Source: Flavobacteriales bacterium
GTDB taxonomy: Bacteria > Bacteroidota > Bacteroidia > Flavobacteriales_F > PHOS-HE28
NCBI GenBank assembly: GCA_019638075.1
Contig: JAHBUM010000004.1
Span: 1-41,120 of the forward strand
DNA: 41,120 nucleotides
Direction of reading: 5' to 3'
The position numbers were made by a program, and so were the translations under genes. The notes below the pieces were generated by a model. That model searched no databases. It was not told where the DNA came from and saw only the letters and a program-made list of their open reading frames with translations. Below, piece by piece: positions 1-41,120 of this stretch (positions are counted from its first letter, which is position 1; the number at the start of each line of letters is the position of its first letter).

Positions 1-2
1 GC

Positions 3-926
3 GGGCTCGTCGTTCTGACTTACTTCGTGCTCACGGGCATCCTTCTTGCCGTTATCGCCGGGCCCCGAGCAGCGCGCTCAAACTGGGCGCGTAATTTGGC
101 GTTGGTGCTCGGCGCGTTGGCGGTCGCACCGCTGACGCAATACAGCGAACAATTCTGGCCGCAGAGGCTCGCGGGATTTTCGCCTGATCCCTATCCGTTC
201 GTGATTTATCTTTTCCAGTTCGGCTGGGCGTTGCCGCTCTGGGGTCTGACGCAAGCGCTGCTCGGCTACCACTTCGAAACGATGGCGCAGGCGCGAGCGG
301 TGACGCGGGCTCAGGCGCTCGCCTATGACGCGCAGTTGCACATGCTGCACTATCAAATCAATCCGCACTTCCTCTTCAACACGCTGAACAGTGTGAGCTC
401 CCTTGTGGGCAAGGATCCCGAGAGCGCCCGCAGCATGCTGGGCAGATTGGGCCACCTGTTGCGCGTTTCGCTGGATGGCGAGCGGCAGCAGAAGGTGGGC
501 CTTGCGCAGGAGGTGGAGCACGTGGGCAGCTACCTCGGCATCGAGGCGGTGCGTTTCCGCGACCGGCTTTCGGTGACGTACGATGTGCCGGAGGAACTGG
601 GCGGGGCCATGGTGCCTTCCATGATCCTGCAACCCTTGGCCGAGAACGCCATCAAGCACGGCCTCGATGCCATGGGCGAGCGGGTGCGCATCTCCGTTAC
701 CGCCGTTCGCGCGGATGATGCGCTCGTGCTCACCGTGATGGATGATGGCCCCGGCTGTGCCGATGTGCAGGGTGCGCTGGACCGCGGCGGCATCGGCCTG
801 CGCAATGTGCGTGAGCGCCTGCGCACGCTGTATGGCGACCGCGCCATCATGCACGTGACCTCGCCGCCCACCGGCGGTTTCCGCGTCGATCTCACCATCC
901 CCCTCGAACAAGACCCTGCGCGCTGA
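3..926 (+). CDS. LytS/YehU-family sensor histidine kinase (5' end cut by window)
   Basis: Membrane-bound sensor kinase of the LytS/YehU type, expected to phosphorylate the LytTR regulator just downstream. The frame is open to base 3 and begins inside a hydrophobic stretch, so the true start lies outside the window; the GTG at 27 is only the first start-like codon seen. Visible parts are a membrane segment at the start, another hydrophobic stretch (YLFQFGWALPLWGL), the His_kinase box with phospho-acceptor His in YQINPHFLFNTLN, and a GHKL ATPase with N-box (PLAENAIKHGL) and glycine motif (GIGLRNVRERL). The regulator begins about 65 bases after the stop. It closely resembles the kinase at 1921-3207, so the two pairs are paralogous. 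The stimulus cannot be told from sequence. Confidence 0.93.
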   Translation, partial: GLVVLTYFVLTGILLAVIAGPRAARSNWARNLALVLGALAVAPLTQYSEQFWPQRLAGFSPDPYPFVIYLFQFGWALPLWGLTQALLGYHFETMAQARAVTRAQALAYDAQLHMLHYQINPHFLFNTLNSVSSLVGKDPESARSMLGRLGHLLRVSLDGERQQKVGLAQEVEHVGSYLGIEAVRFRDRLSVTYDVPEELGGAMVPSMILQPLAENAIKHGLDAMGERVRISVTAVRADDALVLTVMDDGPGCADVQGALDRGGIGLRNVRERLRTLYGDRAIMHVTSPPTGGFRVDLTIPLEQDPAR

Positions 927-990
927 CCAAGCCGGATGGCCGTACCTGAACCCATGTCCAACCTCCATGACGCGCTTCGGCGCATGCCAC

Positions 991-1773
991 ATGAAACGCA
1001 CACGCCTCATCATCGTGGATGACGAACCCGATGCCCGCGAGCGCCTCCGGGAGCTCGCCACGCAGGACGCCACGATAGACGTGGTGGCCGAGTGCCGGAA
1101 CGGAAACGAAGCCGTGCTGGCCATCACGAAGCACAAGCCCGACCTCGTGCTGCTTGATGTGCAGATGCCGCAGATGAACGGCTTCGACGTGGTGCGGCGG
1201 ATCGGCGCCACCCGCATGCCCTTCACCATCTTCGTGACCGCGTATGACCAGTACGCGTTGAAGGCGTTCGAGGTGAGCGCCGTGGATTACCTGCTGAAGC
1301 CGTACGACGACGCGCGCTTCCATGCCTCGGTGGCCAAGGCGAAGAAGCTGATCGCCATGAGCACGAGCGACAGGCTCACCGGAAGGCTCATGGACCTGAT
1401 GCGCGACCACCTGCATGAGCAGAGCGACTTCATCGAGACGTTCAGCATCCGCGACAAGGGCCGCGACCACGTGGTGCATGTGGACGACGTGATCTTCCTG
1501 CGGGCCGAGGGCAACTACCTGAAGCTGGTGCTGGCGGACCGCAGCTTCCTGTACCGCATGACGATGAACGCCGTGGAGACCGAGCTGGACCCGGCGCGAT
1601 TCCTGCGCATACACCGCAGCTACATGGTGAACATGCTGCACATCCGCACCACGCGGTACAGCGGCAACAACGAGTTCATCTTCACCATGGCGAACGGCGA
1701 GCGCATCGTAAGCGGGCGCAGCTACAAGGAGCCGATCGCGAAGGTGCTGGCAACGTCCGAAGCGGCTGGCTGA
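991..1773 (+). CDS. LytTR-family response regulator
   Basis: DNA-binding response regulator, 260 residues. The N-terminal receiver has the acidic pair in VDDEPD, phospho-acceptor Asp56 (LLDVQMP) and Lys103 (LLKPYD). The C-terminal LytTR domain spans about residues 150-255, with typical FLRAEGNYL and RIHRSYMVN blocks. I chose the ATG at 991 (MKRTRLIIVDDEP) because it places the receiver at the normal distance from the N-terminus and matches the 260-residue paralogue at 3204-3986; an in-frame ATG at 967 would add eight residues. It probably forms an operon with the kinase upstream. Two perfect hairpins follow the stop (1776-1798 and 1826-1842). Targets are unknown. Confidence 0.93.
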   Translation: MKRTRLIIVDDEPDARERLRELATQDATIDVVAECRNGNEAVLAITKHKPDLVLLDVQMPQMNGFDVVRRIGATRMPFTIFVTAYDQYALKAFEVSAVDYLLKPYDDARFHASVAKAKKLIAMSTSDRLTGRLMDLMRDHLHEQSDFIETFSIRDKGRDHVVHVDDVIFLRAEGNYLKLVLADRSFLYRMTMNAVETELDPARFLRIHRSYMVNMLHIRTTRYSGNNEFIFTMANGERIVSGRSYKEPIAKVLATSEAAG

Positions 1774-1775
1774 TA

Positions 1776-1842
1776 GGGGGGCAGTGCATCCGCCCCCCAC
1801 ATCCGCCCCGATCCCCACGGACCATCCCGTCCGCCGGACGGG
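1776..1842 (+). terminator. Two consecutive hairpins after the first LytTR regulator
   Basis: Three bases after the stop, GGGGGGC (1776-1782) pairs with GCCCCCC (1792-1798) around a 9-nt loop. A second perfect hairpin pairs CCCGTCC (1826-1832) with GGACGGG (1836-1842) around a 3-nt loop. Neither is followed by a clear T run, so termination is an inference from position. Together they separate the first kinase/regulator pair from the second. Confidence 0.45.
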
Positions 1843-1920
1843 CTGCGAAAGCCTCCCGGTACTTTAAGCGTCCGATCCAGCCCTTCTGCCCGATGGGCCG
1901 ATCAGGATCCGAAGTATCGC

Positions 1921-3207
1921 ATGCGAAAGGAAGCCACGGAGGCGGTCCAGGACCGGATGGATGAGTTGGATGTAGTACATTGGCGCTACGCAACAGGGCT
2001 CCATGAGGAAGGAGCAGCGGGTGCCTCCGCTGCTCCACCGCCCAGTTGGAGTACCCGACCAAGAATGATGCTGCTGGCGGCCATACGGTCCTATTTCGAC
2101 GATTCGCCGGTTCCGACGCGGACCGTGCTCATCGCTGCCGGCCTGCTGTCCGTCGTGTTCGTGTACACATCCTACATCGGGCGTACCCACCTGGGCACCG
2201 ATCCCAGCCTCTTCGACTGGTGGAAGCAGGCGCCCATTCCCTTCCTGAACTTCTTCACCTGGGCCTTGTTGCTGCCGCTGGTCAACCGATGGTCCAAGCA
2301 TTGGCCCGTGAAGGGGCATCCGATCTGGCGCCCCATCCTGATCCACTTCGGCCTGGGCCTGCTGCTGTGCGCCCTGCACGAGGTGTTCAACAGCACGCTC
2401 TACATGCTCATCCTGCACAACAGCGGCAGCATCACATGGCGGCCAGAGATGCTGCGCGGCGTGCTGCTGAGCCTGCCTGCCGGCGTGGTGCAGCGCTTCA
2501 TAGAATACTGGCTGCTGCTGGTGCTGCTGATGTACATGGAGACCCACCGCCAGGTGCGGGAGGAGCGCACCCGTGTGCTCCAGCTGCAGAACGAACTGCG
2601 CGTTACGCAGCTCCTCGCGCTGAAGAAGCAGTTGCAGCCGCACTTCCTGTACAACACCCTGAACACGGTGAGCGCGCTGATGGACGAGGACACGAAAAGC
2701 GCGCGCACGGTGCTGTCCAAATTGGGGCAGCTGCTGCGGATAACCTTGGATGAGGAACGGAAGGAGCGCGTGAGCCTGATCCACGAGATCGATCACGTGG
2801 ACAATTACCTCGGCATCGAGGCCATCCGGTTCAAGGACCGCCTCCAGGTGCGCTACGATATCCCCTGGGACTGCCAGGATGCCTTGGTGCCGGGCATGGT
2901 GCTGCAGCCGCTGGTGGAGAACTCCATCAAGCACGGGCTGGATGCGACCAACGCCGAGGTGTGCGTCACCATCGAGGCGCAGCGCAGGAACGGCCGTATC
3001 GAACTTTCGGTGAGCGACAACGGAAGGGGGTGCTCGGATGTGAGGCATGCGCTGGACAAGGGCGGGATCGGGTTGCGCAACGTGCGCGAGCGGCTCTCCC
3101 TGCTGCACGGGACGGCCGGGCGGCTCATGGTCTCCTCGCAGCACGGCACGGGCTTCCAGGTCACCCTTAACTTTCCATTCGAAACCAGGGGAGCAGACAG
3201 GACATGA
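1921..3207 (+). CDS. LytS/YehU-family sensor histidine kinase (second copy)
   Basis: Membrane sensor kinase, 428 residues from the ATG at 1921. About four hydrophobic segments fill residues 68-206, followed by a short coiled linker (METHRQVREERTRVLQLQNEL). The His_kinase box has His241 (QLQPHFLYNTLN), and the GHKL ATPase has an N-box (PLVENSIKHGL) and glycine box (GIGLRNVRERL). The first 48 residues are poor in recognisable features; an ATG pair at 2065/2068 (MMLLAAIRSYF) just before the first membrane segment is a plausible alternative start. The stop overlaps the start of the next regulator (ATGA at 3204-3207), so the two are translationally coupled. It is clearly paralogous to the kinase at the window edge. 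Confidence 0.93.
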   Translation: MRKEATEAVQDRMDELDVVHWRYATGLHEEGAAGASAAPPPSWSTRPRMMLLAAIRSYFDDSPVPTRTVLIAAGLLSVVFVYTSYIGRTHLGTDPSLFDWWKQAPIPFLNFFTWALLLPLVNRWSKHWPVKGHPIWRPILIHFGLGLLLCALHEVFNSTLYMLILHNSGSITWRPEMLRGVLLSLPAGVVQRFIEYWLLLVLLMYMETHRQVREERTRVLQLQNELRVTQLLALKKQLQPHFLYNTLNTVSALMDEDTKSARTVLSKLGQLLRITLDEERKERVSLIHEIDHVDNYLGIEAIRFKDRLQVRYDIPWDCQDALVPGMVLQPLVENSIKHGLDATNAEVCVTIEAQRRNGRIELSVSDNGRGCSDVRHALDKGGIGLRNVRERLSLLHGTAGRLMVSSQHGTGFQVTLNFPFETRGADRT

Positions 3208-3986
3208 AGCAGATCCGAGCGATCGTCGTGGATGATGAGCCCGCCGCCCGTTCGCGCGTGGTGCGCCTGCTGGGGAACGACCCGGTGGTGCGCGTGGTGG
3301 CGGAATGCCGAAATGGTAACGAGGCGCTCAACGTCATCCAGCAGGAGCCAGTGGACCTTGTCTACCTCGACATCCAGATGCCGCAGCTGAGCGGGTTCGA
3401 TGTGATCGAGCGGTTCCCCGCCGAGCGGTCGCCATACGTGGTATTCGTTACCGCGCACGACCGGTATGCGACCAAGGCATATGATGTGAACGCGGTGGAC
3501 TACCTCCTGAAGCCGTACGACGATGAGCGCTTCTACACCTCGCTCGCCCGGGCGAAGGACTTCATCGAGATGCGCGAGAACAGGAGCCTCACCACCCGGC
3601 TGATGGACCTCGTGCAGGACCATATCAACACCCGCCGCGAGTACACGCAGGTCATCATCATCAAGGAAAAGGGGCGCGAGTACCGTGTGCCAGTGAAAGA
3701 GGTGATCTGGATCCGAGCCGAGGGGAACTACCTGATCCTACAGACCAAGACGCGGCACTACCTGCTGCGCATGACGATGAACATGGTGGAGACCGACCTG
3801 GACCCCGCCGTGTTCGTGCGTGTGCATCGCAGCTACATGGTGAACATGGCGCACGTGCGCAACACGCGCTACAGCGGCAACAACGAGTTCCTGTTCACCA
3901 TGAGCAATGGGCAGCATGTGCTGAGCGGGCGCAGCTACAAGGAGCCGATCGCCAAATTGCTGAGCCGCCGGGAGGGGCTTGAGTGA
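3204..3986 (+). CDS. LytTR-family response regulator (second copy)
   Basis: DNA-binding response regulator, 260 residues, the same length as its paralogue at 991-1773. The receiver has DDEP near the N-terminus, Asp56 (YLDIQMP) and Lys103 (LLKPYD). The LytTR domain occupies about residues 150-255, with near-identical blocks to the first copy (IRAEGNYL, VHRSYMVNMAHVRNTRYSG). The start overlaps the kinase stop by four bases. The strong identity around the DNA-contacting LytTR region suggests the two regulators may read similar sites, which is inference. A palindromic repeat begins two bases after the stop. Confidence 0.94.
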   Translation: MKQIRAIVVDDEPAARSRVVRLLGNDPVVRVVAECRNGNEALNVIQQEPVDLVYLDIQMPQLSGFDVIERFPAERSPYVVFVTAHDRYATKAYDVNAVDYLLKPYDDERFYTSLARAKDFIEMRENRSLTTRLMDLVQDHINTRREYTQVIIIKEKGREYRVPVKEVIWIRAEGNYLILQTKTRHYLLRMTMNMVETDLDPAVFVRVHRSYMVNMAHVRNTRYSGNNEFLFTMSNGQHVLSGRSYKEPIAKLLSRREGLE

Positions 3987-3987
3987 A

Positions 3988-4072
3988 GGCAGGAGCAGGA
4001 GCAGGGGCAATGCCTCCGTCATGCCTCCTGCCCCTGCTCCTGCCAACTGCCCCTGCTCCTGCCTCCTGCTCC
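3988..4072. repeat. Palindromic GCAGGAGCAGGGGCA repeat
   Basis: The word GCAGGAGCAGGGGCA occurs at 3995-4009, and its exact reverse complement occurs twice, at 4029-4043 and 4048-4062, so the 15-bp arm can pair with either downstream copy. The surrounding bases are built from the same short words (GGAGCA, CCTGCC). It lies directly after the second regulator and could act as a terminator or processing hairpin. It resembles in style, but not in sequence, the palindromes at 8452-8606, 10450-10537, 15372-15416, 30882-30977 and 33081-33139. Confidence 0.8.
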
Positions 4073-4139
4073 CGAAGTAGGGACGGGGCGGTCCGTTCAG
4101 GCTGGGGTGGATGCGGAACCGTTTACCGGCCGGGTTCTT

Positions 4140-4147
4140 CAACTTTG
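4140..4147 (+). promoter_or_regulatory. Putative -7 box CAACTTTG
   Basis: CAACTTTG resembles the Bacteroidota -7 box TAnnTTTG with one mismatch and lies 16 nt before the chosen start of the T9SS gene at 4164. No clear -33 TTG was seen. Confidence 0.4.
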
Positions 4148-4163
4148 CGGAAACACCCTTTGC

Positions 4164-6026
4164 ATGCGCCTTACGACCCTTTCGCTGCTGGCTTTTCTGG
4201 GTAACGCCGTCCTGGCCCAGACTCCGCCCTTGGAACGGCTCTACACCATCCCCGGTGCCTTGGAGATCCATGGCGCTGCCCGCGATGATGCAGGCAACTT
4301 CTACATCGCCAATGAGACCCCGGGCGGCGACATCCAGGTGACCCGCATCTCCGCCACAGGGGAACACGAGTGGACCAAGGCCTACCCCTTCATATCGGAG
4401 GATGGCCTCTACGGCAACAGCATCGCCGTGGGGCCGGAAGGGGTCGTTGTGGCCGGTTACGTCATGGATCAGTCGGGGATAGGACTCACCAACAGCCGCG
4501 ATGGCGTCATCCTGCGGATCGACCCGGAGGATGGCGCGCTGCTGACATCCACCCGCATCGACAACGGAAGCTCCAACGCCCTACACTACCTGTGGCGCAC
4601 CCCCGATGGTTTCATCGCTTCCGGCCGTTCCGATGCGGCTGGCCGCGCCTACGATATGTTGCTGGCCAAGCTGAACGACCTGGGCGAGGTCCAATGGTGC
4701 AAGACCTACGGGCCGGCGCGGACCCCGAACGACAACGATGGCTGGCAATGGGGCTACGAGGCCAAGCCGCTCGCCGATGGTGGCTTCGCCGTCGTGGGCT
4801 ACGGCGACGGGCTCGGCACGGGCTACTCCCCCTCGGGCTACTTGGTGCGCACCGATGCGCTGGGCAATGAATTGTGGGCGCGTGGCATCAGCAGCGGCGC
4901 TGGTGTGGATGAACTGTACACCGTGGTGGAAAGCACTACGGGCGACCTCTACGTGGGCGGGCGCTCCCTAGGCTTCGTCCTCGGTGGCGTAACGGCCTTC
5001 ATCACCAAGATCTCCTCCACCGGCGCGCATATCTGGACCCGTACGCTGGAACATGGCATACAGGTGGGGCAGCTGCTGCCCAGGGCCGATGGTGGCGTGG
5101 ACTGGCTGGCCAGCCCCCAGTACCTGCCCGGTGGCGGCGGCGGTGGTGCCGCCTACGATATCGCATGGGGCGCCTTCAATGCCGATGGTGACCTGCTCCG
5201 CGCCAACCTTTATGGAAGCGAGGCCAGCGAGAACGGGATGGTCTTCTTCCAAACGGACAATGGCGGTCATGCCATCATGGGATTCACCAGTCCGCAAGGG
5301 CGTTGGGAGTGGAGCGAGGGCGATCCTATGGAGGATTACTGGAGGGCCCTGCTCATCCTCACCGATGCCGATGGACATTCCGACTGTGGAGACATCGACC
5401 TGGCGCTGAACTGGGTATCGGCCACCGCCAACGTGATACCGGTCACCAGCCTGTACGGCTCGGGCTTCACCTCGTTCCCCTACCCGATGGGTGAGCTGGC
5501 CATGGCCGTGGGCAGTTCCAACCCGTGCTGCAACGAGGTGGCCGCCTTCACCATGGAACGGACCGGTGACTTCAGCTGGCGCTTCTTGGATGGCAGCACC
5601 GGTGCCAACTCCTACGCGTGGGACTTCGGTGATGGCAACACCAGCACGGAGCAGTCGCCGCCCCACACCTATGCGGGTAACGGCACGTACAACGTGTGCC
5701 TCACCATCACCGGCGATTGCGCCAGCGCCACCACCTGCCAGCAGGTAAGCGTCACCGTGGGCTTGGATGAAGTGGCCGGTCAGGCGGTGGGCGTAAGCCT
5801 GTATCCCTCACCGGCAAGCGATATCTTCGTGGTGCGCTCGGAACGGTCGGCCATCGCGCTGGTGCAACTGGTGGACACCGATGGCCGTCTCGTAGGTACG
5901 ACTGCGGGCAACCACACCGGCAGCATGATCGTTCCGGTGGACCAGCTTTCCAACGGGCTGTATGTGGCTCGTGTGCAACTCTTCGATGGGACCATGCACC
6001 ACCAGCGCGTGATGGTGGCGCATTGA
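4164..6026 (+). CDS. T9SS-secreted protein: beta-propeller-like repeats, PKD domain, type A sorting domain
   Basis: Predicted secreted or surface-attached protein of 620 residues. The ATG at 4164 gives a clean signal peptide (MRLTTLSLLAFLGNAVLAQ); the longer open frame from 4107 is unlikely. Residues about 25-440 carry repeated strand-rich units reminiscent of delta-60/beta-propeller repeats (for example NSIAVGPEGVVVAGYV and YLVRTDALGNELWARG). A PKD domain follows at about 455-535, with the diagnostic WDFGDGN. The last ~80 residues are a type A T9SS sorting domain (SLYPSPASD near its start, NGLYVARV near its end), which directs export through the Por machinery and usually attachment to A-LPS. 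It is the first of four cargo genes in a row; the next starts 47 bases after this stop and probably shares the transcript. The substrate or partner is unknown. Confidence 0.88.
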   Translation: MRLTTLSLLAFLGNAVLAQTPPLERLYTIPGALEIHGAARDDAGNFYIANETPGGDIQVTRISATGEHEWTKAYPFISEDGLYGNSIAVGPEGVVVAGYVMDQSGIGLTNSRDGVILRIDPEDGALLTSTRIDNGSSNALHYLWRTPDGFIASGRSDAAGRAYDMLLAKLNDLGEVQWCKTYGPARTPNDNDGWQWGYEAKPLADGGFAVVGYGDGLGTGYSPSGYLVRTDALGNELWARGISSGAGVDELYTVVESTTGDLYVGGRSLGFVLGGVTAFITKISSTGAHIWTRTLEHGIQVGQLLPRADGGVDWLASPQYLPGGGGGGAAYDIAWGAFNADGDLLRANLYGSEASENGMVFFQTDNGGHAIMGFTSPQGRWEWSEGDPMEDYWRALLILTDADGHSDCGDIDLALNWVSATANVIPVTSLYGSGFTSFPYPMGELAMAVGSSNPCCNEVAAFTMERTGDFSWRFLDGSTGANSYAWDFGDGNTSTEQSPPHTYAGNGTYNVCLTITGDCASATTCQQVSVTVGLDEVAGQAVGVSLYPSPASDIFVVRSERSAIALVQLVDTDGRLVGTTAGNHTGSMIVPVDQLSNGLYVARVQLFDGTMHHQRVMVAH

Positions 6027-6073
6027 TCCACCACAGGCCCATGCCAGGGACCACGAGAACGAACCACAGCCCC

Positions 6074-8446
6074 ATGCCCGGCCTGCGCCGCCGGTGCATG
6101 GGGCTGCTGGCTGTTCTGCTGCTGGCTTCCCCGGTGGCCGCGCAGGAGGTATGCGACAACGGCATAGACGATGATGGCAACGGCTTGGTGGACCTGAACG
6201 ATGCGGCGGCCTGCCCCTGCACGCTGGCACCGCCGATGACCAACTTGATCAGCAACGGCTCGTTCGAGGATAACACCTGTTGCCCGGAGAACTTCCACAG
6301 CTACTTCACCTGCGCCACCGGGTGGATGAACTACATGGTGAGCGCCACGGCGGATTATTACAACTGCGGCTTCATGCCCGCTGCCATTCCGCAGCCCGTG
6401 CCGGATGGCACCGGGCTCGTCGGCTTCGGCGCCTTCACGGACTGGGCCTGGGCCGAAAGCCACTACGAGTTCCTCACCACCTGCCTGGCCGCGCCCATGC
6501 AGGCCGGTCAGGTGTACGAACTGAGCTTCAACCTCGCGGCGGCCCGGCTTAGCGTGTTCCAATGGCCCGGAGGGCTGATCCCCCATTCCCCGCTCAACAT
6601 GGGGCCGATCGACCTGGCCATCTACGGATATGCGAGCTGCCCCACGGAGCCTTATGTCTTCTACGATCCCGTATGGGGCAACCCGCTCCCCGCCACGATG
6701 TGCGCCACCGAGCTGGGCTGGACGGAACTGGGCCACGTGACCTACACCCCGGTGAACGCCTGGCAGGAGATCAGCTTCACGTTCACGCCATCCTTCGATG
6801 TGCAGGCCATCATGTTCGGCCCCACGTGCCCGGTGCCGCAGGACTATATCTCCTACCAGAGCACCTGGCCCTACTTCTTCCTGGACAACATGGCGCTGAT
6901 GGAGGCCTCGCTTGCCGTGAACAGCACGGGGCATCCCTGCACCAACGATCTGGTGCTCACCGGCGCGCCGTACGAACCGGCCTTCAACGACTACCAATGG
7001 TACTTGGATGGCGTGGCCTTGGTGGGGCAGACCGGGGCTACGCTCAACGCCTCTGCGCTGGGGCTGGGTGAGGGCACCTACACCCTGCGCATGATCCAGC
7101 CCGACGGCAGTTGCCTGATGGCCGAGAAGGAGATCGTGGTGCGCTACCCCGAACTGTTGATGAACGCAACGCCCACCAGCGGATGCGCGCCGCTGAACGT
7201 GACGTTCACCAACCAGACGGATCCTGCGTTGAGCGGCACGATCGGCTGGGATTTCGGCGATGGCACCACCTCCGGCAGCGGTACCATCCTGCACACCTAC
7301 ACCGACCCCGGGACCTACGATGTTCGCCTCACGGTGACCTCGGCCCAAGGCTGCACCCGGGACAGCCTCTTCGAGGACCTGATCACCGTGCACCCGAGGC
7401 CGGTGGCCGCATTCACGGCGGACACCACCAGCGGATGCGGCGGGCTGGAGGTCCACTTCGCCAACACGAGCACGCCTGCGGGCACCTACACCTGCACGTG
7501 GTCTTTCGGCGATGGGCAGATCGCGCAGGGCGAATGCGACCCGGCACACGTGTACCAGACCCCCGGCACGTACAACGTGGTGTTGCAGGTGGCCAACGCG
7601 TTCAACTGCCAGGCGGAAGTGATCCGCAGCCAACTGATCCGCATCCTGCCCACGCCGGTCCCGGCATTCCTCGCCCTGCCGGACAGCGGCTGTGTGCCGT
7701 TGCACGTCCGCTTCAGCAACACCACGGCGGGTGGGGATGAGCAGACGGTGCTTTGGGACCTGGGTAACGGGGAGACCAGCACGGAACTGAACCCCAATGG
7801 CATTTATTCCACGCCCGGCACGTATTCGGTGAGCCTCACCGTGACCTCGCCTGCGGGTTGCGAAGGGGATACCACGATCCACCACTTGGTACAGGTGTAT
7901 CCCGTGCCCACCGCGCGGTTCATCCACGCGCCATGGCCCACGGACTTCTACCACCCATTGATCACCTTCGAGGACCGGTCGAGCAACGATGTGGAAGCGT
8001 GGCAGTGGATCTTTCCGCAGGGCGATCCACCCGCTTCGGAAGAGCAGCATCCGCAGAGCAGCTTCCCCAACGATACCGGCGGCAGCTACCCGGTGCAACT
8101 GGTCGTGACGAACACCTTCGGATGCACGGACACCGTGGTGCGCGCCGTGGTGATAGACGGGATCTTCAGCGTGTTCGTGCCGAACGCCTTCACACCCAAC
8201 GACGATGGGGACAACGACCGTTTCGTGCCTATCGTGCGTGATGAACTGAGCGACAACTACGACCTGCGGATCTTCGACCGCTGGGGTTCGGAAGTGTTCC
8301 ATGCCGCGCAGCCGCATACCGGATGGGATGGCCGCGTGAAGGGCGAAGCGCCAGTGACCGGGGTGTACGCTTGGAAGCTCCGCATCCGCAGCGGTGTGGA
8401 CCAACTGCCCCGCGAATACAACGGCCATGTGTCGGTGTTGCCTTGA
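6074..8446 (+). CDS. T9SS-secreted protein: four PKD domains, gliding-motility (type B) C-terminal domain
   Basis: Predicted secreted protein of about 790 residues. The ATG at 6074 gives MPGLRRRCMGLLAVLLLASPVAAQ, a good signal peptide; an ATG at 6041 would add 11 residues, and the frame reaches a TTG overlapping the previous stop, which is less likely. After the signal comes a short DNGIDDDGNGLVD acidic loop typical of Ca-binding surface proteins, then a ~300-residue N-terminal region with many cysteines. Four PKD-like modules follow at about 359-440, 441-524, 525-609 and 610-698 (IGWDFGDG, TWSFGDG and LWDLGNG in the first three; the fourth is divergent). The CHU_C/type B sorting domain at about 699-790 begins VPNAFTPNDDGDND. 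It is likely co-transcribed with the gene before it. Adhesion or matrix roles are common for such proteins but unproven here. Confidence 0.88.
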   Translation: MPGLRRRCMGLLAVLLLASPVAAQEVCDNGIDDDGNGLVDLNDAAACPCTLAPPMTNLISNGSFEDNTCCPENFHSYFTCATGWMNYMVSATADYYNCGFMPAAIPQPVPDGTGLVGFGAFTDWAWAESHYEFLTTCLAAPMQAGQVYELSFNLAAARLSVFQWPGGLIPHSPLNMGPIDLAIYGYASCPTEPYVFYDPVWGNPLPATMCATELGWTELGHVTYTPVNAWQEISFTFTPSFDVQAIMFGPTCPVPQDYISYQSTWPYFFLDNMALMEASLAVNSTGHPCTNDLVLTGAPYEPAFNDYQWYLDGVALVGQTGATLNASALGLGEGTYTLRMIQPDGSCLMAEKEIVVRYPELLMNATPTSGCAPLNVTFTNQTDPALSGTIGWDFGDGTTSGSGTILHTYTDPGTYDVRLTVTSAQGCTRDSLFEDLITVHPRPVAAFTADTTSGCGGLEVHFANTSTPAGTYTCTWSFGDGQIAQGECDPAHVYQTPGTYNVVLQVANAFNCQAEVIRSQLIRILPTPVPAFLALPDSGCVPLHVRFSNTTAGGDEQTVLWDLGNGETSTELNPNGIYSTPGTYSVSLTVTSPAGCEGDTTIHHLVQVYPVPTARFIHAPWPTDFYHPLITFEDRSSNDVEAWQWIFPQGDPPASEEQHPQSSFPNDTGGSYPVQLVVTNTFGCTDTVVRAVVIDGIFSVFVPNAFTPNDDGDNDRFVPIVRDELSDNYDLRIFDRWGSEVFHAAQPHTGWDGRVKGEAPVTGVYAWKLRIRSGVDQLPREYNGHVSVLP

Positions 8447-8451
8447 GGGCG

Positions 8452-8606
8452 GTTGTCAGTGTGCCAGTTGTCAGGAAGTGCCTGACAAGCTTCAAGGCTC
8501 AAGATCAAAGTTCCAAGCTCAAAAGCTCTATTGAAGCTTGAAGCCTCGAGTTTTTCGGGCTTCCCGCACAGCAGCGTCCACCAAGGAGACTGACAACCGA
8601 CAACTG
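8452..8606. repeat. Intergenic palindromic repeat, copy 1 of a dispersed family
   Basis: The 270-base gap between two T9SS genes holds nested inverted words: GTTGTCAG (8452-8459 and 8467-8474) against CTGACAAC (8590-8597), CAGTTGTC (8465-8472) against GACAACTG (8599-8606), and AAGCTTCAA (8487-8495) against TTGAAGCTT (8531-8539). It shares 19 of 22 bases at 8465-8486 with 10450-10471, and the 13-mer TTCCAAGCTCAAA (8511-8523) with 10503-10515, so the two gaps carry copies of one element. No coding potential was recognised. Confidence 0.75.
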
Positions 8607-8688
8607 ACCAGCAACTGCCCCCCAAGCCGTCTGCATCGTCTTCCAACGGACCGTCCCGGCCAGGAGCGGCACGTGGCATCCGTCCCCT

Positions 8689-8696
8689 TATCCTTG
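8689..8696 (+). promoter_or_regulatory. Putative -7 box TATCCTTG
   Basis: TATCCTTG is one base from the TAnnTTTG consensus and lies 20 nt before the ATG at 8717. No obvious -33 TTG was seen. Confidence 0.4.
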
Positions 8697-8716
8697 GCTA
8701 TCCGGGTTCTCCGCTC

Positions 8717-10429
8717 ATGTTCCGCATCCCATCCATCATCGCGCTTGTGCTGTCGGTCGTGTTCACCGCAGGCACGGCCCATGCCCAGTTGCTTCCCTTC
8801 AACAATGCTTCACCGGAACACCTGGTGCAGCGCATGCTGGTGGGGCAGGGCGTCGCCATCGGCACCGTACTCTTCAACGGCCAGCCTGCCACGGCCATCA
8901 ACGATCAGGTGGGCTCCTTCAACGGCACGGCTTCCAACATCGGGCTGGACAGCGGCCTGGTGATATGCACCGGCAGGATGGTGATGGTCGAAGGCCCCAA
9001 CATGTCCATGGCATCCGGCCTTGCTGGCTACACCGTTCCCCCTGCCAGTCCCAGGAGTACGCCCGATCCGGACCTGGGGAACTTCACCGCGATGCAGAAC
9101 TGCGTGGCCGCACTGGAGTTCGATTTCATCCCCTCGGGCGATTCGATCAGCTTCCGTTTCGTGTTCGGCTCCGAGGAGTACCCGGAATACGTGTGCGCCC
9201 AGTTCAACGACGCTTTCGGCTTCTTCCTTAGCGGGCCGGGCATCAGCGGACCCTTCAGTGGTGGCGCCATCAACCTGGCGGTGCTACCCGGTACCCAGGT
9301 GCCGGTGGCTATCAACACGGTGAACCCCGGCGTGCGGGGAATGTTCAGCAGCAACGATAACCGGTGTACGGCGGCCGACCCCAACTGGCGGGCGAACGCG
9401 ATCTACTACATCGCCAATACCGAGACCGATCCGTTCAACCCCACCACCACCGTGGAACTGGACGGCTTCACCGTGCCGCTGCGGGCCAGCGCCGCCGTGC
9501 AGTGCGGCCAGACCTATCACATCAAGATGGTGATCGCCCACGCCGGGGATGCTTCCTTGGATTCCGCCGTGCTCATCGAAGGCGGCAGCTTCTCCTCCAC
9601 CCCCAGCCCCATCAGCATCACGGCCACCGCGCCCCTGGGCGATGGCATCCTCACCGAAGGCTGCGGGGAGGCCGTGATCACGCTCTCCAGGCCGCTGTCC
9701 GGCAGGGATGCCGAAGTATTCCTCACGTACAGCGGCGCAGGCATCACCGCCGATGATCTGGAGGGGATACGCGCACAGGTCACCATTCCGGGGAACGTGG
9801 AACAGGTCTCCTTCCCGATCAGCGCCGTGGGCGACCAGCTTGCGGAGAGCAGCGAGCCACTGACGATCGTGGCTACATGGACGTCTCATTGCGGCAACAC
9901 CGAGACGGATTCCATCACATTGCTCCTGCAGGACTACACGCCCCTGTCCATCGCCGCCGCGGATGTGTGGCTCCGCTGCGACCGCGACAGCGTGCTGCTG
10001 GAAGCCTTGGTATCGGGCGGGCTTGGGAATGTCGCGGTGGCCTGGGGTGATGAGAGGAGGCCGGATCCGTTCTACGCATCGGGCTGGGATGACCGCTCCT
10101 ATACGGTGACCGCCACGGATCAATGCCCCGCCATGGCAAGCGCGGTGGTGCGCGTGTCTTCCGGCTGTACCATCTGGAGCCCCAATGTGATCACGCCCAA
10201 CGGCGATGGCGTGAACGATGCCTGGGTCATCAGCGGGCTGGCCCTGAGCGGCAGCAGCGTGAAGGTGTTCAATCGCTGGGGCAACGAAGTGTATTCCTCG
10301 ACGAACTACGCCAACAACTGGGAAGCCAAAGACCTTCCTGACGGGACGTATTACTACGAGGTGATCGATGGCCGCAAGGGCGATCGCATCACCGGCTACC
10401 TGACGATCCTGGCGAACGGGAGGCCGTAG
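8717..10429 (+). CDS. Choice-of-anchor L domain protein with gliding-motility (type B) C-terminal domain
   Basis: Predicted T9SS-exported protein of 570 residues. A signal peptide (about residues 1-24, ending AGTAHAQ) is followed by a choice-of-anchor L domain over about residues 30-290. That domain has its usual opening ([19 protein letters not shown]) and central block ([14 protein letters not shown]). Residues about 300-400 form a Calx-beta-like region ([16 protein letters not shown]). The last ~85 residues are the CHU_C/type B sorting domain, starting [16 protein letters not shown] and containing [11 protein letters not shown]. The family name reflects that its members end in varied anchors; the anchor here is the T9SS one. 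It lies between two copies of an intergenic palindromic repeat, which suggests its own transcription unit. Confidence 0.9.
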
Positions 10430-10449
10430 CTTGGGGGAGTTTCGGTTGC

Positions 10450-10537
10450 CAGTGGTCAGGAACTGCCTGCCTCAGCACCAAACTTCAATTCCAAGGCTCA
10501 AATTCCAAGCTCAAAGCCGCCTTGGCGCTTGAAGTTT
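10450..10537. repeat. Intergenic palindromic repeat, copy 2 of a dispersed family
   Basis: Part of the 329-base gap 10430-10758. AAACTTCAA (10480-10488) is inverted at 10529-10537 (TTGAAGTTT). The segments at 10450-10471 and 10503-10515 match those of the element at 8452-8606. Downstream, 10580-10602 holds short tandem words (GACACCC, GACAACG) that parallel the TGACAACCGACAACTGAC words of copy 1. The rest of the gap up to 10758 holds a candidate promoter box and no recognised gene. Confidence 0.7.
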
Positions 10538-10679
10538 CGAACTTTGAGGATTTCGCCAAGGAGCGACCATCAAAGCGTTCTGACACCCGACACCCGACAA
10601 CGGCGAACTCCCCCACAACCGTTCGGGCTATTCCTGAACAATTCACCCCGGCCAGACCATGGCGCGCACGCCATCCGGG

Positions 10680-10687
10680 TACTTTGG
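10680..10687 (+). promoter_or_regulatory. Putative -7 box TACTTTGG
   Basis: TACTTTGG is one base from TAnnTTTG and lies 71 nt before the ATG at 10759; it implies a 5' leader of roughly 65 nt. Confidence 0.35.
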
Positions 10688-10758
10688 GTTCATCGGAGCC
10701 GCACGTACCAAATCATATTGGGCTCCCTAACAACTTCATTGACCCAAGCCCACCGACC

Positions 10759-13700
10759 ATGAAGAACCACGACCCGGCCACACCCAATGATCGCGCTAAC
10801 CGGCGCAAAGCCTTGATGACGCTGGTCTGTGCCATCGGCTTATTCGGCCACGCACAGGCGCAGACCGTGAACCTGTATTCCTTCTCCAGCGGCACGGGAG
10901 CCTCGCTGGACCCGATGAGCGGTGCCAGCCAGTTACTCGGTGCGAACCAGGATGATGCGGCCTCGGCCGTCACCAACATCGGCTTCTCCTTCAATTACGA
11001 GAGTGCGAACTACACCCAGTTCTCCATCAACTCCCAAGGAAGCATGCAGTTGGGGGGGACGCTCTACCCGTACTCCCCGTACGCCATGAACTATAACCTG
11101 CCTACACGGCCGACGGTGCTTCTGCCCTACGCTGGGGACGGCACCACTGCGGACGGCAGCGTGACCACAACGCTCATAGGCTCATCGCCCAACCAGATCC
11201 GCATCGTGCAGTGGAACGTCGCCATGGACTACAATCCCTCGACAGCCAATATCCTGTACCAGGTGTGGCTGTATGAGGGCACCAACGTGATCGAGTTCCG
11301 CTACGGTGCCGGTGCGCCTACCGGGGGCAACTCAGGTGGCATACAGATAGCCATCACCGGTGCGAACCCTGCGAACTACCTGAACGTGCTCTCCGGCCTG
11401 ACGGCAAGTTCGAGCAGCACCGCGCTGTACACTAACTCCAACGCATGGCCCGGCAACGGCACCATCCTCACCTTCAGCCCGCCAGCACCATGCACCTCAC
11501 CCACCCCGGGCAATACGGTGGCTTCGGTGACCTCAGGTTGCCCCGGTGTTACCACGGCGCTGAGCCTGCAGACGAACACCTCCGGTTCGGGCGTATCCTA
11601 CCAATGGCAGAGCAGTCCCGACGGCAGTAGCTGGAGCGACATCGACGGCGCCACGAACAACACCTATGCCACCGGTGCGCTGAATGCTACCATCTGGTAC
11701 CAGTGCCTGGTGACCTGCGCCACCGGCCCCAGCACGGTGGCCAGCACCCCGGTGCAGATCACGGTGAGCGAACCGGCCATGAGCTACTACACCTATGCGG
11801 GATCGTTGGTCACCGAGAGTTTCGCCACCTGGGCCAACCGGTGCAGCAGCACGGGTGATGTGCCTAACGGCGCAACTGGCGGCTACTGGCGCAACTACCC
11901 GGCCTATGGCCCGGGCACCTGGCGCGCAAGCAATACCACGGTACTGAACTCCGGCTGGAGCGACGTTGGCGGTCCAGGTGGCACAACGGGTGCCACCACC
12001 GGAGCCCCCACTCCTCCCTCCTACGTGGCGGTGTCCCAAACTGCGGCCCGTTTCCACGCCAGGCAAGGCGGCTCCGTCGTGGGCACGCTGGACTTCTACG
12101 TGGACATGTCAGCCGCTAACGGGACTGAAAAGCTGCGGTTCGAGTACACCGCATCGAGCACTCAGGGCTCCTTGGCCGTATACATTTCTCAGAACGGTGG
12201 TAGCAGTTTCTCCCTGCTGGGCACCCCCACCATGGGCCCGGATTTCGCTGCCTGGTACACCCAGGAGTTCACCATCGGCTCCACCAGTCCCATCACGGTG
12301 ATCCGTCTGCAAGGCACCGCAGGCGTCAATCCGGGCAGTGGCAACGACATCGGGGTGGACAACTTCCGCATCATCCCCGCCGCCACCTGCGCAGCACCCA
12401 CGGCTCCTTCGGCGACCGCAACGGGACCCGGCACGGCAAGCGCGAGTTGGACCTGCTCCGGCTGCACGGGTGATTTCTATGTGGAGTACGGCCCCTCCAA
12501 CTTCACGCTGGGCAATGGCACGGTGGCGGGTCCCTTCACCAGCAGCCCGGCCATCATCAACGGCTTGGCCAATGGCAGCTACAAAGCCTACGTACGGCAG
12601 GATTGCGGTGGTGGCAACGGCATCAGCGAGAACGCGGGACCGGTCACCTTCAACATCATGGCGGGCGACTTCTGTGGCAATGCCATCGACCTTGCCACGG
12701 TAACACATAACGACTGGTCCGCTATCGCCAACAGCACCGGAGCGGGTAACGATTATTCCACCTCGGCATGTAGTGCGAACCAGCCCGGTCCGGACTTGGT
12801 GTTCTTCCATGACGTGGAGGCGGGCGCCACCCTCTCCCTCGGCCTGTGGAGCTCTGGCAACCGCCTGTCGGTGGCCTATGGCGGCAGTTGCCCCGGCACC
12901 ACCAGCTTGGCGTGCGCCAACAGCGGCGGCTACTTCGCCTTGGGCGGTGGTGTGCAGCTCGTGAATGACTACGAGACGCTGATATGGACGAACAACGGAT
13001 GCGGGACCGAGCGGATCTACGTGCTTGCCGACGGGATCTCCACCGGCGGCCCCATCTACATCATCAACTACGCCTATACCCCTCCTGGTGGGCCTGTGTG
13101 TGCGGCGGCAACGGGTCTGGCGGTGAGCACCGTGAACACAGGCACCGGCGCCAACGTGAGCTGGAGCGCCACCTGCAGCGGCAACGCGAGCGTGGAGTAC
13201 GGCCCGGCGGGCTTCACCCCCGGCACCGGCACCGCTGTGGCGGTGAGCGGCACCAGCACCGCATTGAGCGGCCTTGCGCTGGATACGCCCTACGATGTGT
13301 ACGTGCGTCAGGATTGCGGTGGTGGCTTGTACAGTGCCTACGGCAGCCCCGCCACCTTCACGCTGCACAACGGCGATGACTGCTCGCGCGTGATCGCCCT
13401 CAGCGGTGCCAGCGGTTCCATCGTGCTGAACACCACCGGCACCAACAACGACATCTCCGCCTGCGTGGGCGGCAACACGGGCGGCGACCTGATCCTCTCC
13501 TACGATGTGGCGCCCGGCTACGGCATCTACTTCACCAGCGCGCCGGTATCGCCCTACGTGGGCCATGTGGCCATCACCACCGGCCCTGCATGCCCGGGCA
13601 ATACCTATCAGTACTGCAACACCGGCGCGGCCGACTTCTTCTATGTGAACGAAGGCATGGCTACGGCCACGGTCTACTTCGTCCAGGACGGCACCAACAA

Positions 13701-15300
13701 CGGCAGCACCACCGTGGAGTGGCTCTACTTCGCCGAATGCGAGCTGTATGATAGCGACGAGGACGGCGTGAACGATTGCACGGACACCTGCCCGGACTTC
13801 CCCGGCCAGCAGGGCGACCCCTGCGACGATGGCTTCGCGAACACGGTGAACGACGTGATCACGGGCGCCTGCCAATGCGCAGGCACGCCCTGCACCACGG
13901 ACCTCACCCTCGAGTTCCGTTCCGATGTGCCGAGCCAGACCACTTGGGAGCTTCGCGATGCCGGCACCAACAATCTGGTGCAGAGCGGCGGCCCGCTGAA
14001 CGGCAGCCCGGAGACGAATTTCACGTGCCTGCCTGACGGCTGCTTCGTGCTGCGTGTGCTGGATAGCGGTGGCGATGGCATGGTAGGCGGCGGCTACGTG
14101 CTGCGCACCACTGGCGACAACCAGCGCATCATCGACAACAGCGGCAACTTCAGCAGCGGCAGCGTGAGCGCCATCGCAGGCAACCAGACCTTCTGCCTGC
14201 CGATGGGCACCGACAAGCTGATCTTCAGCAGCTGCGACAAGCTGGATTGGGTGGACTACAAGTTCATCGTGGTGGCCGAGAACCCGGCCGTGAGCGCACA
14301 GTACGGCGTAAGCAACGCGAACAGCGGTTACGAGTTCTGGTTCTACGAGCCGAACGGTGGCTACAGCTTCCGCCGCTTCCGCAGCCACAGCACCAGCGAT
14401 GGTTACGGTACCGGGGCACTTCGTGCGAACCACTTCAAGATCAACGGCTGGGTGAACAGCGGTGCCACACCGCACATCCCCGCCAACACGCTGCTGAACG
14501 TGCGCGTTCGCGGCCGTGTGGCCGGCAGCAACCTGGAGTTCGGCCCCGCATGCCTGTTCAAGATGGATACCGGCCTGGCAGCATGCCCACGCGTGAAACT
14601 GCAGGATGACCCGGCTAACGCTGCGGACTACAGCTGCGGCGTTACGCGCAGCTTCGGCGGCGGCAGCACCCCTGCCAACCGCATCACAGCCAACCCGCCG
14701 CAGCCCGTTCCCACGGTGTCCAGCGCCAACGTGCGTTACCAGTTCCGCTTCCGCATCGCGGGAGAAGGCATCTGCATCGTGCGCCCGGCACAGACCAGCG
14801 CCCGCCTGGTGCTGAACTGGGCTGCCAGCACCGGTGCCCAGCTGCAACCCAGCAAGACCTACGACGTGGACGTGCGCGTGAGCCTGGATGCTGGCGCCAC
14901 TTGGTGCTTCGGTCCGGCGACCGCTGGCCAAGCCGCAGCCTGCGCCGACAGCGAGGCCTGGGGCAAGGTGTGCAAAGTGACGATCGATGGTGCCCAAGCC
15001 CAAGGCGGCAGCAGCAGCATGGTGGTCGATGCCAACAGCACATTGACGATGTACCCCAACCCGAACCGTGGCGACCAGCTCTTCGTCAACCTCAGCAGTG
15101 TTGAGGCAGGCGTGAGCACGGTGAGCGTGGACATCTTCGACCTGACCGGGAAGAAAGTGACCGCCCGCACCATCGCTGTACAGGACGGCTTCGTGAAGAC
15201 GAACCTGGACCTGAACGGCGATCTCGCCAACGGCATGTACATAGTGAGCGTGACCGCAGGTAGCAAGGCCTACACCGAGCGCCTGGTGATCCAGAAGTAA
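10759..15300 (+). CDS. Large mosaic T9SS-secreted protein, type A sorting domain
   Basis: Predicted surface protein of 1513 residues. The ATG at 10759 gives MKNHDPATPNDRANRRKA followed by a hydrophobic core ending GHAQAQ; the frame is open further upstream (to 10522), but that part runs through the intergenic repeat. In order: a beta-rich N-terminal domain; an Ig-like segment near residues 243-337 (SYQWQSSPDGSSWSD); a jelly-roll-like segment to about 535; two Fn3-like modules (near 550-635 and 775-870), each ending in a YVRQDCGGG block; two cysteine-bracketed modules after them (DFCGNAIDL, DDCSRVIAL); a thrombospondin-3-like Ca-binding stretch near residue 997 (DSDEDGVNDCTDTCPD); an unassigned domain (DKLDWVDYKFIVVAEN) also seen in other Flavobacteriales cargo by my recollection; and a type A sorting domain (MYPNPNRGDQ to the C-terminus). 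A strong terminator follows. Confidence 0.88.
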   Translation: MKNHDPATPNDRANRRKALMTLVCAIGLFGHAQAQTVNLYSFSSGTGASLDPMSGASQLLGANQDDAASAVTNIGFSFNYESANYTQFSINSQGSMQLGGTLYPYSPYAMNYNLPTRPTVLLPYAGDGTTADGSVTTTLIGSSPNQIRIVQWNVAMDYNPSTANILYQVWLYEGTNVIEFRYGAGAPTGGNSGGIQIAITGANPANYLNVLSGLTASSSSTALYTNSNAWPGNGTILTFSPPAPCTSPTPGNTVASVTSGCPGVTTALSLQTNTSGSGVSYQWQSSPDGSSWSDIDGATNNTYATGALNATIWYQCLVTCATGPSTVASTPVQITVSEPAMSYYTYAGSLVTESFATWANRCSSTGDVPNGATGGYWRNYPAYGPGTWRASNTTVLNSGWSDVGGPGGTTGATTGAPTPPSYVAVSQTAARFHARQGGSVVGTLDFYVDMSAANGTEKLRFEYTASSTQGSLAVYISQNGGSSFSLLGTPTMGPDFAAWYTQEFTIGSTSPITVIRLQGTAGVNPGSGNDIGVDNFRIIPAATCAAPTAPSATATGPGTASASWTCSGCTGDFYVEYGPSNFTLGNGTVAGPFTSSPAIINGLANGSYKAYVRQDCGGGNGISENAGPVTFNIMAGDFCGNAIDLATVTHNDWSAIANSTGAGNDYSTSACSANQPGPDLVFFHDVEAGATLSLGLWSSGNRLSVAYGGSCPGTTSLACANSGGYFALGGGVQLVNDYETLIWTNNGCGTERIYVLADGISTGGPIYIINYAYTPPGGPVCAAATGLAVSTVNTGTGANVSWSATCSGNASVEYGPAGFTPGTGTAVAVSGTSTALSGLALDTPYDVYVRQDCGGGLYSAYGSPATFTLHNGDDCSRVIALSGASGSIVLNTTGTNNDISACVGGNTGGDLILSYDVAPGYGIYFTSAPVSPYVGHVAITTGPACPGNTYQYCNTGAADFFYVNEGMATATVYFVQDGTNNGSTTVEWLYFAECELYDSDEDGVNDCTDTCPDFPGQQGDPCDDGFANTVNDVITGACQCAGTPCTTDLTLEFRSDVPSQTTWELRDAGTNNLVQSGGPLNGSPETNFTCLPDGCFVLRVLDSGGDGMVGGGYVLRTTGDNQRIIDNSGNFSSGSVSAIAGNQTFCLPMGTDKLIFSSCDKLDWVDYKFIVVAENPAVSAQYGVSNANSGYEFWFYEPNGGYSFRRFRSHSTSDGYGTGALRANHFKINGWVNSGATPHIPANTLLNVRVRGRVAGSNLEFGPACLFKMDTGLAACPRVKLQDDPANAADYSCGVTRSFGGGSTPANRITANPPQPVPTVSSANVRYQFRFRIAGEGICIVRPAQTSARLVLNWAASTGAQLQPSKTYDVDVRVSLDAGATWCFGPATAGQAAACADSEAWGKVCKVTIDGAQAQGGSSSMVVDANSTLTMYPNPNRGDQLFVNLSSVEAGVSTVSVDIFDLTGKKVTARTIAVQDGFVKTNLDLNGDLANGMYIVSVTAGSKAYTERLVIQK

Positions 15301-15316
15301 GCGCTGAACGAACAAG

Positions 15317-15356
15317 CGAAAGCCCCCGGCTCTTCCGAGCCGGGGGCTTTTTCGTT
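15317..15356 (+). terminator. Rho-independent terminator after the large T9SS gene
   Basis: AAAGCCCCCGGCTC (15319-15332) pairs perfectly with GAGCCGGGGGCTTT (15337-15350) around TTCC, followed by further Ts. It starts 17 bases after the stop codon. Confidence 0.92.
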
Positions 15357-15371
15357 CGAGGTATGAGGCGT

Positions 15372-15416
15372 GAGTGCGGAGGTGTGAAGCAATGCCCCCT
15401 TCACACCTCCGCACTC
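15372..15416. repeat. Perfect 18-bp inverted repeat
   Basis: The 18 bases at 15372-15389 (GAGTGCGGAGGTGTGAAG) are exactly reverse-complemented at 15399-15416 with a 9-nt loop. The flanks add related words (GTGTGAAG, CTTCACACC). It lies between the terminator of the previous gene and the promoter box of the next, and has no T-tract, so its role is not obvious. Confidence 0.9.
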
Positions 15417-15444
15417 GCACTTCACACCCCCTTCTTCTCCGGAA

Positions 15445-15452
15445 TACCTTCG
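15445..15452 (+). promoter_or_regulatory. Putative -7 box TACCTTCG
   Basis: TACCTTCG ends 7 nt before the ATG at 15460. The same octamer precedes panD, the tRNA-Leu and (on the minus strand) the HD-PPK gene. Confidence 0.55.
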
Positions 15453-15459
15453 TACCACC

Positions 15460-15870
15460 ATGGATGCACCCGGCACCAGCCACACACCCATCGTCTTCTT
15501 CGATGGGCTGTGCGGCCTGTGCAACGGCTTCGTGAACAGATTGATCCGCTGGGACAGGAAGCAGGTGCTGCGCTATGCCACGCTACAAGGGACCACTGCC
15601 GCAGCGCAGCTTCCGCCGGACAAGACCCATGACCTGAGCACCATCGTGTATTTCGATGGCACACGCACATGGACCCGCTCCAGCGCCGCCCTGCGGATCC
15701 TGATGCGCCTGGGTGGCGCGTGGAGGCTGACAGGCATCTTCCTCATCGTGCCGGGCTTCATCCGCAATGCCGTGTACGACCTCGTCGCCCGCAACCGCTA
15801 CCAATGGTTCGGCAAACACGATAGCTGCCGGATCCCATCGCCCGAGGAGCGGAGGTTGTTCCTGCCGTAG
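15460..15870 (+). CDS. DCC-family thiol-disulfide oxidoreductase-like protein
   Basis: Small protein of 136 residues belonging to the DCC family (DUF393), predicted thioredoxin-fold proteins named for the DxxCxxC motif. Here the motif is DGLCGLC, with Cys18 and Cys21 right after the first strand (PIVFFDG). The family-typical middle block (STIVYFDGTRTWTRSSAALRIL) and C-terminal block (YDLVARNRYQWFGKHDSCRIP) are both present, so the protein is full length. A thiol-disulfide function is predicted for the family rather than proven. The start is supported by the promoter box 7 nt upstream. It appears to be a single-gene unit between a palindromic repeat and a gene-free stretch. Confidence 0.9.
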   Translation: MDAPGTSHTPIVFFDGLCGLCNGFVNRLIRWDRKQVLRYATLQGTTAAAQLPPDKTHDLSTIVYFDGTRTWTRSSAALRILMRLGGAWRLTGIFLIVPGFIRNAVYDLVARNRYQWFGKHDSCRIPSPEERRLFLP

Positions 15871-16184
15871 AGTGCAGCATCGGCCTGGCTGGGAAAAGAG
15901 TGCGACGAGAGTCCAAGGGGGCGAGCCTACCTGTGGCAGCTATCGTGTGTACACATCTCGGACGATGCTTGGACCGAGGCCGGGCTGAAGATCCGTCGGC
16001 CACATGTTGCGCCTTCGCACCTTGCCTTGCGCCGCCGCTAAGCTTTAAACCTGCGCAGGGGCCTCTTCGAGAGATTGCGCAGGTCTGGAATACGCTTCAA
16101 TGCTCTTCCCGAAGAACTACCCAACAGCATCCATGACTTGAGACCCGATAGCCCTGTTGATCAGCGCGAAACCTACCGTTCCGG
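15871..16184. other. Gene-free stretch between convergent genes
   Basis: About 310 bases separating the DCC protein from the 3' end of the HD-PPK gene. I see no convincing coding frame, no tRNA and no strong terminator. The only pattern is TGCGCAGG occurring twice in the same orientation between about 16050 and 16085. It may be decayed sequence. Confidence 0.5.
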
Positions 16185-18851
16185 TCAGCGCGCCTCTTTC
16201 TTCAGGTAGGCGTAGGTGGCCTCCTGCGCGCGGGTCTGCGGGTCGCGCCGGGCGGCATCGCGGTAGGGATTGGTCTGTAGCATATCGATGTGCCGCGCCT
16301 TCACCCGATCGCGCCACTGGATCTCCATCAGTTCCAGCACCATGGCACGCAGTCCCGCGTCGTTCACCGGGAAGGCCACTTCGATGCGCCGGTCGAGGTT
16401 GCGCCCCATCCAATCGGCGGAGGAAAGCATAACCGTGGGTTTGCCACCGTTCACGAAGGCGTACACGCGTGTGTGCTCGAGGAAACGGTCCACGATGCTG
16501 ATGGCCTCGATGTTCGCACTGAGACCTTCGATGCCGGGCACCAAGCAGCAGATGCCACGGATGATGAGCCGCACCTGCACACCGGCATTGCTCGCATCGT
16601 ACAACTTGCGGATCAGCGCCCGGTCCTCAAGGCTGTTCAGCTTCAACAGGATGCCCGACTGACGGCCCGAGCGGGCGTTCTCGATCTCCTTGTCGATCAT
16701 CGCTTCGAGGCTGCCGCGCAGGCTCAGCGGGGCCATCAACAGCTGCGACAGTGCGGGCCGGTGCCTGCGGTCGGCAAGGTGCTGGAACACCTCGGCCACT
16801 TCGCGGGTGATCGCGGGCTGTGCCGTAAGCAGCGCCATGTCCGTGTATATCGTGGAGGTGCGCTCGTTGAAGTTGCCCGTTCCGAGGTAGGCATAGCGCA
16901 CCGTGCGGCCCTTCTCACGGCGCTCCACCAGACACAGCTTGCAATGCACCTTCAGGTTCTCGTAGCTGTACAGCACGCGGGCACCGGCCTTTTCCAACGT
17001 ATCGCCCCAGTACAGGTTGCTGCGCTCATCGAACCGCGCCTGCACTTCCACGAACACCGTCACGCGCTTGCCGCGTTGCAGGGCATCCAGCAGCGCCTTG
17101 CACACCTCCGATCCATCGGCCACACGGTACAGGGTGATGGCGATGTGCTTCACGTGCGGATCGCGCGCGGCCTGTTGCAACCAGCGGACCACGTTGCCGA
17201 AATCGTGGTAGGGGAAATGCCAGAGCACATCCCTCCGCTTCAATGCCTGGAAGGTGGCGGCACCATTGCGGGTGGCGGCATCGGGCACGGGGCGCAGTGC
17301 GGGGTCACGCAGTTCGCGGTATCCCTTCAGTGGTACTTTCAGGAGGTCGCTGAAATTGTGGTAACGCCCGCCGGCCACGATGTCCTGCTTGGAAAGGCCC
17401 AGCAGGTTGCGCAGCGCGCGCAGGGTCGGGCGCGGCATGTCGCCGTCGTACAGGAAGCGCGAGGGAACGCCCATGCTGCGCTTCCGCAGGCTTTTGCGCA
17501 CCTTCTCCTTCACGTTGCCCACATACTCCTCGTCCAGGTGCAGTTCCGCGTCGCGGGATAGTTTGATCGAATGGCAGGCCGTGAGCTTGAACCCCGTGAA
17601 CAATCCGCCAAGGCACAGGCGCATCGCATCGTCCAGGTACATCAGCTCGGTGCGCTTTCCACTGGATGGAAGCACGATGAAGCGCCCCAGCTCGTCGCTC
17701 GGGATGTTCACCAGCACAAGGCGTTCCTTGGACCCGTTCTTCGGCTTGAGGCGGCACGCGAAGTAGAGCCTGCGGTCCTCGATGAACGGCGCGTTGCCTG
17801 CGCGAACGGTGGCCGTGTGCAGCAGCGGCGCCACATGCCGGGTGAAGTGGTCGCGGACGAACTCCTCCTGCCTGCGCGAGAGCTTCTGCGGGGTGAGGAA
17901 GTGGATGCCTTTGCGCGCCAGTGCGGGAAGCAGCTCTTCGCGGTAGAGCTCGCCGAAACGTTCCTGCTGCGCCAATGCCTTGCGGTTGATGCGGTCCACG
18001 CGCTTCTCGGGCGTCACCTCCAATGCGGCGCGGTCCACCTTCTTCAGTCCGGCAAGGCTGCGCAGGGAGGCCACACGCACGCGGTAGAACTCGTCGAGGT
18101 TGCTGGAGTAGATGGCGAGGAACTTCAGCCGTTCCAGCAAGGGCACGGTGCGGTCCATCGCCTCTTGGAGCACGCGGTCGTTGAAGGAGAGCCAGCTGAG
18201 GTCACGGTCGAAGTAGCGGTCCTGCGGCCGTGGGAGCGGATCGCGCCGGTCCTTCGGCATGCGCGACCGTTCGTGCAGCACACGCAGGTTGAGGGCTTTC
18301 TGCTTGCCGTAACGGGCCTGTGCAGCCTTGGTGTGGAAGCGGTGCTGTTCGAGGTAGGCCACGTTCTCCGCCAGCCATTCCGCCGCGCCGATCTTCTTCC
18401 GCCGGACGATCTCCAGCTCCTTCTTCAGCAATTCGCTCTTCTCGATGAAGTCCGCCTGGCCGGCCTTCGCCGAGTCGGCATCGCGCAGCACCTGTTGAAG
18501 GAGGTTGCGAGGCCGGGACCCGAAGCGCGTGCTCAGGATGGTGGCGGCTACACGCACGGCATCGCGTTCGGTCACACCGATGCGCCGCAGGAAGGCCGTC
18601 GCAAGCTTCGCACTTTCCTCCTCGTGGCCCTGGTACACCTTGGCGTAGCCCGTATCATGGAACAGCGCGGCCACCTCCACCAGCGCGAGGTCCGCCACGG
18701 AAAGCCCCATGGCCTGTGCGAGGGCGGTTGCCGTCCGCGCCACGCCCAGCGTATGCTCCAGGTCGTGGAAGTGCATGGTGCGCTGCATGTGTGCGGCGAA
18801 CCATCTGCGTACATGGAGCCTGCAACGCTCCAGTTGGGCCTCGGTGATCAT
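16185..18851 (-). CDS. ppk1: HD-domain / polyphosphate kinase 1 fusion protein
   Basis: Single chain of 888 residues. Residues 1-~200 form an HD phosphohydrolase domain with metal ligands His33, His65-Asp66 (LFHDTGY) and Asp124 (LRDADSA). Residues ~205-888 form a complete PPK1, which reversibly polymerises ATP gamma-phosphate into polyphosphate. It opens with YFDRDLSWLSFNDRVLQEA and keeps both catalytic histidines, His636 (KVHCKL) and His793 (LEHTRVY). Their spacing of 157 equals that between His435 and His592 of E. coli PPK. I prefer the ATG at 18851 (MITEAQLER) over 18926 because a minus-strand TACCTTCG box at 18887-18894 lies between them. The gene is transcribed divergently from the SiaB-like gene. 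PPK1 enzymes normally lack an HD module; the HD part resembles stand-alone Bacteroidota HD proteins. The HD substrate is unknown. Confidence 0.93.
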   Translation of the reverse strand: MITEAQLERCRLHVRRWFAAHMQRTMHFHDLEHTLGVARTATALAQAMGLSVADLALVEVAALFHDTGYAKVYQGHEEESAKLATAFLRRIGVTERDAVRVAATILSTRFGSRPRNLLQQVLRDADSAKAGQADFIEKSELLKKELEIVRRKKIGAAEWLAENVAYLEQHRFHTKAAQARYGKQKALNLRVLHERSRMPKDRRDPLPRPQDRYFDRDLSWLSFNDRVLQEAMDRTVPLLERLKFLAIYSSNLDEFYRVRVASLRSLAGLKKVDRAALEVTPEKRVDRINRKALAQQERFGELYREELLPALARKGIHFLTPQKLSRRQEEFVRDHFTRHVAPLLHTATVRAGNAPFIEDRRLYFACRLKPKNGSKERLVLVNIPSDELGRFIVLPSSGKRTELMYLDDAMRLCLGGLFTGFKLTACHSIKLSRDAELHLDEEYVGNVKEKVRKSLRKRSMGVPSRFLYDGDMPRPTLRALRNLLGLSKQDIVAGGRYHNFSDLLKVPLKGYRELRDPALRPVPDAATRNGAATFQALKRRDVLWHFPYHDFGNVVRWLQQAARDPHVKHIAITLYRVADGSEVCKALLDALQRGKRVTVFVEVQARFDERSNLYWGDTLEKAGARVLYSYENLKVHCKLCLVERREKGRTVRYAYLGTGNFNERTSTIYTDMALLTAQPAITREVAEVFQHLADRRHRPALSQLLMAPLSLRGSLEAMIDKEIENARSGRQSGILLKLNSLEDRALIRKLYDASNAGVQVRLIIRGICCLVPGIEGLSANIEAISIVDRFLEHTRVYAFVNGGKPTVMLSSADWMGRNLDRRIEVAFPVNDAGLRAMVLELMEIQWRDRVKARHIDMLQTNPYRDAARRDPQTRAQEATYAYLKKEAR

Positions 18852-18886
18852 GCGGTCGCCGCCGGTGATGCGGCGCTGAACGGCAA

Positions 18887-18894
18887 CGAAGGTA
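18887..18894 (-). promoter_or_regulatory. Putative -7 box TACCTTCG for HD-PPK
   Basis: Read on the minus strand, TACCTTCG lies 35 nt before the ATG at 18851. Its position decides between that start and the upstream ATG at 18926. Confidence 0.55.
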
Positions 18895-18934
18895 GAAGCG
18901 AGGGTGCCGATGGCCTCCGGTGGCATCGCCCGGC

Positions 18935-18942
18935 TATATTTG
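18935..18942 (+). promoter_or_regulatory. Putative -7 box TATATTTG for the SiaB-like gene
   Basis: Exact match to TAnnTTTG, 19 nt before the ATG at 18962. With the opposite-facing box at 18887 it makes a divergent promoter region between HD-PPK and the SiaB-like gene. Confidence 0.6.
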
Positions 18943-18961
18943 ACCGGACCACTGCCTGCGG

Positions 18962-20023
18962 ATGGATCACGCCCAAGCCCTTGCGCTCTATGCGAGCTTC
19001 GCTGGCGACCGGCTTACGTTCCTGTACAGCGGCAGTTTCCACGACGAGCATACCGCACGGCTGATCGCGTTGCAGGAGGAGTTCCTGGAGCGGGAGGGCG
19101 CTCCACGCGCGCTCCGTGGGAAGCTGGCCTTCGCGATGGTGGAGGCCTATCAGAACATCGTACGGCACCGGGTTAAGGATCCCGCGCTGATGAACGGTGC
19201 GGGCCGCAGCCTCTTCCTGCTACGCAGCTCACCGGAGGCGCATGAGGTGACCGCCATGAACGCGGTGGATGCCGCTGATGAGCAGAAGCTGCGCGCCACC
19301 TTGGAGCGCCTGTCCGGCATGGACCTGCACCAGATGAAACAGGTCTTCCTGCGGGGGTTGCAGGATGAAGCACGCTCCCATCGCGGGGGTGCGGGCCTCG
19401 GGCTCATCGAGATGGCCCGCCGCTCGGGGAACCCGTTGGGGCACACCTTCACGCCGGTGGGCACGGGCCATGCGCTCTTCACCCTGCAGGTGCTGGTGGG
19501 CGGTTCCGGCGTGCGGCGCAGCGAGGATGCCAGCCTGCGCAGTGTGCATCGCATCGTGGTGGAGAACGGCATCACCCTCCTCTGCCGGGGCGATCTGCCC
19601 GCCGTGATGCAGGAGAACCTGCTGCGCATGATCGAACGCGACCTGGACGATGACCAGGCGCGCGCCGGGCGCGCCAAGCATGCCTTCCTGCTGCTGATGG
19701 GTGCCATCGAAGCCATGGACATCGCCGGTGAAGGGCCGATGGTGGCGGTGGCGATGCAGGAAGGCCGCACCACGGTGACGGTAGCCACGCCGTTGACCAC
19801 GAAGGGGGCGGAACGCGCGCAACAGGCGGTGGACATGGTGAACGCGATGGATCCGCCCGCGTTGCAGCGCCGCTACCGCGACATCCTGCTGGGTCGCGGC
19901 GAGGCGGCCAGCGGCCTGGACCTCGGACTGATCGACCTTGCCCGCCGAAGCACCGGCCCGCTTCGTTCCCATGGCGACACGTGGCGTGATGCGCCGTTCG
20001 CCGTGCTGGAAGTGGACGTTTAA
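18962..20023 (+). CDS. Tandem SiaB-like (DUF6272) protein kinase-family protein
   Basis: Protein of 353 residues built from two SiaB-like halves. The first (about 1-185) carries GHKL-type features: an N-box-like helix (FAMVEAYQNIVRHR) and a glycine segment (GGAGLGLIEMARRS). SiaB proteins are kinases of STAS-domain anti-sigma-antagonist-like partners in the SiaABC system. The second half (about 195-353) repeats the fold outline (LLLMGAIEAMDI, GLDLGLIDLARRS) but lacks the Asn of the N-box and one glycine, so it is probably non-catalytic. No SiaA or SiaC partner is visible nearby. The gene faces away from HD-PPK with a short shared promoter region, suggesting possible co-regulation. Family assignment is by motif and general resemblance only. 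Confidence 0.78.
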   Translation: MDHAQALALYASFAGDRLTFLYSGSFHDEHTARLIALQEEFLEREGAPRALRGKLAFAMVEAYQNIVRHRVKDPALMNGAGRSLFLLRSSPEAHEVTAMNAVDAADEQKLRATLERLSGMDLHQMKQVFLRGLQDEARSHRGGAGLGLIEMARRSGNPLGHTFTPVGTGHALFTLQVLVGGSGVRRSEDASLRSVHRIVVENGITLLCRGDLPAVMQENLLRMIERDLDDDQARAGRAKHAFLLLMGAIEAMDIAGEGPMVAVAMQEGRTTVTVATPLTTKGAERAQQAVDMVNAMDPPALQRRYRDILLGRGEAASGLDLGLIDLARRSTGPLRSHGDTWRDAPFAVLEVDV

Positions 20024-20111
20024 CGATCCTTATGCGCCGTTGCCTGGAGATCCGGGTCACACACGTACGGATCGGCATGCTTGTGGAGTTATCCCGGCAG
20101 ACCCTCACTCC

Positions 20112-20246
20112 ATGGCTTCCCTCCTCTTCAACGCGATGACCGGCCTGCGCAGGTTCCAGCACTGGTTCGACAGCCGCTTCGGCTGGTTCTTCACCAACGG
20201 GATGAAGGCCCGCGATGACGGGCGCGCGAACAGCGTCAGAGCTTGA
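20112..20246 (+). CDS. Candidate 44-residue small protein
   Basis: Open frame starting MASLLFNAMTGLRRFQ in the gap between two convergent genes, overlapping the end of the aldehyde dehydrogenase by 11 bases. The middle is aromatic and amphipathic (HWFDSRFGWFFTNGMKA), followed by a charged tail. I recall similar short RFGWFFTNG-type proteins in Bacteroidota but cannot confirm it. Codon choice looks like that of the neighbours. No promoter box was found, so it may be read from the SiaB-like transcript, 88 bases upstream. Function unknown. Confidence 0.5.
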   Translation: MASLLFNAMTGLRRFQHWFDSRFGWFFTNGMKARDDGRANSVRA

Positions 20247-21678
20247 TGCACACGTTCTTCGCCTCGGTGAAGAACCGCAGCGCGTCCACGCCGCCTTCGC
20301 GCCCCACGCCGCTCTGCTTCACACCGCCGAACGGTGTGCGCAGGTCGCGCACCATCCAGCAGTTCACCCACACGATGCCCGCCTGCAACGCGCGCGCCAC
20401 CCGGTGCGTTCGCTGCACATCGCGGGTCCACACCACGCTGGCGAGCCCATAGGAGGTGGCGTTCGCGAGTGCCAGCGCATCGGCCTCGGTGTCGAACGGT
20501 TGCAGCGTCACCACAGGGCCGAAGATCTCCTCCTGGTTCGTGCGGCATTGCGGGCCCAGCCCCTCGATCACTGTGGGCGCGATGTACCAACCGTCCTTCA
20601 ATGCGCCATCGAGCATCACCCGCTCGCCGCCGCATAGCACCGTGCCACCTTCGCTCCGCGCAAGCTCGATGCAGCCCAGCACCTTCTCCATGTGCCCGTG
20701 GCTCACCACGGCGCCGAGGTCGCTTTCCGCAGCGTTCGGATCCCCCACGCGCAGGGCTTTCACGCGCTCCACGAAGGCATCGCGGAAGCGGGTGTGGATC
20801 GAACGTTCAACAAGGATGCGCGAACCGCACAGGCAGATCTGGCCCTGATTGGTGAAGCTGCTGCGCACCGTTGTGTCCAGCATCTCCTCGAAGTCGCAGT
20901 CTGCGAACACGAGCACGGGGTTCTTGCCGCCCAGCTCCAGGCTCAGCTTCTTGAACATGGGTGCCGCCACCCGCGCGATCTCCGCGCCGGTGCGCGTTCC
21001 CCCGGTGAAGGAGATCGCCGGGATGCATGGGTGCGCGGTGATGGCGGCGCCCACCTTCGGCCCCAGCCCGTGTACGATGTTGAGCACGCCGGGTGGGATA
21101 CCCGCCGCCTTGCACAGCCTGCTCATGCGGAAGGCGGTGAGCGGCGTTACCTCGCTGGGCTTGGCCACCACACAATTCCCGGCGGCCAATGCAGGCGCGA
21201 TCTTCCACGTGAAGAGGTACAACGGCAGGTTCCACGGGCTGATGCAGCCGACCACGCCGATCGGCTGCCGGTCGGTGTAGTTCACGGCCACATCGTCCAT
21301 CAGGTGTGCTTCACTGGGAAAGTGCAGGATGGCCGTGGCGAAGAAGCGGAGGTTGGCGATGGCGCGGGGGATGTCCACCCGGCGTGCGAGCGCGAGGGGC
21401 TTGCCGTTGTCGCGCGATTCATCCTGCGCAAAACCCTCCAGATCATCCTCGATCAACTGGGCCAGCCTGAGCATTGCGGCACTGCGCCCTTCACGGCCAA
21501 GCGCGTTCCATGCGGGGAAGGCACGGTGCGCGGCTTCCGTGGCCGCATGTACGTCGCGATCGTCCGAATCGGGCAATTGGGCGTAGACCTGTCCCGTGGC
21601 CGGGGCATATACATCGAGCGATGTACCGCCAACAGCGGAGCGCAGTTCACCATCGATCAGGTTGAGGAGCTGTTCCAT
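20236..21678 (-). CDS. NAD-dependent aldehyde dehydrogenase (2-aminomuconic/2-hydroxymuconic semialdehyde type)
   Basis: Cytosolic aldehyde dehydrogenase of 480 residues that oxidises an aldehyde to the acid with NAD(P)+. The catalytic set is complete: Asn150 (SPWNLP), Glu248 (LELGGKNP) and nucleophile Cys282 (NQGQICLCG). The C-terminal block NCWMVRDLRTPFGGVKQSG resembles the ALDH8/AmnC group acting on muconic semialdehydes in tryptophan/kynurenine or aromatic breakdown; exact substrate is inference, and no other pathway genes are in the window. The start at 21678 (MEQLLNLIDGEL) is supported by a minus-strand TACCTTTC box only 7 nt upstream; the open frame reaching 21813 is unlikely. It is convergent with the SiaB-like gene and divergent from the two-component operon. 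Confidence 0.92.
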   Translation of the reverse strand: MEQLLNLIDGELRSAVGGTSLDVYAPATGQVYAQLPDSDDRDVHAATEAAHRAFPAWNALGREGRSAAMLRLAQLIEDDLEGFAQDESRDNGKPLALARRVDIPRAIANLRFFATAILHFPSEAHLMDDVAVNYTDRQPIGVVGCISPWNLPLYLFTWKIAPALAAGNCVVAKPSEVTPLTAFRMSRLCKAAGIPPGVLNIVHGLGPKVGAAITAHPCIPAISFTGGTRTGAEIARVAAPMFKKLSLELGGKNPVLVFADCDFEEMLDTTVRSSFTNQGQICLCGSRILVERSIHTRFRDAFVERVKALRVGDPNAAESDLGAVVSHGHMEKVLGCIELARSEGGTVLCGGERVMLDGALKDGWYIAPTVIEGLGPQCRTNQEEIFGPVVTLQPFDTEADALALANATSYGLASVVWTRDVQRTHRVARALQAGIVWVNCWMVRDLRTPFGGVKQSGVGREGGVDALRFFTEAKNVCIKL

Positions 21679-21685
21679 AGGTGCC

Positions 21686-21693
21686 GAAAGGTA
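21686..21693 (-). promoter_or_regulatory. Putative -7 box TACCTTTC for aldehyde dehydrogenase
   Basis: On the minus strand TACCTTTC is followed by G and lies 7 nt before the ATG at 21678, implying an almost leaderless mRNA. Confidence 0.45.
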
Positions 21694-21727
21694 GCCGCAT
21701 GACGGCCGTGGTGGGCGGGTATGAAAG

Positions 21728-21761
21728 TCGGAAGGCCCGCACCGTCGTGCGAGCCTTCCGA
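21728..21761. other. Strong hairpin in a divergent intergenic region
   Basis: TCGGAAGGC (21728-21736) pairs with GCCTTCCGA (21753-21761), and inside it CGCAC (21738-21742) pairs with GTGCG (21747-21751) around a 4-nt loop, with a single C/A mismatch between the two stems. Both flanking genes point away from it, so it cannot be their terminator. It could belong to a small RNA or a 5' leader; no clear T-tract follows on either strand. Confidence 0.7.
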
Positions 21762-21840
21762 TCCCTTGTTGCCTTGTCCGTGAACCCAAACCACTGTTCC
21801 ACTGACGATACAAACGTATCCCCTCCCATGAGCGGCTGTT

Positions 21841-21876
21841 GTTAAGCCTCTGCGAACGAACGTTAAAGAGGGTTAA
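21841..21876 (+). promoter_or_regulatory. Three GTTAA boxes, probable response-regulator site
   Basis: GTTAA occurs at 21841-21845, 21862-21866 and 21872-21876, i.e. 21 and 10 bp apart, on the same face of the helix. Tandem 5-mers with 5-nt spacers are typical of OmpR-family regulator sites. The boxes lie just upstream of the -7 box of the kinase/OmpR-regulator operon, so autoregulation is the natural reading (inference). Confidence 0.5.
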
Positions 21877-21902
21877 GCCCCGCGTATCCGGGTGGCGTGC
21901 GG

Positions 21903-21910
21903 TAGTTTCG
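21903..21910 (+). promoter_or_regulatory. Putative -7 box TAGTTTCG
   Basis: TAGTTTCG lies 4 nt before the GTG start at 21915, implying a leaderless or near-leaderless transcript for the sensor kinase. Confidence 0.45.
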
Positions 21911-21914
21911 GTGC

Positions 21915-23441
21915 GTGGAAAAGCACCGCATCACCGCGCTCCTGGTGGCGATCAGCCTGGCGCTGTCCGGCCTCATCGGCATCCAGGTGAAGTGGATGCG
22001 CGACAGCCTGGCCCTGCGTGAGGCGCAGTTCGACCGCAGTGTGGACCATGCGCTCTTCACCGTGAGCGACCGGCTGGAACAGATGGAGAAGATGCGCGAC
22101 CTGCGGCGCCACAAGGCCGGCCGGCGGCTGTTGCGCAAGCTGGATGCGATGCGCCGCACGCGCGATGAGAAGGTGGGGATGCGCGACGATGCCATGCCGG
22201 TAGCTGCGGAGGTGGAACCCATCGCCGATGGCACCCTTCAGCCGGATACGCAGGAGCATTGGATGAAGGAGGACACCGGCTGGCACGCGGAGGAGGAGGC
22301 GCACGAAGCCTTGATCACCGACATGGTGCGGGGCATCCTCGCCGACGAGCTGGCGCGCGACATCCGCGAACGCATCGAAGCCCCCACATTGGACTCCCTG
22401 CTCAACGTGGAGCTGCGGAGCAACGGCGTGCAGGGGGCTTTCTCCTACGGCATCTTCACGGCGGAAGGCGATCAGGTGGAACTGGGGCAGGACCGGCGGC
22501 TGGATGCCACGACCGGCGGCGGCAACGTGTACCGCGAGCGCCTCTTCCGGCACGACCTGGCAGGGCCGGTGTACTACCTGCACGTGCAGGTACCGGGCCA
22601 TCGCGGGCTGCTCTGGCGCGACATGCTGCCGCTGCTGCTCACCAGCGCGCTCTTCATGGCCATCATCGTGGTGGCGTTCTTCTTCACCATCCGCACCATC
22701 TTCCGCCAGAAGCGCATCGGCGAGATCCGCAACGACCTCGTGAACAACCTCACCCACGAGCTGAAGACACCCATCAGCACCATCGGCCTGGCCTGCGAGG
22801 CGCTCGCCGATCCCAGCATGCCGAAGACCGAGCAGCAGGTGCGCACCTTCACGGCCATGATCCGCGATGAGAACAAACGGCTCGGCTCGTTGGTGGAGAA
22901 CGTGCTGCAGAGCGCCGTGCTCGAGAGCGGCCACATGGTGCTGAAGCGCGTGGACCTCGACGTGCATGCGCTGATCCAGGACGTGGTGCGCAGCAGCGGC
23001 ATGCAGGTGTCGCGCCGCAACGGCCTCATCCACCTTGACCTGAAGGCGGAGATCCACCACGTGAGCGGCGACCGCATCCACCTCACCAACCTGCTCTACA
23101 ACCTGATCGACAATGCGGTGAAGTACACCGAGCAGGAGCCGCGCATCCGCATCGCCACGGTGAGCAATGACGAAGGCATCACGGTGAGCGTCACCGACAA
23201 CGGCATCGGCATCTCACCTTCGGAGCAGCGCAAGATCTTCGACCGGCTGTACCGCGTGCCCACCGGCAACATCCACAATGCGAAGGGCTTCGGCCTTGGC
23301 CTAAGCTACGTGCGCACCGTGGTGGAGCGCCATGGCGGCCGCATCAGGCTGGAGAGCGCGCCCGGCCGTGGCAGTACATTCCATATCTTCATCCCGTTCG
23401 AACATGTCAGCATCCCACAAGCTGTTAGTGGTAGAGGATGA
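21915..23441 (+). CDS. Sensor histidine kinase (HisKA/HATPase), RprX-like
   Basis: Inner-membrane sensor kinase of 508 residues starting at GTG 21915. A first membrane helix (ALLVAISLALSGLIGI) is followed by a mostly helical, charged periplasmic region to about residue 235. A second helix (LLLTSALFMAIIVVAFFF) leads to the HisKA domain with phospho-acceptor His281 (NLTHELKTP). The HATPase domain has N-box LLYNLIDNAVKYT, G1 VTDNGIGIS and G2 GFGLGLSYV. Its 3' end overlaps the regulator gene by 38 bases in another frame, so the pair forms a tightly coupled operon. The architecture matches the RprX-type kinases of Bacteroidota; the signal is unknown. Confidence 0.93.
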   Translation: MEKHRITALLVAISLALSGLIGIQVKWMRDSLALREAQFDRSVDHALFTVSDRLEQMEKMRDLRRHKAGRRLLRKLDAMRRTRDEKVGMRDDAMPVAAEVEPIADGTLQPDTQEHWMKEDTGWHAEEEAHEALITDMVRGILADELARDIRERIEAPTLDSLLNVELRSNGVQGAFSYGIFTAEGDQVELGQDRRLDATTGGGNVYRERLFRHDLAGPVYYLHVQVPGHRGLLWRDMLPLLLTSALFMAIIVVAFFFTIRTIFRQKRIGEIRNDLVNNLTHELKTPISTIGLACEALADPSMPKTEQQVRTFTAMIRDENKRLGSLVENVLQSAVLESGHMVLKRVDLDVHALIQDVVRSSGMQVSRRNGLIHLDLKAEIHHVSGDRIHLTNLLYNLIDNAVKYTEQEPRIRIATVSNDEGITVSVTDNGIGISPSEQRKIFDRLYRVPTGNIHNAKGFGLGLSYVRTVVERHGGRIRLESAPGRGSTFHIFIPFEHVSIPQAVSGRG

Positions 23442-24117
23442 CCAGAACCTGGGCGCCCTGTTGGTGGAGTACTTGCGCGCCAAGGGCTACGAGGCGGACC
23501 TGCGCAGCGATGGCCAGCTCGGCAAGGCCGCGTACGACCAGGGCGGCTACGACCTGCTCATCCTCGATGTGATGATGCCGCTGAAGGATGGCTTCACACT
23601 GGCCCGCGAGATCCGCCAGCATGATACCACCACGCCCATCATGTTCCTGTCGGCGAAAGCCATGAAGCAGGACACGATCCAAGGGTTCCAGAGCGGCGCC
23701 GACGATTACATGACCAAGCCGTTCAGCATGGAGGAGCTCCTGCTGCGGGTGAGCGCCGTGCTGCGCCGCTCGAAAGGCGTGGAGCCGAAGGCACCCGAAC
23801 CGGAGGAATACGCGATCGGCGCCACCGATTTCCAGCCGCGCAGGCAGCTGCTGCGCACACCCTTGGGCGAGCGCAAGCTCACCACCAAGGAGAACGAGCT
23901 GCTGCGCCTGCTGTGCATGAACCGCAACGAAGTGCTCGACCGCTCGGCCGCACTGATCGCCGTGTGGGGCGATGACAGCTACTTCAACGGCCGCAGCATG
24001 GACGTGTACATCGCCAAGCTGCGGAAGTACCTGCGCGATGACCCCTCGGTGGAGATCATCAACGTGCATGGCAAGGGGTTCCGGCTGCTTGCTGAGGCGA
24101 GGGCGGAGGGGGAGTAG
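23404..24117 (+). CDS. OmpR-family response regulator, RprY-like
   Basis: Response regulator of 237 residues. The receiver has the acidic pair in VEDDQ, phospho-acceptor Asp55 (LILDVMMP) and Lys105 (MTKPF). The C-terminal winged-helix DNA-binding domain (about 135-233) has KLTTKENELLRLL at its start and SMDVYIAKLRKYL in the recognition region. The ATG at 23404 (MSASHKLLVVEDD) lies inside the kinase gene. The cognate kinase is immediately upstream, and GTTAA boxes in front of the operon are candidate targets. It resembles RprY of Bacteroidota. Confidence 0.94.
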   Translation: MSASHKLLVVEDDQNLGALLVEYLRAKGYEADLRSDGQLGKAAYDQGGYDLLILDVMMPLKDGFTLAREIRQHDTTTPIMFLSAKAMKQDTIQGFQSGADDYMTKPFSMEELLLRVSAVLRRSKGVEPKAPEPEEYAIGATDFQPRRQLLRTPLGERKLTTKENELLRLLCMNRNEVLDRSAALIAVWGDDSYFNGRSMDVYIAKLRKYLRDDPSVEIINVHGKGFRLLAEARAEGE

Positions 24118-24214
24118 GGGCTGTTCGGAGGGAGCGCCCTGTGGCGGTATGGAGGCTTAACATTACCGGACCAATAGAAAAGCCCTGGACATCGCACTGA
24201 AGGAGCTGGACCTG

Positions 24215-24428
24215 ATGCAACGCCTGATGCTGATCCGGGACGAAAGCCTTGGGGCGCGTGGCCAAGGTCATAGAGAAGGAAGCTCCCACCGCTGTGGAGG
24301 AGGACGACCTCACCGACGAGGAAGTGGCGGAGTTGGAGAAGCGCTATCAGGAAATGGTCAGCGGGAAGGTGAAGACCCACACGCGGGAGCAGTCCATGCG
24401 GCTGATCCGCAAGGGCATCAAGGGATGA
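24215..24428 (+). pseudogene. Decayed antitoxin-like gene (frameshift)
   Basis: Remnant of a small antitoxin-like protein in front of a RelE/ParE-like toxin. One frame gives LDLMQRLMLIRDESLG, then the reading moves by one base at the GGGG tract at 24251-24254 and continues as RVAKVIEKEAPTAVEEDDLTDEEV to the stop at 24426-24428. Removing one G would restore a single frame. The coding similarity extends upstream of 24215 (KALDIALKE) without a visible ATG, so the N-terminus may also be damaged. The end overlaps the toxin start by ATGA, as in an intact toxin-antitoxin operon. The identity of the family is inferred from size and context. Confidence 0.6.
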
Positions 24429-24717
24429 GCTACACGCTGGACACCCACCCCCGTGTCACGCAGGAAGCCAAAAAGATCCACACCTACCGGGAGGACGACC
24501 GCGAGGGTCCGGGGACCGCTTCCTGCAAGCCTTGGACGAATGCTATGACAGCATCCTCGCCAACCCGTACAGGTACGCGGTCAGGGAGGGAGCCTTCCGA
24601 CATGCGATGCTGCACAAACTGAAGTACCGGGTGGTGTACCGGATCAAGGATCAGACCGTGTACGTGGTGCAAGTGCGGCACACGAGCCGCAGGCCCAGCA
24701 AGCGGTACGGCCCCTGA
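24425..24717 (+). pseudogene. Decayed RelE/ParE-like toxin (frameshift)
   Basis: The start MSYTLDTHPRVTQEAKKIHTY is followed by a one-base frame change in the GGGG tract near 24510, after which the frame ending at 24717 carries the rest of a RelE/ParE-type fold (RFLQALDECYDSILANPYRY, LHKLKYRVVYRIKDQTVYVVQVRHTSR). Adding one G would give an intact protein of about 97 residues. Such toxins cleave mRNA or poison gyrase; as it stands the product would be truncated. A small G-tract indel could also be an assembly error, but the upstream partner has a second one. Confidence 0.7.
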
Positions 24718-24762
24718 GTGAAGGTCTTTTGTCCAACCTTCTGTAGATCCTTCGCACATCTG

Positions 24763-24777
24763 CCAGCCGCAGGCTGG
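24763..24777. terminator. Small hairpin between convergent genes
   Basis: CCAGCC (24763-24768) pairs with GGCTGG (24772-24777) around GCA, followed on the plus strand by TTT. It lies between the toxin remnant and the 3' end of the SDR gene and could serve either as a weak terminator. Confidence 0.35.
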
Positions 24778-24804
24778 TTTGGCGAGTCCCTTGCGGTCAG
24801 CCCC

Positions 24805-25593
24805 TCAAAGGCACCCCGTTCGCCCGCCATCCACCGGCAGGTTGATGCCATTGATGTAGGCGGCCGAGGGGCCTGCGAGGAAGGCCACCGCAGCAGCGAT
24901 CTCTTCCGGCTTGGCGAAACGGCGCAGTGGGATCTCCGCCAGCATCTCTTCGCGCACCGCATCCTCACTCGCACCGGTCTTCCTGGCCTTGTTGCTGATG
25001 ATGCCCGCGAGCCGCTCGGTCTCCGTGGCACCGGGCAGCACGTTGTTCACGGTGATATTGAACGGCCCGAGCTCGTTGGCCAGCGTCTTTCCCCAGTTCG
25101 CCACAGCCCCACGGATGGTGTTGCTCACGCCGAGGTTCGGCAGCGGCTGTTTCACGCTCGTGCTGATCACGTTGATGATACGTCCGTGCCTGCGCTCCTT
25201 CATGCCCGGCACCACCGCGCGCACGATGGTCTGGAACGCGATGAGGTGCTGTGTGAACGCAGCGAGGAAGGCGGCCGTATCGGCCTCGTGCGCCGGGCCG
25301 GGCGAAGGGCCGCCGGTGTTGTTCACGAGGATCTCGATGGTGTGCTGTGCGACGTGGGCTGTGATGGCCGTGCGCAGTGCCTCCGTATCGGCCATGTCGC
25401 AGGCCAGCGTGGAATGCTGTTGGCCTGCGGTCGTTGGAAGCTGCGCCTTCGCGGCGGCAAGGGCGCCCGCATCGCGCGCCAGCAGGGTTACGAAAGCGCC
25501 GAGGCGCGCGAGTTCCATGGCGGTGGCCTTGCCGATGCCCTGGGTGCCGCCGCACACCAGCGCGCCTTGGCCGCTGAGAGGTAGGATGTCCAT
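24805..25593 (-). CDS. Atypical short-chain dehydrogenase/reductase (no YxxxK)
   Basis: SDR-fold oxidoreductase of 262 residues. The nucleotide-binding motif is GGTQGIG near residues 15-21, the NNTGG block matches the family NNAG, and the C-terminal block (LPVDGGRTGCL) is normal. The catalytic Tyr/Lys pair is not in place: where YxxSK is expected the sequence reads GVSNTIRGAV. A recognised subgroup of ketoacyl-ACP-reductase-like SDRs has this degenerate site, so the enzyme may use another chemistry or none. The start at 25593 (MDILPLSGQ) is supported by a minus-strand TACATTTG box 9 nt upstream; the open frame upstream of it is not part of the gene. It is divergent from a T9SS gene. Confidence 0.88.
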   Translation of the reverse strand: MDILPLSGQGALVCGGTQGIGKATAMELARLGAFVTLLARDAGALAAAKAQLPTTAGQQHSTLACDMADTEALRTAITAHVAQHTIEILVNNTGGPSPGPAHEADTAAFLAAFTQHLIAFQTIVRAVVPGMKERRHGRIINVISTSVKQPLPNLGVSNTIRGAVANWGKTLANELGPFNITVNNVLPGATETERLAGIISNKARKTGASEDAVREEMLAEIPLRRFAKPEEIAAAVAFLAGPSAAYINGINLPVDGGRTGCL

Positions 25594-25602
25594 GATGGTC
25601 GC

Positions 25603-25610
25603 CAAATGTA
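25603..25610 (-). promoter_or_regulatory. -7 box TACATTTG for the SDR gene
   Basis: Exact TAnnTTTG on the minus strand, ending 9 nt before the ATG at 25593, so the mRNA leader would be only a few bases. Confidence 0.55.
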
Positions 25611-25666
25611 CCGGGGTTGGATGTTCCTCACATCGGGTGAGGCTGTTCCGGTGCAGGCGACCGGAG

Positions 25667-25674
25667 TATGTTTG
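25667..25674 (+). promoter_or_regulatory. -7 box TATGTTTG
   Basis: Exact TAnnTTTG, 16 nt before the ATG at 25691. With the box at 25603 it makes a compact divergent promoter region. Confidence 0.55.
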
Positions 25675-25690
25675 GTCCGTTGGAACAGCC

Positions 25691-27388
25691 ATGCCCATGA
25701 TGACCATATCCCGGATCACCCTGCTCGCCGCCGTGTTCGCCGTTGCGGCATCTGAGGGTAATGCCCAGCACACCAAGCCACGCCCCGCGAAGGCGCGGAC
25801 AGCCTCCATCGTCGCCCATCCTTCCGTGCAGACCGCTCCGCTCGGGGGACTGCGCGGCGGCGGCAATGACGAATGCGCCTCGGCGATCGGGGTGGAGGTG
25901 ACGGCGGAGTGCGGAGGCTCCATGGCCATGTACGATGCGGCCGCTGCAACGGAGTCCATGGATCCGATCCTGTGCGGCGGCTTCACATCGAGCGAGGCGC
26001 GCGACCTGTGGTTCACCTTCGTGGCCACCAGCACGGGTACCGCGGTGCGTGTCGAAGGAACGCTCTCGTTCGATCCGGTGATCGAGGTGTTCGGTGGCTC
26101 CTGCGGCGATCTGGAACCCATCGGCTGCGCGGATGAGACGTATCCACCGTTCGACTTCGAGAACACCACTGAAGAGCTGTCGTTCCCGACGCGGATAGGC
26201 TCCACCTACTTCGTGCGTGTGTACTCCTTCTGGGAGCCGCCGCCGACGGACCACACCTTCACCTTCTGCGTGTTCGAGGCACCCTCGCTGCCGGAGAACG
26301 ATGTGTGCTCGGGTGCCGTGCCCGCCACCATCGCGCCGGGCGCCACGGTCACCTTCACGGGCGACAACACGAACGCCTCCAATACCGAGGGGCTTCCATT
26401 GCCATCGGTGTGGCATGCCTTCAGCATCGCCGAATGTCAGGACATCACCATCGACCTCTGTGGCACCACACCCGCTTTCCTGAACTGGTCCACGGCCATC
26501 TTCGCCGATTGCCCGGCCACGACGCCCATCTTTCCGGCCGATGTGGCGGCCTGCGCCGATGGCAATGTGTCGCAGCTGTACAGCGGCCTCCCGCCGGGCA
26601 CCTACTACTACCCGGTCTTCAGGGATGAGGCCGAAGCCACACGGGCCGTGGGACCTTATACCGTGCATGTGAGCGGCGTGGTGCCTGTGGCGTATTGCGA
26701 GGCATCGTTCACCGCGTGCGATGAGACGATCGGCCGTGTCGTGATCGGCAGCATCGACAATACGAGCGATTGCCAGCCGGGATCGGTGGTGGATCACACG
26801 GATATGAGCACCGACATCGCCCAAGGGGAGAGCCTTGCCATCACCGTGGAGAACGGTGGCCGCCCCTACGATGCGAACAGTGTCTTCGTATGGGTCGATT
26901 GGGATCAGGACGCTTCGTTCTGCGGCGCCGATGAGCTGTTCGTGCTACAGAGCACGGACGAGGGGCTTACGTTCAGCGGACAGGTGCAGGCTCCTTCCGA
27001 TGCCCTTCCGGGGCCGACGCGCATGCGGGTGCGCATGGGCTACGAGTTCGATCCGCTGGCCTGTGGCGGGGCCGAGTTCGGCGAGATCGAGGATTACACG
27101 GTGAACGTGCTGCTGGGAAGCGGCATCGCGGAGCGTTCCACGATGGCGTGGTCGGTGTTCCCGAACCCGAGCGATGGCCGCATGACGATGCGCTACAACG
27201 GAAGCGATGCGGACGTGGTGATCGAACTGTTCGATGTGTCCGGCCGCAGCGTGCATCAGGAGCGGCAACGGCTGTCCGCCGACCGCAATGTGGTGCTTGA
27301 TCTGGCTGGTGTGCTGGCCGCAGGCAGCTATACGATGAGCCTCGACACCGCGAACGGGCGCGATGCGCGGCGTGTGATCGTGCGGTAG
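25691..27388 (+). CDS. T9SS-secreted protein with GEVED domain, type A sorting domain
   Basis: Predicted exported protein of 565 residues. The ATG at 25691 yields a signal peptide (MPMMTISRITLLAAVFAVAASEGNAQ) and is supported by the promoter box upstream. Two cysteine-bracketed beta modules follow, near residues 60-195 (NDECASAIG) and 203-330 (NDVCSGAVP, ending PPGTYYYPVF). A GEVED domain at about 340-470 contains VFVWVDWDQDASF and ends FGEIEDYTVNV. The last ~85 residues are a type A sorting domain (WSVFPNPSDGRM to the end). The second module is clearly related to the first module of the neighbouring gene at 27560. The role is likely extracellular or surface binding, but the target is unknown. 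Confidence 0.88.
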   Translation: MPMMTISRITLLAAVFAVAASEGNAQHTKPRPAKARTASIVAHPSVQTAPLGGLRGGGNDECASAIGVEVTAECGGSMAMYDAAAATESMDPILCGGFTSSEARDLWFTFVATSTGTAVRVEGTLSFDPVIEVFGGSCGDLEPIGCADETYPPFDFENTTEELSFPTRIGSTYFVRVYSFWEPPPTDHTFTFCVFEAPSLPENDVCSGAVPATIAPGATVTFTGDNTNASNTEGLPLPSVWHAFSIAECQDITIDLCGTTPAFLNWSTAIFADCPATTPIFPADVAACADGNVSQLYSGLPPGTYYYPVFRDEAEATRAVGPYTVHVSGVVPVAYCEASFTACDETIGRVVIGSIDNTSDCQPGSVVDHTDMSTDIAQGESLAITVENGGRPYDANSVFVWVDWDQDASFCGADELFVLQSTDEGLTFSGQVQAPSDALPGPTRMRVRMGYEFDPLACGGAEFGEIEDYTVNVLLGSGIAERSTMAWSVFPNPSDGRMTMRYNGSDADVVIELFDVSGRSVHQERQRLSADRNVVLDLAGVLAAGSYTMSLDTANGRDARRVIVR

Positions 27389-27402
27389 CCGGGATTTCCA
27401 AC

Positions 27403-27434
27403 GAACGGCGGATGGCCGGAAAAGCCCGTCGTTC
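27403..27434 (+). terminator. Stem-loop after the GEVED-domain gene
   Basis: GAACGGCGG (27403-27411) can pair with CCGTCGTTC (27426-27434), nine pairs including one G-T, about 15 bases after the stop. No T-tract follows, so termination is tentative. Confidence 0.35.
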
Positions 27435-27559
27435 CTCACTTCTGCGCGCGGGCGGGCGGCAAAAGACGGCGATCGTGGAAAAACTAATGGTGCCTTGCCG
27501 GGGCGAAGGGTGTCGTGACGTCGGAACTTTGTGCCGTCCAAACGTTCCAACCCGAATTG

Positions 27560-30500
27560 ATGGTGTTCATCGGCCGCAGCCCCAAGTGGGCTTATTCCCT
27601 TCTGCTCCTTGCCATACATTGTTCTGTCCTCGCCCAGTCACCTGTGGCCGCTCCTTTGGAGGAGCGCGTCTCACCCGCATTCCTGCGCAGCGTCCCACCC
27701 AACGGCGACTGCGCAGGCGCCACCGTGGTGCCGGTTCCGCCCGGTGTGCCTGTAACGGTGACGGGCAACAACGCGAACGCACCCACCGACCCCGTGTTCA
27801 TGGCGAATCTGGTGTGGGAGGGCTTCACGATCACCGCATGCTCTGACTTCACCGTGAGCTACTGCGGCACCACGCCGCTCTTCCTCGGAGGGCTGGTCTA
27901 CCTCACCACCGGATGCCCGCTCACCAACCTCGTGTTCAACTCGGCGGCCAACATCATCCCGAACGCCTGTGGCGATGGCAACTTCGCGGTCCACTTCCCC
28001 TCGCTGCCGGCCGGCACCTATTACTATCCGGTGCTAGAAGCCCCGGGCAGCAGCGGCGATTACACCCTCGTCTTCACCGCAGCCCCCTGTGCGGCCACCC
28101 CACCCGCCAATGCGGAGTGTTCGAACGCGATCATGCTTTCGGCATCGGATGCGTGCGAATTCGTAAACGGCACCGTGGAGCACGCCACGACCGCAGGCGT
28201 CACGGGAACGGCATGTGGCAATGGCGACGTCTCGGACGGTGTGTGGTACGCGTTCGTGGCCACCAGCCCATCGGTCGAGATCACCGTTGAACCCAGCGCG
28301 GAGTTCAACGTTCACCTGAGCCTGATCGGCGGTGATTGCACCGGCCGGACACTGCTGGCCTGTGCCATCGGACAGAACTTCGGCGCTGCAACGACCCTTT
28401 CCGCCACCGGCCTTGTCGTTGGGGATACCTTTCACCTGCGTGTGGCCGATTGGTATGCGGGCATCCCGCGCACGAGCACCTTCGACATCTGCGTGGTGGC
28501 GGTGGCCGCCTCGGAATGCGAAGCGGCAGCGGGTAACGTGGTCCCCGATGCGGCCAACGTGTGCTACACCGGCCCGTCAACGGCCATCTCGGCAACGCCC
28601 TCTGGCACCTCGATCATTCCGCCGGGGTTCAGCATGCTCTATCTCCTCACCTCGTCATCCGGGGTCGTGCTCGCAATAGATGATCAGCCCTCCTTCAATG
28701 CGCCATACATCGGGGATCTCTCGATACACACGCTCGTGCATGATCCCGCGACCTTCGATCCGCAGGACATCCGGCTTGGCCAGTCCACCATCGGCTCGTT
28801 GAACGAACTGTTCGTGCAGGGTGGCGGCGCCATCTGCGCCAGCCTTGACATCACCGGCGCAGGGTTCACCGTGGAGAATTGCTGCGGCGCGAACGCGGGC
28901 GCGCTTCAGGCCGTGGAGGATCACGTCTGCTGGGAGGAAGTGCCGGTCGTGATCGCCGCACAGGCAGATGGGAGCGCCGTGGTGCCTCCGGGCTTCGAGG
29001 TGGCGTATGTGCTCAGCACCACCCCGGGAGGCGTGATCGTGGATACGGCATCCACGCCCTCGTTCCTGGTGGACGCACCGGGCACGTATCGCATCCATGC
29101 CGTGGTGTTCGATCCCCTCACCATTTCCATGGATACCATCGCGCTGGACACCACCACCATCGCTTTGCTCGGCTCGTACTTCACCATCGGTGGTGGCGAG
29201 CTTTGCGGTGCGATCGATCCCGTGGGCGCCGGCATTCGTGTGGCGTTGTGTTGCCCCGGCGCGCTCGGTACGCTGGCTTTCGCGGAAGACCTGCTTTGTG
29301 ATACCACCGGCGGCGCTTCGTTCACTTGGACGCTGGAAGATGCGGATGTCCCGGCCGGATACACCGTGTTGTTCCTGATCGCCACACCCGATGGCGCGAT
29401 CCTCGATACCACATCCACCTCAAGCCATGTGCTGGCCGGGCCTGGCATCCGCCACATCCACCAGCTGATCTACGACAGCCTCACGCTGGACCTGTCCACA
29501 GCCCTTGGTGAAGGAGCCACGATCGGCGGTCTCGACACATTGCTCGTGCAGGGCGGTGGGGAGGTCTGTGCATTGCTGGAACTTGTAGGCGCGCCGGTGT
29601 TCGTGGTCGATTGCCGCCCTGCGAACGACGAATGCTCGAACCCGGAACTCGTTGCCGTGCAGTTGCTGGAAACCTGTGCGGGCGGCCTCATCCAGGGTGA
29701 CAACACGTATGCGACACAGGGTGGCGCATCCGCCCCGCCGTGTGGTGATGAAGGCTCCACCTACGCCGATGTATGGTATGTGTTCAACACAGGACAGAAC
29801 ACCGGCATCACGATCCTGTTCGATCCCGGCACCATGACCTCCTGGGGCATCTCGGTACAGGATGCCTGCGATGGAACGGAACTGCTGTGCGAGAACCGGC
29901 CATCGGCACCGGTGGACATCGATACCCAGGCGAACACGCAGCTCCTGATCCGCATCTTCTCCGACCTATCCATGGGGCTGCCGGGGCAATTCACCATGTG
30001 CGTGACGGGCGCTGTCACATCCACGATCTGCGATGGGGCCGCGATCTCCACGGCCGATGGCGAGACCGCGTTGACCATCTGCCAGGATGCCACTGCCGAT
30101 GTGGTCGACCTTACCACCACCAGCGTTGCTCCGGTGAACTACACGTATGTGCTCACCGATACCGACAGTGTGATCGTGGCCATGGTGGCGGGCAGTTCGC
30201 TCGACCTCAACGCGCTGCCGCTGGGGAACTACCTCGTGCATGGCATCTCGCACGACGGGGCATTGGCCGGGGCCTCGATCGGCGAGCCGCTCATGGGCAT
30301 CACCAGCACAGGCCAGTGTTCCGTCTTCGCGGCGAACGCGGTGGATGTTCGTGTGGAGGTCTGCAGTGCCATACAGGATGCGGAAGGCTCCGCATGGGTC
30401 ATCTGGCCGAACCCCAACACAGGCCGGTTCACGCTGGCCGGTGGCGAGGCCAAAGGCCCGGTGGCCGTACAGGTGATCGCTTCTGATGGGAGCCTGGCGC

Positions 30501-30637
30501 ATGCATTGCGCGCGGTGATGCAGCCCGATACCCCGCTTTCAGTGGAACTTCCGGCCAGCTTGGTCCCCGGCCTGTACATGGTGCGCGTCTTCAGCGAGGG
30601 TGCCGCGCCTGCCGCTCACCGCATGCTGGTGCAATAG
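27560..30637 (+). CDS. Large T9SS-secreted protein with tandem ~120-residue repeats, type A sorting domain
   Basis: Predicted exported protein of 1025 residues. The ATG at 27560 gives MVFIGRSPKWAYSLLLLAIHC followed by SVLAQ, a signal peptide; an open frame from 27515 adds only a non-signal extension. A GAACTTTG sequence shortly upstream may be the -7 box. Modules: a DCAGATVV...GTYYYPVLE module near 55-180 related to one in the previous gene; a NAECSNAI module near 185-315; three consecutive ~120-residue repeats at about 324-685, each with a central LLTSSSGV/VLSTTPGG/FLIATPDG strand and ending with QGGG/IGGGE plus cysteines; a NDECSNPEL module; a fourth diverged repeat near 824-935; and the type A sorting domain (WPNPNTGRF to the C-terminus). 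I do not recognise the repeat as a named domain. It is probably a surface-displayed scaffold. Confidence 0.87.
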   Translation: MVFIGRSPKWAYSLLLLAIHCSVLAQSPVAAPLEERVSPAFLRSVPPNGDCAGATVVPVPPGVPVTVTGNNANAPTDPVFMANLVWEGFTITACSDFTVSYCGTTPLFLGGLVYLTTGCPLTNLVFNSAANIIPNACGDGNFAVHFPSLPAGTYYYPVLEAPGSSGDYTLVFTAAPCAATPPANAECSNAIMLSASDACEFVNGTVEHATTAGVTGTACGNGDVSDGVWYAFVATSPSVEITVEPSAEFNVHLSLIGGDCTGRTLLACAIGQNFGAATTLSATGLVVGDTFHLRVADWYAGIPRTSTFDICVVAVAASECEAAAGNVVPDAANVCYTGPSTAISATPSGTSIIPPGFSMLYLLTSSSGVVLAIDDQPSFNAPYIGDLSIHTLVHDPATFDPQDIRLGQSTIGSLNELFVQGGGAICASLDITGAGFTVENCCGANAGALQAVEDHVCWEEVPVVIAAQADGSAVVPPGFEVAYVLSTTPGGVIVDTASTPSFLVDAPGTYRIHAVVFDPLTISMDTIALDTTTIALLGSYFTIGGGELCGAIDPVGAGIRVALCCPGALGTLAFAEDLLCDTTGGASFTWTLEDADVPAGYTVLFLIATPDGAILDTTSTSSHVLAGPGIRHIHQLIYDSLTLDLSTALGEGATIGGLDTLLVQGGGEVCALLELVGAPVFVVDCRPANDECSNPELVAVQLLETCAGGLIQGDNTYATQGGASAPPCGDEGSTYADVWYVFNTGQNTGITILFDPGTMTSWGISVQDACDGTELLCENRPSAPVDIDTQANTQLLIRIFSDLSMGLPGQFTMCVTGAVTSTICDGAAISTADGETALTICQDATADVVDLTTTSVAPVNYTYVLTDTDSVIVAMVAGSSLDLNALPLGNYLVHGISHDGALAGASIGEPLMGITSTGQCSVFAANAVDVRVEVCSAIQDAEGSAWVIWPNPNTGRFTLAGGEAKGPVAVQVIASDGSLAHALRAVMQPDTPLSVELPASLVPGLYMVRVFSEGAAPAAHRMLVQ

Positions 30638-30759
30638 AGCTGGAAGGCTGGACCTCGGCTCCCCCGCGCTTAGGACCACAACAGCCAAAGCGGAAGCACC
30701 CGATCGGTGATCGCCCGTTGACCGCTGGCGGAATGATGCGCTGGATGGGGGCGGCGCAC

Positions 30760-30767
30760 TACCTTCG
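30760..30767 (+). promoter_or_regulatory. Putative -7 box TACCTTCG for tRNA-Leu
   Basis: TACCTTCG ends 23 nt before the tRNA-Leu at 30791. The preceding 150 bases after the T9SS gene hold no other recognised feature. Confidence 0.5.
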
Positions 30768-30790
30768 CGCTCCCTGTTCGGGGGCACCAC

Positions 30791-30875
30791 ACCCAGGTGG
30801 CGGAATCGGTAGACGCGCTGGTCTCAAACACCAGTGAAGCAATTCGTGCGGGTTCGAGTCCCGCCCTGGGTACCA
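30791..30875 (+). tRNA. tRNA-Leu (CAA anticodon)
   Basis: Acceptor ACCCAGG (30791-30797) pairs with CCTGGGT (30865-30871), followed by discriminator A and an encoded CCA (30873-30875). The anticodon arm is CTGGT-CTCAAAC-ACCAG, giving anticodon CAA, which reads UUG. The class II variable arm (about 13 nt) and the T arm GCGGG-TTCGAGT-CCCGC are intact. The 85-nt length fits leucine tRNAs. Confidence 0.96.
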
Positions 30876-30881
30876 GATGGC

Positions 30882-30977
30882 CATGTGTTCATGTGTCCAT
30901 GCGGGCATGTGCCCATGGCACCTCCGGCAACACGTGTGCAGCATGCCCGCATGAGCACACGGACACATGAACACATG
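30882..30977. repeat. Long imperfect palindrome overlapping the dCMP deaminase start
   Basis: CATGTGTTCATGTGTCC (30882-30898) is exactly reverse-complemented at 30961-30977, and ATGCGGGCATG (30899-30909) at 30942-30952, giving a 28-pair stem with an 8-base bulge (30953-30960). The start codon of the deaminase (30975-30977) lies in the 3' arm, so a formed hairpin would hide it. It follows the tRNA by six bases. Confidence 0.9.
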
Positions 30978-31424
30978 TCAGAAGCCGCCCTCGCCTACCC
31001 CGACCCCGCCAAGCAGGAGCGCTACGACCGCGCCTACATGCGCATGGCGCAGGAGTGGGCGAAGCTGAGCCACTGCACCCGCAAGAAGGTCGGTGCCCTC
31101 ATCGTGAAGGACGGCATGATCATCAGCGATGGGTACAATGGCACACCCACCGGCTTTCCCAACGACTGCGAGGATGCCGAAGGGCTTACGCACTGGTACG
31201 TGCTGCATGCCGAGGCCAACGCCATCCTGAAGGTGGCCCGCAGCACCAACAATGCGCGGGGCGCCACGCTCTACCTCACGCACTCACCGTGCAAGGAATG
31301 CAGCAAGCTGGTCCTTCAGGCAGGCATCCAGCGGCTCGTATACCAGGATGCCTACAAGGATCCCGCAGGGCTGGAGTTGCTGGTTGCGGGTGGGGTGCTG
31401 GTGACCAAACTGGAAGCCCTTTAG
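30975..31424 (+). CDS. dCMP deaminase
   Basis: Zinc-dependent deaminase of 149 residues converting dCMP to dUMP, which feeds thymidylate synthesis. Zinc ligands and catalytic Glu are clear: His78-Ala-Glu80 (LHAEANAIL) and Cys106/Cys109 (SPCKECSK). The N-terminal CTRKKVGALIV block and the SDGYNGTPTG loop are typical of ComEB/dCMP deaminases. I chose the ATG at 30975 (MSEAALAYPDP) because the open frame upstream runs through the palindrome and the tRNA. No promoter box is visible right before it, so it may be read through from the tRNA transcript. The S41 peptidase begins 2 bases after its stop. Confidence 0.92.
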   Translation: MSEAALAYPDPAKQERYDRAYMRMAQEWAKLSHCTRKKVGALIVKDGMIISDGYNGTPTGFPNDCEDAEGLTHWYVLHAEANAILKVARSTNNARGATLYLTHSPCKECSKLVLQAGIQRLVYQDAYKDPAGLELLVAGGVLVTKLEAL

Positions 31425-31425
31425 C

Positions 31426-33063
31426 ATGTACGAACAGCGCAGGCGCCCCTCCCCTTTCTACCCGCTGCTGGTGGCGACCAGCCTGGTGGCGGGGCTGTTC
31501 ATCGGGCGCGACATGGGGTCATCCTCATTGCCGGGGTTCGCCGTCTTCAACCTGCGCAAGCCGTCCGCGTCGGACAAGATCGGCCAGGTGATCGACCTGA
31601 TCGATGCGCAGTACGTGGACTCCGTGCAGAAGAGCGCCCTGGTGGATGAAGTGCTGCAGGATCTGCTCCAGCGCCTCGATCCGCACAGCTACTACATCAG
31701 CGCCGCCGAGCTGCGCGCGGCACAGGAGCCGCTCGAAGGCAGCTTCGAGGGCATCGGCGTGGAGTTCGCCATCCAGCACGACACCGTGGTGGTGATCTCG
31801 CCCGTGGAAGGCGGTCCCAGCGCGGCGGTGGGGATCCGCGCGGGCGACCGCATCGTATCGGCCAATGGCGAGAAGCTCGCGGGCATCGGCATCACCAACG
31901 ACCAGGTGATGAAGCACCTGCGCGGGCCCAAGGGCAGCCAGGTGGTGGTGGAACTGGTGCGCCACGGCCGATCCAAGCCGTTGGAGGTGACCATCGAGCG
32001 CGGCAAGATCCCCATCCACAGCGTGGCCGCATCCATGCTGGATGACGATGGCACAGGCTACATCAAGCTCGTGCGCTTCGCAAAGAACACCCACGACGAA
32101 TTCGTCAAGGCGGCCGATGCGCTCAAGGCCAAAGGCATGAAGCGCCTCGTCCTCGACCTGCGCGGCAATGGCGGTGGCTTCCTCACCGCCGCCATCGATC
32201 TGGCCGACGAGTTCCTGCCCAGCGGCCGCGCCATCGTGTACACCGAAGGGCGCCACTCCCCGCGCCAGGATGCGGATGCCACCCGGAAAGGCGGCTACGA
32301 GGACATCCCCATCGCCATCCTGATCGACGAAGGATCGGCCAGCGCCAGCGAGATCGTGGCCGGGGCCGTACAGGACAATGACCGCGGCCTGCTCGTGGGA
32401 CGCCGCACTTTCGGCAAGGGCCTCGTGCAGGAACACGTGCCGCTTCCCGACAGCAGTGCCGTGCGCATCACCACCGCCCGGTACTACACACCCAGCGGCC
32501 GTTCCATCCAGCGCCCATACGGCCATGGCATCGACTACATGGACGACTTCGAAGCGCGGGCCAGCCATGGCGAACTGCTGAACGTGGACAGCATACCGCA
32601 GGACAGCACCAAGGCGTTCAAGACCCTGAAGGGGCGCACGGTGTACGGTGGCGGCGGGGTGATGCCGGACCTCTTCGTGCCCACGGACACCATGGAGACA
32701 TCGGCCTACCTCACGGACCTGTTCTTCAGCGGCACCTTGAACCAGTTCGCCTTCAACGTGGCCGACCGGGAGCGGAACAAGCTGCTGGCACAGTACAGGT
32801 CCAGCGAGGATTTCGCCCGCCGCTACCAGGTGGGTGTGGAACTGCTGGCCGAGCTGGATCGCTTCGCCGCCAAGGAAGGCATCGCGCACCGCCCGGCCGA
32901 TGCCCAGCGCTCCCGCGAGCAGATCGCCATGCGCATCAAGGCCGGAGTGGCCCGCAACGTGTGGGGCGATGACGGCTACTACCGCCTCCTGCTGTTGAAG
33001 GACCGCATGTATCAGCGCGCCAGACAGGAGCTTTCGTTGGTCCCCCCCACCGCCAAGCCGTAG
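31426..33063 (+). CDS. S41-family C-terminal processing peptidase (CtpA-like)
   Basis: Periplasmic, membrane-anchored serine protease of 545 residues that cleaves proteins near their C-terminus. An N-terminal membrane helix (FYPLLVATSLVAGLFIG) is followed by the S41 cap, a PDZ domain (about 85-175, GIGVEFAI and VGIRAGDRIVSANGEKLAGI) and the protease core. The Ser-Lys dyad is Ser306 (EGSASASEI) and Lys331 (TFGKG), with the normal spacing of 25. The C-terminal ~130 residues match the longer Bacteroidota form of the family. It starts 2 bases after the deaminase stop, so the two form an operon. The physiological substrate is unknown. Confidence 0.94.
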   Translation: MYEQRRRPSPFYPLLVATSLVAGLFIGRDMGSSSLPGFAVFNLRKPSASDKIGQVIDLIDAQYVDSVQKSALVDEVLQDLLQRLDPHSYYISAAELRAAQEPLEGSFEGIGVEFAIQHDTVVVISPVEGGPSAAVGIRAGDRIVSANGEKLAGIGITNDQVMKHLRGPKGSQVVVELVRHGRSKPLEVTIERGKIPIHSVAASMLDDDGTGYIKLVRFAKNTHDEFVKAADALKAKGMKRLVLDLRGNGGGFLTAAIDLADEFLPSGRAIVYTEGRHSPRQDADATRKGGYEDIPIAILIDEGSASASEIVAGAVQDNDRGLLVGRRTFGKGLVQEHVPLPDSSAVRITTARYYTPSGRSIQRPYGHGIDYMDDFEARASHGELLNVDSIPQDSTKAFKTLKGRTVYGGGGVMPDLFVPTDTMETSAYLTDLFFSGTLNQFAFNVADRERNKLLAQYRSSEDFARRYQVGVELLAELDRFAAKEGIAHRPADAQRSREQIAMRIKAGVARNVWGDDGYYRLLLLKDRMYQRARQELSLVPPTAKP

Positions 33064-33080
33064 CGGGCGGCATAAGTCCC

Positions 33081-33139
33081 AAGCTTCAAGCCCAAAAGCC
33101 CTTTGGAGCTTGAGGCTTCGGACTTGGAGCTTGAAGCTT
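33081..33139. repeat. Palindromic AAGCTTCAAGC repeat
   Basis: AAGCTTCAAGC (33081-33091) is exactly inverted at 33129-33139 (GCTTGAAGCTT), and the loop holds further GGAGCTTGA words. It shares the AAGCTTCAA/TTGAAGCTT arms with the gap at 8452-8606. It sits after the S41 peptidase, so it may act in 3' end formation. Confidence 0.8.
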
Positions 33140-33169
33140 TTTGAGCTTCGCCGCAGCACCAAAAAGCGA

Positions 33170-33189
33170 AAGGGGCCTTGCGGCCCCTT
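33170..33189 (-). terminator. Terminator of the small lipoprotein gene
   Basis: AAGGGGCC (33170-33177) pairs with GGCCCCTT (33182-33189) around 4 nt. Read on the minus strand, the hairpin is followed by TCGCTTTTT, so it fits the minus-strand gene ending at 33213; it may also stop the convergent peptidase transcript. Confidence 0.7.
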
Positions 33190-33212
33190 CCTCTATTCTG
33201 ATAGCGGATGGC

Positions 33213-33464
33213 TTAGTGGCCGACCGCTTCTTTGGCAGCGTCAACAGCCTCGGTGCCGGTGGCAACGATCGTGTCCACCACCGCTTCGCCAGTGGCGACA
33301 GCTTCATTACCGATGGCTTCAGTTTCAGCTTCAACTTTATCCAGCAGCTCTTGGCCAGCATTGCCAGCCTCTTCTGCCTTGTTCTCCATGTTCTCTTGCG
33401 TGCTGCTTCCGCAGGCCACGAAGAAGGCTGCCATCGTGGCGAGCAGTGCGAACTTCTTGATCAT
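33213..33464 (-). CDS. Small predicted lipoprotein
   Basis: Exported lipoprotein of 83 residues. The signal MIKKFALLATMAAFFVAC ends in a lipobox with Cys18. The mature part is low-complexity, acidic and helical, rich in Glu and Ala (NKAEEAGNAGQELLDKVEAE, EAVVDTIVATGTEAVDAAKE), resembling heptad-like helical surface or stress proteins; I do not recognise a family. The start at 33464 is supported by an excellent promoter: minus-strand TTG (33524-33522), 19-nt spacer, and TACTTTTG (33502-33495). An open frame upstream to 33497 would cut into the promoter. It is divergent from the superoxide dismutase gene. Confidence 0.85.
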   Translation of the reverse strand: MIKKFALLATMAAFFVACGSSTQENMENKAEEAGNAGQELLDKVEAETEAIGNEAVATGEAVVDTIVATGTEAVDAAKEAVGH

Positions 33465-33494
33465 CTTCTTGTGCTTTTTTGGTGAAAGTGGGCG

Positions 33495-33524
33495 CAAAAG
33501 TAATGGGTCTTATGATCTGCGCAA
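33495..33524 (-). promoter_or_regulatory. Bacteroidota promoter TTG-N19-TACTTTTG
   Basis: On the minus strand TTG (33524-33522), 19 bases, then TACTTTTG (33502-33495), matching the known TTG-N17-23-TAnnTTTG pattern. The lipoprotein ATG follows 30 nt after the box. Confidence 0.75.
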
Positions 33525-33545
33525 GGGGGTGGTGCTCAGGAGCCT

Positions 33546-33566
33546 TATCTTCGGCCTGTACATTCG
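33546..33566 (+). promoter_or_regulatory. Putative -7 boxes of superoxide dismutase
   Basis: TATCTTCG (33546-33553) and TACATTCG (33559-33566) both fit TAnnTTYG and lie 40 and 27 nt before the ATG at 33594; either could be the -7 box. Confidence 0.4.
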
Positions 33567-33593
33567 ACGGAAACCCTTCAGAAAACGACCAAA

Positions 33594-34202
<609 letters not shown>

Positions 34203-34219
34203 CCTCAACACCCCACGGT

Positions 34220-34258
34220 GAACGGGCATCGGCATCCACCGGTGCCCGTTCTACTTTT
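34220..34258 (+). terminator. Terminator of superoxide dismutase, overlapping the next promoter
   Basis: A 13-pair stem (34220-34232 with 34239-34251, one G-T pair) with a 6-nt loop is followed by TACTTTT. The same bases, TACTTTTG (34252-34259), are an exact -7 box 4 nt before the ATG of the TM2-domain gene. Confidence 0.85.
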
Positions 34259-34259
34259 G
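34252..34259 (+). promoter_or_regulatory. -7 box TACTTTTG of the TM2-domain gene
   Basis: Exact TAnnTTTG ending 4 nt before the ATG at 34264, predicting a leaderless mRNA. No -33 TTG is seen, and the -33 region lies inside the sod terminator hairpin. Confidence 0.5.
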
Positions 34260-34263
34260 GCAC

Positions 34264-34630
34264 ATGATGGGCCATTCGGCTGTTGCGTGGAGGGCGCTGG
34301 TCCTTGGGCTGACCCTTTTCTGCGGCCTACAGGTCCGGGCAGGTGGTCCCTTCGTTCCCGTGGGATCGATCCCCGCCGTGGACAGCGTACACGTGACAGT
34401 GGAGAACCAGCGCATAGTGGGCAGCGGCCTTGCTTTGTTGCTGGGGCCTTTTGGTGCCCACCGCATCTACCTGGGCACCACGCCCAAGGTGGCGGTGATC
34501 TACGGCCTCACCTTCGGCGGGTTCGGTGTGCTACCGCTGATCGATCTTGGGCACCTCCTTTTCAGCAAGGACCTGGAGCCCTACCGCAACAACGACCGCG
34601 TGATCATGTGGGGCAGGCCGAAGGAGCGCA

Positions 34631-34644
<14 letters not shown>
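34264..34644 (+). CDS. TM2-domain membrane protein
   Basis: Protein of 126 residues with a signal-like N-terminus (VLGLTLFCGLQVRAGG), a short linker, and a TM2 domain at about residues 50-105. The domain has its typical first helix and turn (LLLGPFGAHRIYLG) and second helix (GFGVLPLIDLGHLLF). TM2 proteins are small two-helix membrane proteins of mostly unknown function. The signal-like leader before TM2 is common in Bacteroidota homologues by my recollection. The 3' end overlaps the end of the convergent glmS gene by 14 bases. Confidence 0.82.
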
Positions 34645-36472
<1,828 letters not shown>

Positions 36473-36528
36473 GCTATGGACGCTTTAGGTGCCGCAGCAC
36501 TGCGTATGCAGCGCGCAGGCGTTCAGGT

Positions 36529-37881
36529 TCAGTACGTGGTAAAAGTAAGCAGCAGCCGCATGGGCGTGTCGGGGTGATCGGGGCCGCACAGGATGGCCCG
36601 GTTCGCGCTTACGCCTGCACTGCCCGCCACCAGCACGATGCCATCATCGGGCAGGGTGCCGTTCATCACTTGGTTCACATAGCGCGTGATGTTGAAGTGG
36701 TACGCCTGCTCCGTGGTCTTGAACTCCCCGCCGATGCCCGTTACACCGTTCAACTGGTCGGGCAGGAAGGCATCAGCGCCATCGTTGCGGCGGAAGAGCA
36801 GCAGGGTGCCCGGTGGCGTGTAGTACGGGTAATAGGCGCCTTTCACCGGCACCACCAATTCCGCCTTGGACAGGATCCTGCCCTGCTGTGCATGCGCCGC
36901 AAGATCCGGGAAACGCAGCGCACTGCGGTAGCCTCCCAGCGTTTGCAGGTACAGCGTGGTGGCAGGCGCGGTGGTGTCCGCAAGCGCCGCCTCCAATCCC
37001 GGTTCCAGCGCCAACGTGCGATCCCGTTCCACCATACTATAGCGTACCCCGCTGGACGACATGATCAGGTCCAGCGTGCGCTGCTGGTCCGGCTCGTTCA
37101 GCAGGTTGCGGTAGTAGACCGTCACCTTGGACCCGCCGCCGATGGTGTTGATGTACATGATGCCGCCTTGGTAGGGTGCCTGCGCGCCGTTCTCCACCGA
37201 CACCTTGATGCCTTTGAAGAAGGACGTGAAAGCCGCATTGTCCCGCAGGTGATCCGTGCCGAACGCATCCAAGAAGGTGCGGGCCAAGCTCATCCGAAGC
37301 GGGATGCGGATCTGGGGCGCAACGGTGTCGGTGCCCACCACGGCGTTGGTGAACGGGCTGGGCGTGATCTCGCCCCGGTGCGGCGCCACCAGATCCTCTT
37401 CGATCACCTGTGGCCGCCAGTTGGAGCGGTACACGGTATCGGCGGAAAGGGCCGTGGCGAGCTCCTGCACCACGAAACGCTGGGCATTGAGGTTGCCGTA
37501 GTGCGTGGTGGGCGTTTCAAAGGCAAGTGAAAGCACGATGCTGTCGGGTTCCAGCCTGCTGTTATCCTGACCCTGCCCGATGTTGTTGGCGATGAGCCGC
37601 AGTTGGGCCACCAAACTGGCCTTCAGCATGCCGAAGTCGGGATCCACGTACGCACCCACCAAGTTGCGCGTAAGGCCGCTGGTCTGCACGGCGGTGTCGC
37701 GGAAGGTGAAGGCGTGCAGGGCGGCAGTGTCTGTGGCAAGGCCCAGTTGCTCGCCGGGCAGCAGGTCAAGCCCCATGTCGGCATCGGGCTTGCGGCACCC
37801 GGAAAGAGCCGCGACGAGCAGCAGTGCCGTGAGCAGCCCGGGCAGTGGGCTGCTGCTCCGGTGCGGTAGAAGTGCGCTCAC
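36529..37881 (-). CDS. DUF4270-family lipoprotein
   Basis: Predicted exported lipoprotein of 450 residues starting at GTG 37881. The signal (LLTALLLVAALSGC) ends with a lipobox cysteine about residue 29, followed by RKPDADMGLDLLPGEQLG, the usual opening of DUF4270 proteins. The rest is strand-rich, consistent with an outer-membrane-associated role; function is unknown. DUF4270 genes of Bacteroidota are commonly found beside glycogen-synthase-like and glmS genes, as here. It starts four bases after the stop of the GT5-like gene, so the two are co-transcribed. Confidence 0.88.
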   Translation of the reverse strand: MSALLPHRSSSPLPGLLTALLLVAALSGCRKPDADMGLDLLPGEQLGLATDTAALHAFTFRDTAVQTSGLTRNLVGAYVDPDFGMLKASLVAQLRLIANNIGQGQDNSRLEPDSIVLSLAFETPTTHYGNLNAQRFVVQELATALSADTVYRSNWRPQVIEEDLVAPHRGEITPSPFTNAVVGTDTVAPQIRIPLRMSLARTFLDAFGTDHLRDNAAFTSFFKGIKVSVENGAQAPYQGGIMYINTIGGGSKVTVYYRNLLNEPDQQRTLDLIMSSSGVRYSMVERDRTLALEPGLEAALADTTAPATTLYLQTLGGYRSALRFPDLAAHAQQGRILSKAELVVPVKGAYYPYYTPPGTLLLFRRNDGADAFLPDQLNGVTGIGGEFKTTEQAYHFNITRYVNQVMNGTLPDDGIVLVAGSAGVSANRAILCGPDHPDTPMRLLLTFTTY

Positions 37882-37885
37882 CGGA

Positions 37886-38710
37886 TCAGACGAGTGCTTC
37901 CTCCAGTATGCCTTGGTAGAACTCGGCGTGGGCCTTCACGGCCTCCGCGCCCGCCACGAAGGGCAGCACCGGCTTCTCATACGCCTTCACGGCCGTTTCC
38001 AAGCCCTTGCTCAGTTTCGCTGTGGAGCGCACCACGGCATCGGAAAGGCCCATGGCGAATTTCACCAGCTCATCCGTGGTGGGCTTGCCCAAGCCCTTCA
38101 GCAGTTCCTTGTCGAAACCTTCCATCGCCAGCTTCTTCGCGAGGTCCTTGTCCAGCGGCTCCGACTTCTGGTCATGCACGCTGAACACGAGCTTGGCGTT
38201 CTCGAAGTGCGGGTCGTCGGCGAAGTGGTGGCGGATGTACAGGGGCACGAAGGCGGTCATCCAGCCGTGGCAGTGGATGATATCGGGCACCCAGCCCAGC
38301 TTGCGCACGGTCTCCAGCACACCACGGCCGAAGAAGAGCGCGCGCTCATCGTTGTCCGGGAAGAAGTTGCCATCGGCATCGTGCGTATCGGCCTTGCGCT
38401 TGAAGTACTCATCGTTGTCGATGAAGTACACCTGCATGCGGGCGCTGGGTACGCTGGCCACCTTGATCAGCAGGGCGTGGTCCGTATCGTTGATGATGAG
38501 GTTCATCCCGCTCAGGCGGATCACCTCGTGCAACTGGTGCCGACGCTCATTGATGCACCCGAACTTGGGCATGAACACCCGGATCTCGTTGCCGATGTCC
38601 AGAATGCCTTGGGGTAGCTGGCGAGCGACCTTCGCCATTTCCTCCGGGCCGTCCATGAAAGGTTGAATGGATTGGGAAATGGTGAGGACCTTCACGTTCT
38701 TCAAGCTCAT
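37886..38710 (-). CDS. Glycogen/starch synthase-like protein (GT5 N-terminal domain only)
   Basis: Protein of 274 residues matching the N-terminal Rossmann half of GT5 glycogen/starch synthases, which are normally around 480 residues. It keeps the HCHGWMTAFVPLYIR block, but the ADP-glucose-binding KxGGL motif expected near the N-terminus is replaced by QPFMDGPEEMAKVARQLP, and the whole C-terminal half is missing. Short homologues of this kind are common next to panC in Bacteroidota by my recollection, so this is not a local truncation. Glycogen synthesis is therefore doubtful; a regulatory role is possible. The start at 38710 (MSLKNVKVL) is supported by a TTG-N20-TATTTTTG promoter. Confidence 0.85.
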   Translation of the reverse strand: MSLKNVKVLTISQSIQPFMDGPEEMAKVARQLPQGILDIGNEIRVFMPKFGCINERRHQLHEVIRLSGMNLIINDTDHALLIKVASVPSARMQVYFIDNDEYFKRKADTHDADGNFFPDNDERALFFGRGVLETVRKLGWVPDIIHCHGWMTAFVPLYIRHHFADDPHFENAKLVFSVHDQKSEPLDKDLAKKLAMEGFDKELLKGLGKPTTDELVKFAMGLSDAVVRSTAKLSKGLETAVKAYEKPVLPFVAGAEAVKAHAEFYQGILEEALV

Positions 38711-38735
38711 GGTAGGGGATGGGGAATTGCGGGGA

Positions 38736-38766
38736 CAAAAATATAGACTTTTAAGCGGAACTTCAA
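38736..38766 (-). promoter_or_regulatory. Bacteroidota promoter TTG-N20-TATTTTTG
   Basis: On the minus strand TTG (38766-38764), a 20-nt spacer and TATTTTTG (38743-38736), matching the consensus exactly. The GT5-like start follows 25 nt after the box. It would drive the GT5 - DUF4270 - glmS unit. Confidence 0.75.
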
Positions 38767-38776
38767 CACGGAAGCA

Positions 38777-38784
38777 TAGCTTCG
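38777..38784 (+). promoter_or_regulatory. Putative -7 box TAGCTTCG for panC
   Basis: TAGCTTCG fits the TAnnTTYG variant and lies 34 nt before the TTG start at 38819, back to back with the promoter of the GT5-like gene. Confidence 0.45.
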
Positions 38785-38818
38785 GCCCCTTTCCACCCTT
38801 ACGGAACCCGCGTCCCGC

Positions 38819-39664
38819 TTGGACTTCCTCACCTCCCCCACAGCCATGGCCGGATGGACCGCCCAAGCCCGCCGGAACGGGCATACCATCGGTTTCGTAC
38901 CCACCATGGGCGCCCTGCACGAAGGCCACCTCGATCTGGTGCGCCGCGCAAAGGCCGCACATGCCGAAGTGGCGTGCAGCATCTTCGTCAACCCGCTGCA
39001 ATTCAACAACATAGAGGATCTGAAGCACTACCCCCGGCAGTTGGATGAGGACCGCGCCCTGCTGCACGAAGCGGGCTGCGATGTGCTGTTCGCCCCGGAG
39101 AAGGAGGCCATCTTCGCCGACTTCACCCCGCGCACCTACGACCTCGGCGTGCTGAACGACCATTGGGAAGGCCCCTCGCGCCCCGGCCACTTCCAAGGGG
39201 TGGTGAACGTGGTGGAAAGGCTGTTCCACTATGTGCGGCCTGATGAAGCGTTCTTCGGGGAGAAGGACCGGCAGCAGCTGGCCCTGTTGCGCCACATCGC
39301 CCGCCAAGAGTTGTGGCCGGTGCGCGTAACGCCCTGCCCCACCGTGCGCGCGGCCGATGGCTTGGCCCTCAGTTCGCGGAACGCACGGCTCGATGCCGGA
39401 CAGCGCCGCGAAGCCACCATTCTGTACAAGAGCCTTCAGCGTGCGGCCGAACTCGCCTTCAGGGTGCCGGTCGCCACGGTGGAAGAAGCCGTGCGCAGCA
39501 TCCTCGCGCAAGAGCCGAACGTGATGTTGGACTACTTCGGTATCGCCGACCATGATTCCCTGATCCCCTTGCAGGACTGGGGCGAACAGGACAAGGCCGT
39601 GGCGCTGATCGCGGCGCAAGTGGGGCCGGTGCGGTTGATCGATAATCTGACACTGGCGCGCTGA
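38819..39664 (+). CDS. panC: Pantothenate synthetase
   Basis: Cytosolic enzyme of 281 residues that joins pantoate and beta-alanine using ATP to make pantothenate. It has the nucleotidyltransferase HIGH-like motif in [13 protein letters not shown], the family block [23 protein letters not shown] and FFGEKDRQQ, and the KMSKS-like LSSRNARL. The start is a TTG at 38819 ([10 protein letters not shown]), chosen because it gives the normal ~23 residues before the first motif; an ATG at 38846 would shorten this. panD follows 41 bases later, so beta-alanine supply and use are adjacent. Confidence 0.95.
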
Positions 39665-39682
39665 CCGGCACCGGGCCTCCGG

Positions 39683-39690
39683 TACCTTCG
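39683..39690 (+). promoter_or_regulatory. Putative -7 box TACCTTCG for panD
   Basis: TACCTTCG lies 15 nt before the panD ATG, right after a short ACCGG/CCGGT hairpin (39671-39684 region) that could end the panC transcript. Confidence 0.5.
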
Positions 39691-39705
39691 CCGCGCTTTC
39701 CGCTC

Positions 39706-40059
39706 ATGACCATCGAAGTCGTCCGCACCAAGATCCATCGCGTCACTGTGACCGAGGCCAATCTCGATTACATCGGCAGCATCACCATAGACGAGGACCT
39801 GATCGATGCGGTGGGCCTTGTGGAGGGCGAGAAGGTGCAGGTGCTGAACATACACAACGGCGAGCGGCTGGAGACCTACGTGATCAAGGGCGAACGCGGC
39901 AGCGGGGTGATCTGCCTCAACGGCCCGGCGGCGCACAAGGCGGAGGTGGGCCACATCGTCATCATCGTGTCGTATGCGCGCATGGGCATCGAAGAGGCGC
40001 GCGCGTTCAGGCCCAGCATCGTCTTCCCCGACGAGCGCACGAACCGGCTGCGCCCATGA
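39706..40059 (+). CDS. panD: Aspartate 1-decarboxylase proenzyme
   Basis: Pyruvoyl enzyme of 117 residues that converts aspartate to beta-alanine for pantothenate. The self-cleavage site is Gly24-Ser25 (DYIGSITID), which yields the pyruvoyl group. Catalytic-loop blocks VHN-like [13 protein letters not shown] and [12 protein letters not shown] are present, and the length is normal. Its stop overlaps the ATG of the flippase-like gene (ATGA at 40056-40059), so the two are translationally coupled. It has its own promoter box 15 nt upstream. Confidence 0.96.
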
Positions 40060-41081
40060 AGCAGCGGGTGTCGGCGGTCCTCAAGGTGGCGCTGCCGCTC
40101 GCGCTCGGCGTGTGGCTGGTGTTCAACACCTACAACGGGTTGAACGGGCAGCAGCGCACGGAACTGTTCGATGCGTTCCGGCAGGCCAACTGGTGGTGGC
40201 TCGCGCTCACCATCGTGCTGGGTTGGTGCAGCCACCTGAGCCGGGCTTGGCGCTGGCGCTATCTGCTGGCGCACATGGGCCACCCGGTGCGTTTCTGGAA
40301 CTCCTACAACGCGGTGATGGCGGGCTACTTCATGAACATGCTGATCCCCCGCGCCGGGGAGGTGAGCCGCGGGCTGGCGCTCTACCGCTCGGAGGGTGTG
40401 CCGTTCGAGAAGGGCTTCGGCACCATCCTCGCCGAACGCGCCGTGGACATGCTGATGCTGCTGGGCATCGCCGGGGTCACGCTGGCGCTGCAATGGGACA
40501 ACATCGGTCTGCTACAGGAGCGGGTGACAGCATACCGCGCAGGACAGGCACCCGGCGAGCCCTCGTTCCTTTCGGCGTGGGGCGCGTGGATCGTGGCGGG
40601 TCTTGTGGTGGCGGGTTGCGCGGGCGCGTGGTTCGTGTGGTCGCGACCAGCCCTGCGCGCGCGGCTGCTGGATGCCGTGCGGGGGGTGGTGGCCGGGGTG
40701 CGCTCGGTGCTGCAGACACGGCACAAGGCGCAGTTCCTGTTCCACACCTTCCTGATCTGGGGGCTTTACATAGCGATGTTCTGGATCGGTTTCCTTGCAC
40801 TGCCCACCACGGCGGCGGTGCCCCCGGCGGGCATCATGGCCGGTTTCATCGCGGGCAGCATCGGCATCATCCTCGTGCAGGGGGGCATCGGCGTGTACCC
40901 GGCCTTCGTGGGCCTCATCGTCACCATCTACATGCCCGCCATACCGGATGGCGGACCCATCCGCCCCGATGCGCTGGCCATGGGCTGGCTGCTGTGGGCG
41001 GCACAGACGGTCATGGTCATCGTGCTTGGTGGCCTCTCGCTACTTTTGGCTGCCCGGAACGGCAAACCCACGACCGCATGA
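40056..41081 (+). CDS. Flippase-like/lysylphosphatidylglycerol synthase transmembrane-domain protein
   Basis: Integral membrane protein of 341 residues with about eight hydrophobic helices, of the UPF0104/LPG-synthase TM-domain family. Family blocks visible: [37 protein letters not shown] and [12 protein letters not shown] in the first half, and [12 protein letters not shown] near the end. The C-terminal lysyltransferase domain of true MprF is absent, so it is a transporter- or flippase-like member whose substrate is unknown. It overlaps panD by four bases and the next gene by four (ATGA at 41078-41081), indicating an operon. The same panD-flippase order is common in Flavobacteriia by recollection. 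Confidence 0.9.
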
Positions 41082-41120
41082 CAGCCGAGACAGCACAAGC
41101 GAGCATCGACAAACCCGCCC
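41078..41120 (+). CDS. Start of an unidentified gene (cut by window)
   Basis: ATG at 41078 overlaps the previous stop and the frame is open to the window end ([14 protein letters not shown]). Only 14 residues are visible, too few to identify. A TACTTTTG box at 41041-41048, inside the flippase gene, is 29 nt upstream. Confidence 0.6.
   Translation, partial: MTAETAQASIDKPA

What the first reader, a model, noticed from the sequence alone, without database searches (positions are those of the whole stretch)
16185..18851. HD phosphohydrolase domain fused to a complete polyphosphate kinase 1
Seen: one uninterrupted 888-residue frame with HD ligands His33, His65-Asp66 and Asp124, followed by a full PPK1 with both catalytic histidines at the E. 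coli spacing (157 residues). Known: PPK1 enzymes are normally about 690 residues and lack an HD module; stand-alone HD proteins of similar sequence exist in Bacteroidota, often fused instead to a membrane effector-type domain. Inference: the HD part may hydrolyse a nucleotide or alarmone that controls polyphosphate synthesis, making a self-regulated enzyme.
Basis: partly seen in the sequence, partly recalled or inferred. Interest (0 to 1): 0.78.

Follow-up and report, generated by a model that had tools for sequence, protein, structure and literature searches.

The report
Polyphosphate kinase fused to HD hydrolase
A whole genus of wastewater bacteria makes its only polyphosphate-building enzyme (PPK1) as one protein with an apparently intact HD-type phosphohydrolase, and relatives of that HD part lie next to the PPK1 gene in other Bacteroidota, which suggests an undescribed link between nucleotide turnover and polyphosphate.

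Summary
It is not an assembly error. The fusion is present in 38 of 45 sampled genomes of the genus (53-82% identical), with conserved start and HD ligands, and is the only PPK1 found there. It was not seen in other Bacteroidota sampled.

(1) The fused HD forms one clade inside a family whose usual form is HD joined to a PycTM (Pycsar-effector-type) membrane domain. (2) In four other families, such HD(-PycTM) genes lie beside PPK1, usually with a SixA-like phosphatase gene between (8 of the 20 HD loci best matched). The fusion therefore looks like a gene-neighbour pair that became one polypeptide. (3) By fold the HD is nearest to YpgQ, a nucleotide pyrophosphohydrolase, and relatives are fused to or neighbour class III nucleotide cyclases.

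Most likely the HD is active on a nucleotide and tunes polyphosphate synthesis in cis. Substrate and effect on PPK1 are untested. It is a new variant of a known enzyme.

The parts
16185..18851 (-). HD-PPK1 fusion gene, 888 aa + stop
   Evidence: single open frame; start codon position shared with nearly all relatives
18270..18851 (-). HD phosphohydrolase domain (residues 1-194)
   Evidence: PF01966 and TIGR00277 above cut-offs; HD-only model pLDDT 96.7; nearest folds YpgQ 5dqw and 2pq7
18753..18755 (-). codon of His33, first HD metal ligand (HDxxH motif)
   Evidence: invariant in 22 fusion HDs
18654..18659 (-). codons of His65-Asp66, the HD signature
   Evidence: invariant
18480..18482 (-). 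codon of Asp124, last HD ligand
   Evidence: invariant
18219..18269 (-). linker of about 15-19 poorly conserved residues, without a conserved internal start codon
16188..18218 (-). complete PPK1 (residues 212-888; N, middle, C1 and C2 domains)
   Evidence: TIGR03705 740 bits, four Pfam domains; 1xdo E 8e-56 by fold
16944..16946 (-). codon of PPK1 catalytic His636 (E. coli His435 position)
   Evidence: alignment; invariant
16473..16475 (-). codon of PPK1 His793 (E. coli His592 position)
   Evidence: alignment; invariant
18962..20023 (+). divergently transcribed DUF6272 gene, conserved neighbour of the fusion in the genus; functional link unknown
   Evidence: PF19788; homologue directly upstream in 34 of 35 fusion loci

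Best explanation
The gene encodes one bifunctional protein. Its N-terminal HD domain is a metal-dependent phosphohydrolase of the HD-PycTM family of Bacteroidota, and its C-terminal part is an ordinary active-type PPK1. Shown: the fusion, its conservation, intact active-site residues of both halves, purifying selection on both, a single origin from the HD-PycTM family, and the neighbourhood of the unfused relatives with PPK1. Inferred: the HD hydrolyses a small nucleotide (a (d)NTP-, cyclic- or tetraphosphate-type compound, probably to an NMP) that acts as signal for or inhibitor of polyphosphate synthesis. In many Bacteroidota this HD is a separate, usually membrane-anchored protein, in some families made next to PPK1. 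In this genus the anchor was lost and the HD was fixed to PPK1, so that nucleotide turnover tunes polyphosphate synthesis within the same polypeptide.
For: Fusion in 38 of 45 genus genomes, always the sole PPK1. All HD ligands invariant, with further invariant residues H29, H76-E77, D126, E145, K185. HD dN/dS 0.10-0.20 against 0.07-0.23 for PPK1. HD clade 100/99 nested in the HD-PycTM group 100/99, apart from the second, stand-alone HD of the same genomes. HD(-PycTM) next to PPK1, usually with a SixA-like phosphatase between, in 8 of 20 loci from four families and in varied arrangements: fused or separate HD and PycTM, co-directional or divergent. Fold nearest to YpgQ, characterised as acting on (d)NTPs (PMC8177086). 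HD relatives fused to class III cyclases or beside one.
Against: No substrate or effect on PPK1 is shown. Invariant ligands also suit a binding-only role. Homology to YpgQ is weak (profile E 0.024; about 20% identity by fold). Many HD-PycTM genes have no PPK1 within the stretch read; in one large family they lie next to an Omp85-metallophosphoesterase gene instead. Three nearly complete genomes of the genus lack the gene altogether.
Confidence: 0.5

Rival explanations
1. Metabolic partner: the HD processes a reactant or by-product of PPK1 itself (NTP or dNTP, nucleoside tetraphosphate such as ppppG made by PPK1, pyrophosphate or the polyphosphate chain), so the fusion is a channelled pair or house-cleaning module, with no signalling.
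For: YpgQ cleaves (d)NTPs. The neighbourhood of the unfused relatives is rich in phosphatases: SixA-like, metallophosphoesterase, PAP2.
Against: All 24 genus genomes tested have Ppx/GppA, nearly all two copies, so no exopolyphosphatase is missing. Relatives are also fused to or beside nucleotide cyclases and PycTM, which points to signalling nucleotides.
Confidence: 0.22
2. Sensor only: the HD binds metal and a nucleotide and controls PPK1 allosterically or sets its oligomeric state, without turnover that matters.
For: Full-length model with high overall confidence, pTM 0.88, consistent with a fixed HD-PPK1 arrangement. In HD-PycTM the same domain sits where a ligand sensor would.
Against: All residues needed for catalysis are invariant across the genus and nearly so across the wider family.
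Confidence: 0.15
3. Defence: the protein is part of a Pycsar-like anti-phage response in which polyphosphate synthesis or ATP depletion replaces the membrane effector.
For: HD clade derived from HD-PycTM; two HD-PycTM loci in one family have a class III cyclase next door.
Against: Genus-wide, single-copy gene with conserved housekeeping neighbours; PADLOC matches to the HD are weak Cas3/dGTPase hits; most HD-PycTM loci lie beside polyphosphate or phosphatase genes.
Confidence: 0.07
4. Assembly or annotation artefact, or two proteins made from one transcript.
For: Draft metagenome assembly.
Against: Same fusion in 35 independently deposited loci and in a genome held as one contig; no conserved internal start in the linker.
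Confidence: 0.02

Closest known systems
Polyphosphate kinase 1 (TIGR03705; E. coli PPK1, PDB 1xdo; P. gingivalis PPK1, 2o8r)
   Same: Complete four-domain PPK1, both catalytic histidines, fold match E 8e-56
   Different: Carries an extra 194-residue HD domain; ordinary PPK1 is about 690 aa in every other Bacteroidia genome listed
HD-PycTM proteins of Bacteroidota (HD + PF18967 Pycsar effector domain)
   Same: Closest relatives of the HD part; same ligands; in some families encoded beside PPK1
   Different: They carry a membrane domain instead of PPK1; the window protein has none and the window genome has no PycTM match
YpgQ of Bacillus subtilis (5dqv/5dqw) and related HD hydrolases 2pq7, 3b57, 3dto, 2pjq
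   Same: Nearest solved folds of the HD domain, TM 0.63-0.73; same H...HD...D ligands; YpgQ also has a His four residues before the first ligand
   Different: About 20% identity; none of them is reported in the sources read as fused to PPK1; substrate of the window HD unknown
Bacteroidota HD domains fused to class III cyclases or TIR-TPR proteins (L129, L136, L127, L128)
   Same: Same HD superfamily branch with the same ligands
   Different: Separate clade, grouping with the stand-alone HD of the genus and not with the fusion HD

Membership tests
Polyphosphate kinase 1 | Match to the PPK1 equivalog model above its cut-off | tested here: met
   TIGR03705 740.5 bits, cut-off 465.9
Polyphosphate kinase 1 | Both catalytic histidines (E. 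coli H435, H592) | tested here: met
   H636 and H793, aligned to 1xdo, invariant in 21 proteins
Polyphosphate kinase 1 | Polyphosphate synthesis from ATP | not testable with these tools
   needs purified protein
HD-domain phosphohydrolase superfamily | HD profile match above cut-off | tested here: met
   PF01966 46.8 bits, cut-off 22; TIGR00277 32.5, cut-off 27.6
HD-domain phosphohydrolase superfamily | Metal ligands H...HD...D | tested here: met
   H33, H65-D66, D124, invariant
HD-domain phosphohydrolase superfamily | Phosphohydrolase activity | not testable with these tools
   needs an assay
YpgQ-type nucleotide pyrophosphohydrolase | Specific sequence or fold similarity to YpgQ | tested here: inconclusive
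   Among the nearest folds, but profile match to 5dqv only E 0.024
YqeK Ap4A hydrolase | Match to TIGR00488 above cut-off; two extra His ligands between HD and D | tested here: not met
   15.8-18.9 bits against 70.15; only one invariant extra His, H76
RelA/SpoT (p)ppGpp hydrolase | Match to an RSH hydrolase domain model | tested here: not met
   none listed at E<=1 in Pfam or NCBIfam
dGTP triphosphohydrolase | Match to the equivalog model above cut-off | tested here: not met
   13.3 bits against 494
Pycsar effector | PycTM or TIR effector domain in the protein | tested here: not met
   no PycTM or TIR match in the protein; no PycTM in the genome

The most novel reading that the evidence does not exclude
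The fusion exposes a phylum-wide regulatory system in which a nucleotide second messenger, possibly a cyclic nucleotide, controls polyphosphate through HD(-PycTM) proteins. HD-PycTM would then be mainly a polyphosphate/phosphate regulator in many Bacteroidota and not only an anti-phage effector, and in this genus control and synthesis became one enzyme.
Probability: 0.2. Interest if true: 0.82.

Novelty: new variant of a known kind. Interest (0 to 1): 0.56.

Why it matters
How PPK1 is controlled is poorly understood in most bacteria (general knowledge). A natural fusion, supported by gene neighbourhood in other families, names a concrete partner (an HD hydrolase and the HD-PycTM family) and makes the question testable with one soluble protein. 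The genus matches, by base composition, genome size and source, the wastewater group PHOS-HE28 (identity inferred). That group has been suggested as a possible polyphosphate accumulator only because it has ppk1 (PMC10687191), and this shows that its ppk1 is unusual. It also gives the HD-PycTM proteins, which profile annotation would label as Pycsar effectors, a possible second role.

Tried and rejected
Assembly error: rejected. Dual translation from an internal start: no conserved Met in the linker. HD as substitute for a missing exopolyphosphatase: Ppx/GppA is present in all 24 genomes tested, nearly always in two copies. SpoT, YqeK, dGTPase identity: models below cut-off or absent. Descent of the fused HD from the genus's own stand-alone HD: different clade. 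Papers on an HD-PPK1 fusion: none found in the held library; the titles and abstracts of the four papers that mention PycTM show no link to polyphosphate. The PADLOC hit to DrmC is explained by the PLD-like fold of PPK1 (with PF13091). The order search added nothing, since the held order contains only this genus. The PPK1 tree shows the fusion PPK1s as one clade but does not resolve their nearest relatives.

Full report
WHAT IS THERE. The gene lies on the minus strand, 18851 to 16185, one uninterrupted frame of 888 codons plus stop. The longest ORF begins 25 codons upstream, but homology to relatives begins at about residue 15-31 of that ORF and nearly all relatives have a Met at or within three codons of the position of 18851. 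Pfam and NCBIfam place an HD domain followed by all four PPK1 domains, each above its cut-off; the PPK1 equivalog model scores 740 bits against a cut-off of 466.

IT IS REAL AND CONSERVED. In 45 genomes of the same genus, 38 carry the fusion (three of them in pieces or partial), 53-82% identical, and no stand-alone PPK1 was found in any; the one near-complete PPK1 match without the HD part stops at a contig end. Seven genomes have no PPK1 match, three of which are 99-100% complete, so the gene is lost as a unit. A scan of one genome per species with patterns from the HD returned 35 fusion loci, all from metagenome-assembled Bacteroidota, mostly labelled Flavobacteriales. The HD and PPK1 halves are under comparable purifying selection (dN/dS 0.10-0.20 and 0.07-0.23; dS is near saturation for the more distant pairs), and all HD ligands are invariant. 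The linker is short, variable and without a conserved internal start.

IT IS CONFINED. In 247 Bacteroidia genomes every listed PPK1 outside the genus is a plain protein of about 690 aa (the tail of weaker matches was not listed). Other phyla were not sampled for HD-PPK1 fusions with unrelated HDs.

WHERE THE HD COMES FROM. Outside the genus the nearest HDs are N-terminal parts of HD-PycTM proteins. In a 75-sequence tree the fusion HDs form one clade (100/99) inside the group made of HD-PycTM and related HDs (100/99). The second, stand-alone HD of the same genomes falls in a different group, with cyclase-fused and TIR-TPR-fused HDs. The sister of the fusion clade within the HD-PycTM group is not resolved (85/46). 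The window genome itself has no PycTM match, and most of the genus lacks PycTM (31 of 44 genomes).

A NEIGHBOURHOOD THAT PREDICTS THE FUSION. Of the 20 HD loci outside the genus most similar to the fusion HD, 8 have PPK1 immediately next to the HD(-PycTM) gene or separated only by a SixA-like histidine phosphatase gene (and, in one, a separate PycTM gene). They come from four families and in varied arrangements: HD-PycTM then PPK1; HD-PycTM, SixA, PPK1; HD and PycTM as separate genes, then SixA and PPK1; or HD-PycTM divergent from SixA-PPK1. In a genome of several thousand genes, chance would give almost none (estimate, not a computed test). In a further 20, more distant loci PPK1 was seen only once, about 5.5 kb away, while an Omp85-metallophosphoesterase gene is next door in most, so the PPK1 link is a property of part of the family. 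The SixA-PPK1 pair is itself common: 9 of 20 PPK1 loci sampled in the class.

LIKELY CHEMISTRY. The HD model is confident (pLDDT 96.7) and its nearest solved folds are 2pjq, 2pq7 and YpgQ (5dqw) at about 20% identity. YpgQ is a Mn-dependent enzyme acting on (d)NTPs, with ligands H29, H58, D59, D124 and an extra active-site H25 (PMC8177086; the pyrophosphohydrolase name is from the title of the work it cites). The fusion has the same spacing of an extra His four residues before the first ligand (H29, H33). Models for YqeK, dGTPase and RelA/SpoT do not fit. Relatives are fused to class III cyclases (L129, L136), and in one family a cyclase gene lies beside HD-PycTM. A nucleotide substrate is therefore the best guess; its identity is open.

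HOW IT PROBABLY WORKS. Shown: a conserved single protein with intact active-site residues in both halves, and a gene-neighbour history. Inferred: the HD removes a nucleotide that signals to or inhibits PPK1, so that polyphosphate synthesis follows the level of that nucleotide. Rivals are a metabolic pair acting on PPK1's own substrates or products, a binding-only sensor, and a defence role. Ppx/GppA is present throughout, so the HD is not needed as an exopolyphosphatase.

CONTEXT AND NOVELTY. Window GC is about 64%. GC, genome size and the likely wastewater origin of relatives (read from record titles) fit the group PHOS-HE28 (59-65% GC, 3.2-4.5 Mb, wastewater; PMC7214798); the identity is inferred, as genome names are withheld. 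One paper notes that PHOS-HE28 has ppk1 and might store phosphate, and in the passage found says nothing of an HD domain (PMC10687191). No held paper describes an HD-PPK1 fusion under the terms searched. I class it as a new variant of a known kind: both domains are known, while the combination and the HD(-PycTM)/PPK1 linkage appear undescribed in what could be searched here.

Noticed in passing
L138, L139, L143, L145, L147, L151, L152, L156: Gene cluster HD-PycTM (or HD + PycTM), usually a SixA-like phosphatase, and PPK1 in four Bacteroidota families; may indicate a polyphosphate role for HD-PycTM proteins.
   Followed up: yes
L177-L179, L183-L185, L187-L194, L196 and others: Outer-membrane Omp85 barrel joined to a calcineurin-like metallophosphoesterase encoded beside HD-PycTM, conserved in one large family and present elsewhere.
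   Followed up: partly
L146:8203-9285 and L155:4973-6085: Class III cyclase gene next to HD-PycTM in one family, a possible Pycsar-like pair.
   Followed up: partly
L129:6166-11763, L136:986-2572: Class III nucleotide cyclase with a C-terminal HD of the same superfamily branch: possible synthesis and degradation of a cyclic nucleotide in one protein.
   Followed up: partly
L127:2602-5241, L128: TPR protein of about 870 aa, with a TIR-like N-terminus by eye (not matched by Pfam), ending in an HD domain of this family.
   Followed up: no
window 18962-20023 (+): DUF6272 / HATPase-like gene divergent from the fusion; homologue in the same place in 34 of 35 fusion loci.
   Followed up: partly
G017, G032, G034: Nearly complete genomes of the genus with no PPK1 match at all while keeping an HD relative; Ppx/GppA is kept in G032 and G034.
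   Followed up: no
L062: Public MAG record titled Chryseobacterium gleum carries this genus's HD-PPK1 fusion; the name looks wrong.
   Followed up: no
window 10522-15300 (+): 1592-aa protein with a type IX secretion C-terminal sorting domain (PF18962).
   Followed up: no
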